From the NCBI GenBank assembly GCA_010092845.1, contig JAADYW010000125.1, positions 1 to 54,498 on the forward strand: 54,498 bases of DNA, given 5' to 3'. This stretch comes from Chloroflexota bacterium (GTDB lineage Bacteria > Chloroflexota > Anaerolineae > Aggregatilineales > J027). The notes beneath the pieces are model-generated. The model saw only the letters and a program-made list of their open reading frames with translations. It was not told the origin of the DNA and did no database searches. The translations under genes and the position numbers were made by a program. Below, one piece after another: positions 1 through 54,498 of the stretch. Each line of letters opens with the position of its first letter. Position 1 is the first letter of the stretch.

Positions 1-778
1 CAATCAGCCCGGTGGTAACCTGGGAGCCGTTGCCCCCTCCCACCTCCGGAATCTCAATGCGGATGAATTCCAGGAGGAACCGCACTAACCCGTAACCAGC
101 CAGATACATCAGCAAGAAATCACCATGCTGGAAAAGCTGGCGACGGCGCGTCCACAAAAACAGGAGCAACCCACACAACGCCAACGATAGCAACGACTCA
201 TAGAGGAAAAGCGGGTGAAAATAGGATTCATCGGCGTACTCGGGCAGTGGGTTATCGATCTTGATCGCCCAGGGAAGATCCGTTGGCAGTCCATAGAGCT
301 CCTGGTTGATGAAATTGCCCCAGCGGCCAATGGCCTGGCCAATCGGCAGAGCAATCGCGACCCGATCCGCCCATTGGAGGCGATTGAGCTTGTGATGACG
401 GGCGTAGAGCAGAATCGCAATCAAGCCCCCAAGGATTGCACCGAAAATGGATAGACCGCCACTCCAGATCGCCAGGGGGCCATTCTCCAGGTCAGTGAGG
501 TAGTCCAGGCTCCAGGATTGCTGTTCCGCCGCATCGCCGGCTGGAAAGAGCACCGACCACAGCCGCGCGCCGATCACCCCGGCAATCACCACCCAGATCA
601 CGCCATTCCAGACGATCTCCGTGTCCTCATCATCTTTGTGAGCGAGCCAGGCCACCAGGACCGTCGCCACCACGATTCCCAGGACGATGATCACTCCATA
701 CCAGTGTATCGCCGGGCTGATCTCGAGGCCGAAAACCTCGAATGTTCCAAATTCAAGACTACGTCGCGTCAGTTCCAC
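1..778 (-). CDS. lgt: Prolipoprotein diacylglyceryl transferase (partial, C-terminus runs off the window)
   Basis: Minus-strand frame reads ...EISPAIHWYGVIIVLG...GRIGQAIGRWGNFINQELYGLP...SYFHPLFLYESLLSLALCGLLLF...LAGYGLVRFFLEFIRIE, the Lgt signature. Not in the ORF list because it is open at the window edge. GTG start near 778 is tentative. Confidence 0.9.
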   Translation of the reverse strand, partial: MELTRRSLEFGTFEVFGLEISPAIHWYGVIIVLGIVVATVLVAWLAHKDDEDTEIVWNGVIWVVIAGVIGARLWSVLFPAGDAAEQQSWSLDYLTDLENGPLAIWSGGLSIFGAILGGLIAILLYARHHKLNRLQWADRVAIALPIGQAIGRWGNFINQELYGLPTDLPWAIKIDNPLPEYADESYFHPLFLYESLLSLALCGLLLFLWTRRRQLFQHGDFLLMYLAGYGLVRFLLEFIRIEIPEVGGGNGSQVTTGLI

Positions 779-911
779 ACCAAAGCTCCTCAACAGGCAA
801 TTCGCCAATGCCGCCTGCACAGTGTAGCGAGTTTTGGGTTCAGCGCAAGACTTGAATTTGCAATTTCACCGGGCTGACGGCACAATCGCCGCAAACCCGT
901 CCCAGGAGGAA

Positions 912-1697
912 ATGATGCTCACCGTAACACGCCACGACAATTACTTCGAAATCACCCTGAACCGCCCCGAAAAGCGCAATGCCATCACCCTGGAGATGAT
1001 CCGCCAGCTCAGCGCAGCGGTTGCCGAAGCAGAGCGCGATAGCAGTACGCGTTTGATTGTCATCCGTGGCGAGGGCAAGGCCTTTTCCTCAGGCTTAGAT
1101 CTACAAGCAATCTGGAACGTGGCGGAGGAATTTGGTCCCAAATGGCAACAGAATCCGCACGCCCTAACCCGTGAGTGGCAAAGCGGACTGAATCGCCTGG
1201 CCCACTCGTCAATCCCATCGCTAGCGCTGATCCATGGTTACTGTCTGGGGCTGGGGCTGGAGATCGCGCTAGCCTGTGATTTCCGGTATGCAACTGAAGA
1301 CGCGGTACTGAGCCTAGAAGAAACACGCCTCGGCCTGATACCTGATGTCGGCGGGACAACCCGGCTGGTCAAAGCCATAGGCATTCCCCGGGCCAAGGAG
1401 TTAATCCTGACAGCGCGCCGGATAGATGCAGAGACAGCCGAACGCTGGGGCCTCATCAACCGCATCGTTCCGAAGACGGCATTTGATGATGCCGCGACAC
1501 AACTTACGGAGTCAATCTCAGCGTGCGCGCCGCTAGCGGTTGCCGCGGCAAAACGTGTCATCAATGGGATTGCAGACGAAGCAAGTGGCTTGCTACTGGA
1601 GCAAACAGAGCAAGCCCCGCTATTCCGTACCGCCGACCTGCAAGAGGGGATACAGGCCACACTGGAAAAGCGCCCTCCTGAGTGGAAATCACAGTAG
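912..1697 (+). CDS. Enoyl-CoA hydratase/isomerase family protein
   Basis: MMLTVTRHDNYFEITLNRPEKRNAIT...GKAFSSGLDL...IHGYCLGLGLEIALACDFRYA, crotonase fold motifs. AGGAGG at about 904 supports the 912 start rather than 834. Confidence 0.9.
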   Translation: MMLTVTRHDNYFEITLNRPEKRNAITLEMIRQLSAAVAEAERDSSTRLIVIRGEGKAFSSGLDLQAIWNVAEEFGPKWQQNPHALTREWQSGLNRLAHSSIPSLALIHGYCLGLGLEIALACDFRYATEDAVLSLEETRLGLIPDVGGTTRLVKAIGIPRAKELILTARRIDAETAERWGLINRIVPKTAFDDAATQLTESISACAPLAVAAAKRVINGIADEASGLLLEQTEQAPLFRTADLQEGIQATLEKRPPEWKSQ

Positions 1698-1706
1698 TGT
1701 CACGGT

Positions 1707-2012
1707 CTAGAGTTGCAGGTGCGGTCGGCCACGAATGACTTTCTGGTTAAAGTTGGTAACATACTCGAGCAGATTCTCTTTGAGCTTCTGCCACTCTTCG
1801 GTCGCCAGCACATCGCGCATTTTCTGCAGGTCGTCGGCGATCGCCTCAACGACAATCTGCGGGTTATTGTCGCGTCCATACAGCGTAAACCAGGCCTCAA
1901 TTGGTTTGACGCCTAACGCGGTAAGGCGCGGCGCAAACTCCCGGATCATAAACTCAAAGTGCTCCTGATCCCGATCCGGCAGAATATCCCAACTCAGTAA
2001 TAATTTGACCAT
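1707..2012 (-). CDS. Conserved hypothetical small protein (possible dimeric alpha/beta-barrel type)
   Basis: 101 aa ORF MVKLLLSWDILPDRDQEHFEFMIREFAPRLTALG..., coding-like composition, close spacing to the next minus-strand gene. Confidence 0.6.
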   Translation of the reverse strand: MVKLLLSWDILPDRDQEHFEFMIREFAPRLTALGVKPIEAWFTLYGRDNNPQIVVEAIADDLQKMRDVLATEEWQKLKENLLEYVTNFNQKVIRGRPHLQL

Positions 2013-2019
2013 TGCTATA

Positions 2020-2658
2020 TTATTCCTTCACGCTCAGCACCACAACCTGCGTCTGCTCAGTTAGGTTGCTGGTAGTGACGCGAAACGAGTCCGCTTCAAC
2101 AGGTGCACTGACGCCCATCTCTTTGAGGAAACGGTCCACTGGCTCCAATTCAAGCGTTGTCATGGGTGTCTGGTAATGCATGGGGATAACGATGCTTGGC
2201 TCCAGCAGGCTAATCACCTCGGCAGCCTGGTTCGCGAACAACGCTTCGCCACCGCCAACCGGCACCAGAGCAACATCGATATTCCCCAGTGCATCAACTG
2301 CCGATTGGCTGGGAATGTAGTTCAAATCACCCAAATGCGCCACTGTGACGCCGTTGAATTCCATAACGTAGATGACATTTCGTATTGGGTTCTCAGCTTC
2401 GGCATCATGCATTGCTGCACCCACGATAAACACGCCGCCAATCTCGTATTCCCCCGGCCCAGTCAGCGCATAGCTGTAGTTGGGCGTTGCGGCCAGGTAG
2501 TTATGCCCCGGTGTATCATGGCTAATCGTGACGACATCCGTCTTCAGCCGCAAGGGCCGGTAACCAATGACCCCAGCGTCATAGGGATCGGTCACCACTG
2601 TTGCCAGATTACGCTCAGTTAGCCGGAAGCAACTATGTCCGTACCAGATAATATCCAT
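2020..2658 (-). CDS. MBL-fold metal-dependent hydrolase (UlaG-like)
   Basis: MDIIWYGHSCFRLTE...VTDPYD...ISHDTPGHN...GEYEIGGVFI...AHLGDLNYIPS...IPMHYQTP. Confidence 0.85.
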   Translation of the reverse strand: MDIIWYGHSCFRLTERNLATVVTDPYDAGVIGYRPLRLKTDVVTISHDTPGHNYLAATPNYSYALTGPGEYEIGGVFIVGAAMHDAEAENPIRNVIYVMEFNGVTVAHLGDLNYIPSQSAVDALGNIDVALVPVGGGEALFANQAAEVISLLEPSIVIPMHYQTPMTTLELEPVDRFLKEMGVSAPVEADSFRVTTSNLTEQTQVVVLSVKE

Positions 2659-2740
2659 ACAGGGTTTAGTTAACCGTTCTTAAACTTAGCGGTAGATGTT
2701 GACATTATAGCGAATGCATGGTGCGATGCAAGCAAGAACC

Positions 2741-3547
2741 TCATGGCTGCACAATATCGACATCACGTTCTGAACACCCGCCCTCGGCCTGAACAAAATC
2801 AGGATAACTATTCACCCAACCACTACGGCCATTGGGCAGATTCACCTGGAACCACGTCTGGCCCGTCGTATCAGCGTTACGGCCGGTGACTTCCAGGCGT
2901 TCACCCTCGTCCAGCGTCATGATCTGGCCGAAACCAGTACCCGGGCCGGTCCGCGCGCGGAGTGTCGTCACGGTAGTAACATAACACGGACCCAGTGCCT
3001 CAGGCGGTTCGCCCTCACCATCGGTGGGCAAAGCACCTTCTTCGACCACCTGGACATTGACAGCTGTCGGGGGACTGGCGATAGTCTCGTGAAAGGCAAT
3101 CACCTCGAGTGTATAGCTACCCGTCTCATCGGGCGTCCAGGAAAGCTCAGCCTGGGCAATGCCCTCACCGGCAAAGGTAACTTCATCAGCGGAGAAAGTC
3201 GTCTGGCGCGTCATCACCCGCAATGTAATGCGGGTAACGCTCTCCTCGTGTTGCGCGGAGACATTGAGAGTAACCGGCTGATTCACCTCGACCTGTTCGC
3301 CAGGCACAATATCGAGAATCTCCACCAACGGGGGCAGCACCTGATCCGTGTTACCCGCGCCCGAGCCGCTCTGGACTGTCGCGGCGCGCAGCGTTGCGAT
3401 ATTGGGGGTGGCCGTTGGCTCCTCTTCTTCCTCGCCGTCGCGTGTCAGGCTACATGCCAGGGTAGCCAGCAATAGCATCAGCACCACCAGTAACAGATTC
3501 CGAGCCATATACTGCGCGTGTCGAGTTGGTTGAGCGTAATTCATCAC
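2741..3547 (-). CDS. Secreted or lipid-anchored protein with Ig-like and SH3b domains
   Basis: N-terminal hydrophobic segment ending LLATLAC; Ig-like region (VEILDIVPGEQVEVNQPVTLNVSAQHEE); SH3b (CYVTTVTTLRARTGPGTGFGQIMTLDEGERLEVTGRN...GWVNSY). Confidence 0.75.
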   Translation of the reverse strand: MMNYAQPTRHAQYMARNLLLVVLMLLLATLACSLTRDGEEEEEPTATPNIATLRAATVQSGSGAGNTDQVLPPLVEILDIVPGEQVEVNQPVTLNVSAQHEESVTRITLRVMTRQTTFSADEVTFAGEGIAQAELSWTPDETGSYTLEVIAFHETIASPPTAVNVQVVEEGALPTDGEGEPPEALGPCYVTTVTTLRARTGPGTGFGQIMTLDEGERLEVTGRNADTTGQTWFQVNLPNGRSGWVNSYPDFVQAEGGCSERDVDIVQP

Positions 3548-3615
3548 CTGATCTCCAGCACCGTCGTGTTCTATTGGTGGAGTTTACTGGTCTTCGCCTG
3601 TAGAGGCAACTAACT

Positions 3616-4620
3616 TCACTCCTCCAGCCAAACGGATGGCAGATTCTGCTCAACCTCAATATCCTTGAAACGAGGGGTCTTGCGCGCACCATGTGACTGA
3701 ACCCAGGGCCACATCTTGCGAAGACCTTCGGCCAGGGGCGTTTCATCATCAAGCGCGAGCTCAAAAACGCGCCGGACCTTGTCATGAACCGCATAGGCAT
3801 GCACGACTTCGTGGCGTGCCGACAAATAACGCACCGTTGGTGTGACCCCCATAACGCGCCCAACCTCCTCCACAAGCTGGTTCACCGTGACCGGGGTATC
3901 TGCGCCGAGATTGAAAATCTCATTTCTCGCGCCCGGTGTTGTCGGCGCCTGGGCGATGACGGGACTGATATCCTTGACATAAGTGAAGCCGCGCGACTGC
4001 TCGCCATCGCCAAAGACAGTTACCGGCTTTTCTTGCATGATCTGGTTCATGAAGATACCGATCACATTTCGGTACCGATCAGCAACGTTCTGGCGCTCGC
4101 CATAGACGTTGTGCGGACGGAAGATGGTATACGGCAGACCAAACATCTCATAGGCCAGTTTCAAGTCCTGTTCGACGGCATATTTCGCGATGCCATACGG
4201 ATCCTCTGGCTGCGGCGTCATATCCTCGGTCATCGGTGGGGGTGCACTGCCATAGACTGCAATTGAGGAGGTGAAGACAAAATGCTCGACTCCATAGTTC
4301 ACTGATGCGTTCACCAGGTTCACAGTGCCGATCAGATTATTGGTGTAGTTGAAGCGGCGAATAAAATGGCTGAGTCCCTCTGCCGCGTAGGCTGCAAGAT
4401 GATAGACATAACGTGGCTGTTCATTCGCAAATAGCTGGTTGAGCAGGGCATGATCTGTAATACTGCCTTCCACCAACATCGCAGCCGGATTGACATTATC
4501 ACGATAGCCGCCACTAAGGTCATCGAGTGCAATCACTCGATGTCCCGCTGCCACAAGCTCATCGACCACATGCGAGCCCATGAACCCAGCAGCGCCTGTT
4601 ACCAAAACCGTATCTGTCAT
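3616..4620 (-). CDS. NAD-dependent epimerase/dehydratase (UDP-glucose 4-epimerase-like)
   Basis: MTDTVLVTGAAGFMGSHVVDEL (GxxGxxG) and YGIAKYAVEQ (YxxxK). Confidence 0.88.
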   Translation of the reverse strand: MTDTVLVTGAAGFMGSHVVDELVAAGHRVIALDDLSGGYRDNVNPAAMLVEGSITDHALLNQLFANEQPRYVYHLAAYAAEGLSHFIRRFNYTNNLIGTVNLVNASVNYGVEHFVFTSSIAVYGSAPPPMTEDMTPQPEDPYGIAKYAVEQDLKLAYEMFGLPYTIFRPHNVYGERQNVADRYRNVIGIFMNQIMQEKPVTVFGDGEQSRGFTYVKDISPVIAQAPTTPGARNEIFNLGADTPVTVNQLVEEVGRVMGVTPTVRYLSARHEVVHAYAVHDKVRRVFELALDDETPLAEGLRKMWPWVQSHGARKTPRFKDIEVEQNLPSVWLEE

Positions 4621-4722
4621 AGCCTCATTACCGTCAATTGGACCGAATATCGCCGGCTAGAATACCCTGTCCCAGGGTGTGAGGCAAGGGTAGCTCGATT
4701 CCATCTAGCGGATCGTGAGTGG

Positions 4723-5646
4723 CTATTCGACATGGGGACGCTCATCGGTAGCGACATCGTGCGCACTTGGGAAGTAGCGCACCTCTCGATAGACAGCGCG
4801 CGCAAATACCAGCAACCCTGTGTGCCCGATCATATCGTCATCAGGGCGCACACGGGCTGGGATCGTCTTCCAGGGGCGTTGGATTAGCTCCTCGACCTGC
4901 AACATAAACCAGGCCCCATGATAGAGCCGCTCTAACAAGGTGATGACCTGATTGACTGTGGGCACGATAGCACCCAGAAAGCCGCCGCCGGCCAACGCTT
5001 GCCAGGCGTGTTCCAGATAGTCTTCGGGATTCGGCACATCCAGAAAAAGCGCATCTACCCCGGTCTGGTTGAAGCCCAAGCCGATATCTTGCTCAATGAA
5101 GCTCACGCGATGCGCTACATCGAGACGGTTCACATTGTCCCGCGCCTGCTGCAGCATCTTCGCGCGCCGATCATAGCTGTAGACATGGCCTGTTTCGCCC
5201 ACCAGAAGGGCCATCAAACAGGTGAGCGCCCCGCTGCCAGAACCAGCTTCGACGACCCGCATGCCCTCTCTCAGGCCCAACTTGAGCGCGATATACCCCA
5301 AATCCTTGGGATAGATAATCTGGGTCGCCCGGTCAATATTTTGCAGGATGTCATCCAGATTGGGCCGCAACACAAACATGGTGTGCCCCAAGTGCGTCCG
5401 GAACTGCTCACCATAGCGAATCCCAACCAGGAGATCGAAATCGACCTCACCGTAGTGCGTCTGTAATTTGCGGGCCGGGCGAACGGTACGGATGAAGATC
5501 TTGCGGTCCTTGCTCACGATGATGACGGTATCACCATATGCCACAGTTGGTGCTTGAGATAATGTCACGTGCTCGACCTTAGCAATTCCAGGATCAGACC
5601 AAACCAGACGATTATAGCGAGCCTGACAGAATTTTGAAGATACCAT
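4723..5646 (-). CDS. tRNA (adenine-N1)-methyltransferase, TrmI-like
   Basis: GDTVIIVSKDRKIFIRTVRPARKLQTHYGEVDFDLLVG...IIYPKDLGYIALKLGLREGMRVVEAGSGSGALTCLMA, a TrmI/GCD14-type methyltransferase. The 5775 start in the ORF track is spurious because it reads antisense through the tRNA; ATG at 5646 or GTG at 5568 is more likely. Confidence 0.85.
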   Translation of the reverse strand: MVSSKFCQARYNRLVWSDPGIAKVEHVTLSQAPTVAYGDTVIIVSKDRKIFIRTVRPARKLQTHYGEVDFDLLVGIRYGEQFRTHLGHTMFVLRPNLDDILQNIDRATQIIYPKDLGYIALKLGLREGMRVVEAGSGSGALTCLMALLVGETGHVYSYDRRAKMLQQARDNVNRLDVAHRVSFIEQDIGLGFNQTGVDALFLDVPNPEDYLEHAWQALAGGGFLGAIVPTVNQVITLLERLYHGAWFMLQVEELIQRPWKTIPARVRPDDDMIGHTGLLVFARAVYREVRYFPSAHDVATDERPHVE

Positions 5647-5697
5647 CGAATCATACTTGACGGCGCGCACGGACTTCAGTAAACTTTTATTCAAGTT

Positions 5698-5768
5698 GCG
5701 GGCATGGTGTAGCGGTAACACAGCAGCTTCCCAAGCTGTTAACACGGGTTCGATTCCCGTTGCCCGCT
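5698..5768 (+). tRNA. tRNA-Gly (anticodon CCC)
   Basis: 71 nt cloverleaf: acceptor GCGGGCA/TGCCCGC, anticodon arm GCAGC-TTCCCAA-GCTGT (CCC), T arm ACGGG-TTCGATT-CCCGT. No encoded CCA. Confidence 0.95.
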
Positions 5769-5777
5769 CAGCCAAAT

Positions 5778-5807
5778 CACCAGCGTTATCATGCGCTGGT
5801 GTTTTTT
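5778..5807 (+). terminator. Rho-independent terminator downstream of tRNA-Gly
   Basis: CACCAGCG-TTATCATG-CGCTGGTG followed by TTTTTT. Confidence 0.85.
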
Positions 5808-5884
5808 GTTGTTTTGCAGGTCTTGGGGGAAAATACTCATTTGCTTAAGACGGATGCAAGGAACGACTAGGGAGGCGGTCTCGG

Positions 5885-7804
5885 ATGGCCGCAACATTGA
5901 CCTTTCTGGCAGGTTTCATCGTTATCGCGCTGGCGGCAAGGCAAATTGGTCAGTATTTCTCTGAAGTCCGCCTACCACTGGTAACGGGCTACCTGGTAAC
6001 GGGCATAATCGTTGGCCCGTTTGTACTCAATCTGATTACCAGCGAAGCAACTGAGAATCTGGAATTTGTCAATGAAGTCGCGCTGGGCCTGATCGCCTTT
6101 TCCGCCGGCAATGAACTCTACCTCAAGGAGATCCGCAGTCGGCTGCATAGCATCTTTTGGGTCACGACTGGTCTCGTCATCGCAATCTACACCATCGGCA
6201 CGATTGGCGTACTATTGCTGGCCGAGGCTATTCCGTTCATGCAGGATATGCCAACCGCCAGCCGGATTGCCATCGCCATCCTGGCCGGAACCATCCTCAT
6301 CGCACGCTCCCCCTCCTCCGCCATTGCCGTTATCAATGAGCTGCGCGCCAAAGGCCCATATACCAAAATGGTCCTTGGCGTCACCGTAGTTATGGATGTC
6401 GTCGTTATTGTCTTTTTTGCCATAAATGCTTCCATGGCCGATGTCCTTCTCATTGGTGGCGGCTTCGATTTCTCCTTCGCATTCATTCTGGCTTCTGAGC
6501 TTATACTGGCTTTTCTGTTGGGCTACGGCCTCGGCAGGCTGTTGGCGGTTATTCTCTCAACACACGTGCATGGGCATCTCAAGATCCTACTGGTCCTTTT
6601 TGGTGGCTATGCAATGTTTGTGATATCTGACCGGGTACGCACCTTTACACATGATGAGTTCGCGGCTGAAATCCTGATCGAGCCACTATTAATCTGCTTG
6701 ATCGCAAGCTTTGTCGTCACCAATTACACCCCCTACCGCAATGACTTTGCCGATACGTTGCATGTCGTTGAGCCAATGATCTTCATCGCCTTTTTCACCC
6801 TGACCGGCGCCGAGCTTGAGCTTGATGTGGTATTCTTGACGTGGCCGATCACATTGGCCTTATTTGGCATACGTCTGGCCGGCGTAGGGCTGGGCACAGT
6901 CCTCGGCGGAATGGTCGCCGGAGAGCCCTCAAACTACAGTCGGGTGATGTGGATGTCGTTTATCACCCAGGCAGGAGTTGGGCTGGGGTTGGCCAAAGAA
7001 GTCGCTGTCGAGTTTCCTGAATGGGGCAATGAATTCGCCACACTCATCATCTCGGTAATCGTCTTGAATGAGATTGTGGGGCCGCCCTTTTTCAAGGCGG
7101 CTATCCGGCGCGTTGGCGAGTCGCATGTTCCAGCAAGAGCTGAACCTGACACACAACGTGATGCTTTACTATTGGGTATCGAGGGCAAGACCCTTGCGCT
7201 AGCACGCCAGCTGATGCATCACAACTGGAAGGTCATCGTGGCAGACACTGATTCTGCACAGGTGAACCTGGTGACAGCCCCAGATATCGAGGCTCATCAC
7301 CTGCCAGACCTATCGGTTGAGTCGTTTGCGCGCGTGATTACCAATGCCACGGATGCATTGGTGGCGATGCTTCCGGACGATCCAGCCAATCGCCAGGCCT
7401 GCGAAATCGCGTACGAGCACTTTGGCATCAAGCGGCTTATTGTGCTGGTCAATGACCCATCATGCGCGGGCCAGTTTCTTGAACTGGGTGCCGCGGTGGT
7501 CGATCCGACATCAGCAATGGTAAATGTTCTGGACCGTTTCGTCCGGGTGCCGCAATCTGCAGCCTTATTCCTACGGCGCGAGGCAGAGTACGAAATGGTC
7601 CAGGTGACAATCAGTGACCGCGATATCATTGGGCTATCATTGCGTGACCTGCGCCTCCCTAACGATGTGCTCATGCTAAGTATTCATCGGGGCCGGCAGT
7701 CCATCATGCCACGTGGCTATACCACCCTCCAGCGCAATGATGAGGTAACATTGGTCGGCAGCCCTGAAAGCCTGGCGAGGGTAACCCGCCGGCTCGGTTA
7801 CTAG
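5885..7804 (+). CDS. Cation:proton antiporter with C-terminal TrkA-type regulatory domains
   Basis: Multiple TM helices (FLAGFIVIALAARQIGQYF...LPLVTGYLVTGIIVGPF), then a Rossmann-like region (LLLGIEGKTLALARQLMHHNWKVIVADTD) and TrkA-C-like C-terminus. Confidence 0.85.
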   Translation: MAATLTFLAGFIVIALAARQIGQYFSEVRLPLVTGYLVTGIIVGPFVLNLITSEATENLEFVNEVALGLIAFSAGNELYLKEIRSRLHSIFWVTTGLVIAIYTIGTIGVLLLAEAIPFMQDMPTASRIAIAILAGTILIARSPSSAIAVINELRAKGPYTKMVLGVTVVMDVVVIVFFAINASMADVLLIGGGFDFSFAFILASELILAFLLGYGLGRLLAVILSTHVHGHLKILLVLFGGYAMFVISDRVRTFTHDEFAAEILIEPLLICLIASFVVTNYTPYRNDFADTLHVVEPMIFIAFFTLTGAELELDVVFLTWPITLALFGIRLAGVGLGTVLGGMVAGEPSNYSRVMWMSFITQAGVGLGLAKEVAVEFPEWGNEFATLIISVIVLNEIVGPPFFKAAIRRVGESHVPARAEPDTQRDALLLGIEGKTLALARQLMHHNWKVIVADTDSAQVNLVTAPDIEAHHLPDLSVESFARVITNATDALVAMLPDDPANRQACEIAYEHFGIKRLIVLVNDPSCAGQFLELGAAVVDPTSAMVNVLDRFVRVPQSAALFLRREAEYEMVQVTISDRDIIGLSLRDLRLPNDVLMLSIHRGRQSIMPRGYTTLQRNDEVTLVGSPESLARVTRRLGY

Positions 7805-7848
7805 GCACCGGTACGGTACCCGAAAACCATCCATCAGGAGGTCGTTTT

Positions 7849-9681
7849 TTGCACCATAGCATTCTGTTCGAGTTGGCAAGCATTGTCGTTCTCGGCGTTG
7901 GGGCCCAATGGGTCGCCTGGCGTTTTGAATTACCCTCCATTCTATTGCTACTGCTGATTGGCTTCGCAGCTGGCCCTGTCACGGGTCTGATCAACCCAGA
8001 TGCATTGTTAGGCGACTTGCTGCAACCCGTCGTCTCGCTCTCGGTGGCGATCATCCTCTTTGAAGGAGGGTTGAGCCTGAAGATCGACGAACTGCGAGAA
8101 GGAGGGGTGGTTCGTAACCTCGTTAGCGTTGGATTGCTGGTTACCTGGGCCATCAGCAGTGCTGCAGCCTTAGTCTTTCTTGACCTGGACCTGGCGCTAT
8201 CCTTGCTGTTGGGAGCAATCGTAGTGGTCTCCGGCCCAACAGTCATCATTCCGATGCTACGGCATCTGCGCCTTGGCGGTGAAGTCGGCTCGATTCTCAA
8301 GTGGGAAGGCATTCTTATCGACCCAATTGGCGCAACTTTTGCGGTGCTTGTCTTCGAGGCCGTTTTCGTCGCTGACGAGCTGCAGGAAGCCACAATCTCT
8401 GCTCTGCTCGGTTTGTTCGAGACCCTTATGGTAGGTGGGGTCGCTGGAGTCGCCGGGGCGATCATCCTTACCATTGCGTTACGTCGTTATTGGGTCCCAG
8501 ATTTCCTGGAAAGCCCGGTGACATTAATGCTTGTGGTGGCTGTCTTCGATCTCTCGGACGAGATCATTCCGGAATCCGGGTTATTTGCGGTGACCGTCAT
8601 GGGCCTCATTGTGGCCAATCAGAAAGATTTGCAGCTTGGCGGTATCGAGGAGTTTAAAGAAAGTGTGGGGATACTGCTCATCTCTTCGCTCTTCATCTTG
8701 TTAGCGGCGCGCCTAGATCTTGAGGATTTCGAGCATGTCGGTCTGGGGAGCCTGATCTTTCTCGCGACTCTGATCGTCGTTGCCAGGCCAATTACTGTCC
8801 TCGTTTCCACCTGGGGCTCTCAATTGAACTGGCGGGAGCGCGTCTTCCTCGCGTGGATGGCCCCGCGCGGAATCGTTGCGGCCGCGGTGGCATCGATCTT
8901 TGCATTGGATCTCGAAGAGGTCGGCCACCCGGACGCCGAACGATTGGTGCCACTTACCTTTCTGGTGATTGTGGGGACCGTGGCCTTCTATGCGCTGACG
9001 ACTCAGTTCGTCGCCCGTCGCCTCAAACTGGTGCGGCCCCAGCCCCAAGGAGTCCTCATCGCGGGCGCACATTCCTGGGCCCGCAATGTCGCCAGTGCTT
9101 TGCAGAACAACGGTATTGAAGTTCTGATTGTGGACACCAATCCGAGCAATATCGCATTGGCGGAAATCCGCAATCTGCCCAATTTCCGTGAGAACATCCT
9201 GACACAACGGTGCCTTGAGGAGGCAGAAGTCTGCGGGGTTGGACGCTTGATGGCTCTGACATCTAATGATGAGGTCAATTCCCTGGCAGCGCTTCAGTTT
9301 ACCGAGCTATTCGGTCGCCAGGAAGTGTACCGTCTGCCAGCCAACATTGCCGCCGACAAGACAACCAGATTCCGCTATGGCCGCACCCTCTTCAATGAGG
9401 AAATGACCCACCAGCACATCACGTCGCTGTTTAATGCGGGGGCGACCCTGGAGAAGACTGATCTGGAGTCTGAAGCCGACATAACGGATTTCCAACGACA
9501 GCTCGCCGCTGGAAACCGTATTCCCTTGTTCTCGATTAGCAACGGCACACTAAATATCATTACAGCCGACAACCCAATCGTGCCACGGATTGGCCAGCGC
9601 ATCATCTACCTGACTGACCCAACCGCTGGCAATACCGAGGTTGAGACGCAATCACCTGGCGGACAAATCAGCCGAGTCTAG
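7849..9681 (+). CDS. Cation:proton antiporter (NhaP/CPA1-like) with TrkA-N domain; TTG start
   Basis: Multiple TM helices (LLLLIGFAAGPVTGLINPDALLGDLLQPVVSLSVAIILFEGGLSL...WMAPRGIVAAAVASIFAL), then VLIAGAHSWARNVASALQNNGIEVLIVDTNPSN. Confidence 0.85.
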   Translation: MHHSILFELASIVVLGVGAQWVAWRFELPSILLLLLIGFAAGPVTGLINPDALLGDLLQPVVSLSVAIILFEGGLSLKIDELREGGVVRNLVSVGLLVTWAISSAAALVFLDLDLALSLLLGAIVVVSGPTVIIPMLRHLRLGGEVGSILKWEGILIDPIGATFAVLVFEAVFVADELQEATISALLGLFETLMVGGVAGVAGAIILTIALRRYWVPDFLESPVTLMLVVAVFDLSDEIIPESGLFAVTVMGLIVANQKDLQLGGIEEFKESVGILLISSLFILLAARLDLEDFEHVGLGSLIFLATLIVVARPITVLVSTWGSQLNWRERVFLAWMAPRGIVAAAVASIFALDLEEVGHPDAERLVPLTFLVIVGTVAFYALTTQFVARRLKLVRPQPQGVLIAGAHSWARNVASALQNNGIEVLIVDTNPSNIALAEIRNLPNFRENILTQRCLEEAEVCGVGRLMALTSNDEVNSLAALQFTELFGRQEVYRLPANIAADKTTRFRYGRTLFNEEMTHQHITSLFNAGATLEKTDLESEADITDFQRQLAAGNRIPLFSISNGTLNIITADNPIVPRIGQRIIYLTDPTAGNTEVETQSPGGQISRV

Positions 9682-9691
9682 GACCCTGGAT

Positions 9692-11602
9692 ATGAATAGC
9701 AGCCCAACACCAGAAAACGCATTACCCGTAGACGAACCAGACCTTGCAAGCAAGGAGCACGGGCACAAAGCCTTGCGCCAACCCGATCACTACTATGGGT
9801 TACGGGTATTGGTACCGATTGCGAATCCAGCAACGGCGGCACATCTGATTGATTTCGCAGCGAGCCTGGTGCATCCAGAAAAAGGCAAAATCAAGGCGCT
9901 GTTTGTGGTCCTCCCCGACTCACCCTATGAGGATGCTAAAGAAAAACTGGAACACATTACTCGGAGAGCCAAGGAACGTGGGTTACCTATCGAGTTCATT
10001 AGCGTTACAGCGATCAATGTCTCGCGCGGCGTTCTCGACGCTACGAAAGAAGAAAACGCGGACCTACTCGTACTGGGCTATCAAACCCCGCGTGAAGGCA
10101 AGGTCGTCCTCGGACCGGTTACGGAAGCGATCGCACGGGCGGTAACGGTCGACCTGGTTGTCTATCGGCACATCGAAAATGCCGAGATCAAGCGTATAAC
10201 CGTTCCCATTACCAATCTCCCCGGGACGCGCACTGCCGTCATCCATGCGATGCATCTGGCCACCGCCTATCAAGTGCCCGTGCGGGCATTGTTCGTCCGC
10301 ACAGGCCAGCCGACCACTTTCCAGGAAGACCATACCGAGCCTTTCTGGCTACGACAGGCCAGAATCTACGATATGTTGTACGAAGTTGCCGAGAACCCCA
10401 GGCTCGAAGTCGATGTCGCCCGGGCCGATGATTTCGTTTCTGGCATCGAGGCGAGTTGTGATGAAACAGAACTAATTGTCTACAGCGTCGAGCAAAACCA
10501 CAACGGCCTGGAGCGCTATCTGTTCGGCGTCACCTCGCAGAAATTGTTGCGGCTGGCCCCAGGGTCAATTGCTATGGTCAGGCGTGCTGTATATCAGGCC
10601 ACGCCCTGGCAACGATTGACAGGCTACCTATCACGCTGGACACCGCGGTTAACAATGGGGGAACGCACTGAGGTAATCCAGCAGGCCAGCGACCTGACAC
10701 GCACAACCATCAATTTCATCGTCATGATCGTCCTCTCGGCCATTCTGGCGACCGTAGGGCTATGGCAAAGTAGTGGAGCCGTGATTATCGGCGCTATGCT
10801 CGTCGCACCGCTGATGTCGCCGCTAATGGGATTTGGCGTTGGCTGGGCCATCGGCGATCTTGGCCTGATGCGCCGCTCTGGGCAGACCGTCTTCACGGGA
10901 GTCTTGCTGGTTGTCCTCACGGCGGCCATCATCGGGCTCGTATTCCCACTGCCAACACCCACTAACGAAATGCTAGCCCGTTCGCGGCCGAATCTGCTGG
11001 ATATGCTCGTTGCACTGGCATCGGGTGCAGCGGGCGCTTTTGCGCTGGCCCGGCGCGATATTCCGGCAGCGCTGGCGGGGGTGGCCATCGCTGCCGCCCT
11101 GGTGCCCCCGATATGTACAACCGGCCTGGCCGCTGCAATGGGCGATTACGAACTCATGTTGGGTGCCGGCTCTCTGTCGCTGGTCAATATTATTGGCATC
11201 AGCCTCACTGCAGCGGGAATATTCTCTGTGATGGGCGTCCACCAGCACGGCAGTATCCCGTTCCGACAGCGAGCGATCATCTCGACCACCGTGCTGTTGG
11301 TAACTGCCATCCCGCTGGGTTTCATCCTCCTGGGTGATTATCTTTATGTCAATGCTAATTATGCTGTTGAGCAGGTAATTGAAGACGAACTACCGGATGC
11401 GAGGGTAGTGAATATCGACATCGCCGGACGACGAAATCTCAATATCCAGGTGACAATCCAGACACCCAATACAGTGACGCGCCGCCAGATCACCACTGTC
11501 GAAGAAGAGCTGGAGGATCGGCTCGAGCGGGACGTCTCACTGGATGTCGTTATTCTGAGAGTCGTTCGCGCCGTGGATGATGAAGAAACCAGTCAGGATT
11601 AG
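9692..11602 (+). CDS. DUF389-type membrane protein with two N-terminal universal-stress-protein-like domains
   Basis: Two USP-like repeats (YGLRVLVPIANPATAAHLIDFA... and IKRITVPITNLPGTRTAVIHAMHLA...) then DUF389 TM segments (SSGAVIIGAMLVAPLMSPLMGFGVG). Start ATG 9692, 11 nt after the previous stop. Confidence 0.8.
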   Translation: MNSSPTPENALPVDEPDLASKEHGHKALRQPDHYYGLRVLVPIANPATAAHLIDFAASLVHPEKGKIKALFVVLPDSPYEDAKEKLEHITRRAKERGLPIEFISVTAINVSRGVLDATKEENADLLVLGYQTPREGKVVLGPVTEAIARAVTVDLVVYRHIENAEIKRITVPITNLPGTRTAVIHAMHLATAYQVPVRALFVRTGQPTTFQEDHTEPFWLRQARIYDMLYEVAENPRLEVDVARADDFVSGIEASCDETELIVYSVEQNHNGLERYLFGVTSQKLLRLAPGSIAMVRRAVYQATPWQRLTGYLSRWTPRLTMGERTEVIQQASDLTRTTINFIVMIVLSAILATVGLWQSSGAVIIGAMLVAPLMSPLMGFGVGWAIGDLGLMRRSGQTVFTGVLLVVLTAAIIGLVFPLPTPTNEMLARSRPNLLDMLVALASGAAGAFALARRDIPAALAGVAIAAALVPPICTTGLAAAMGDYELMLGAGSLSLVNIIGISLTAAGIFSVMGVHQHGSIPFRQRAIISTTVLLVTAIPLGFILLGDYLYVNANYAVEQVIEDELPDARVVNIDIAGRRNLNIQVTIQTPNTVTRRQITTVEEELEDRLERDVSLDVVILRVVRAVDDEETSQD

Positions 11603-13575
11603 TCATCAGTGGCCAGATCTATCCATACCCCGTCAGCACTATCACCGCTGGGAGTGCGCACCGGTAACCGGTCGCCTGTAGCTGGATCGTATAGACCCAC
11701 AAAGGCCCGGAGACAACTCTGCTCGTGAGAGGCAGCGCTCATATAGCGAAAATCGTGCCAGCGTTCACCAGCGGCCCACAGCGAGAAGGGGTAAACTCGC
11801 CCCAATGGCGGACCATCAGCCTGGGCAACAAGCTGGCTGTCACAGATCAGGTGAGCAAATACCGTCGCGTGCGCAGGGGGCGTTTCATCGACACGCCAGA
11901 CAAGTTCCAGGCGATAGGCTTGCATGCCGGGAAGCCGATCTTGCGTGAGTATCCCCCTCTCCAGAATGACACCGTTGCCGAAATCGCCGGCCGGTACGTC
12001 CACTGCGGGGGCGTCGAAACCCTGACGACCCGCCAGGATAACGTTCACGTCGTCGTGGCTGCGCACAACCACAGCCACTTGAGCATACTCATTGACCGTC
12101 GTGCGGTCGAGAGCGGGATGCGTCACGGCAAAGATATCATCCGAGGCGGGGATGATATCGCCGGCGCGGCGGTTATCAGCCTGGCCAGCCCCAATATAGC
12201 GATTGAGCCGTAACCAGTCACCAAGGTTGATGAAATCAGGCAAGAACGTCGCCCCTTCAGCGCCCAGCAGAAAGGTTGGATCCGCCGGCGCGAGATAGGC
12301 CGGGCCGTTCACCAGCAGGAAAGTATTAGCCTCATCGGACCAGTAGCGGCTTGCCAGGTCGCCGGTACCGGCGTAAATCCGGTTGATATCCTCATGCTGC
12401 GCCACGCGGGTAGAGACAAAAGGCATCGCCACAACAAGACTCGCCGCGATTAGCCCGCCGCCCACCGGCCAGGACCAGCGCACATCGTCCCCAAACGGCA
12501 TCGACGCAAGTCCTCCTAACAACCAGGCAATCCCCACCGCCGCGAGATAGTGCAAGCGCGGACTCCCCAGCAAGTAGTTGACGTCGAGCAACGTCCAGGA
12601 GGGCAGCATTACCAGCGGAATCCACAGCAAACCGAACAGCCCAAGCCAGAGCGGCGACTGCATCACCGCACGGTGGCAATGCCCCCAGAAGAACCAGGCC
12701 ACCAATAGCATCGCCACAGCTCCTCCGGAGACCCAGGCGAGGGATGTACCCTCATCGGGATCGATCCAAGCTCGAAGGGCTGCCGCGAGTGGAAAAGAGA
12801 CAGCTTGGAAAGTCTGTGCCAGTTTGGCGTCGAAGGCAGCCAATTGCAAACCCGATGCCTCGTTGCCTTTAGGAATCAGTAGCCACACCAACCCATACAG
12901 TCCGGCGAAAACTATAACCGGCCCGACTGCCACCAATAGCCGACGCCGGGGTATTCCTCGCCAATTACGTGAGCGTTGACGCAGATCGATGAGTAACATC
13001 CCACCGATCAAGAATGGCGCCAGGACACCATTCTCATGGCTGAAGACGCCCCAGAAGACAAGGATCCAGCCACCGATCAGATAGCAGACCCAGTTGTTTT
13101 CCAGCCAGAGCAATAACAACCAGCCACCAGCCAGTACACCAAAGACCATCCATAGGTGGAAATGGGCTGCTGTGGGGATCACTGCCTGGTAGCTGAAAGG
13201 AAATGCCACAAAAAGCAACCCGGCCCATACCCCTGCCCGCGCCAATCCGGACAATCGGGCCGCAAACCAGCCGACGAGCAACGAGTTGGCCACGTGCAGC
13301 AACACAGACAGCGCGTGGAGCGCCGTCGGATTGTGGTAACCATAGATTTGATGGAGAAGATCCCAGATAGTGAATGTTGCAGGGCGATAGAAGGGGAACC
13401 CTGCCGAGCTGGTCCAATAGCCCAGGCCCTGCTGGCTATCGAGCCATTGCATATGGGGCACATCATCCCAAAACAGAAGTAGATTCAGGGTTGGCCCATA
13501 GAGCCCCATCCCAAGGAGTGTAATTGCCAGGCTACCCAGCCACCAGACCGAGCCACGCCACGGATTTGAGGGCAC
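11599..13575 (-). CDS. Polytopic membrane protein, GT-C glycosyltransferase/mannosyltransferase-like
   Basis: Many TM helices; N-terminal loop FWDDVPHMQWLDSQQGLGYW resembles the GT-C first acidic loop; soluble C-terminus. Confidence 0.6.
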   Translation of the reverse strand: MPSNPWRGSVWWLGSLAITLLGMGLYGPTLNLLLFWDDVPHMQWLDSQQGLGYWTSSAGFPFYRPATFTIWDLLHQIYGYHNPTALHALSVLLHVANSLLVGWFAARLSGLARAGVWAGLLFVAFPFSYQAVIPTAAHFHLWMVFGVLAGGWLLLLWLENNWVCYLIGGWILVFWGVFSHENGVLAPFLIGGMLLIDLRQRSRNWRGIPRRRLLVAVGPVIVFAGLYGLVWLLIPKGNEASGLQLAAFDAKLAQTFQAVSFPLAAALRAWIDPDEGTSLAWVSGGAVAMLLVAWFFWGHCHRAVMQSPLWLGLFGLLWIPLVMLPSWTLLDVNYLLGSPRLHYLAAVGIAWLLGGLASMPFGDDVRWSWPVGGGLIAASLVVAMPFVSTRVAQHEDINRIYAGTGDLASRYWSDEANTFLLVNGPAYLAPADPTFLLGAEGATFLPDFINLGDWLRLNRYIGAGQADNRRAGDIIPASDDIFAVTHPALDRTTVNEYAQVAVVVRSHDDVNVILAGRQGFDAPAVDVPAGDFGNGVILERGILTQDRLPGMQAYRLELVWRVDETPPAHATVFAHLICDSQLVAQADGPPLGRVYPFSLWAAGERWHDFRYMSAASHEQSCLRAFVGLYDPATGDRLPVRTPSGDSADGVWIDLATDD

Positions 13576-13576
13576 G

Positions 13577-16057
13577 TTATTCTTCTACACCATAAAGATG
13601 ACGGTAGACATCATATTGCTGGTAAATGCGAATAACATAACGCTCAGTCTCGTCGAAGGCAATAGTCTGAACGAACCGGTCAAGATCAGCCCCGGAAGAG
13701 TCCAACCAGTTGCGCGCATTGGAGGGGCCGCCGTTATAGCCGGCCAGCGCAGCATAGGGTACACCATCGACGAAATCCAATACCCAGCGAAGATAATACG
13801 TCCCGAAGCGGATGTTGATATATGGCCGATAGATATCACTGTTCTGGTAGTCCGGCCACTCGAGTTGTGTCGCGACCCACTGGCCTGTGTCTGGGATGAT
13901 TTGCATCAACCCCTGGGCAGCGGCAAAACTCGTCGCGAAGCTCTGGAACAGACTTTCTTGACGGATCAAGCTGAAGACCAAAAGAGGATCGAGTTCGTAG
14001 GTCTCTACATTCGGCAGAACCAGATCCGCATAGTGGATGGGGTAGCGAAGTCGCGCAATGTAGCTCGGCGCATCATAGGTAGATACCCCGGACATAATGA
14101 TCAAGGCGGCTGCAGCCTCGATCGAGGTGCGGTAGTTCCCGATCTCAGCATAGTAATGGGCGAGCTGATATGTCGCCAGTGGATCGTCGCTATACTCCTG
14201 ACGCAGCGTCTCGAACTCCTGGCGCGCTTCATCATAAGCCGCCAAGGCCCACAATTCGCGCCCCCGGACCATGTGAGGATCATTCTCCAGCGTATCGCTA
14301 AGAGGATAGAGAGGCCCCTCTTGCTGGATCCCAAAAGTGGAGCGTAGCCATTGTTCGGACTCCGCCAGTGCCGTCCCCTCATCGAAGTCGAACTGGTAGG
14401 CAGAGGGCGGCGTAAACGGTTCTTCACCACTCAGCAGATCACGGGCACGCAGGCTATAATACCCGCCAGGATCAGCGTCAGCCGCGCCCTCAAGCATCTG
14501 CTGGGACAACTCCGTCTGCCCCTGTTCAGCGTACAGACGCCCCAACCAGAGCAGGGCCAACGCGCGGTTTTCGCCGTCGCTGGTGTTGGCGAGCTGAGTA
14601 TAGAAATTGGTTGCCCGCTCGATCTGGCCCAGGTTAATGGCCAACGACACCGCGTCCAGCAGGCCTTCCTGAGCCCACGCGTTGCCAGGATAGTTGCTCC
14701 CCAGGATATCATAGGTGGCCATCGCTTGTTCGTAATTGCCGAGCTCATTCTCGTAGAGATAAGCGACCCGCCAGAGCGCTTCAGGGGCCTGGGGCAATTC
14801 TGGACGTTCGTCCGCAAGAGCGCTGTAGCGATTGATGGCAGATGGCGTATCACCTGACCAATAGAGCGTTCTACCCTGATCGAGCCAGGCCTCGCCAAAG
14901 AGCGGATCCTGCGGATACTGGTCCATTAAACCCTGAAAGGTGGTGTAGGCGGCTTCGTAGTTGCCCAATTCACGATAGGTGCGGCCCAGCATCAGCATTG
15001 CTTGAGCAGGAAGGGTGGTGACTTCAGTGCTATACGTATTGAGAGCGGTTATCGCATCACCATAATCCTCGTTGGCGAAGCTAATACGTGCCCGCAGCCA
15101 GTTATCAACAGGTCTCCCCGCATTCAATAGGGTCCTCATAGCTTGGTAGGCACCAACCGTCTCAGGATAGAGTTGAATCATCGCCTGCAGGCGGGCATAC
15201 CCAACATCCGGCTGGCCCCCGGCAATTTCGGCCATGCCAGCTTGATACTCGATGCTGGCACGATAGGGGGCATTCTCCGCGACCGACAGGATCGCATCGT
15301 ATTGCTCAACCGCCAAGTCATAGCGGCCCTGGTTGCTATAGCTGGCGGCAATCCGCTCTCGCAAGGCCAACAGTGGCACGATTGAGCGAGTTGCGTTCGT
15401 TGCCGCCACATAATTCTCCAATGCCAGATCCGGATTGCCCAGCGCCAGATAGGCATCACCGATTCGCTCGTAGACATAACTATCAATCACGCCCGGCCGC
15501 AATTCTAGATAGGCCTCAAAGTCAGCGATAGCAGCCTGCCAATTAAACAAGCCCAAATACGCATCACCGCGCAAGAAATGAGCGCGAACCACACGTGGGT
15601 CAGTTGGATAACGATCAATGAATTGACTCAGGGCTTGAACGGCTTGCTGGAATAACCCCTCGCGCAGGGCCGCCTGGCCCAGACCATAGTAAGCAGCGGC
15701 ATGTAGCTGAACATCTTCATCCGTCTGAGACAGAACGCACTCGTACAACGCAACTGCCAGCGTATAATTGCCGTTGAAGAGGGCGCGGTCGGCCGCACTG
15801 ATGCCATCCTGAGGTGGGAGGGTCGGCGTCGGAAGTGGGGCCGGGGTGTGTGTCAGCTCCGGTGTCGCGGTTATCCGGATTTCACCGCCGGCATCGGGTG
15901 ATGGTAATACTGCCTCGGGCGGGGTGGCAGTAACAACGATTGGTTCTGGCGTCGCGCCAAGGTCGCAACCAACCGATACCAGTAGAATCAGGGTCACAGC
16001 GAAATACAGCCAGTGTCGTAGGAAGTGTCGCAAGTACATAACCATGATTATGGACAT
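13577..16057 (-). CDS. TPR-repeat lytic transglycosylase (SLT domain), probable lipoprotein
   Basis: N-terminal hydrophobic segment LILLVSVGCDLG, multiple TPRs, C-terminal SLT domain (LVFSLIRQESLFQSFATSFAAAQGLMQIIPDTGQWVA...LAGYNGGPSNARNW). Confidence 0.88.
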   Translation of the reverse strand: MSIIMVMYLRHFLRHWLYFAVTLILLVSVGCDLGATPEPIVVTATPPEAVLPSPDAGGEIRITATPELTHTPAPLPTPTLPPQDGISAADRALFNGNYTLAVALYECVLSQTDEDVQLHAAAYYGLGQAALREGLFQQAVQALSQFIDRYPTDPRVVRAHFLRGDAYLGLFNWQAAIADFEAYLELRPGVIDSYVYERIGDAYLALGNPDLALENYVAATNATRSIVPLLALRERIAASYSNQGRYDLAVEQYDAILSVAENAPYRASIEYQAGMAEIAGGQPDVGYARLQAMIQLYPETVGAYQAMRTLLNAGRPVDNWLRARISFANEDYGDAITALNTYSTEVTTLPAQAMLMLGRTYRELGNYEAAYTTFQGLMDQYPQDPLFGEAWLDQGRTLYWSGDTPSAINRYSALADERPELPQAPEALWRVAYLYENELGNYEQAMATYDILGSNYPGNAWAQEGLLDAVSLAINLGQIERATNFYTQLANTSDGENRALALLWLGRLYAEQGQTELSQQMLEGAADADPGGYYSLRARDLLSGEEPFTPPSAYQFDFDEGTALAESEQWLRSTFGIQQEGPLYPLSDTLENDPHMVRGRELWALAAYDEARQEFETLRQEYSDDPLATYQLAHYYAEIGNYRTSIEAAAALIIMSGVSTYDAPSYIARLRYPIHYADLVLPNVETYELDPLLVFSLIRQESLFQSFATSFAAAQGLMQIIPDTGQWVATQLEWPDYQNSDIYRPYINIRFGTYYLRWVLDFVDGVPYAALAGYNGGPSNARNWLDSSGADLDRFVQTIAFDETERYVIRIYQQYDVYRHLYGVEE

Positions 16058-16101
16058 ACCCTACTCAATGGTCAACCGTCGTTTGGCCCCCGGCAGCAAA
16101 A

Positions 16102-16131
16102 CACCCACATGCTAATCATCACATGTGGGTG
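16102..16131 (-). terminator. Intergenic hairpin, probable terminator of the minus-strand cytochrome operon
   Basis: 10-bp stem CACCCACATG/CATGTGGGTG; minus-strand reading is followed by TTTT. Confidence 0.6.
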
Positions 16132-16175
16132 CTGTCCTTTTTCGAAGCCCTATTGGAGAAATTGACTCCTGAAGA

Positions 16176-17294
16176 TCACTCCTCCACAGGATATTCGGGT
16201 TGGCGCCAACGACGGTACAGCAGGAAGACGACGCCAATAATCACACCTAACGCCAATCCGAAGACGATGCTCTGGACCAGACGCACTTCAGCCGTATTCG
16301 CCGCCTCTTCACGCTGTTCCTCAATTTCCGCCTCGAGTGTCTCGATACGTTCGCGCGACTGAATGAAAGGATGTTCATCAAGGTCCCGCCCGCCAGTCTC
16401 ATCCGTCGCCAGGACAATATCCTGCGTGGAATGGCAATCGACACAGGCACTGGTCTCAACTTGCCCGTCATGTCCCGATGCTTGTAAATCACTCGTCAGG
16501 ATATGCATGGCGCGGTCCGTGCTGCGGTGCCAGTGACAGCTATCGCAGGACTCATCAACGTGTGAAATATGCACAAAGTCATCACGGTCCTGGTCATGGC
16601 AATTCAGGCACAGTGCATCCGCGGTTTCGAAGCGAAGTTCCCCTTGATGCGGGAGATGGCAGGTATTGCAACCGAGTTGTTGCTCGCCATGAGCGCTCCG
16701 GCGCCATTCATCCACCGTCGTTTGATGGCAATCCGCACAGAGTGTTACGTCTACCGTTAGCGCAGCGGGGTCACCCTCAATCGCCTCTACTTCGGGACCA
16801 TGACATTCTAGACAGACAGTACCTTCAAGCGCTTCGCTCTCGCCAAAATCTTCGAACTGTAACTCAACGTTAAACTGCTCGACCTCGCCCTCATGGCAAT
16901 TCAGGCATGTACCCACATAACCATGGACATATTCCTCGTAGGTCTCAATGGCGAGATTCTGATGCGGGAAGTTGTTGCCGTGGCAATCGACACAGCCGAC
17001 GCCAATCTCCAGATCGTGGGATGCGTGGATGAAGTTCTTCTGAGTCTCATCAGAAATCTGGAGATCGAGCACGGTTCCATCAGGAAGGGACAAATCCTCA
17101 TCGATATTGTCATGACATACGAGGCAATAGCTATTGTCACCCACAGGCTCAGGTTCAGGATCTTCGTCGCTGCCGTCACCCCCATCCTGAGCCTGCACGG
17201 TAGGTAGAGAGACCGGCATCGCAAGAGCCCCCGCCAGGGCCAGCCCTAGCCCCAGGCAGAGGATAAGGATAGCACGGCGTCGTCGTTTATTCAT
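16176..17294 (-). CDS. Membrane-anchored multiheme c-type cytochrome (9 CXXCH)
   Basis: Signal peptide; CLVCH, CVDCH, CLNCH, CLECH, CADCH, CNTCH, CLNCH, CDSCH, CVDCH; C-terminal TM LVQSIVFGLALGVIIGVVFLLYRRW. ATG 17294 overlaps the upstream stop (ATGAATAA). Confidence 0.92.
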   Translation of the reverse strand: MNKRRRRAILILCLGLGLALAGALAMPVSLPTVQAQDGGDGSDEDPEPEPVGDNSYCLVCHDNIDEDLSLPDGTVLDLQISDETQKNFIHASHDLEIGVGCVDCHGNNFPHQNLAIETYEEYVHGYVGTCLNCHEGEVEQFNVELQFEDFGESEALEGTVCLECHGPEVEAIEGDPAALTVDVTLCADCHQTTVDEWRRSAHGEQQLGCNTCHLPHQGELRFETADALCLNCHDQDRDDFVHISHVDESCDSCHWHRSTDRAMHILTSDLQASGHDGQVETSACVDCHSTQDIVLATDETGGRDLDEHPFIQSRERIETLEAEIEEQREEAANTAEVRLVQSIVFGLALGVIIGVVFLLYRRWRQPEYPVEE

Positions 17295-18912
17295 CCGATA
17301 CCTCTTCACTTTCATTGGGAAGAATACCTAATTCAGCCTCAATCGCATCCAGTAAGGCGTCGATATAGGCATAGTTGTGAACACCCAAGCTATCATCGCC
17401 CTCGACGACTGCCAGGGCTGTGAGCACCCAGGCGGGCGCATCATCCTCAATAGCTGCACGGGCAGCTTCAATACGTGCTTGTGTACTCGCCTGGGTATCG
17501 TCGATGAAGGCTTGCATGGCGGCCGCATCTGCCTGCTCAACATGGCAGCTGGTGCAGCTATCTTCCAGGCGTTCAATACCACTAGCATCACCGGGGAGCA
17601 CCGGCAGGAACGTATGTGTTGGGCGCGTCTCGTAAGTTCCCACCGGCACTGACGACATATGACACGTCAGACAATCAGGGCCGTCCTCGGCCTCAAAATG
17701 CGCGGATGGGATCCCCTCAACTTCTTCAACCAGGGTCTCACCTTCATATAGCTCCCGCACAGGGTAGTGCACGAACTCATCGCTGACGGCTTGATGGCAA
17801 CTGACGCACATATCATAGGGCGCCTGGTCCAACATATAGTCAGTCTCTGCTGGGTCTGCATGGGGATTGTGGCAGGTCGTGCAGGTCACACCGTATTGCG
17901 CCGTATCTACCGATACCGGTTCCGGCGGATCGCCCTCACGGTCACCATCTTCGTGGGCGGCAATCAAGGCCTGGTTACGCTGGTAGTCAGCGCTATGGCA
18001 CTGCAAACAGCTCTCATTCGCCGCATCAGGATTGTCCTGGATACTGGTCAATGCCGTTGCGTGGCCAGAAATAAACCATTCGTTGTATTGCATGTTGGGC
18101 ATGGCGGCATGCCCGGTCGGCCACCAATGTGACTCATCCGGTGGCAGGTAGATACTGAAGACGTCTTCAGCCAACAGATCGTCACCGGGTAGATAATCTA
18201 CGGGGAAGGGATGGTTGTCGTCTGGCTCGACGCCACGATTGTGGCATTGCCCGCAGATCTGGGGATCGGTGCCACTATTAATCGTGGTCCGCAACTCCTC
18301 AAGCTCCCGATCACTGGGGCTATCGCCAGCCTCTTCCGCGACCTCGGCATGAACACTACCCGGGCCGTGGCAGGATTCGCACGAAACGCCAGCATCTTCC
18401 CAGCGCCCACGTCGCACATTTAGCCCAACGGTGTGGCAACCAGCACAATTCTGAACGAAATCATAAGCTGGCGCTGGCCACTCGTCGGCAGGTGTGAAGG
18501 CGATCCATTCTGCGTCTTGCGTGCTCCATTTGGCCGGTAAGACCATGTATTCGTTGCGGTCTACCTCAATCGCATAGGCTTGCAATCGGCGCCCAGACCC
18601 AATCGCGAGGACCACATCCTCGGCCGTGACCGGCCGGGCTTCGTCCTCGCCTGGCAGCACCAGTGTGAGCAGATCACCGCCTTGCTCAAAATCTGCCAGG
18701 ATCGGGTCCTTATCGCGCTCGACCTCTTGAAGAGCTAGTGCATGGGCGGTATCAGCGTGCGCACGCGCAGTATCAGCGTGGCACCCACTGCACTCACGCG
18801 TCCCGACAAACTCTGCTTCTTCGTCATCATCTTGGGCATGAATGAGGCTACTGATAAGAAGAAGACCCAAACAAAAAAAAACCAGGCTTGCCACGCGCAA
18901 ATATTTTCGCAT
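17287..18912 (-). CDS. Secreted multiheme c-type cytochrome (9 CXXCH), cytochrome c554-like
   Basis: Signal peptide MRKYLRVASLVFFCLGLLLISSLIHAQ; CSGCH, CAGCH, CESCH, CGQCH, CLQCH, CTTCH, CVSCH, CLTCH, CTSCH. ATG at 18912 preferred over GTG at 18921. Confidence 0.92.
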   Translation of the reverse strand: MRKYLRVASLVFFCLGLLLISSLIHAQDDDEEAEFVGTRECSGCHADTARAHADTAHALALQEVERDKDPILADFEQGGDLLTLVLPGEDEARPVTAEDVVLAIGSGRRLQAYAIEVDRNEYMVLPAKWSTQDAEWIAFTPADEWPAPAYDFVQNCAGCHTVGLNVRRGRWEDAGVSCESCHGPGSVHAEVAEEAGDSPSDRELEELRTTINSGTDPQICGQCHNRGVEPDDNHPFPVDYLPGDDLLAEDVFSIYLPPDESHWWPTGHAAMPNMQYNEWFISGHATALTSIQDNPDAANESCLQCHSADYQRNQALIAAHEDGDREGDPPEPVSVDTAQYGVTCTTCHNPHADPAETDYMLDQAPYDMCVSCHQAVSDEFVHYPVRELYEGETLVEEVEGIPSAHFEAEDGPDCLTCHMSSVPVGTYETRPTHTFLPVLPGDASGIERLEDSCTSCHVEQADAAAMQAFIDDTQASTQARIEAARAAIEDDAPAWVLTALAVVEGDDSLGVHNYAYIDALLDAIEAELGILPNESEEVSDE

Positions 18913-18983
18913 TGAAGCCACACTCTTTCATTCATCAAACATGTATAACTATAGCAATAGTAGAAAATCCTCCCCAGCTCTGA

Positions 18984-19001
18984 AAGTGACGTTTGTCACT
19001 T
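18984..19001. promoter_or_regulatory. CRP/FNR-superfamily-like operator in the divergent cytochrome promoter region
   Basis: AAGTGAC-GTTT-GTCACTT, perfect 7-bp inverted repeat with core GTGA-N6-TCAC, between two divergent cytochrome transcription units. Confidence 0.5.
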
Positions 19002-19080
19002 GCTCATATCACAATGCAACATGTATGCTTGTAGACGTATATAGGGAAATCGAGGGGACGACGGTATCTACCGACATCAC

Positions 19081-19771
19081 ATGCATCCGCGTCGCTGCTT
19101 TGGTTGGCTATGTATTGCTGGCGGTTTGTTGCTGGTACTGGGTATGCTGCTGCTTGTCAGGAGCAACGGGCCCGAAACGCAACCAACTGCCTTAGCACAT
19201 GCTGAACCAAGCTCGCCTGGTCAGGTTACAATTGATCCATTGGCTTCAGACACCCCATGTCTCGAATGCCATTCGGTCAATCGTAGCCAGGTGTTGCCTG
19301 TAGTACCAGAGACCTCGCACCCCGATCACGACCTGATATCCCGTACTGAAGCTCAGTTTTCTAGAGTCGGACAACACCTGCTGCAACAGGACCACCTTCT
19401 GGACCGGCGGTACCGTGCACCTATGCACGCGTTTTGGCAAGTTCACCTCCAAGGGTTACCGTCTGATGCGTCTACAGCGTCCAGCGCCCTGGCACGCCTC
19501 GTACGCATCGAGCAGCAGATTTATCGCATCGACTATGAAATACAGTCGGGCCGACTGGACAGGTCGTATAACAACAAGGCGATGGCCGTGCGGGCTGCAT
19601 TGCAGACAACACAGCGGTTCACGCCTGTACACCATCAGACTGATAGGGTTGTTATCACCACCGGTCAAATCCGGCCTGCCGACCAATGGTCTGATGTGAA
19701 GCCTGCACAATCCGGCAGTCGATCTTGCGTACCCCGTGGTCCTCCGACAACGGGGTGGACATGTCGAATAG
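19081..19771 (+). CDS. Signal-anchored monoheme cytochrome-like protein; possible frameshift near 19700
   Basis: N-terminal TM (CFGWLCIAGGLLLVLGMLLLV) and one CLECH motif. Listed frame continues to 19890 with poor-looking sequence; an alternative frame from about 19700 gives SLHNPAVDLAYPVVLRQRGGHVE* ending at 19771. Confidence 0.5.
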
Positions 19772-19907
19772 TGCAACCAGGAGATTGGTCATCTGTTGCT
19801 GTCTACAGGTGGTCGTCTCCTTTTTGTTTTTCACGTTTGGGGGCTCCCGGCCAGCTCGCAGGAATGGCTGGGACTGTAGATGTTTCTTGAAAGGAGAACC
19901 TCTACCA

Positions 19908-21586
19908 TGCGACGTCGTTTTGCGATGTTAGTTTTTATAGTAGGCATCATCCTGGTTCTCGGTGTCTTCGCCGCCACGGCTTCTGATGAGCCGGCGCCAA
20001 CAAGTGACCACACCGGCCAGACACCACCAGAGGATGCTGAATATGTGGGTCAGCAGACATGCTTCACCTGTCATAGCCAGACCCATCGCGACTGGGATGA
20101 CACCTTCCATGCCACCACAATCCAGGATGTAAGCGCTAATCCTGATATCGTCGTTGCTGATTTCAGCACCGGCGAGGAGTTCCGCACCCTGGAAGATGGT
20201 ACTGTCTACACCCTGGAAGATGTCGACTATACTATTGGCTCGAAGTATCGTCAGCGCTTCATTATGGAGACCGAGGGTGGCTACATGGTGCTACCCGGCC
20301 AGTGGATGCGTGACACGGAGAACTGGATCGAGTTCGCCGCAGCACCATCTATGGTAGAGGCCGGCTGCGTTAGCTGCCACGGCACCGGCTACAACCACGA
20401 AGATAAGACCTTCAGCGAGTTCTCGATCACCTGCGAAGCCTGCCACGGCCCGGGTAGCACCCACGTGGAAATGGCCAGCAATCTACCCGAAAACGTTGAC
20501 CCCGTCAGCGACGAGGTCCTGGCGGTCCGTAACTCGATCGTCAGCACCGTCGATTCCAACGTATGCGGCCAGTGCCACAGCGTTGGTATGGCCCCTGACG
20601 GCCACCCGGCACCGGTTGGCTACGAGGTCGGCGGCCCATTCGACGAGACAATGTACGTCCACGCCCAACCAACCGGCGAGATGGATGATCCCTTCTGGTG
20701 GCCAAACACCGGCCATAATGATCAGCACTTCGAGAAGTTCCCGCGCCAGCAGTGGATTACCCTGGCGGGTTCCGCGCACGGTAATGCCCTGGCCTCCATC
20801 GTTGAGCACGATCACGGCGCTGAGTACTGCCTGCCTTGCCACAGCACGGACTACGCCTTCCAGGACGACACCTTCCCCGAAGATGTTGTAACCATGGAGA
20901 ACGCTCAGTTCAGTATCACCTGTGTCCACTGCCACTCGCCGCACGGTGAAGCCCATATCGAGGACCAGCTCACGCAAGAATCGTATCAACTGTGTGTAAG
21001 CTGCCACACAGGCACCAGCAGTGGCGGACGGCCAATCCGCGTCGGCGGTACGGTCCACCATCCGATGCGTGAGATGTTTGAAGGTATCTCATTCCTGAAT
21101 CTGGAACCGAACCCCAGCCCGCACTTCGCCAATGAGGCCTACGGCCCGATTTGCTCGTCGTGCCACATGCCCGCAACCGCCAGGAACGCCTACTTCGGCG
21201 ACGTGGCCACCCATACCTTCCAGCTTATCCTCCCCACCGAGGCCGTGGAAGGCCAGCCGGATAGCTGCACGAGCTGCCATGACTTGACCCACGACGAGCT
21301 GACCCCAGAAGACCTGACCTTCTACGTCGAAGAGATCCAGGCCGATACTGAGGATCGCCTCGCCGATCTGCGGGCCGACCTGGAAGAGATCCAGTCTGCA
21401 CACCCCGAGTGGGAGTCTGATGCTGAGGACAAGTCAGAGCTTCAGCAGATGTCAGAGCGGGTCCACACCCTGCTATCCTTCGTTGAGGCCGATGGCAGTC
21501 TGGGTGTTCATAACCCCGGCTACACCGATGACATCCTGACCGAGGCCGAAGATCTCCTCGACGAGATGTTTGAGATGGAAGAGTAG
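19908..21586 (+). CDS. Secreted multiheme c-type cytochrome (9 CXXCH), paralogue of 17287-18912
   Basis: Signal peptide MRRRFAMLVFIVGIILVLGVFAATA; CFTCH, CVSCH, CEACH, CGQCH, CLPCH, CVHCH, CVSCH, CSSCH, CTSCH. AAAGGAGA upstream of ATG 19908. Confidence 0.93.
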
Positions 21587-21622
21587 TTGACGTAGCTTCC
21601 AACAAGAGGTGAACTTGCCAGC

Positions 21623-21657
21623 CCGGGGGATCGCAACGATCCCCCGGGTCTTTTGTT
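21623..21657 (+). terminator. Rho-independent terminator after the plus-strand cytochrome genes
   Basis: Perfect 12-bp stem CCCGGGGGATCG-CAA-CGATCCCCCGGG followed by TCTTTTGTT. Confidence 0.9.
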
Positions 21658-21669
21658 CCAGAAGACGTT

Positions 21670-22635
21670 CTAGCGGGAGAGAACCTCCGCCATCTTATAG
21701 TAGCTCTCGCTGATATTGCGCTGCTTGACAACCACTTCCTCAAGCGGCACCGTCGACATCTGGCGACCATCGAGACCGACCATCACGCCGCTATTCCCGG
21801 ATACCAATTCCTCGACAGCAACAACCCCCATGCGCGTTGCCAACAGGCGATCGAAGGCCGATGGGCTTCCCCCACGCTGGACATGCCCCAGGATCGTCAG
21901 GCGGACCTCGAAACCACACGGATGCTTTTCCAGGTAGCTGCTCACCTCCTGAATTTTGTGCTGTGCGCCTTCGGCAATCACTGCAATGGCATGCGATTTC
22001 CCGCGGGTATAGGCATCATCAAGCGCCTGCGCAATTTCCTCCAGCTCGACCGGGCGCTCCGGCGTTGAGACGATTTCGGCCCCACCGAGGATGCCGCTCA
22101 TCAGCGCGAGATAGCCACAATTGCGCCCCATCGCCTCGATCAGAAACGCACGTTCGTGGCTCGACGCGGTATCACGCAGCTTGTCAATCGCGTCCAGGAT
22201 CGTGTTGAGCGCGGTATCGACACCGATGCTCATGTTGGTACCCCAGATATCATTGTCGATACTGCCGGGGATACCAACGACCGGAAACTCGGATTTATGC
22301 AGCGACAGCGCCCCATTGAGGCTACCATCGCCCCCAATAACCACCATTCCATCGATTCCATGCTCATTGAGGCGGCGCAAGCCACGCTTCTGGCCACGTG
22401 GCGTCTTGAACTCGTCATTGCGCGCTGTTTGCAGAATAGTACCACCCCGCTGCAGGATACCACTGACCTCGCGGTTGCTAAGCCGCTCAAAGTCCCCTGC
22501 CAACAACCCCGTATAACCGCGCCGTATTCCATAGACTTCGATGTCGCGAGCCGTTGCGGTGCGCACCACGGCACGTATCGCAGCATTCATGCCCGGTGCA
22601 TCACCACCGCTGGTCATTACAGCGATTCGACGCAT
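21670..22635 (-). CDS. pfkA: 6-phosphofructokinase (ATP-type signature)
   Basis: MRRIAVMTSGGDAPGMNAAIRAVVR...GIDGMVVIGGDGSLNGA...VGIPGSIDNDI...EAMGRNCGYLAL...LGHVQRGGSPSAFDR. Confidence 0.95.
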   Translation of the reverse strand: MRRIAVMTSGGDAPGMNAAIRAVVRTATARDIEVYGIRRGYTGLLAGDFERLSNREVSGILQRGGTILQTARNDEFKTPRGQKRGLRRLNEHGIDGMVVIGGDGSLNGALSLHKSEFPVVGIPGSIDNDIWGTNMSIGVDTALNTILDAIDKLRDTASSHERAFLIEAMGRNCGYLALMSGILGGAEIVSTPERPVELEEIAQALDDAYTRGKSHAIAVIAEGAQHKIQEVSSYLEKHPCGFEVRLTILGHVQRGGSPSAFDRLLATRMGVVAVEELVSGNSGVMVGLDGRQMSTVPLEEVVVKQRNISESYYKMAEVLSR

Positions 22636-22803
22636 CTTATTGCTCCCTCAGTCCGACGTTCGATTTGCATTCTGACGCACAGTCTTCCCACAATTTTACA
22701 TCGCGTCGCTATAGACAGTTTCGTTAAATTGTACTATAGGCAGCCAAGCCTGGATTAAGCACCGGTAAAATCGCAGTTACCTTCTCCTTGTGCCAAGCGC
22801 ATG

Positions 22804-22839
22804 TAAAAACCGCTGATCATAGCCAATATGGTCAGCGGT
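22804..22839 (-). terminator. Rho-independent terminator downstream of uvrA
   Basis: Minus strand: ACCGCTGACCAT-ATTGGCT-ATGATCAGCGGT then TTTTAC; 12-bp stem with one G:U. Confidence 0.75.
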
Positions 22840-22872
22840 CGACTCATCTAATGTGTATACCCGTTGGCGGCG

Positions 22873-25764
22873 TTAGCGTTCACCCGCCAGGTAGGGCCGG
22901 ATATGGACGCCCGTGTGACTAGCCTCGCAGGCTGCGACCTCTTCCGGCGTCCCCACAACAACAACCTCGCCACCATCATCGCCGCCTTCCGGCCCCAGAT
23001 CAATCAACCAGTCGGCCACTTTGATAATGTCCGGGTTGTGCTCAATGATGAGGACGGTATTGCCGCGATCGACAAGCGTCTGCAAGACGGCAATAAGGCG
23101 TTCCACGTCGGCGGCGTGCAGACCTGTGCTAGGCTCGTCCAGCACATAGAGAGTCTGCCCGGTGCTTCGCTTCGATAACTCGCGGCTGAGCTTGACACGC
23201 TGAGCTTCGCCGCCGGAAAGCGTCGTCGCCGACTGCCCAATGCGGACATAGCCTAGTCCGACTGACTCCAGGGTTTCCAGGCGACGGAAAACTGGGGGAA
23301 TATTCTCGAATAGAACCATGGCCTCGGTAACAGTCATATCGAGGACATCGGCAATGCTATAGCCTTTGTACTTGACCTGAAGCGTCTCACGATTGTAGCG
23401 GGCTCCATGACACACATCACATTCCACATAGATGTCCGGCAAGAACTGCATCTCAATGCGCAGCAGCCCTTGTCCCTGGCAATTCTCACAACGACCGCCC
23501 TTCACGTTGAACGAGAAGCGTCCTGCCGAGTAACCACGGATCGCACTCTCTGGCAACTGGGCGAAGAGCTTACGGATGTCGTCGAACATCTTGGTATAGG
23601 TCGCTGGATTCGAGCGCGGCGTGCGCCCGATCGGGCTTTGATCGATATTGATGACTTTGTCAATATTATCAATGTGGTCAATGCCATCGTGATCACCTGG
23701 CCGCTCGCGGCTATTGTAGAGCTTCTGCGCCAGAGCCCGGTACAGTACATCAACCATCAAGGTGGACTTGCCGGAGCCGCTCACCCCTGTGATTACCACC
23801 AGCTTACCTAGCGGTATCTCAACATCGATATGCTTGAGGTTGTTCGCGCGCGCGCCGCGCACAACCAGCTTGCTGCCATTCCCATTACGGCGCGTTTCAG
23901 GAATTGGAATCCGGCGCCGGCCGCTGAGAAAAGCGCCCGTGATGCTGCCATCAAAGGCCATAATCTCTGCCGGTGTGCCTGTTGCCACAATCTGGCCGCC
24001 GTGTTCCCCCGCGCCGGGGCCCATATCGATGATGAAATCCGCATGGCGCATTGTCTCGTCATCGTGCTCCACAACGAGCAAGGTGTTCCCCAGCTCGCGC
24101 ATCCCCTCCAGGGTGTGGATCAAGCGTTCATTGTCGCGCTGGTGCAACCCGATAGACGGCTCATCGAGAACATACAATACGCCAGTCAGGCGCGAGCCAA
24201 TCTGCGTCGCCAGCCGGATACGCTGCGCCTCGCCGCCCGATAACGAGCCAGCAGACCGATTGAGCGTAAGGTAGTCCAACCCAACGTTAACCATAAACGT
24301 GACCCGGCTAGCAATCTCCTTGAGTACCTGGCGTGAGATCTCGGCCTCGCGCGGGGTCAGAACATCGCCATTCGATTGGATTGTAGCCACCCAACCCGCC
24401 AATCGCTTGACCGGCATGGTGGTGACATCATGGATCGACTCGCCGGCAATCGTCACCGCCAGCGCCCAGGGACTAAGCCGTTTGCCGCCACAGGTCGGGC
24501 ATGGGCGCTCGGTCATCACCTCTTCGATACGGGCACGCATATAGTCGGAGGTTGTCTCATCGTAACGGCGCGCGAGGTTATTGATAATTCCCTCGAATCG
24601 AGTGCGATAGATACGTTTCTCGCCTTCATGGGTAACATAAGTCACCGGGATCTTTTCGTCGCCGGTGCCGAAAAGCACAACGTCACGTTCCGCAGAGCTT
24701 AGCGTACGCCATGGCGCGTGAAAATCGATGCCGTGTTGCTCGCATACACTGGCCAATATCTGGTAGGTGTATGAGTCGCGGTTCTGAGGATAGGCAGCCG
24801 CCTGGATCGCACCTTCAGCCAGGCTCAGCTCGGGATCGGGCACCACCAGCTCAGGATCAATCTCCAGGCGCACGCCCAGGCCCTGACAGGCCGAGCAAGC
24901 CCCATGCGGACTATTGAAAGAGAATGTTCGCGGCTCCAAATCGGGGAAGCTGCCATGTCCATAGGGACAGGCCAGATGCTCGCTATAAGGGTAGTCAACG
25001 GGATCATCACGATCGGACACATCACCGACAATCACAAACCCGTCGCCGAGTTCAAGTGCGGTCTCAATCGAGTCGGTCAAGCGCGAAAGCGCGCTCTGGG
25101 CCTCCTCGCTGGCGGAGTCTTCATGTTGGCGAATGACGATACGATCGACAATTACCTCGATGGTGTGCATTTTGTAGCGGTCGAGCGCGGGCGGATTGTC
25201 CACCTCGACCAGCTCACCGTTGACCCGCGCCCGGACAAAGCCAGCCTGCTGAATATCACGAAAGACCTTCTCATGACGGCCTTTGCGGTCCTTGATAATC
25301 GGTGCCATCACCTGAATACGCGTACCATCAGGCATCGCCGCCACAGTATCAACAATTTGCTGGGCGCTTTGCGCCTCGAGCGGCTGGCCACAGGTTGGGC
25401 AATGGGGCCGGCCGACGCGAGCATAAAGCAAACGTAGATAGTCGTAGATCTCCGTAACGGTACCAACCGTCGAGCGTGGATTCTGGCTGACGCCCTTTTG
25501 ATCAATCGAGACCGCCGGGCTCAATCCTTCAATCTGGTCAACATCGGGTTTTTCCATTTGGCCCAGGAATTGCCGGGCATAGGCCGAGAGGCTCTCGACA
25601 TACCGACGCTGACCTTCCGCGAATATCGTATCGAAAGCCAACGAACTCTTGCCACTCCCCGACAGGCCGGTAATGACTACCAACTTGTCACGCGGAATCT
25701 CGACATCAATATTCTTCAGATTGTGTTCGCGCGCACCGCGCACAATGATTTTATCCTGGGACAT
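22873..25764 (-). CDS. uvrA: Excinuclease ABC subunit A
   Basis: MSQDKIIVRGAREHNLKNIDVEIPRDKLVVITGLSGSGKSSLAFDTIFAEGQRRYVESLSAYARQFLGQM; two ABC ATPase domains and Zn-finger cysteines (CPTCG, CENCQGQG). Confidence 0.98.
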   Translation of the reverse strand: MSQDKIIVRGAREHNLKNIDVEIPRDKLVVITGLSGSGKSSLAFDTIFAEGQRRYVESLSAYARQFLGQMEKPDVDQIEGLSPAVSIDQKGVSQNPRSTVGTVTEIYDYLRLLYARVGRPHCPTCGQPLEAQSAQQIVDTVAAMPDGTRIQVMAPIIKDRKGRHEKVFRDIQQAGFVRARVNGELVEVDNPPALDRYKMHTIEVIVDRIVIRQHEDSASEEAQSALSRLTDSIETALELGDGFVIVGDVSDRDDPVDYPYSEHLACPYGHGSFPDLEPRTFSFNSPHGACSACQGLGVRLEIDPELVVPDPELSLAEGAIQAAAYPQNRDSYTYQILASVCEQHGIDFHAPWRTLSSAERDVVLFGTGDEKIPVTYVTHEGEKRIYRTRFEGIINNLARRYDETTSDYMRARIEEVMTERPCPTCGGKRLSPWALAVTIAGESIHDVTTMPVKRLAGWVATIQSNGDVLTPREAEISRQVLKEIASRVTFMVNVGLDYLTLNRSAGSLSGGEAQRIRLATQIGSRLTGVLYVLDEPSIGLHQRDNERLIHTLEGMRELGNTLLVVEHDDETMRHADFIIDMGPGAGEHGGQIVATGTPAEIMAFDGSITGAFLSGRRRIPIPETRRNGNGSKLVVRGARANNLKHIDVEIPLGKLVVITGVSGSGKSTLMVDVLYRALAQKLYNSRERPGDHDGIDHIDNIDKVINIDQSPIGRTPRSNPATYTKMFDDIRKLFAQLPESAIRGYSAGRFSFNVKGGRCENCQGQGLLRIEMQFLPDIYVECDVCHGARYNRETLQVKYKGYSIADVLDMTVTEAMVLFENIPPVFRRLETLESVGLGYVRIGQSATTLSGGEAQRVKLSRELSKRSTGQTLYVLDEPSTGLHAADVERLIAVLQTLVDRGNTVLIIEHNPDIIKVADWLIDLGPEGGDDGGEVVVVGTPEEVAACEASHTGVHIRPYLAGER

Positions 25765-25900
25765 GGGTTCCTTTTTGCGGCTAAAGCGCTACTTCATATC
25801 AACCATTTGCGAACAAATGTGCGGCAACATAGTGTACCCCGCTTGCTTATAACTCGTCAACTAACTCGGCCGCCATCAAATCGCGCCATTCCTCATGAGA

Positions 25901-26458
25901 CTAAGTCCGTCCGTGCCGGTTCAGCATCCGTGCCAGGCCGGGGCGCACTGCAGGAATGTATCCCCGCTGCCGGCTCTGAAGATTGAGCGTTGTAATGAAG
26001 GCATCGCGCTCGATAAATTGGACCGTCGCAATAGCCGCCTGGAGATTATGCCGTTCAAGAATGGTCTCGATCATCAATACGCTACCATCTGCGCCATGAC
26101 CGACCACCTCAGTCGCACCGAAACCTTTGTCCCGCAGCGCCTCAGCGATTTCAGGGCCGTTGTCCTTGCTGATCGCAGTCAGGGCAACATAGCCCAGTGT
26201 GAGTTGTCGTTCCATCCAGATGCCCACCGATCCGCCGACAGCATAGCCGCTTGAGTAGGCAAACAGGTTTATGAGCGAGTCGAGGTTCGCAACAACGGCA
26301 CCGATCGCAATGGCGAAGATCAAGGACTCGAAGAAGCCGAGAATCAGCACCACGAACTCGCGATCACGCGCCAACATCACCAGACGAAACGTAGTCACTG
26401 CATTGCCCAGCACTCGCATAAGAAAGATCCCAGTTGCAAACGCAATTGTTTCAATCAT
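25901..26458 (-). CDS. DUF2179/UPF0316-type membrane protein
   Basis: MIETIAFATGIFLMRVLGNAVTTFRLVMLARDREFVVLILGFFESLIFAIAIG..., then soluble domain with ALRDKGFGATEVVGHGADGSV. Confidence 0.75.
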   Translation of the reverse strand: MIETIAFATGIFLMRVLGNAVTTFRLVMLARDREFVVLILGFFESLIFAIAIGAVVANLDSLINLFAYSSGYAVGGSVGIWMERQLTLGYVALTAISKDNGPEIAEALRDKGFGATEVVGHGADGSVLMIETILERHNLQAAIATVQFIERDAFITTLNLQSRQRGYIPAVRPGLARMLNRHGRT

Positions 26459-26585
26459 TGTCAGCGTCCCCCATAGCAAGGAGCTACCAATCAGGCTGCG
26501 ATATTTGCTTGTAGCGCCGCCTGGTTTGATAATATATGGTTAGTTTGTCCAGAATTGAAGATAACCAACGATCTGATGTGCGATC

Positions 26586-27209
26586 ATGCTGAGCCGGTGG
26601 CGACTGCCCCCAGATACCTTTCCCGACGATACTGAAACACGGGCCTTTCAGACCTACCACGAGGACAAAGCGACTGCGGCGCCCCGCAGTCTCGTGACGC
26701 GACGCTGGCGCTTGCTCGCTGCGATAGGGTTGCTGGTCGGTATCATGACCGTCATCTCAATGGAGGTTCTGGCGCTGCTGGATGATGGTGAAACTACTTA
26801 CATCATCGTTCCCGGAGAACCGTTGAGCCCAGGTCCCACGCTCGATCCTGGCGCGGCTTTTGATAATGGATTTCCAGAGGCGGTCGATGCCCGGCAAGTG
26901 ATTACTGTGCCAACGCGCATCGATCATACGCTTAGCGCCGGGCAAAAGCAAGGTTACATCTTCCGGGCACCAGCCGCACTTGCCTGGCAGATTACCGTTG
27001 TCTCAACCGGCGGTGGCCTCACCCCAACAGTACGCCTATACGGACCACCAAATAGCGCCCTCATCGAGACACAAACCGCATCATCTGCGAGCCAGACCGC
27101 ATCACTCACCTTTACTTCCACCCCGGGCACCGCCTACGCAGTAGTCGTGGCAGGAGCGACCCCGACCACTGCCGGGACATATACGATTAGAATCTTACCA
27201 AGTCAGTGA
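26586..27209 (+). CDS. Hypothetical single-TM protein with beta-rich extracellular domain (pre-peptidase C-terminal-like)
   Basis: TM LLAAIGLLVGIMTVISMEVLALL; C-terminal ...HTLSAGQKQGYIFRAPAALAWQITVVSTGGGLTPTVRLYGPPNS. Confidence 0.65.
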   Translation: MLSRWRLPPDTFPDDTETRAFQTYHEDKATAAPRSLVTRRWRLLAAIGLLVGIMTVISMEVLALLDDGETTYIIVPGEPLSPGPTLDPGAAFDNGFPEAVDARQVITVPTRIDHTLSAGQKQGYIFRAPAALAWQITVVSTGGGLTPTVRLYGPPNSALIETQTASSASQTASLTFTSTPGTAYAVVVAGATPTTAGTYTIRILPSQ

Positions 27210-27225
27210 CCACAGGAAGGCTACC

Positions 27226-27720
27226 ATGGAATGGATACTCTTGAGTCTGGCAATTGTGGGATCCGCACTGGGCACTGCGGGCGGCCTTGTATATTATTAT
27301 CATCGGTACTACGAACGCTTTATCCAGTACCGTTTGTTGCAGGAGAAACAACTCGCGATTTACGCTGAGATTGCCGGTTACATCGGGCAGGTTAAAGCAA
27401 CGCTGGAGTACACCTCGGGTGATGAAACCCTACGCGAGTGGAAAGCCGCACTGAAGCAGCCCTTACGAGAGATGCTGGGCAAATCCTCCCAATGGTCGAT
27501 TTTCTTGCCTGTAACTGTGCGTGATCTCCCCGCCGAATACGCGGGCAAAGTTGCCCATAGTCTAAACCGGCTCAACAACTTGCCACCCAGCGACCTCTCA
27601 CCGCTGGCAGATACAATCAACGAAATCAAGAAGCTCGAGAATGAGGCCGCGAGCCAGCTTCGGCAACACATCCGCCAGGAGCTTGGCGCCCACTACGGGA
27701 TAAGCGTGGGGCCATCCTAA
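27226..27720 (+). CDS. Hypothetical protein with N-terminal TM and helical domain
   Basis: MEWILLSLAIVGSALGTAGGLVYYYHRYYERFIQYRLL...; AGGAAGG upstream of ATG; coding-like. Confidence 0.65.
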   Translation: MEWILLSLAIVGSALGTAGGLVYYYHRYYERFIQYRLLQEKQLAIYAEIAGYIGQVKATLEYTSGDETLREWKAALKQPLREMLGKSSQWSIFLPVTVRDLPAEYAGKVAHSLNRLNNLPPSDLSPLADTINEIKKLENEAASQLRQHIRQELGAHYGISVGPS

Positions 27721-28394
27721 CGCACCGGATTCGCGACATAGGTCTCTACCGGTACACCAAAACCCCGCCATTCTGGCCAAACCAGGGGCTGGGGACGCTC
27801 CCGATCATCGGCGAGATAGTAGGGTGTACACAGCGAATCCACTCTTGCCGACTGGGGCAAGCGCAATCGTGCAGCGTCTGCATTCATCTCAAAGCTGCCC
27901 AGGACATGCATGGGTGGGGTGTCATAAACCATCTCAAAGGTTTCCAGCGTCGTTGCCCCTAGGTTGGAGCGCGAGAAGCGGCTGCGACTGGAGTCAATCC
28001 AGAACGCAACCGGGTCACCAAACGCCGCCACAACATCAGCCAGAGTGAATGTTCGGCTGAAAAAACAAACCTCACCGGCGACGCCATTCTGAAGCCGCAC
28101 TTGAACTGACCCAATTGCCGGATCCTGCCCGGAATCGTACAGAAGAAAGCGCATCAAACTGCCCCTTGAGGGCAAAGCCTCAGTCTCAAAGGCGGCGAGC
28201 GCAGTGTTGACCTGCTTGCGGCCCATTGAGCCATCCAGGGCCACACGAAACCAGCAGTTCTGTCCACAATCCTTGTCAACCGCCAGCACATCGATTACAT
28301 AGGAATCCACCCACAGGCGCTGTCCCGCGGCCAGAGAAACCACCCCCGTAGTCAGAATCAGGATTGCCAGCAGGGCTTTGAACAATAACCACAT
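27717..28394 (-). CDS. Hypothetical exported protein
   Basis: N-terminal hydrophobic segment MWLLFKALLAILILTTGVVSLAAG followed by a 200 aa coding-like domain. Confidence 0.6.
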   Translation of the reverse strand: MWLLFKALLAILILTTGVVSLAAGQRLWVDSYVIDVLAVDKDCGQNCWFRVALDGSMGRKQVNTALAAFETEALPSRGSLMRFLLYDSGQDPAIGSVQVRLQNGVAGEVCFFSRTFTLADVVAAFGDPVAFWIDSSRSRFSRSNLGATTLETFEMVYDTPPMHVLGSFEMNADAARLRLPQSARVDSLCTPYYLADDRERPQPLVWPEWRGFGVPVETYVANPVR

Positions 28395-28447
28395 CTTAGT
28401 CAGCTATCCGAATAACAACCAATGAACCGTATCCTCACAATGGGCAG

Positions 28448-29452
28448 CTATACATCCGAAGGTCGGGCTGCCCACCACGCCGCCAGCAGCACCAGCACAT
28501 TCGCTATGAGCGCCTGGACCAACACCACGCCAAGTAGTGCCGCCCCGATATATATCGCGTAATGAACATCCGCCCAGACCTGCCCCAGCGTATCAAGATT
28601 CAGCAATTTCAACATCATATCGCCTTCGCTGGAGGCGAATACCAACCGGTACCAGGCTTGCGTGTCACTCAGCTCAGCGAGTTCAGTAGTCACACCCAGA
28701 TCACCCTCAAAGACTGTTCCTCCCGCGACAATCGCTGCCACCGTAATCGCCAAGCGCACCCCGATCAACAACAAGAGCCCCAGGATTACAATCGAACGCG
28801 TTCGGGTGAGAACCGAGACCCCTAGGCCGATAGCACCCGCCAGGGCCACGGCAACAAACGGCTCGAGAATGAAGGCAGTCATCAGGGCAGCCATCAAGAT
28901 AACCGCCAGATCCAGCGAGACGTCTGGTGTAATACCACTGATGCGCAAGTCCAGTGCTCGACCCTGGAATTCCACCAAGTCATCCAAGAGCAACCCAATG
29001 TACACCGCTCGCCCCAGCGAAATCACCAGCAGGAGCCAACCCAACCTGAAGAATACCGCCGCCCAGCGAGCGCGGAGTGTCATCGAAACGCCACTCAGCG
29101 ACATCTTGAGCGAATCCCAGGTGCCTTTTTGCCTTTCAATAGCAACCGTATTGGCCGTCATGGCTACCGCGAATAGCATGGCGGCGATCTGGGCCAGAAC
29201 CAGAGGCCAGTACAGCACCTCGCGCAGCGGAGGCGCATCCCCATTGTCCTGGTTAGCGAAGTAGCTAGCGGTTAAGGCTACCACACTGATACCAACGACA
29301 CCCGCCAACTGTAGCAGAAAGCGACGCCAGCGCCATGTGCGGTGCCCCATAACATTGCGCATCACGGGATGGTCTGGTTGAGCCCAATCGGGAAGCTGTC
29401 GATACCCAAGCCGGGCAATTGGTGCCAGTGAAAGCTTCAACAACATAGCCAT
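28448..29452 (-). CDS. Polytopic membrane protein, ABC-2-permease-like
   Basis: Several TM helices; MTANTVAIERQKGTWDSLKMS resembles the ABC-2 permease E-(R/K)-x-x-G-T-x-(D/E) motif. TAGGAG precedes ATG 29452. Confidence 0.6.
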   Translation of the reverse strand: MAMLLKLSLAPIARLGYRQLPDWAQPDHPVMRNVMGHRTWRWRRFLLQLAGVVGISVVALTASYFANQDNGDAPPLREVLYWPLVLAQIAAMLFAVAMTANTVAIERQKGTWDSLKMSLSGVSMTLRARWAAVFFRLGWLLLVISLGRAVYIGLLLDDLVEFQGRALDLRISGITPDVSLDLAVILMAALMTAFILEPFVAVALAGAIGLGVSVLTRTRSIVILGLLLLIGVRLAITVAAIVAGGTVFEGDLGVTTELAELSDTQAWYRLVFASSEGDMMLKLLNLDTLGQVWADVHYAIYIGAALLGVVLVQALIANVLVLLAAWWAARPSDV

Positions 29453-29679
29453 TACTCCTAATTGCGTTGGGTTACTCACCTGAGTGTACCGGAAAAGGGC
29501 CAATTAATGAGCACGATTTCCCTAAGCCATTACAATGCCAGCCTTGACTATACAACACTCCCCACCCATGATGATAAGCTTATGTACATGATAGACAATC
29601 TATGAATCGGCTTTACTATGCATTTATGTTTGATTCATATAATTCTTTATTAGACAACTACTAATTCGTTATTTTCCCC

Positions 29680-29708
29680 TTGCGAGCAAACAAAAATTTA
29701 CCTATAAT
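29680..29708 (+). promoter_or_regulatory. Sigma-70-type promoter for the response regulator
   Basis: TTGCGA-N17-TATAAT about 40 nt upstream of ATG 29748, in AT-rich DNA. Confidence 0.65.
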
Positions 29709-29747
29709 TGATGGTGTGTAAATATACAATTCGGGTGGAAATGAAAA

Positions 29748-30587
29748 ATGTCAATAGACAACTCTGAAGCAACGATCCTTGTGGTTGATGACGAAGGTGC
29801 AATCCGCTATTCGGTGACAAAGACACTGGAACGTGTTGGCTACCACGTTGTTACAGCCTCAAGTGGTGAAGAAGCCCTGGATGTCATGGCGAACCAGGAA
29901 TTTGACGTGGTACTGACGGACATTCGAATGCCGGGTATCAGTGGTGTCGACTTGCTGGCGCGCATCAAGGAACAGTCTGCTGATGCCGTCGTCATCCTCA
30001 TGACGGGGTATGCGAGCCTGGGCACGGCCGTCGAGAGCCTAAGGCTCGGTGCCCATGATTATCTGATTAAGCCCAGCACCAGTGAAGACATCCGTGACAG
30101 CGTCAAGCGTGGCGTTGAACGGGCGCGTAATCTCCACCGCCGGCGTCAGCTCCTGTCCTCGATTCGCACTAATGCCAGTGAACTGAGCGGCACGACCATG
30201 TCCCCACCCCCGGCTCCGTCTGCCCGGCCGGTTAAGGAATATCCACCCACGCCGATCAGCACGACGACGACAACGATGAATATCGGACCGTTGACCATCT
30301 ACCCGGGCCGGTATCAGATCGAGGTTGAGGGTAAGATGATTGACCTAACGCCCACCGAGTTCGATCTGCTCCTGTATCTGGCCGCTCATCGTGGTCGTGT
30401 GGTGCCTTGCTCTGAGCTAGTCCGCGAAGTGCGTGGCTATATGGCCGAAGAGCGCGAAGCACGTGAAGTCATTCGGCCCCACGTGAGCAACTTGCGCCGC
30501 AAGCTCAAAAACGTCGGACAGGACCCCAATATCCTGGTAAACGTACGGGGTATTGGCTATCGCCTGAATGAGGTTGAGGTAGACTGA
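29748..30587 (+). CDS. Response regulator: receiver domain plus OmpR/PhoB-type winged helix
   Basis: TILVVDDEGAIRYSVTKTLERVGYHVVTASSGEEAL...VVLTDIRMPGISG...MTGYASLGTAVESLRLGAHDYLIKP; wHTH IDLTPTEFDLLLYLAAHRGRVVPCSELVREVRG...IRPHVSNLRRKL...VNVRGIGYRL. Confidence 0.92.
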   Translation: MSIDNSEATILVVDDEGAIRYSVTKTLERVGYHVVTASSGEEALDVMANQEFDVVLTDIRMPGISGVDLLARIKEQSADAVVILMTGYASLGTAVESLRLGAHDYLIKPSTSEDIRDSVKRGVERARNLHRRRQLLSSIRTNASELSGTTMSPPPAPSARPVKEYPPTPISTTTTTMNIGPLTIYPGRYQIEVEGKMIDLTPTEFDLLLYLAAHRGRVVPCSELVREVRGYMAEEREAREVIRPHVSNLRRKLKNVGQDPNILVNVRGIGYRLNEVEVD

Positions 30588-30771
30588 TCGAAACCCGTGT
30601 CATTCTGCCCGAATAGCCCCCAGAGGCGTGACACTATGTTGCGCCTTTTTGTTTGCTCAAGCAGACCAAGGCTTGCACCTTGACCCAGCCAGGGCGGGCC
30701 CGATACAATTATGCACATTGATATTGAAAATATCGTGCAAATCGACACCGGGTTATCGGAATAGGCTAGCG

Positions 30772-32220
30772 ATGAAGTATCACATCCAGACACTTGGCTG
30801 CCAGATGAATGTCGCCGACTCACAGCGGTTAGCATCCGCGCTGGAGGGTATGGGATACCAGGCCGCGCATCCCGACGAAGCGGATACCGCTGAGGTACAG
30901 ATCATCAACACTTGCGTTGTGCGCCAACAAGCTGAAGATAAGGCCTGGGGCCGCTTACAGCTCCTTAAGAAGCAGAAGGAGCGCAATCCCAACCTGGTGA
31001 TCGGCTTGATGGGCTGTCTGGTCGGCGTCAAGGACCCGCTGCGCCTGCGCAAAAAGGCGCCCTATGTCGATGTCTTTATCCCGCCCAGTGAGGTCGAGCC
31101 ATTGACCGCCTTTCTACAAGACCGTACAACGCAGGCCGATGCTGTTACCGAAGAAGTCGCCAAACGGGCACGGCTTAACCAGTATATGGACGAGATGATA
31201 CCCCAACCCGAGCGCGACCTTGTGTTGCCCGTGCACGAACGCGGCGATCTCATCTCGGCACATGTGCCGGTGGTCTATGGCTGCTCCCATGCCTGCACAT
31301 TCTGTATCATCCCCTTCCGACGAGGAGTCGAACGCTCACGCCCGGTGGGCGAGATCGTGAGCGATGTGCGGGCTCTGGCGCGCCAGGGTGTTAAGGAGAT
31401 CACACTGCTCGGCCAGATCGTCGATCGCTATGGCAAGGATATTTCGGACGGCCCCAACCTGGCCGAACTCCTGCGTGTCGTCCATCGCGTGGCCGAAGAA
31501 GAAGACGTCTATCGTATTCGCTTCCTCACCAGCCATCCCAACTATATGACCCAGAAATTACTGGAAACAGTCGCGGAACTGCCAAGAATCATGCCTCATA
31601 TTGAGGTTCCGATCCAGGCAGGCGATGACACTGTGCTTGCCAACATGAAACGCGGCTACACCCGCCAACAATACCGTGATCTCGTCGCGCAGATCCGCGC
31701 AACAATCCCGGGCGTTGCAATCCACACTGATATCATTGTCGGTTTCCCTGGTGAAACTGAAGCCCAATTCATGGAGACCTACCACGTGCTGGAAACACTC
31801 AAGCTGGATAAGGCCCATCTTGCGATGTATAGCCCGCGCCCGGGGACGGTCTCAGCCCGGCGCATGGAAGACGATGTCCCCAAGCGCGAGAAGAAGCGCC
31901 GTCACCAGATGCTGGAACGAGTTCAGGGACAGGTCCAGGCGGAGATCAATGCGCAATATCTTGGCCAGACCGTCCAGGTGCTTGTCGAGGATACACACAA
32001 GGGGAAATGGCGCGGTCGTACGCCACAGAACAAGCTGGTCTTCTTTGAGGATGAAAGCCGGAATTGGAAGGGCCAGTTGGTCGATGTGGAAGTCACCTGG
32101 ACCGGGCCGTATAGCATGCAGGCCCGCCTCCCCAACACCGAAGACTCCCGTGCAGCACATAGCCTCGACACAATCCCCTTGGTCACCATGCAACCCGTGG
32201 ACGCAGAGCGCAGAGATTAA
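30772..32220 (+). CDS. miaB: tRNA-2-methylthio-N6-dimethylallyladenosine synthase
   Basis: MKYHIQTLGCQMNVADSQRLASAL...INTCVVRQQAEDKAWGRL...VPVVYGCSHACTFCIIPFRRGVERSRP (radical SAM CxxxCxxC), C-terminal TRAM. ATG 30772, not 30628. Confidence 0.93.
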   Translation: MKYHIQTLGCQMNVADSQRLASALEGMGYQAAHPDEADTAEVQIINTCVVRQQAEDKAWGRLQLLKKQKERNPNLVIGLMGCLVGVKDPLRLRKKAPYVDVFIPPSEVEPLTAFLQDRTTQADAVTEEVAKRARLNQYMDEMIPQPERDLVLPVHERGDLISAHVPVVYGCSHACTFCIIPFRRGVERSRPVGEIVSDVRALARQGVKEITLLGQIVDRYGKDISDGPNLAELLRVVHRVAEEEDVYRIRFLTSHPNYMTQKLLETVAELPRIMPHIEVPIQAGDDTVLANMKRGYTRQQYRDLVAQIRATIPGVAIHTDIIVGFPGETEAQFMETYHVLETLKLDKAHLAMYSPRPGTVSARRMEDDVPKREKKRRHQMLERVQGQVQAEINAQYLGQTVQVLVEDTHKGKWRGRTPQNKLVFFEDESRNWKGQLVDVEVTWTGPYSMQARLPNTEDSRAAHSLDTIPLVTMQPVDAERRD

Positions 32221-32432
32221 GGGCATTCGTGGCCCAGCGCCAAGCCGGCATTTGTCGCCGTCGATCTGAAGCCGCGGAGTAGTTGCTATCGTCATGCGCT
32301 TACCCACCTCGCAGACATCGAGCCTGTTCAGATTTTGCAGGATCGCAAGCCTGCGCTATTCTCTAGGTTCAATCTTGGACATACGACACGGAATCGCCTA
32401 TTTACAATCAATCCAATGAAAGTTAAGCAGCG

Positions 32433-34148
32433 ATGCCAAATCCAGATACGCAGAAAACCCCTGAAACAGCGGATACGCGCCCCTCAAACTTCATCCGGGA
32501 CATCATCGCGGGGCATATGGACGCTCAGCGTTTTGGCGGTAAGGTTCACACGCGGTTCCCACCTGAACCCAACGGCTACCTGCACATCGGGCACGCCAAG
32601 TCCATCGCCGTGAATTTTGAGACTGCGGCGGACTATGGCGGCAAGTGCAATCTGCGCTTTGATGATACAAATCCCATCAAAGAGGAACAAGAGTATATTG
32701 ACGCCATCATCCAGGATATACGCTGGCTTGGCTACGACTGGGAAGACCGGCTGTTCTACGCCTCGGACTACTTCGACCAGTTGTACGAATGGGCTGTCCA
32801 GCTTGTCAAACAGGGCAAAGCCTATGTCGATCACTTAAGTCCCGAGGAAATCCGCGAGTATCGCGGCACCCTTACCGAGCCAGGCAAAGACAGCCCCTAC
32901 CGTAACCGCTCGGTCGAGGAGAATCTTGACTTGCTAGAGCGGATGCGCAAAGGTGAATTCAAAGAAGGCGAATGCGTACTCCGCGCCAAGATCGACATGG
33001 AGTCGCCCAATATCAACCTGCGCGATCCCGTCATGTACCGGATCTTACACGCCGCTCATCATCGCACCGGCGACAAGTGGTGTATTTATCCAACCTACGA
33101 CTGGGCCCACGGCCAATCCGACTCGATTGAGGGCATCACGCACTCGATCTGCACGCTGGAGTTTGAGGATCATCGCCCACTTTATGACTGGTATCTGAAC
33201 CAGCTTGGTGTCCATCACCCCCAGCAGATCGAGTTCGCTCGCCTCAACTTGTCCTATACGGTGCTCAGCAAGCGCAAGCTGATCCGACTGGTGCAAGAGG
33301 GGCGCGTGGCCGGCTGGGACGACCCACGCATGCCGACGATTTCGGGGATGCGCCGGCGCGGCTACCCCCCGGCGGCGATCCGTACTTTCGCCAATCATGT
33401 CGGGGTGACCAAGACCAATACCGTTATCGAGTTGCAGCTTCTGGAATACTTCATCCGTCAACACCTCAATCTGCACGCCCTGCGCAAGATGGCCGTCCTG
33501 AAACCGCTGCGGGTTGTCATCGAAAACTATCCTGAAGACCAGGTCGAGGAGATGGATGCGATCAATAACCCCGAAGATGAAGCCGCAGGGACACGCAAGG
33601 TGCCGTTTTCGCGCGTTCTGTATATCGAACAGGACGACTTCATGGAAGACCCTCCCAAGAAGTTCTACCGATTGGCGCCGGGCCGCGAAGTCCGGTTGCG
33701 GAACGCCTATTTCGTTACCTGTACGGATGTCATCAAAGACGAAGATGGTAACGTCGTTGAACTACGGTGCACCTACGATCCCGCCACCCGGGGCGGTGAC
33801 TCACCGGATGGCCGCAAGGTCAAAGCCACCCTCCATTGGGTATCGGCAGCACATGCGTTGGAAGCCGAGGTTCGGCTGTATGACACTCTTTTCACGAAGG
33901 AGAATCCTAACGAAACAGGTGAAGGCGAAGACTTCACGGACTTCATCAACCCGGAGTCGTTAGTAGTCCTTGAGAAATGCTACATCGAGCCCAGCCTAGC
34001 CGGGGCCGAACCGGGTAGCCGTTTCCAATTCGAACGCCAGGGATATTTCTGTGTAGATCCCGATTCGAGAGACGAGAAGCTGGTCTTCAACCGTACGGTC
34101 CCCTTGAAGGACACCTGGGCCAAGCTGAAGAAAAAGCAGAATAAGTAA
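32433..34148 (+). CDS. glnS: Glutaminyl-tRNA synthetase
   Basis: [22 protein letters not shown]...[28 protein letters not shown]...TVLSKRKL; C-terminal beta-barrel domain. Confidence 0.96.
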
Positions 34149-34168
34149 CCGGAGCCGGGGTCATGCGG

Positions 34169-34202
34169 CCGGGACGAGCCATTCCAATCGGGCTCATCCC
34201 GG
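34169..34202. terminator. Hairpin between convergent glnS and gltX, possible bidirectional terminator
   Basis: CCGGGACGAGCC...GGCTCATCCCGG, 12-bp stem with one C/A mismatch. T-tracts are poor. Confidence 0.4.
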
Positions 34203-34210
34203 ACCTTAGT

Positions 34211-35716
34211 CTATTCATCCTCCACAAGGCGCTCCAGCGCCGCAATCGCAAGCTGAATGCGGCGCAATGTCTCCTCCCGGCCCAGCACTTCCATTGACTG
34301 GAACAAGGGGGGGGCTACCTGTTGTGCCGTGGTCGCGACCCGCAGCGGGTTGAACAACTGGCCAGCCTTTACGCCGTGCTCCTTTGCCAGTGCACGCAAA
34401 GCCGCTTCCTGGGTCTCCCAACCAAAATTATCGAGATCGCGCAGCGTTGCGTAAGCCGCACGCAGGAGCTCCAGCGACTGAGCCGCGTCAAGCTTCTTGG
34501 GGATAAGGTCCTCCGGCGGGGCCGGCGCGAACTCCTCAATCCACAGGAATCGGGTCCATTCCGCAGCTTCCTGAAGCGTCTTCAAGCGCTCTTGAATATG
34601 GGGAACGATGCCCGCTAACTTCTCGCGGTCCACCTGATAACCAACCCGCTCCAGGAATGGCAGGAGCAGATCGGCCAGTTCGTCCGTGCTTTTCTGGCGG
34701 ATATACACCCCGTTGATCCAGTCCAGCTTGGAGACCGGAAAGGCCCCGCTCGAGGGACTTATGCGCGAGATCGTGAACTCATTCAGTGTCTCCTGAACGT
34801 CAAAGACCTCGCGATCATCACCAAAACTCCAGCCAATATTGGTCAAGAAGTTGACCATCGCGTCCGGCAGGTAACCGGCCTCGCGATAATCATGGACCAA
34901 CACTGGAATCACGGTGCCATCCTCGCGCACAGGCGGGTTACGCTTGGACATCTTGCCTTTGCCATTGGGATTCAAGATCACGGGCATGTGAACCCATTCC
35001 GGCGGTTCCCAGCCAAAAGCCTGGTAGAGTTGCTGGTGCAACCCGGCCGAGGGAATCCATTCCTCAGTGCGCGTCACATGGCTGATCTCCATAAAGTGAT
35101 CGTCAACCGCCATCGCCAGATGGTAAGTGGGAAAACCGTCGGACTTGAGCAGCACCGCATCGTTTTGCTCGGCATTGTTGAACACGATCTTGCCGCGGAC
35201 GCGATCGTAGACCTCAGTCTTGCCTTCCAGCGGCATCGCAAAGCGGATCACATAACTCCCGCGTTCTTCTTGAAGTTTGGCCCGTTCTTCATCCGAGAGA
35301 TAGCGATGCATGCGCTCGTAGCCAGCAACCTTGCCAGTCGTCTTCTGAGCGATCTCCCGCGCGCGGGCGAGCTCCTCTTGGGTAGCATAACAGCGATAGG
35401 CTTTGCCCTGTTCAACCAGCCAGTTCGCCCATTTCTGGTACAGATCAAGGCGCTGACTCTGGATGTACGGTCCATAGTCACCACCAATCTCTGGGCCTTC
35501 ATCCCAATCCAGCCCTAGCCAGCGCAGATCCTCCATCAGCTTGTGGGTCGCGTCCTCGTTATAGCGCTTCTGATCGGTATCCTCGATCCGCAGGATGAAT
35601 GTTCCATCGTGGCTGCGTGCAAGGAGCCACGTCAACAGGGCGGTACGGGCCCCGCCAATATGGAGGTAGCCAGTTGGGCTAGGGGCAAACCGCACACGTA
35701 CAGGTCTATCACTCAA
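34211..35716 (-). CDS. gltX: Glutamyl-tRNA synthetase (canonical)
   Basis: VRVRFAPSPTGYLHIGGARTALLTWL (HIGH) and NPNGKGKMSKRN (KMSKS); anticodon-binding C-terminus. TTG start overlaps the upstream TGA. Confidence 0.95.
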   Translation of the reverse strand: MSDRPVRVRFAPSPTGYLHIGGARTALLTWLLARSHDGTFILRIEDTDQKRYNEDATHKLMEDLRWLGLDWDEGPEIGGDYGPYIQSQRLDLYQKWANWLVEQGKAYRCYATQEELARAREIAQKTTGKVAGYERMHRYLSDEERAKLQEERGSYVIRFAMPLEGKTEVYDRVRGKIVFNNAEQNDAVLLKSDGFPTYHLAMAVDDHFMEISHVTRTEEWIPSAGLHQQLYQAFGWEPPEWVHMPVILNPNGKGKMSKRNPPVREDGTVIPVLVHDYREAGYLPDAMVNFLTNIGWSFGDDREVFDVQETLNEFTISRISPSSGAFPVSKLDWINGVYIRQKSTDELADLLLPFLERVGYQVDREKLAGIVPHIQERLKTLQEAAEWTRFLWIEEFAPAPPEDLIPKKLDAAQSLELLRAAYATLRDLDNFGWETQEAALRALAKEHGVKAGQLFNPLRVATTAQQVAPPLFQSMEVLGREETLRRIQLAIAALERLVEDE

Positions 35717-37101
35717 TGTAGACTCCCTCTATTGATAAATTCTTGTAAAACCTCGAGCGAAGCTGCCAGACGCTGGCGAGTCTCAGCACGCCCCAGCACC
35801 TGCATTGCAGCAAAGAGCGGCGGTGCCACGGGTTGTGCTGTAATCGCGACCCGGATGGGATCGAGTAGCTGAGCGGTCCGAAGCCCCTCTTGCTGGATTA
35901 TGTTGCGCAGAGCGTGCTCCAGCGTATCAGCAGCAAAGGGCTGTATATCCTCAAGGAGATCATAGACCGCCGTCAGCAATGCCAGTGTTCTTGGGCCGTC
36001 CAGTCCTTTGGGGATCATAGCATCTGCTGGCCCCGGTTTGAAGTCCGGGTCCCAGAGAAACCCCGTAAACTTCACGCCATCGTGCAACGTGCGAATACGC
36101 GTCTGAATAGCCGGCACAATGCCCACCAGCTTGTTAGTGTCCACTTGATAGCCGTGTGCCTCAATGAACGGACTCAACAAAGCCGCCAACTCCTCTACCT
36201 CCAGCCGGCGAATATGCATGCCACTGAGCCAACTCAGTTTGTGGACGGGATAGGCGGCGCCGCCCTGTTTGATGTCCCCCACCCTGAAACGCGGAGCCGC
36301 TTCAGCCAGGGTAAACACCTCTTGCTGATGACCATACCCCCAGCCAACCAAGAGAAGCAAATTCGCAACCCCCTGGGGCATGAAGCCAGCTTTGCGCAAC
36401 GCCGGCACCACGACATCCACCGGTCGGTCTTGATACATAAACTGGGCGCGGTGCTGGCTTAGCCGTCCGCTGCCCCCTGGATTCAGCACAGCCGGCAAGT
36501 GCACAAACTGGGGCCTTTCCCAGCCAAAAGCGTCCATAATCTGACAATAGATCGGTGCCAGGGGCAGCCACTCTTCAGCCTGAAAAACGTGAGTCACCGC
36601 CATCAGGTGATCGTCCACAACCCGCGCCAGATGATGCGTTGGCAAGCCCTCCGCTGAAATCAGAACCGGATCGGACAGACTCTCAGCCCCAAAGCTGACC
36701 CAGCCGCGCAATTCATCCTGCAAACGGGTAACTGTATCCCGATTCAGCCGAAAGCGGATCGTCGGCTCTTTTTCGTTGACATAGGCCCGCCCCTGAGCTA
36801 CCAGCCACTCCGCCCAATGGTGGTAGATCTCCATTCGCTCATGTTGGCGATAGGGGCCGTATTCCCCACCGACTTCGGGGCCTTCATCCCAGTTCAACCC
36901 AAGCCAGCGCAAGTCCTGAACAACATCGGCTGCAGCGCCAGTCGCCTCATCAGCCGTATCGGTATCTTCAAGCCGCAGGATAAAGGCACCGTCGTGGTGA
37001 CGCGCATACAACCAGGCAAAGAGGGCAGTCCGAGCCGATACAAGATGTAAGGGATCATGAGGCCGCGGCGCAAACCGCACACGTACAGGCGTTGCGTTCA
37101 A
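35713..37101 (-). CDS. GluRS paralogue with degenerate catalytic motifs (predicted aminoacylation-defective)
   Basis: VRVRFAPRPHDPLHLVSARTALFAWL (HIGH replaced by HLVS) and NPGGSGRLSQHR (KMSKR replaced by RLSQH); collinear with gltX through the anticodon-binding region. TTG at 37101 preceded by GGAGAAG is preferred over TTG 37137. Confidence 0.88.
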   Translation of the reverse strand: MNATPVRVRFAPRPHDPLHLVSARTALFAWLYARHHDGAFILRLEDTDTADEATGAAADVVQDLRWLGLNWDEGPEVGGEYGPYRQHERMEIYHHWAEWLVAQGRAYVNEKEPTIRFRLNRDTVTRLQDELRGWVSFGAESLSDPVLISAEGLPTHHLARVVDDHLMAVTHVFQAEEWLPLAPIYCQIMDAFGWERPQFVHLPAVLNPGGSGRLSQHRAQFMYQDRPVDVVVPALRKAGFMPQGVANLLLLVGWGYGHQQEVFTLAEAAPRFRVGDIKQGGAAYPVHKLSWLSGMHIRRLEVEELAALLSPFIEAHGYQVDTNKLVGIVPAIQTRIRTLHDGVKFTGFLWDPDFKPGPADAMIPKGLDGPRTLALLTAVYDLLEDIQPFAADTLEHALRNIIQQEGLRTAQLLDPIRVAITAQPVAPPLFAAMQVLGRAETRQRLAASLEVLQEFINRGSLH

Positions 37102-37555
37102 TGACTTCTCCAAAGTGGAATATGGCTTTTCTGGCAATCACCGGCGCCGGGATTATAGCAGAAGCAACCCAACCTTTTGAGGGGAAGCTAGCCGCGGAAA
37201 CAGCATCGCTTCAGGTAGTATCTAGCTGCTTAGGGTGCCACACCAATCGCACCGTCTTCCAAAATTTGTACAAATCACACAATATACCGCCGCGCTGGTT
37301 TCAGCGTAGTATACAGAAGTAATCGCACCAGTACGTCCTAACATACGCCTAAGTCGTGATACTGGCCAATCGGTGATTCGCTTGATATCCGCTAACACCA
37401 TCCTGGCATCACGGCTACGTTTTTCTGCGTTTTCCCTACGCTCTTGCAGATTATTCCCCATTTGTTTTAACACTATAACCATTTCTAAAGCATTTGATAT
37501 GGACCCACCCGCCGCGCGACAGTGTCTCTATCAATGATGCAACTGGGGGAAAGCG

Positions 37556-38128
37556 ATGAACAGGGAACACTCAATACCAATTGATCCAGATCGACAACTG
37601 GTGCAGGCAATGTCCCAGGGTGATGCTCGTGCCCTGGATGAGCTATATGCCCGCCACGGACCGGGCGTGTTGAGCTTTCTGGTTTCTCGGTTAAGCGACC
37701 GCCAACTGGCGGAAGAGGTATTACAAGACGTTATGTTAGCAGCATGGAAAAACGCAGATGGATTTCGCGGCGAAAGCAGCGTGCGGACGTGGCTTCTAGT
37801 CATCGCACGCAATCGGGCCATCAACGCCCGGCGGCGCTATGCGCCAACGCTGGTTTCTGTGGACACCGTCTTCAACCTGCAGAGTACGGATACTGGCCCC
37901 TTTGAAGCTGTGGCCCGCGAGTTCGATAAGGCGGCTGTGCGCGACGCTATCGGCTATCTTGAGCCAGACCAGCGGGAGATACTGACGCTGTTCTTCTATC
38001 ACCAGCTATCGGGTCCGGAGATCGCTGAGGTACTAGAGATCAATCCTGGAACGGTGAAGAGTCGTCTCCACCGGGCCAAAGAGGCGCTTCGGCGGACGAT
38101 GATGCTACGGGAGGGGACCGATGCATGA
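37556..38128 (+). CDS. ECF-family RNA polymerase sigma factor
   Basis: DPDRQLVQAMSQGDARALDELYARHGPGVLSFLVSRLSDRQLAEEVLQDVMLAAWKNADGFRGESSVRTWLLVIARNRAIN...EPDQREILTLFFYHQLSGPEIAEVLEINPGTVKSRLHRAKEALR. Confidence 0.93.
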   Translation: MNREHSIPIDPDRQLVQAMSQGDARALDELYARHGPGVLSFLVSRLSDRQLAEEVLQDVMLAAWKNADGFRGESSVRTWLLVIARNRAINARRRYAPTLVSVDTVFNLQSTDTGPFEAVAREFDKAAVRDAIGYLEPDQREILTLFFYHQLSGPEIAEVLEINPGTVKSRLHRAKEALRRTMMLREGTDA

Positions 38129-39977
38129 GGAATTACTGGAGCTCATTCCGCTGTACGTTGCCGGCAAGCTGCCCCCCGAACAAGCAGCGAAGCTTGAGCA
38201 TCATCTCGCACGGTCCCCAGAACTGCATACCGCACTAGAAGAATGGCAAACGATTGCCGAGGCGGTTCGACAGCAAAGTGAGGAATGGGCCCGCCGTCTC
38301 CCGCCTCTGGCCCCTTATATCCGCGCTGAGGTCGAAAAGCGCTTCAATGGCCAGGGCGCCGAGCCAACCATGATTACTGCGCTCAACCAACCCACACGCC
38401 TCGGTCCTCGTTCCGCAACGCAACAGAGCCGCCTACCTCTCTCGCTGGCCGCGGCACTTATTGCGGTCACCGTTTTCGCCAGCTTGATCGTTTTCCTTAG
38501 CAGTCGAGAAGATTCTGACGGTGGCCAAAACGGGGATACAGCCGGTCTGGCCGCGCAAGAAGGTAGCCCCGAAACTGCCATCGCCCAGGATTCCAGCCCA
38601 ACACTAACATTTACCCCCTTTGTTGCCACTGAAATCGCAGCCCGGCCCACCGCTACCCCTAATGACATCCACTCCCCAGTTGCTGGCGTTGGGAATGCAA
38701 CATCCACAGCCACACCCGCATTCCAGGAGGCCGGTAGTGGCAGTGCTAGCGCTGCTAGTTCGCCCGGCCTGCCCCCCAATCTCCAGCCAACAAGGACGTT
38801 GAGCCAGGATGACTGCTTCGTCACAAACCCACAAGAGACACCTGTCGCTATTTATCGATGGCCTGGCCGCGAAAACGAGGTTACCGGGACTCTGCAACCT
38901 GGCGAGCAACGCCGGATTCTCGTGACGAGCGGAACCGGCTGGTACGAGGTCTATGCGCCTGAGGGTGGCATTCAAGGTTGGGTATTCATTGAAGATGTTC
39001 GATTGGGTGGCAATTGCGATAACCTGTGGCTGCCATCCCCTACCCCCGATGTACCCACGACAAGCCCCACAACCTGTAGAGTCAGCGTAATCACGGGCGA
39101 CACGATAACGATCCGTTCAGGCCCCGGGATGGATTATGCCGAGATCGGAAGCTACGGCGGGCAGATGGTTGCCCGTTCACGTAGTGCTAACGGCTGGTAT
39201 GAGGTTGCCTTTGCGCCACAGTCGCAAACGTTGACCGGCTGGGTACCCGAGACCTGGATCAGCGCGAATACCCATTGCGCTACCCTGCCGGTGATTTCCC
39301 CCGCGGACTATACACCGCAACCGACACCAACCCGTTTCCCAACCGCGGCCGCCGTTCCTCAAATAGCCTATTTCACAGCAGTCCCCTCAGACATCCAGCC
39401 TGGCGATACGGTGACCGTAAGCTGGGAAACACGCCATGCTTCGCGTGTCTGGCTGGAGTACTTCGGCACGCAAGCCTCTGGTAATGCAGGTACTGAAGCC
39501 GCCCCCATGCCGCTAGCGGTCTTCAGCGACTTGCCACTGACCGGAAGTATGGATATCCGTATCCCCGCAACTTTCCGGGATGATGCCATCACCTTCTCCC
39601 TGGTTATCAATACCTATGGCGATGGCGAGCGCGGACCTTCGATGAACCGGGTCGTTCGCATCGACTACCCTCAGAGCCAGGAGCAAACCCCATCATTGCC
39701 TACTATCATCAGCTTCGAGGTGACCCCGGCACAGACCGCACCGGGCGAGACGCTGACAGCAACCTGGGAAACCCAGGACGCACGGCGCGTTCACTTGTCT
39801 CTGCTAGGGGAGACTGGCAGCGGTCAACCGGAACGGCGCGAGGTTGCCGGACGTGGCCAATCGACGTATGTCGCACCGGCGGGCTACACGGGGAAACTGT
39901 ATTTTCGTCTTGAGGCTGAAGGAGAAGATGGGTTGAGTGTCTCACGTACGGTTATGATTGAAAGTGGGAACCCGTAG
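38121..39977 (+). CDS. Anti-sigma-like transmembrane protein with extracellular SH3b and Ig-like domains
   Basis: N-terminal MHEELLELIPLYVAGKLPPEQAAKLEHHLARSPELHTALEEW, TM LPLSLAAALIAVTVFASLIVFLSS, SH3-like segments (CFVTNPQETPVAIYRWPGRENEVTG..., CRVSVITGDTITIRSGPGMDYAEIGSYGGQMVARSRS...GWV), then two Ig-like repeats. Overlaps the sigma gene by 8 nt. Confidence 0.8.
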   Translation: MHEELLELIPLYVAGKLPPEQAAKLEHHLARSPELHTALEEWQTIAEAVRQQSEEWARRLPPLAPYIRAEVEKRFNGQGAEPTMITALNQPTRLGPRSATQQSRLPLSLAAALIAVTVFASLIVFLSSREDSDGGQNGDTAGLAAQEGSPETAIAQDSSPTLTFTPFVATEIAARPTATPNDIHSPVAGVGNATSTATPAFQEAGSGSASAASSPGLPPNLQPTRTLSQDDCFVTNPQETPVAIYRWPGRENEVTGTLQPGEQRRILVTSGTGWYEVYAPEGGIQGWVFIEDVRLGGNCDNLWLPSPTPDVPTTSPTTCRVSVITGDTITIRSGPGMDYAEIGSYGGQMVARSRSANGWYEVAFAPQSQTLTGWVPETWISANTHCATLPVISPADYTPQPTPTRFPTAAAVPQIAYFTAVPSDIQPGDTVTVSWETRHASRVWLEYFGTQASGNAGTEAAPMPLAVFSDLPLTGSMDIRIPATFRDDAITFSLVINTYGDGERGPSMNRVVRIDYPQSQEQTPSLPTIISFEVTPAQTAPGETLTATWETQDARRVHLSLLGETGSGQPERREVAGRGQSTYVAPAGYTGKLYFRLEAEGEDGLSVSRTVMIESGNP

Positions 39978-40029
39978 AGTCACCCCTTTCAGGCATATGA
40001 ACGACCTCACTCCCTTGCGGTGGGGGAAC

Positions 40030-40245
40030 TTATCCGCCAGTAGAGTCGTCTTCTGCTGCCAGGCCAGGCAGGGCTGGCAGTTTCACACGGAGGACATCAG
40101 TGTCGATTGTCGCCTCAGCGCCATTGCCACCGTCTTGGCCGTGATTGGGCCAGACCTCCTGGCATTGGCGCTGTTCAAGGTGCTCGACAACCGCTATGAC
40201 GCTGGTGAACACTTGCCGGCAAAATGGGCAACGATGCACTGCCAT
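40030..40245 (-). CDS. Small protein with one C2HC zinc-finger-like motif
   Basis: MAVHRCPFCRQVFTSVIAVVEHLEQRQCQEVW (C-X2-C-X12-H-X5-C); 71 aa, start uncertain. Confidence 0.45.
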   Translation of the reverse strand: MAVHRCPFCRQVFTSVIAVVEHLEQRQCQEVWPNHGQDGGNGAEATIDTDVLRVKLPALPGLAAEDDSTGG

Positions 40246-40536
40246 TGAGTCCCTATCACATCTAAAAAGGACTACCTCACTACCTGAATACAGTCTAAAC
40301 CTAACACCCTGCCAACTCAATTTGACTCTCGTTAAACCACGGTTACAGGTTCGCTTGATCCGCTGGAACTGGCGTACTGTCTACGTGTTCACGCCGGCAA
40401 CCTGTTAGATTCCCGTTAGAGTTTCGCCATAGCTGTAAAATCGACCACCATGAAAGCATCTAGACTATCGGGAATTGCTATACTACACTGGCCACCTGGT
40501 AACGAGATCATTCTTAGCTGGGGATAGGACCTATCC

Positions 40537-41268
40537 ATGACAAGGAACGCAGTAAAAGCCGATGCGCAAATGGCGAACACGGCGCTACATAGCACATCGC
40601 CAGTCATGCTCTGGATATCATCGAATGGCGAGTCACCGCCAACAGATGTTCGCAAGGCGCTCGATGCGGCGGCCAACGACTATAGTGCCCTTGAGGTGCT
40701 CATCATTGATACAGCGGCCGAACCAGCGTTCAAAGAGCGCTTCAGTGTGGGTAAGCACGCTGTGCTGATCGGATGGTACAACAATGAGGTTATCTCACGG
40801 CGTCAGCGCCCTTGGGCCACTGATGTCCAGGGCACGGCCGAAAAATTAGCTGGTCTCATACCGGAACCCGAGCAAGACCCGAATGGAAAAGATAAGACCG
40901 AAGAAAATAAGGAGCTACCTGTGGATAACGTACCTGTACATGTGACCGATGCTGATTTCGAGAAAGAAGTAATCAACCACGAACTCCCCGTCCTGGTGGA
41001 CTTCTGGGCCGATTGGTGTGGCCCGTGTAAGATGGTCGCGCCGACACTGGAGAAACTGGCTGGCGAGTACGCGGGCAAGGTTCGTATTGCCAAGGTCGAT
41101 GTCGATGCCAACCCGGGCCTGGCCCAGGCTTTCCGGATCATGAGCATTCCGACGTTGATGTTCTTCAAGGAGGGCAAGATCGTGGGGCAGACCGCCGGCG
41201 CCCTGCCCGAGCCGACACTCCGTGATGCCCTGGAGCAGCTTGTCGCGCTGGAAATCCCGGCTGAGTAA
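40537..41268 (+). CDS. Two-domain thioredoxin: N-terminal CxxC-less Trx-like domain plus canonical thioredoxin
   Basis: C-terminal VLVDFWADWCGPCKMVAPTLEKLAGEYAGKVRIAKVDVDANPGLAQAFRIMSIPTLMFFKEGK; N-terminal SPVMLWISSNGESPPTDVRKALDAAANDYSALEVLIIDTAAEPAFKERFSVGKHAVLIGWYNNEVISRR resembles a Trx fold without Cys. Confidence 0.85.
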   Translation: MTRNAVKADAQMANTALHSTSPVMLWISSNGESPPTDVRKALDAAANDYSALEVLIIDTAAEPAFKERFSVGKHAVLIGWYNNEVISRRQRPWATDVQGTAEKLAGLIPEPEQDPNGKDKTEENKELPVDNVPVHVTDADFEKEVINHELPVLVDFWADWCGPCKMVAPTLEKLAGEYAGKVRIAKVDVDANPGLAQAFRIMSIPTLMFFKEGKIVGQTAGALPEPTLRDALEQLVALEIPAE

Positions 41269-41292
41269 ACCACCCACCTTCTGGGAACTTGA

Positions 41293-41333
41293 AACACCCG
41301 CCAACGCAACGTATCTTGGCGGGTGTTTTCGTT
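41293..41333 (+). terminator. Rho-independent terminator after the thioredoxin gene
   Basis: AACACCCGCCA...TGGCGGGTGTT (11-bp perfect stem) followed by TTCGTTTTG. Confidence 0.85.
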
Positions 41334-41412
41334 TTGATATGGCACATTACGAGCAGGTTCATTATTATTATGTGGAGAAGCGCCTATTGAATAGCAAGCC
41401 ACAGGACGAAGC

Positions 41413-43632
41413 ATGGCATCGCTCAAACCGAACCTCTTATCCGACGACCTCAAGACCATCATGGTTGAAGCCACGGACGTGGCCAAGCACTATATGCGGC
41501 GTAATCTCTATCCGGAAGTTGTCTTGTGGGTCATGATTCAGCACCAGAATACGGCAGCCTACCGTTTGCTCCGGCAGTTTGTGGAGCGACGCGGCGCCGA
41601 TCTCGAACATCTCCAACAACAGGTCCGGCTCGCAGCGATGGGTCCGCGCCACGACAAAAACGGTGATCTGGACTTCCTGCTCCCTGATGGCACCAAGTTC
41701 CCCATCAGCCATCATCTGCTGATCGCCCTGGATGATGCGTTAACAATTGCGCAATCGCATGGCGAGGTTCACATCGACACCGATCATCTACTGGTCAGCA
41801 TGACCGACCGGCGAGTCAGCACCGGTTTGATCTTGCAGCAGCACGGCATTACCGCTGGCGCGGCAAACGATCTCCTGGACGACCGCACACAAATCCGCCG
41901 CCGCAAAAACGCCACCCTGATGGACCATGTCGAGGCGGCCCGAAGCGGCGAGCTGCCTAAAATCCACGAACGCAAGACCCTGTTGCGCGACATGATTAAC
42001 ATCCTCTCACAGTCCATCAACCGGCATATCATTCTGGTGGGGCCAGATGGCGTGGGCAAGCGCAGTCTCGGCTATGCGCTGGCGCATCTGATTACCCGAG
42101 AAAAAGGTCCGCTTGGTATTGGGAAATTCATCCAGATCGATGAGCGAGCACTGCTGGATAACCCCGTCGAAGCCATGCAAAGCGCGATAATGCGCGCCCG
42201 GGGCGGGATCCTGTTTGTGCCGCACCTGCATCGCTTCTTCGGCGGGCCGGTCAAAGCCGAGTTTCCGAAATCCGGCCAGAACTTGCAAAAGGCCTTTCTG
42301 AGTTACGATCCGGTGATTGTCGCGACCACAACATTGCCTGAATGGGAGGAACGTGTTTCACGCGTGACGGCGATCAGCGAACACGCCCAGGTTTTACGAG
42401 TTGACGAACCCTCCGAAGAGGAGACGCTAGAAATCTTGCGTGTACTCCAACCCCAACTCGCAGCTGACTACGATATTGATATCGACGATAACGCCTTGAC
42501 CGCGGCCGTGCGGATGGCCAAGCGGTATATTGGCACCATGCCGCTGCCGCGTAGCGCCGCGCATCTGTTGCACCGGGCCGGCGCGATGGTCAGCATGAAC
42601 CAGCAGGCACAACTGGCCTTCAAACCAGATCTCCCTGATAACGTGCTCGATAGTGAGGATATCACGTTGGCAGTTGCCCAGATGACTGGTATCCCAGTCA
42701 GCAATCTGGACCACGATGAACGGACCAAGTATGCCAGTATGGTCGAACATTTGCACCAGCGCATCATTGGCCAGGATGAAGCAGTTCTGGCGGTTAGCCG
42801 TGCTGTCAAGACGGCACGCGTCGGGCTGAAAGACCCCCGCCGGCCCATCGGGTCCTTCCTGTTCCTGGGCCCGAGCGGCGGCGGCAAGACCGAATTGGCC
42901 AAATCCCTGGCCGAGTTTCTATTCGGTAGCGAAGACGCGATGCTACAGATTGATATGTCGGAATATATGGAAGAGAACACCGTGAGCCGACTCGTCGGGG
43001 CGCCGCCTGGCTACGTTGGTTACGAAGGGGGCGGGCAACTCACCGACCGGGTACGAGACCAACCCTATATTGTGGTCCTGTTTGATGAGGTCGAGAAAGC
43101 CCACTCCCGCATCGTCGATATTCTGCTCCAGGTACTCGAAGAAGGCCGCCTGACCGATGCCCAGGGCAACGTTGCCACCTTCAGCGAGGCCGTGGTCATC
43201 ATGACCAGCAACCTGGGCGCCGAGTATCTGAGTACAACGGTCATCACTGATGAGATTCGCGAGCAGGTTCTGGGTGAAGTGAAAGGGCATTTCCGGCCAG
43301 AGTTCCTCAATCGTCTAGATGATATCATCATCTTCCATCCACTAAGCGAGAATCACCTGTATGATATCCTTGGCCTAATGCTAGCCCGCGAACAACAGCT
43401 TGGCGCCGAGCGCGGACTGAGTATCAGCTTCACACAGGCCGCCCAACAATGGATGATCAGACAGAATGAAACTCCTGAATATGGTGCACGGCCCTTGCGA
43501 CGGATCATCCAACGTAACGTCCGCGAACCCCTGGCCGACTTCCTGCTAAACGGCACCCTGCCTGAAGACGGCACTATCCACATTGATGCACATGATGAGG
43601 GCCTTGTATTTGAAACCAATTCTGAGGGCTGA
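41413..43632 (+). CDS. Clp/Hsp100-family AAA+ ATPase with degenerate first and canonical second AAA+ domain
   Basis: D2: FLFLGPSGGGKTELAKSLAEFLFG...DMSEYMEENTVSRLVGAPPGYVGYEGGGQLTDRVRDQPYIVVLFDEVEKAH...MTSNLGAEYL...FRPEFLNRLDDIIIFHPL. D1: LVGPDGVGKRSLGYALAHLI...GGILFVPHLHRFFGG (degenerate). Confidence 0.92.
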   Translation: MASLKPNLLSDDLKTIMVEATDVAKHYMRRNLYPEVVLWVMIQHQNTAAYRLLRQFVERRGADLEHLQQQVRLAAMGPRHDKNGDLDFLLPDGTKFPISHHLLIALDDALTIAQSHGEVHIDTDHLLVSMTDRRVSTGLILQQHGITAGAANDLLDDRTQIRRRKNATLMDHVEAARSGELPKIHERKTLLRDMINILSQSINRHIILVGPDGVGKRSLGYALAHLITREKGPLGIGKFIQIDERALLDNPVEAMQSAIMRARGGILFVPHLHRFFGGPVKAEFPKSGQNLQKAFLSYDPVIVATTTLPEWEERVSRVTAISEHAQVLRVDEPSEEETLEILRVLQPQLAADYDIDIDDNALTAAVRMAKRYIGTMPLPRSAAHLLHRAGAMVSMNQQAQLAFKPDLPDNVLDSEDITLAVAQMTGIPVSNLDHDERTKYASMVEHLHQRIIGQDEAVLAVSRAVKTARVGLKDPRRPIGSFLFLGPSGGGKTELAKSLAEFLFGSEDAMLQIDMSEYMEENTVSRLVGAPPGYVGYEGGGQLTDRVRDQPYIVVLFDEVEKAHSRIVDILLQVLEEGRLTDAQGNVATFSEAVVIMTSNLGAEYLSTTVITDEIREQVLGEVKGHFRPEFLNRLDDIIIFHPLSENHLYDILGLMLAREQQLGAERGLSISFTQAAQQWMIRQNETPEYGARPLRRIIQRNVREPLADFLLNGTLPEDGTIHIDAHDEGLVFETNSEG

Positions 43633-43722
43633 TCTAGAGAGACGGACTTCCCGGATACCCAGCCTGAGCAAACGCGAGCCAGTTTATCCATGTAATCGCA
43701 AAGACACCAGGAGATATGACGC

Positions 43723-45447
43723 GTGAGCTTCACCCCGCTACCTCAAAGGATCGAAGCTATCTTGCGGCGTGCCATCGCCCAAGCCCAGAGCAGTGGCGCA
43801 CTCCCGCCGGTTCCGGATGACCAAGAGCTTGAAATACCGATCAAACCAGCCAAGCAGAGCCACTACGCCTCAGCGGTCGCCATGGCATCCGCGCGCCTTT
43901 TCAAAGCAAAACCGCTCGACATCGCCACGACGATAGGCGAGCATCTGCCCGAAAACGAGCTAATCGGCAAAGTCGAGGTCGCGCCGCCGGGGTTCATCAA
44001 CATCTGGCTAGCCGAGGCCTGGATCCAGCAACAGGTTGAGGTAATTATCGCTGCGGGAGCGGATGTCTTCAGCCTTGATATTGGCGGCGAGCAGCGCGTC
44101 ATCGTGGAATTTGTCAGCGCCAACCCCACCGGCCCATTGCATGTCGGGCGTTCACGCGGGGCTGTCGTGGGCGATGCGGCCGCCCGCCTCCTTGAAGCGT
44201 GCGGTTGGCAGGTCCACCGTGAGTACTATTTCAACAACGGCGGGCGCCAGATGGAGATGCTTGGCCGCAGTATTCAGGCGCGCTATCTGCAGGCTCTTGG
44301 CGAACCGGCAGACCTACCCGACGATGGTTACAAAGGTGAGTACCATGTTGAGCTGGGCAATACCCTCGCCCAGGAAGTCGGCGATGCGTGGCGCGACAAG
44401 GATTGGACAGCCTTCAAACAGTACGCTGAGGAAATCGTCTTCAAGAACATCTCAGCCACGCTGGCTCGTATTGGCATCAGCTTCGATCAATTCTTCAACG
44501 AGCTTGATCTCTACGATAGCGGAGCCGTAAAAGAGACTCTGAAGGCGCTCGGCAAAGCTGGTTACACGTACGATGCTGTGACCTGGAAGGGTGCCTCCGA
44601 GGAAGAAATCATCAAAGCTAAACGCCAGGGTACCGAAGCCGCCACGTGGTTCCGCAGTAGCCAACTGGGCGATAGCCAGGATCGCGTCATTGTGCGTAGC
44701 AACGGCGATCCAACCTATGTTCTCCCCGACATCGCATACCATGTCAACAAACTTGAACGCGGGTTCGCCCGCGCCATCAATGTGCTGGGGTCGGATCACT
44801 TCACCGAGTCCCAGGTTGTCAAGTATGGCCTGGCCGCTCTGGGCTACGACGCGGAGCGAGTCGACGTCATCTTGCACCAGCTTGTCCATCTGATGCGCGG
44901 TGGCACACGCATTGGCATGAGCACTCGCAAGGGCGAAATCATCACGCTGGACGAAGTCATGGACGAAACAGGGCCGGATGCGATTCGCTATTTTCTGCTC
45001 TCCCGGAGTACCGACAACGACATAAGCTTTGACCTCGATCTAGCCGTAAAGCAGTCGAACGAGAATCCGGTCTTCTACATTCAGAATGCGCATGTGCGCT
45101 GCGCAGGGATCCTGCGGCAGCTTGACGAGCGGGGATATGACCCGGATTGGGACAGGAACGCGGATATCAGCTTGCTCGGCGAGGAAGAACGCAGCTTCGT
45201 CCTCAAGATGCTAGAGATGCCTGAGCAACTCCAGATGGCCTACGAGAATCTAGCGCCCCACCAGATCGCTTTCTGGACATTGGACCTGGCACGCGCTTTC
45301 CATCCCATGTACGAGCGGGTTCGCGTTCTGCACAGCGATGTGCCGGATGATGTCGGCAAGGCCCGGCTCCGCCTGTATCGCGCCGCACAGATCGTCTTTC
45401 GCCGTGCGCTTACGCTAATGGGCATGACTGCGCCAGACGAGATGTAG
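43723..45447 (+). CDS. argS: Arginyl-tRNA synthetase
   Basis: GTG start; VEFVSANPTGPLHVGRSRGAVVGDAAARLLEACGWQVHREYYFNNGGRQMEMLG; C-terminal DALR anticodon-binding region. Confidence 0.94.
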   Translation: MSFTPLPQRIEAILRRAIAQAQSSGALPPVPDDQELEIPIKPAKQSHYASAVAMASARLFKAKPLDIATTIGEHLPENELIGKVEVAPPGFINIWLAEAWIQQQVEVIIAAGADVFSLDIGGEQRVIVEFVSANPTGPLHVGRSRGAVVGDAAARLLEACGWQVHREYYFNNGGRQMEMLGRSIQARYLQALGEPADLPDDGYKGEYHVELGNTLAQEVGDAWRDKDWTAFKQYAEEIVFKNISATLARIGISFDQFFNELDLYDSGAVKETLKALGKAGYTYDAVTWKGASEEEIIKAKRQGTEAATWFRSSQLGDSQDRVIVRSNGDPTYVLPDIAYHVNKLERGFARAINVLGSDHFTESQVVKYGLAALGYDAERVDVILHQLVHLMRGGTRIGMSTRKGEIITLDEVMDETGPDAIRYFLLSRSTDNDISFDLDLAVKQSNENPVFYIQNAHVRCAGILRQLDERGYDPDWDRNADISLLGEEERSFVLKMLEMPEQLQMAYENLAPHQIAFWTLDLARAFHPMYERVRVLHSDVPDDVGKARLRLYRAAQIVFRRALTLMGMTAPDEM

Positions 45448-45459
45448 CAACAGGGGCGT

Positions 45460-46977
45460 TTATGCCCTGCGCGAAGCCTCGGGCAAGACGGCTCCCAACT
45501 GGCGCACACCAGCCTGCAGAGCGTCCAAGCTGGGACCAGTGAATCCCAGAACCAGACCTTGCCGGGCCGTTTCCGACTCCAGATAGAACCGGCTCAGCGC
45601 GGGCGCCACGATACCCCGACGTGCCGCCTGAGCAGTGACGATGTGATCGTCGGCTATACCTTCGAGGGTGAAACTGACGTGCATACCCGCATCCGTTGGT
45701 CCTGGCCGCATCCGGTCGCCAATGTGACGCGCAATTTCGCCAAGTAGTGTATCCCGCTTCTCTATATAGACTTTGCGCATCCTGCGAATATGGCGGCTGA
45801 AGTGGCCTTCCATAATAAACTCGGCCAAAGCCGCCTGCGGGACAACCGGCATAAACTGGTCAACCACCTGCCGCGCAATCTCGAACACGTTGACCAGATC
45901 CGGCGGCACGACAAGATAACCCAAACGCAGGGCTGGAAACATCACCTTGCTGAATGTGCCGATATAAATCACCCGATTGCTGCGGTCCACCCCCTGCAGG
46001 GCGGCCAGCGGGTGACCACTATAGCGATACTCACTATCGTAGTCATCCTCCAGAATCCAGGCACCAGCGCGCTCAGCCCACTGGATAAGCTGGATCCGGC
46101 GCGGCAAACTGAGCGTACTCCCCAGCGGGAACTGGTGTGAAGGAGTCACGTAAGCCAGCCGTGCATTAGGAGCACGGGCGATACCGACTTCCACCTGCAA
46201 ACCCTCCGCATCGACAGGTACCGGTACCAATTGCGCACTTACAGTGCGTAGGATTCCCATGGCCCCACCATAGCCAGGGTTCTCCATCCATACCTGGTCA
46301 TCAGTATTTAGCAAGACCCGTGTAGCCAGATAGATCCCTGCCTGGGACCCCGCCACGATAATGATCTGCTCGGGCTCACAGCGAACTGCCCGCGAAGCCC
46401 GCAGGTACTCGGCGATGGCCTGGCGCAACGGGTAGTATCCGCCACCTGGCTGCCCATAGCCAAAACGTTCTAGTGGCAAGGATTGATAGTATCGGGCAAT
46501 CAAACGTGCCCAGATGTGAAAGGGAAAGGCGTTCAAATCCGGCGCACCAGGCGCAAACGGCCGCAGCGGCTTCTCAGAGTAGGACACCGGTCGTCGTTCC
46601 AGAAAGCGCTGGTAGCCGATACCGAGGCGTGATAGGCGCCGTGGTGCACCAGAAGCATACGTCGTTGTGGCTACTGGTGCGCCGGCCACGTATTGCAGAT
46701 CGTCGGGTAGCCGCGACGTGACAAACGTCCCGGCCCCGACCCGGCTCTCGAGATACCCCTCAGCCTGCAACTGCTCAATCGCGTTTACAACAGTGTTGCG
46801 TGAAACGCTCAGAATATCAGCCAGATCACGGGTGGAGGGCAAGCGTACGCCCCCCTTCAGTTGCTGCGATAGGATTGCGTGACGAACACCCTCATACACC
46901 TGGCGATAGAGCGGCGATTCCGACTCGCGGTCAAGTGGCACGATCGACAAAAGATACGTATGCGAAACCGTATGCAT
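45460..46977 (-). CDS. MocR/PdxR-family transcriptional regulator (GntR HTH plus aminotransferase-like domain)
   Basis: PLYRQVYEGVRHAILSQQLKGGVRLPSTRDLADILSVSRNTVVNAIEQLQAEGYLESRVGAGTFV, then fold-type I aminotransferase (ILEDDYDSEYRYSGHPLAALQG...IYIGTFSKVMFPALRLGYLVVP). Confidence 0.93.
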   Translation of the reverse strand: MHTVSHTYLLSIVPLDRESESPLYRQVYEGVRHAILSQQLKGGVRLPSTRDLADILSVSRNTVVNAIEQLQAEGYLESRVGAGTFVTSRLPDDLQYVAGAPVATTTYASGAPRRLSRLGIGYQRFLERRPVSYSEKPLRPFAPGAPDLNAFPFHIWARLIARYYQSLPLERFGYGQPGGGYYPLRQAIAEYLRASRAVRCEPEQIIIVAGSQAGIYLATRVLLNTDDQVWMENPGYGGAMGILRTVSAQLVPVPVDAEGLQVEVGIARAPNARLAYVTPSHQFPLGSTLSLPRRIQLIQWAERAGAWILEDDYDSEYRYSGHPLAALQGVDRSNRVIYIGTFSKVMFPALRLGYLVVPPDLVNVFEIARQVVDQFMPVVPQAALAEFIMEGHFSRHIRRMRKVYIEKRDTLLGEIARHIGDRMRPGPTDAGMHVSFTLEGIADDHIVTAQAARRGIVAPALSRFYLESETARQGLVLGFTGPSLDALQAGVRQLGAVLPEASRRA

Positions 46978-47004
46978 GATATTCTCACCAGTCATCGTCA
47001 TCAG

Positions 47005-47037
47005 ATTGGCCCTATCATATCACGTCAAATTGGCCCT
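47005..47037. promoter_or_regulatory. Direct-repeat pair, candidate MocR-family operator
   Basis: ATTGGCCCT at 47005-47013 and 47029-47037 (24-bp period) in the divergent MocR / solute-binding-protein intergenic region. Confidence 0.5.
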
Positions 47038-47100
47038 TGTGAGCAGACCATTTCTTCTCTACGGTGTTGCAAAGACGCAGTATGGTAAGGAGGAAACGAT

Positions 47101-48385
47101 GTCTCGCAAAATCCTACCAGTGGTGTTCATCGCGGTCTTGACCGCAATAGTGGCCATGCCACGCACCCCAACCACTGCTCAGCAGCAAGACCAGGTACTC
47201 TATTCCAGCTTCTACGGTGGGAGCACGCATGGCGCCTGGGAACGCCAGATGGTCGCGGAGTATCAAGCCCCTAATGATGAGGTAGAGCTACTCCACCGAG
47301 CAACCGCCATATACAGCCAGCCAGTACCATTGCGTAGTCTGGACCAGGAAATTGCCTCGGATAGCCACGCGGACGTCATCACTGGCTTCATTGGAGGCGG
47401 CGCACTGCTCAACTATATCGAGCAGGGATACCTTGCCGACATCAGTGACCTATGGGCTGAAATGGGCTGGTATGACGACTATCCGCAAAGCGTTATTGAC
47501 ATGGCTACTGTTGATGGTAAGCAGTATTTTGTCCCAATGGCATTCCAATGGAATCCGGTATTCTATCGCGCTGATATCTTTGAGAGCCTCGGCCTGACAC
47601 CGCCCGAAACGTGGGATGAGCTACTCGGATTGTGTGACACGCTACATGCAGAAGGTTACATCCCCTTTACAGTATCCGTCGCTGGCTGGAATCCCCCTGT
47701 CGCGCGCTGGTTCACCATGCTCAATCTACGCCTCAATGGACCAAAATTTCATGAGCGCCTGATGCGCGGCCAGGAAAGCTATGAGGATGAGCGCGTTCGC
47801 AACGTCTTCGAACACTGGACCCAGCTCTTCGAGCACAATTGCTTCGCCGAAGACGTCGGCAGCACAAACTACGGTGGCGCTGTCGATCAGCTCACCGGTG
47901 GCGAAGCCGTCATGTATCTCCTGGGTGAATGGCTCTACGAATCGCTGGATCCTGGGGAAGGGGAACTGCTGGACTTCTACCGGTTCCCGGTCATCGACCC
48001 AGATGTTTCCAACGGCGAGATCGTGCACTACTATGGCGCTTATCTTCATGCCGATGCTGCCAATCCAGAAGCGGCTCGCGACTTCCTTAGACATCTAGGT
48101 AGCCCCGCGGTGCAGACGCAGATTGTAACGGAGGTCAATCGCGCCGTGGCCACCTCGGCCATCGACCGGGCAATTATGCCGGACTACCAACAACGCGGTG
48201 TCGAGTTCGTCGCCAATAGCGGATACCTTGTCCCGTTACTGGAAGTAAGTAACCTCAACCAACGAATGGCCAACCGCATGCTCAATCTGCTGAGTGTCTT
48301 CATGCGCACCTGGAATGAACCAGGACGGATAGACCAAACGCTCAGCGAGTTGGAAACCGTGAGGTTGGAGCAAATCGGGGACTAA
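47101..48385 (+). CDS. Extracellular solute-binding protein (ABC sugar-type family)
   Basis: Signal peptide MSRKILPVVFIAVLTAIVAMPRTPTTAQQ; DQVLYSSFYGGSTHGAWERQMVAEYQAPND...YFVPMAFQWNPVFYRADIFESLGLTPPETWDELLGLCDTL. AAGGAGGAAACG precedes ATG 47101. Confidence 0.85.
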
Positions 48386-48448
48386 GGCTCCAGGTTACAA
48401 ACGAGGGCGCGGTGCACACGGCAAACGACGCATCGCGCTGTCACCTCT

Positions 48449-49066
48449 TCATGCATTGTACTGGCGGACCACCGTCACCTGAATCAGATTGAATACCTGG
48501 TTGATCTTGCGCATCAACCTCAGAAGCATATCCTCATCAAAACTCGCCACCTGGGGCAATTGTAGCGCCGACTCGGACATGCTATCGCGAAAGAAAATGA
48601 CGATTTCCAGGCATTGCGCCGCCGTCAGTCCCAACGATTGGCAACTCTCGGCGTAGCGTAGCGCAATATCCTGGGCTTCGTCCAAAAGACTATCATCGTC
48701 AACAGGGCGCGAGATGTGGTTCATAATCAATTCCAGCAGACGCTGGCCGAGTTCACGCTGCCGCAGACGCTGTTCTTCATCAAAGACGTCAAGCCAGGCC
48801 ATTTGCGTCCCATCAGTCTGCAAGCGCTGTTTGGTTGTGCTCAGCGCTTTGCGTGCCCAGAGTCTCTCGGCATCTTCCTGGTGAGGCGAGAGCCGATTCT
48901 CAATCATATCGGCGATATCGGACTCCAGGAAACGGCGGTGCCCCCCCGGGGTGACATATACTGGCACATCACCATTATCTGCCCAGCGTCGCAGGGTGGT
49001 AGGATGAACGCCCAGCATATCTGAAGCCTGAGTAAGCGATAGCCATTTCTTGGAAGCCGCTGACAT
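48449..49066 (-). CDS. MerR/excisionase-type HTH protein with helical C-terminal domain
   Basis: KKWLSLTQASDMLGVHPTTLRRWADNGDVPVYVTPGGHRRFLESDIADMIE, then a helical region LGQRLLELIMNHISRPVDDDSLLDEAQDIALRYAESCQSLGLTAAQCLEIVIFFRDSM. Confidence 0.8.
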   Translation of the reverse strand: MSAASKKWLSLTQASDMLGVHPTTLRRWADNGDVPVYVTPGGHRRFLESDIADMIENRLSPHQEDAERLWARKALSTTKQRLQTDGTQMAWLDVFDEEQRLRQRELGQRLLELIMNHISRPVDDDSLLDEAQDIALRYAESCQSLGLTAAQCLEIVIFFRDSMSESALQLPQVASFDEDMLLRLMRKINQVFNLIQVTVVRQYNA

Positions 49067-49175
49067 CTGGAATTTCCTGAGTCTCTACTCATCAAGAAGG
49101 AAATGATGATTTGATTGTATTACAGCTTCAATGAATCGCAAAGAAAGCCACGGTTGTGATGCTAGATGAAGCCAG

Positions 49176-50789
49176 TCAGTCAGTCCGCCACGGCTCGGAC
49201 GGATCATAGGGATCACCGGCGGAAGGCAATGTGGAGAGAGCCCGGCCGCGCAGGGCTGCGCGCAGGGCTTCACGGTCGTCCCAGGGGTGTTCAATGGTGC
49301 CGAAACACATACTCTGTTCATGACCTTTGCCACATACGAGCACCAGATCCTCATCTTGTGCAGTCTGGCAGGCACGCAGGATCGCCTGGCCACGGTCCGG
49401 AACACGCCAGACCGTCTCCGGCTCGGTCGCGCCCTGGCTTTCGGCCCCCTGCACCATCTCATCCAGAATGGCCAGCAATGATTCAGTCCGTGGATCCTCA
49501 GCCGTTAGGATCGTCAGATCAGCCATCCGAGCAGCCACCTCAGCCATCAGACGGCGTTTGACCCGGTCGCGAAGCCCTGCACTCCCAAAGCCAACGATGA
49601 CACGCCCTTCACCAGACACCATGGTCCGGGCCGCGGCCAGCGCTTTCTCGAGTGCATCAGGCGTATGGGCAAAATCCACCACCGCCTGGAAGCTTTGCCC
49701 CTCGTCAATGCGTTCCATGCGTCCTGGAATCTGTGGTAAATTGGCAATTCCAGAGGGGATCGCGTTGAGCATTCGCTGCTGGTGTTCGGGCTGGGGCATC
49801 ACACTGATAGCGCCGCAGACACCCGCCAACACATTGGCAACGTTGAAGGGGCCAACCAGAGGAGATCGCACCGGAATATCCCCAGCATTGCCACGTACCA
49901 TGAACGAAGTGTATTGCGGGGTATAGTGGATTCGATCCGCGTAGAAATCAGCATCATGTTGGTGCATGCTATACAAGAGCATGTAGTCAGCACCGATACT
50001 CGCTTCAGCGAATGCTGGCCCTTCGGGATCATCGGCGTTAATAATGGCAATGTTCGGCTGATCGCCTTTACGCGGGGTCTCCTTCATTATGTGGAATAGT
50101 CGCGCTTTGGCCTCACGATATGCCGGAAAGCTGCCATGCCAATCGAGGTGCTCGTGGGTGATATTGGTTAGCACCGCAACATCAATATTGGTCCCGTTAA
50201 CACGCCCTTGATCGAGACCGAACGACGTGACCTCCAGAACACAATGCGTCATGCCTGCGTCGACCATCTCGCGTAGATAGCGCTGGAGCTGATGGGCCGG
50301 CGGATTGGTCACATGGAGGCCGGTTGTTGTCTCGCGGTCGCCGATGACTGCACTAACGGTGGTAATCAGGCCCACGGCAACATCAGCCGCCTTCAGAATA
50401 TGATAGATCACAGTGGCAGTGGTTGTTTTACCGTTGGTGCCAGTGACCGCGACAATAACCAGTTGCCGCGAAGGATGACCTTCGTACGCAGCAGCAAGGT
50501 ATCCAAAAGCCTCGTAGCCATTCTCTACACGTACATACGGGACAGCACTAAGCTGCGAACCCATTTCCTCGCGGGATTTCTCACCAACAATCGCAGCCGC
50601 ACCCTTCTCAATGGCTACCGGAATATACTGGTGACCGTCGGTCAAACGGCCCTGGCGCGCCAGAAAGACACCACCCGGGCGGATTTCCTGTGCGTTCTCT
50701 GTCACCGGCGCCGTGATGAGTGGGTCCGCAGTGGGGGCATCATAGCCAAAGGGCAGCGCCGCCAATAGGCCTGATAAGGTTAGATTCAT
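49176..50789 (-). CDS. murE: UDP-N-acetylmuramyl-tripeptide synthetase (MurE-type)
   Basis: IVAVTGTNGKTTTATVIYHIL...TNITHEHLDWHGSFPAYREAKARLF...VDFAHTPDALEKAL...LTAEDPRTESLLAILDEM...GKGHEQ. Confidence 0.9.
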   Translation of the reverse strand: MNLTLSGLLAALPFGYDAPTADPLITAPVTENAQEIRPGGVFLARQGRLTDGHQYIPVAIEKGAAAIVGEKSREEMGSQLSAVPYVRVENGYEAFGYLAAAYEGHPSRQLVIVAVTGTNGKTTTATVIYHILKAADVAVGLITTVSAVIGDRETTTGLHVTNPPAHQLQRYLREMVDAGMTHCVLEVTSFGLDQGRVNGTNIDVAVLTNITHEHLDWHGSFPAYREAKARLFHIMKETPRKGDQPNIAIINADDPEGPAFAEASIGADYMLLYSMHQHDADFYADRIHYTPQYTSFMVRGNAGDIPVRSPLVGPFNVANVLAGVCGAISVMPQPEHQQRMLNAIPSGIANLPQIPGRMERIDEGQSFQAVVDFAHTPDALEKALAAARTMVSGEGRVIVGFGSAGLRDRVKRRLMAEVAARMADLTILTAEDPRTESLLAILDEMVQGAESQGATEPETVWRVPDRGQAILRACQTAQDEDLVLVCGKGHEQSMCFGTIEHPWDDREALRAALRGRALSTLPSAGDPYDPSEPWRTD

Positions 50790-50922
50790 TGCTCGTTCCA
50801 GTACACAGATATGGTATCAGCCGCAAAATTGTAGCGAGCCACCCCTGAGGTTGCAAATTCCGGCGCACACTATACACTGAAATTGAATACCTTTTGGCCT
50901 GAGAGAATGGTCGCCATCAGCT

Positions 50923-52833
50923 ATGCCACCAATCAGTGTACTTAGTTTGAGCGGTCTTGTTAGTAGCTTCGTGCTGTTCGTTTTTGGCGCCGCAATAACT
51001 GTTATCATCCTCTGGCAGCGGCATCAAGCACGGCTGAACCAGTATCTTGCCCTTACCACAGGGGGTATGGCAGCCTGGGGACTGAGCAATGCCGTGATCT
51101 CTATCGCCCGCTACTACGATATCGACCCCACACCAGTGATCGCCGCCGGAAGTACCGCCTACTTCATCGCAATGCTGGGCTTGATCCTGTTTGTAACCGA
51201 ATTCGAGGAAATCGAAGAACGCCTGTTTGTCCGGGGAGCCCGTATCCTCGAGGCTACGTGGGTCAGTATCATTCTAGTCTTGATCTTCGCGGGAAGCTTC
51301 TGGCAAGAACCAGCACTCCAGGACAATCACCGCTATGTATACCACCTTACCGATATTGGCCTCCTGGTCGCCATGATACTGCTCATCCTCAACGGCGGTA
51401 TCGCCCTGTTCATCCTGCGCAATCCAAAAGCACGGCGAGCCACGATCATCATTGCGGCTTTGCCACTATTCATCGGCGGTCTGGCGGTTATCGTCGGGCT
51501 GGACGCCAGCCATTTCATTAACAACATCACCGCCTTCATAAGCATTCTCCTGATCGCACGCATCGTCCTCAAAGATCAGCTATTCAACCCACTGGTATCG
51601 CTGTACCAGGAACTCTCTGAGAAAAATGCTCTGCTAGAGGAAACCAGCCACCGAAAGACAGAGTTTCTGGCCAATATGAGCCATGAATTACGCACCCCGC
51701 TCAACAGCATCATTGGATACACAGAGCTGCTCCTCGGCGGCACCTACGGGGATTTTCCAGAGAACCATATTGAACGTATTAACAGGATCAACCGGAATGG
51801 CCACCGCCTCCTGGAACTGATCAACAATGTCCTTGACCTCAGCAAGATAGATGCTGGCCGTCTAGAATTGTATCCGGTCTATATCGCGCCAACACTGCTG
51901 ATTGACCAGGCTCTGGCAACGTTGGATACGCTTATTCAGGAAAACGGTGTGAAGATCAACCGCTCCTACCAGAAATTACCGGACCTGTATGTCGATGAAA
52001 GCCGTGTCCAGCAAATCCTGGTGAACACGCTGGCTAATCTGGTCCGCTTGAGCCCGAATGGGTCGATCACCATCTCTGGCTATCTGGATACCAGTCGCCA
52101 TCATGTCGTGCTGCAGATACGCAATGATGGTATCGCCACCCCGATCGGCAATGCAGAGGTCATCAAGCAGACGTTGCAGAGTGGCCAGGTCGTGACGACA
52201 GAGCAGCAATCAGCCCACCTCGGCCTGGCGATTTCCGACCGTCTGGCCCAGATGCACGGCGGAAGACTCCTGTTCGAGAACACACCCGGTGGCGGTAGCA
52301 CCTTCACCATCAGCCTACCCGCCTCCGTGAAACAACCCGCTGCTGACCAACGGGCAGCCAAGGCGAATCTGGACCCAAGCCGACCCGTTATTCTGGTCAT
52401 CGACGACAACATCGAGGCCATCGAGGTTATCGAGGGATATCTTGAGCCGGCCGGCTACCAGGTTGTAGGGGCACAATCCGGGCGTGAAGGGCTCCTACGT
52501 GCCCAGGAAATCAAGCCTCTCGCGATTACGTTGGATATGAAGATGCCAGGGCTGGATGGCTGGGGCGTTCTGGAACAATTGAAGGATCACGAAACGCTTC
52601 AGGATGTCCCGGTGGTGATCGTCTCGGCTACAGACCAATTCACGCCGCCCCAAAACAAGCAGGTCCTGACATTTATTAGCAAGCCGATCGCGCGCCGCGC
52701 ACTGATCCAGGCCATTCGTATGGCCGAGCAACAAGCAACAAGCGATACCTCTGTCCCAAGCAAAACCACCCCGACCTCTGATGATATCATTAGCGGCCAC
52801 GTTCAAGCGGATATGAGCAACAAGAATGGATGA
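50923..52833 (+). CDS. Hybrid sensor histidine kinase / response regulator with degenerate HATPase domain
   Basis: N-terminal multi-TM region; HisKA KTEFLANMSHELRTPLNSIIGYTELLL; HATPase-like region with altered boxes; receiver VILVIDDNIEAIEVIEGYLEPAGYQVVGAQSGREGLL...ITLDMKMPGLDGW. Confidence 0.88.
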   Translation: MPPISVLSLSGLVSSFVLFVFGAAITVIILWQRHQARLNQYLALTTGGMAAWGLSNAVISIARYYDIDPTPVIAAGSTAYFIAMLGLILFVTEFEEIEERLFVRGARILEATWVSIILVLIFAGSFWQEPALQDNHRYVYHLTDIGLLVAMILLILNGGIALFILRNPKARRATIIIAALPLFIGGLAVIVGLDASHFINNITAFISILLIARIVLKDQLFNPLVSLYQELSEKNALLEETSHRKTEFLANMSHELRTPLNSIIGYTELLLGGTYGDFPENHIERINRINRNGHRLLELINNVLDLSKIDAGRLELYPVYIAPTLLIDQALATLDTLIQENGVKINRSYQKLPDLYVDESRVQQILVNTLANLVRLSPNGSITISGYLDTSRHHVVLQIRNDGIATPIGNAEVIKQTLQSGQVVTTEQQSAHLGLAISDRLAQMHGGRLLFENTPGGGSTFTISLPASVKQPAADQRAAKANLDPSRPVILVIDDNIEAIEVIEGYLEPAGYQVVGAQSGREGLLRAQEIKPLAITLDMKMPGLDGWGVLEQLKDHETLQDVPVVIVSATDQFTPPQNKQVLTFISKPIARRALIQAIRMAEQQATSDTSVPSKTTPTSDDIISGHVQADMSNKNG

Positions 52834-54498
52834 GATCTCAGTCACCACGGCTATTGTGGTAGGTGCAAACTCAATCACAGCGATCGTCAGCGCAGCACTA
52901 TTCCTGCTGGTGCTCTGGCAAAATCCCCGCCACTTGACCAACCAGCTCTTCGCGTTTTCGACACTTGCCCTGACTGGTTTCTGCATTACCAACAGCCTGG
53001 GCCGACTCGTTGACACACTCCAATTGGATGCGAACACGGTCTTCTATACGAGTAATACGTTCTATGGTGCCTTCATCTTTGGCCTGCTAGTTTTCACCCT
53101 GAGATTCGCGCCCATTCCTCGCGGACGTGCCACCCAGGCTACCATAGCGATCATCTTGATCGGCCTGATCTTGGGCGGCTTGATGTGGAATGGCCATATG
53201 GATGATGGCTATAAGCCAGCGCCGGATAGCAGTGGAGACTACCAGACATCGTTCACCGCACTTGGTTTTCTCATGGCAAGTGTCATCTTCGGCACGCTAA
53301 TCGCTACCGCAGTGATCCTCTATTGGTATCGCCACTATACGCCGCGCGCGCGACTGTTGTGGATTGCACCGCTGCTGGTCGTAGCTGGCGTCCTCTGGAT
53401 CGTTCTCATTTGGCCGTCGTTGAGGCTTCCAATCAATACGTTTACGCTGGCTGCTGCAACTCTAATTCTGGGTAGGGCCGTCCTATTAGAGCAAACCTTC
53501 GATCCCCTGGCCCATTATAGCGCGGAGCTTACCGCTAAGAATCGGGAACTAGAGGAAGCCAACCGGCTTAAGCGGCAATTTATGGCCAATATGAGCCACG
53601 AATTGCGTACCCCTCTCAACAGCATCATCGGCTATGCAGAATTGACGCTCCATGGCGCAGACAAACAATTGAACGACAAGCAGCGGGATCGCCTGGAGAA
53701 AGTCATCCGCAATGGACGGCATTTATTGGGATTGATCAATGATATCCTGGATCTGGGCAATATCGAAGCCGGACGCCTGGTCCTTCATCCTGAAACCGTG
53801 GATACTGTCGCCCTCCTGGACCAGGTCATTGGAGTCATCGAGCCAGGCATTAGCAGCCGTTCGCTGGAAATTATACGCGACTACGCAGCGGCCCCTGCCA
53901 TCTATGTAGACCGCGTGCGGGCGCGCCAGATCTTCACTAACATCTTGGACAACGCAATTAAGTTCACCCAGCAAGGGCACATCCGCATCAAGGTAAGCGG
54001 TGAGCGCCAGGTGGTGAACTTCGAAATTGAGGACACCGGCATTGGTATTCCTGAGGACAAGCTACCGCTGGTTTTCGAGGAATTTCGTCAAGTTGACAGT
54101 ACATCAACACGGCAATATGGTGGCACCGGCCTGGGTATGCCGATAACGAAGCGCCTTATTGAGATGTCACGCGGCACAATTGACCTTGAGAGCACCGAAA
54201 ACAGGGGAACCACCGTGCACATTTGTCTGCCACGTGCAGACGCCGCGCAGCGGCTACACCATCCACCCCCGGATGCTACCGCACATATCATCAATGTTCT
54301 CATTATTGACGACGAAGCAGAAGCAAGAACACTGTTGTATGATACCTTGCGCACTGCACACCCGGATTATCATGTATATACTGCTGACTCTGGACGCGAA
54401 GGGATTGAAGCAGCGCAGCGCATCCAGCCAGATATCATCACATTAGACATCATGATGCCGAATATGGATGGCTGGCAAGTGCTCAAACGCCTGCGCTC
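52826..54498 (+). CDS. Hybrid sensor histidine kinase / response regulator (partial; runs off window end)
   Basis: Not in the ORF list because it is open at the 3' edge. Reads MDEISVTTAIVVGANSITAIVSAALFLLVLWQNPRHLTN...RQFMANMSHELRTPLNSIIGYAELTLHG...FEIEDTGIGIPEDKLPLVFEEFRQVDSTSTRQYGGTGLGMPITKRLIEMS...NVLIIDDEAEARTLLYDTL...DIITLDIMMPNMDGWQVLKRLR. Confidence 0.93.
   Translation, partial: MDEISVTTAIVVGANSITAIVSAALFLLVLWQNPRHLTNQLFAFSTLALTGFCITNSLGRLVDTLQLDANTVFYTSNTFYGAFIFGLLVFTLRFAPIPRGRATQATIAIILIGLILGGLMWNGHMDDGYKPAPDSSGDYQTSFTALGFLMASVIFGTLIATAVILYWYRHYTPRARLLWIAPLLVVAGVLWIVLIWPSLRLPINTFTLAAATLILGRAVLLEQTFDPLAHYSAELTAKNRELEEANRLKRQFMANMSHELRTPLNSIIGYAELTLHGADKQLNDKQRDRLEKVIRNGRHLLGLINDILDLGNIEAGRLVLHPETVDTVALLDQVIGVIEPGISSRSLEIIRDYAAAPAIYVDRVRARQIFTNILDNAIKFTQQGHIRIKVSGERQVVNFEIEDTGIGIPEDKLPLVFEEFRQVDSTSTRQYGGTGLGMPITKRLIEMSRGTIDLESTENRGTTVHICLPRADAAQRLHHPPPDATAHIINVLIIDDEAEARTLLYDTLRTAHPDYHVYTADSGREGIEAAQRIQPDIITLDIMMPNMDGWQVLKRLR

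Follow-up and report, generated by a model that had tools for sequence, protein, structure and literature searches.

Organization of the multiheme cytochrome locus

The window, that is, the whole stretch of DNA that was analyzed, is 54,498 nucleotides long and comes from an uncultured member of the Chloroflexota. Its multiheme cytochrome locus has the following features:

16176 to 17294, minus strand: A, an NrfB/MtrA/DmsE-like nonaheme cytochrome (nine CXXCH motifs; profile matches) with an N-terminal signal anchor and a C-terminal transmembrane (TM) helix
17287 to 18912, minus strand: B, a secreted, OcwA-like nonaheme cytochrome (nine CXXCH motifs; full-length OcwA match)
18913 to 19080, no strand: intergenic region common to the divergent B-A and C-D transcription units
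19081 to 19890, plus strand: C, a small ORF with a signal anchor and one CXXCH motif, located directly before D; an uncertain gene
19907 to 21586, plus strand: D, a second secreted, OcwA-like nonaheme cytochrome (nine CXXCH motifs) of a separate clade, divergent from B

The heme motifs were recounted, and the result, nine each in A, B and D and one in ORF C for a total of 28, agreed with the three exported nine-motif proteins and the one-motif small ORF described in an earlier note on this DNA. No near-miss heme motifs were found in A, B or D. Shuffled sequence of the A-D region gave 0.36 CXXCH motifs in six frames, with a maximum of 2, and the whole 54 kb contains 37 across six frames. The start of A is most likely the ATG at position 17294, because of the ATGAATAA overlap with the stop of B (8 bp) and the AGAGG upstream; the longest ORF for A begins at 17315 and encodes 379 amino acids. 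B starts at 18912, with an alternative GTG start at 18921, and the start of D was refined to 19907. No promoter-like match was found in the intergenic region.

The case for ORF C as a gene is weak. It has no family match, its resemblance to the counterpart in the same position is not significant (E 0.26), and the codon-position GC of its second half is unlike that of the adjoining genes. A frameshift was considered and rejected after the three frames were checked and no better frame was found. The counterparts upstream of D orthologues occupy the same position and hold 0 to 2 hemes. A lytic transglycosylase gene lies near B-A; it probably has no functional link to the pair, since this gene is nearly universal in the order (57 of 61 genomes) and adjoins B-A only in the window and in one other genome (G037).

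B and D are relatives of the cell-surface reductase OcwA

Sequence comparison identifies B and D as paralogues, as had been proposed, with 40–41% identity by tblastn and 37% in an eight-row alignment, and the motifs listed earlier (EYMVLP/GYMVLP, CE(S/A)CHGPGS, CGQCH, WWP and SLGVHN) are carried by both. OcwA is a nonaheme surface protein through which some single-membrane bacteria deliver electrons to minerals and electrodes. The OcwA of Thermincola potens (PDB 6i5b) was matched by residues 35–531 of B with an E value of 3.8e-49 and by D with an E value of 6.8e-50. In the family profile search that the earlier note had suggested, 6i5b was the best match to the B/D profile (E 9.3e-98), and ONR and NrfA were far weaker (E 6e-15 and 5e-10). 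The second-best match was OmhA of Carboxydothermus ferrireducens (6qvm), which resembles the profile in its C-terminal five-heme and helix region but differs in having eleven hemes and in its split, weaker match (E 2e-23 and 4e-22).

The nine CXXCH motifs of B and D align one to one, and in the same order, with those of OcwA; identity to OcwA is about 30% across almost the whole length, and by these alignments both proteins are full-length OcwA relatives. Like OcwA, they combine a c554-like first half with an NrfA-like second half and are without a TM anchor; they share six distal histidines and the GVHN with it, and may also have its beta domain and C-terminal helix bundle. The earlier description of these proteins as c554-like holds for the first four hemes only, while the protein as a whole, with its c554 and NrfA halves, is OcwA-like. 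The AlphaFold model of B, built from the eight-row alignment, had a mean pLDDT of 49 and was too weak for heme placement; only the C-terminal three-helix bundle and the extra beta domain were confident. The best Foldseek match of this weak model was again 6i5b (E 5e-16, TM-score 0.27).

In OcwA numbering, the distal histidines of the six bis-His hemes, H67, H200, H293, H345, H424 and H508, are invariant in all 39 Chloroflexota rows, and the heme that each of them serves is a provisional assignment. Met402, which is probably the heme-9 ligand of OcwA judging from its place and from analogy with ONR rather than from coordinates, is replaced by His in 39 of 39 rows, so that a His-Met heme 9 is probably absent from these relatives. 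The His281/282 pair of the heme-2 pocket is lost from both B and D, and among the rows inspected it was retained by one relative alone (L006). At the heme-5 pocket (H380/H381), D keeps His-His (VHHP), whereas B has His-Tyr (VHYP) and not His-His; H380 itself is retained in B and is invariant in all rows.

NrfA is a pentaheme protein with a CXXCK catalytic heme (CXXCH in some) and an Arg/Tyr/His active site, and hydroxylamine oxidoreductase (HAO) is an octaheme protein whose P460 heme is cross-linked by a tyrosine. B and D were rejected as NrfA nitrite reductases because they have nine CXXCH motifs and no CXXCK, and because their similarity to NrfA is limited to the C-terminal part. Membership in the HAO and c554 families was ruled out by heme count and best matches, HAO being absent among the PDB matches of the B/D profile.

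A is a putative membrane-anchored heme wire

The A protein matches Cytochrome_C7/c3 in Pfam, and in NCBIfam it has weak DmsE (4e-10), NrfB and NrfH matches, all of which fall below the curated cut-offs; A is therefore a relative, not a member, of these families. The best PDB match of its profile was 6r2q_A (E 8.7e-19), with NrfB (2ozy) at E 2.6e-11. The N-terminus is a signal anchor, and a TM helix is predicted at residues 342–360 of the 379-residue ORF and is followed by basic residues, which places the hemes outside and bears out the topology given in the earlier note. MtrA, DmsE and NrfB are soluble or porin-embedded and have no TM anchor of their own, in contrast to A, which is anchored at its C-terminus and is not flanked by a porin gene. 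The model of A (two rows, mean pLDDT 40) was too weak for heme placement. On these comparisons, A is predicted to be an NrfB/MtrA-like wire held by its C-terminal membrane helix.

B and A are linked to quinone-reactive modules in related genomes

OcwA-like proteins are encoded in 32 of 61 related genomes of the same order. An A-like match lies no more than 1.2 kb downstream on the same strand, or is fused, at 42 of the 50 OcwA-like places in these genomes, and four of the eight exceptions are genes of the D clade. This clade comprises 4 genomes (support 100/99) and is without an A partner. Approximately 18 of the OcwA-like places are single open frames of roughly 740–900 amino acids, mostly 17-heme B+A fusions (about 820 amino acids) that end in a C-terminal TM helix, and many B relatives have a C-terminal TM helix of their own. 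B-like genes were found in 3 of 301 genomes of a phylum-wide sample at E ≤ 1e-20, the window's own genome included; the B family is thus rare outside the order. The idea that the paralogues serve opposite sides of a redox chain found no direct support, B being paired with A and D belonging to its separate small clade.

A quinone module continues from 19 of the 21 B-A loci that were mapped, as NrfC and NrfD in 9 and as a b561-type cytochrome b with a monoheme domain in 10. The two loci with no adjoining module are those of the window and of one other genome (L082), and each of these two genomes encodes a separate unit of an 8-heme A paralogue, NrfC and NrfD, which in the window's genome lies on another contig (C190). 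The ccm System I genes, CcmF among them, are on a further contig (C191). The cluster had been called self-contained, and this is not supported, given the joining of B-A to a quinone module in relatives and the C190 module in its own genome.

A same-genus genome (G001) is without A, B and D, which together with the poor conservation of ORF C would suit a heme store or redox buffer, or a partly decaying cluster with a degenerate ORF C, that has no dedicated respiratory role. We consider this very improbable, as the heme motifs and distal histidines of B and D are kept across distant relatives and the linkage of B, A and the quinone module is conserved.

Proposed electron route and alternatives

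The reading that we favor, and consider rather probable, is that B and A constitute an OcwA-type heme relay tethered to the membrane. The C-terminal helix of A would fix it in the cytoplasmic membrane, and A would exchange electrons with the quinone-reactive NrfCD module of C190, so that electrons would pass from quinol through NrfCD to A. In a complex presumed to form in this organism, A would hand them to B, which would lie at the cell surface and give them to an outside acceptor, for example a mineral, a shuttle or a further cytochrome. The soluble protein D would most likely act further out in the same chain. An extracellular conduit with a membrane anchor, as the earlier note had it, fits the closest solved relative, OcwA, a terminal reductase of the monoderm cell surface for which electron exchange with electrodes and shuttles is documented (PMC6703420). 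The position of the quinone module outside the window was counted against the relay, as was the fact that no C-terminal anchor or wall-sorting motif was seen in B or D.

The NrfABCD-like gene order, likewise counted against the relay, also suits a reductase of soluble substrates; the slow reduction of nitrite by OcwA and its reaction with hydroxylamine were weighed in the same direction. B, and also D, might be NrfA/MccA superfamily enzymes whose substrate is a soluble oxyanion of nitrogen or sulfur, reduced within the wall space, with A as an NrfB-like donor and NrfCD as the quinol dehydrogenase, as in NrfABCD/MccACD. The B-A-NrfC-NrfD order in relatives parallels NrfA-NrfB-NrfC-NrfD (PMC8076601), and in both an NrfCD quinone module, an NrfB-like wire and a terminal protein of the NrfA superfamily share one operon. 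The second half of the OcwA-like proteins matches NrfA, ONR and MccA, their heme-5 pocket retains the invariant His380, the C190 unit adjoins a triple-rhodanese protein and a 10-heme protein, and OcwA is itself a slow nitrite reductase (PMC6703420). However, the terminal protein here has only CXXCH at its nine motifs, together with an OcwA-type pocket from which the heme-2 His-His is missing in B and D, and the wire is anchored in the membrane at its C-terminus and in some relatives is part of the same polypeptide as the terminal protein. The best full-length matches, OcwA and then OmhA, are both tied to Fe(III) reduction or electrodes. On balance, an enzymatic role of this kind appears unlikely.

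A conduit that runs inward is less likely still. In this case, B and D would be reduced by a donor outside the cell, which could be Fe(II), a mineral or a neighboring cell, and A would pass the electrons to the quinone pool or a photosynthetic reaction center. NrfD-type modules can act as cytochrome:quinone reductases (Qrc, Nhc; PMC8076601), and cathodic transfer has been reported for Ardenticatena (PMC5808234). Another contig (C253), whose tetranucleotide profile matches that of the window (r 0.93), carries a fused PufLM type II reaction center, a tetraheme reaction-center cytochrome and bch genes, so that the source organism is probably photosynthetic and electron uptake for phototrophy would be possible. 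However, the reaction center is encoded in only 3 of the 61 related genomes compared to 32 for the OcwA-like proteins, which indicates that phototrophy was not what gave rise to the module, and no genetic link was seen between the conduit genes and the phototrophy genes. There is a slim chance that in this single-membrane phototroph B, A, D and NrfCD draw outside electrons into the quinone pool and the fused-LM type II reaction center without an outer-membrane porin-cytochrome complex.

Significance of the B-A arrangement

Searches of the open-access literature turned up neither B-A-NrfCD units nor 17-heme fusions for Chloroflexota. Surface electron transfer has been proposed for multiheme cytochromes of other Chloroflexota, namely Ardenticatena maritima and Anaerolineales MAGs, and the available parts of those reports present the proteins (the 7-heme ARMA_0580 and very large MHCs) neither as OcwA-like nor as B-A-NrfCD units.

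To our knowledge, how respiratory electrons cross the wall of a single-membrane cell has been outlined for no more than a few Firmicutes. In the relatives, a recurrent operon and natural 17-heme fusions connect a terminal protein of the OcwA-like type with a heme wire anchored in the membrane and with a quinone module, and the B-A system offers a concrete, expressible means of finding the partner of an OcwA-type reductase. With the phototrophic background of this genome, light-driven extracellular electron exchange becomes a testable question.

Organization of the multiheme gene cluster

The cluster of heme motifs that the earlier note had described was confirmed. In the window, the region 16176-21586 contains four ORFs with heme motifs; exactly nine CXXCH motifs are present in each of A, B and D and one in C, versus a mean of 0.36 (six frames) in the shuffled region.

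16176-17294, minus strand: A, nine heme motifs
17287-18912, minus strand: B, nine heme motifs
19081-19890, plus strand: ORF C, one heme motif
19907-21586, plus strand: D, nine heme motifs

The divergent B-A and C-D pairs are separated by a gap of ~170 bases. The start of A sits within the final codons of B (overlap ATGAATAA) and is preceded by AGAGG, which suggests translational coupling of the two genes. Directly downstream of A is a TPR-lytic transglycosylase gene (13577-16057, minus strand) that is near-universal in the order and adjoins a B-A pair in only two genomes, this one and G037 (L075).

B and D resemble the outer-cell-wall cytochrome OcwA

B and D matched PDB 6i5b over nearly their whole lengths (E 3.8e-49 and 6.8e-50), and a 20-sequence profile of the family matched it with E 9.3e-98. 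This entry is OcwA, the nonaheme outer-cell-wall cytochrome of Thermincola potens (PMC6703420). The second match was 6qvm, the undecaheme S-layer cytochrome OmhA of Carboxydothermus ferrireducens. The main rival explanation is that B and D are reductases of a soluble oxyanion in a system of NrfABCD design; the matches to ONR, c554, NrfA and MccA were far weaker than those to 6i5b and 6qvm. The predicted model of B was poor overall (pLDDT 49) and confident only in the beta domain and C-terminal helices, the two features highlighted for OcwA (PMC6703420); with this poor model, Foldseek ranked 6i5b first at a low TM-score.

The His-His pairs of the 6i5b chain lie at construct positions 252/253 and 351/352 (published 281/282 and 380/381), a constant offset of 29 that makes OcwA numbering transferable. 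In an alignment of 39 Chloroflexota rows (37 distinct), the proximal histidines aligned in all rows except L005, where the heme-2 stretch is missing. Six more histidines (67, 200, 293, 345, 424 and 508) are invariant and are taken as the putative distal ligands of six bis-His hemes. Between Met402 and the next CXXCH the distance equals that in octaheme nitrite reductase (HDKAGVQC versus MYKAGVTC), which makes Met402 the probable heme-9 ligand of OcwA; since this position is His in 39/39 rows, heme 9 is probably bis-His in the Chloroflexota proteins. Whereas OcwA has His-His at heme 2 and heme 5, the heme-2 pair is gone from B and D, with NMQ(F/Y)NEW at its position in most B-type proteins and HH retained in L006. 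At heme 5, every row keeps His380; the neighbouring residue 381 is His in D and Tyr in B. B and D are thus OcwA relatives whose heme pockets are altered.

D clusters with genes of G002, G003 and G056 (support 100/99), all of which also carry B-type modules. It has neither an A partner nor a TM anchor and, with lower confidence, could be a soluble protein acting further out. In MAG PMV_1.47 (L005:1948-3276), the D orthologue is an eight-heme protein from which the heme-2 stretch and the beta domain are missing, through either natural deletion or assembly error. In Centralia MAG 208 (L004:5264-11488), the D orthologue is flanked by two multiheme proteins, one with 10 hemes and the other with 7 hemes and a NapC/NirT-like N-terminus; both a 9+9 pair and a 17-heme fusion lie alongside. 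Counterparts of ORF C at the same position before D orthologues have two hemes in L003 and none in L005, and ORF C has no significant sequence similarity to them.

A is linked to B and, in relatives, to quinone modules

A has a signal anchor, its nine heme motifs and, towards the C-terminus, a helix (342-360) with basic residues after it. A 20-sequence A profile matched 6r2q_A (E 8.7e-19), OcwA and NrfB; despite an odd deposited name, we take 6r2q to be the Shewanella MtrCAB complex and this chain to be MtrA. DmsE, NrfH and NrfB of NCBIfam matched A weakly, all below cut-off. A is best described as a putative NrfB/MtrA-like wire that carries a membrane anchor of its own.

B/D-like genes occur in 32 and A-like genes in 40 of the 61 related genomes. 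An A-like match lies directly downstream on the same strand at 42/50 OcwA-like places; the other eight comprise four D-clade genes and contig-edge, separated or lone genes. At about 18 places there is one continuous frame of roughly 740-900 aa, and those read were mostly 17-heme, some 13-heme, with a C-terminal TM helix. Natural fusion of the two is good evidence for a joint function of B and A. G001, of the same genus and 95% complete, has none of A, B and D, so within this genus the cluster is accessory.

Downstream of A at 21 B-A loci, gene maps and tblastn (Pfam on representatives, other loci by similarity) placed an NrfC-like ferredoxin with NrfD in 9 and a b561-type cytochrome b with a monoheme domain in 10. 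The two exceptions are the window and L082, and both genomes carry a separate 8-heme A-paralogue-NrfC-NrfD unit (on contig C190 of the window's genome and in L099 of G052). The electron conduit proposed in the earlier note is supported in outline by OcwA-like B and D, anchored A, and B-A linkage and fusions; its description as self-contained does not hold, as the window lacks the quinone module into which 19/21 loci run. C190 carries a second multiheme locus (L067:3-6600) encoding a three-rhodanese-domain protein, a 10-heme protein, the A-paralogue, NrfC and NrfD; its A-paralogue-NrfC-NrfD portion is found again in G044 (L097) and G052 (L099), and G044 also has a rhodanese protein there. Near B-A modules of genus g5, L071:9285-13192 and L079:12177-14819 resemble [NiFe] hydrogenase genes by sequence alone.

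Genome context and proposed electron path

Multiheme Pfam matches above cut-off were limited to contigs C30 and C190, in searches that were not exhaustive, as the reaction-centre cytochrome on contig C253 shows. C191 carries CcmF together with other ccm-like genes, and C281 a heme-copper oxidase. NrfD occurs on C190 and C253; the C253 copy adjoins ActD/ActE-like genes and, judging by the sequences, is probably part of alternative complex III (ACIII).

L093:1184-8884 and L104:13940-19658 (C253): fused L-M type II reaction centre, reaction-centre cytochrome, bch and ACIII-like genes

The fused PufL/M (NCBIfam 3.7e-254; best PDB 8iug) is accompanied by a tetraheme cytochrome, BchX, BchZ, BchC (slightly under its cut-off) and BchG. 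Only 3/61 genomes, this one included, encode a reaction centre, and that of G004, of the same family, is 80% identical. Together with the window-like tetranucleotide profile of C253, these genes indicate, provided that the binning is correct, that the host is probably phototrophic. A reaction centre of the fused type together with ACIII has also been reported for CP2_42A, a Chloroflexi bin outside the classical phototrophs (PMC5826079). A second rival reading, in which electrons would flow inward to serve phototrophy, is compatible with this genome content.

What the analysis shows is the homology of the proteins, their heme motifs and topology, and the linkage of their genes; the electron path, substrate and direction of flow are our inference. 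Best supported is a path in which electrons would pass from quinol through NrfD/NrfC (C190) to A, B and an extracellular acceptor, and D would be a further, outer carrier. This kind of system is already known from OcwA; what is new is that it occurs in Chloroflexota and in a probably phototrophic host, that B- and A-type genes form an operon with a quinone module and are in places naturally fused, and that the heme pockets have changed.
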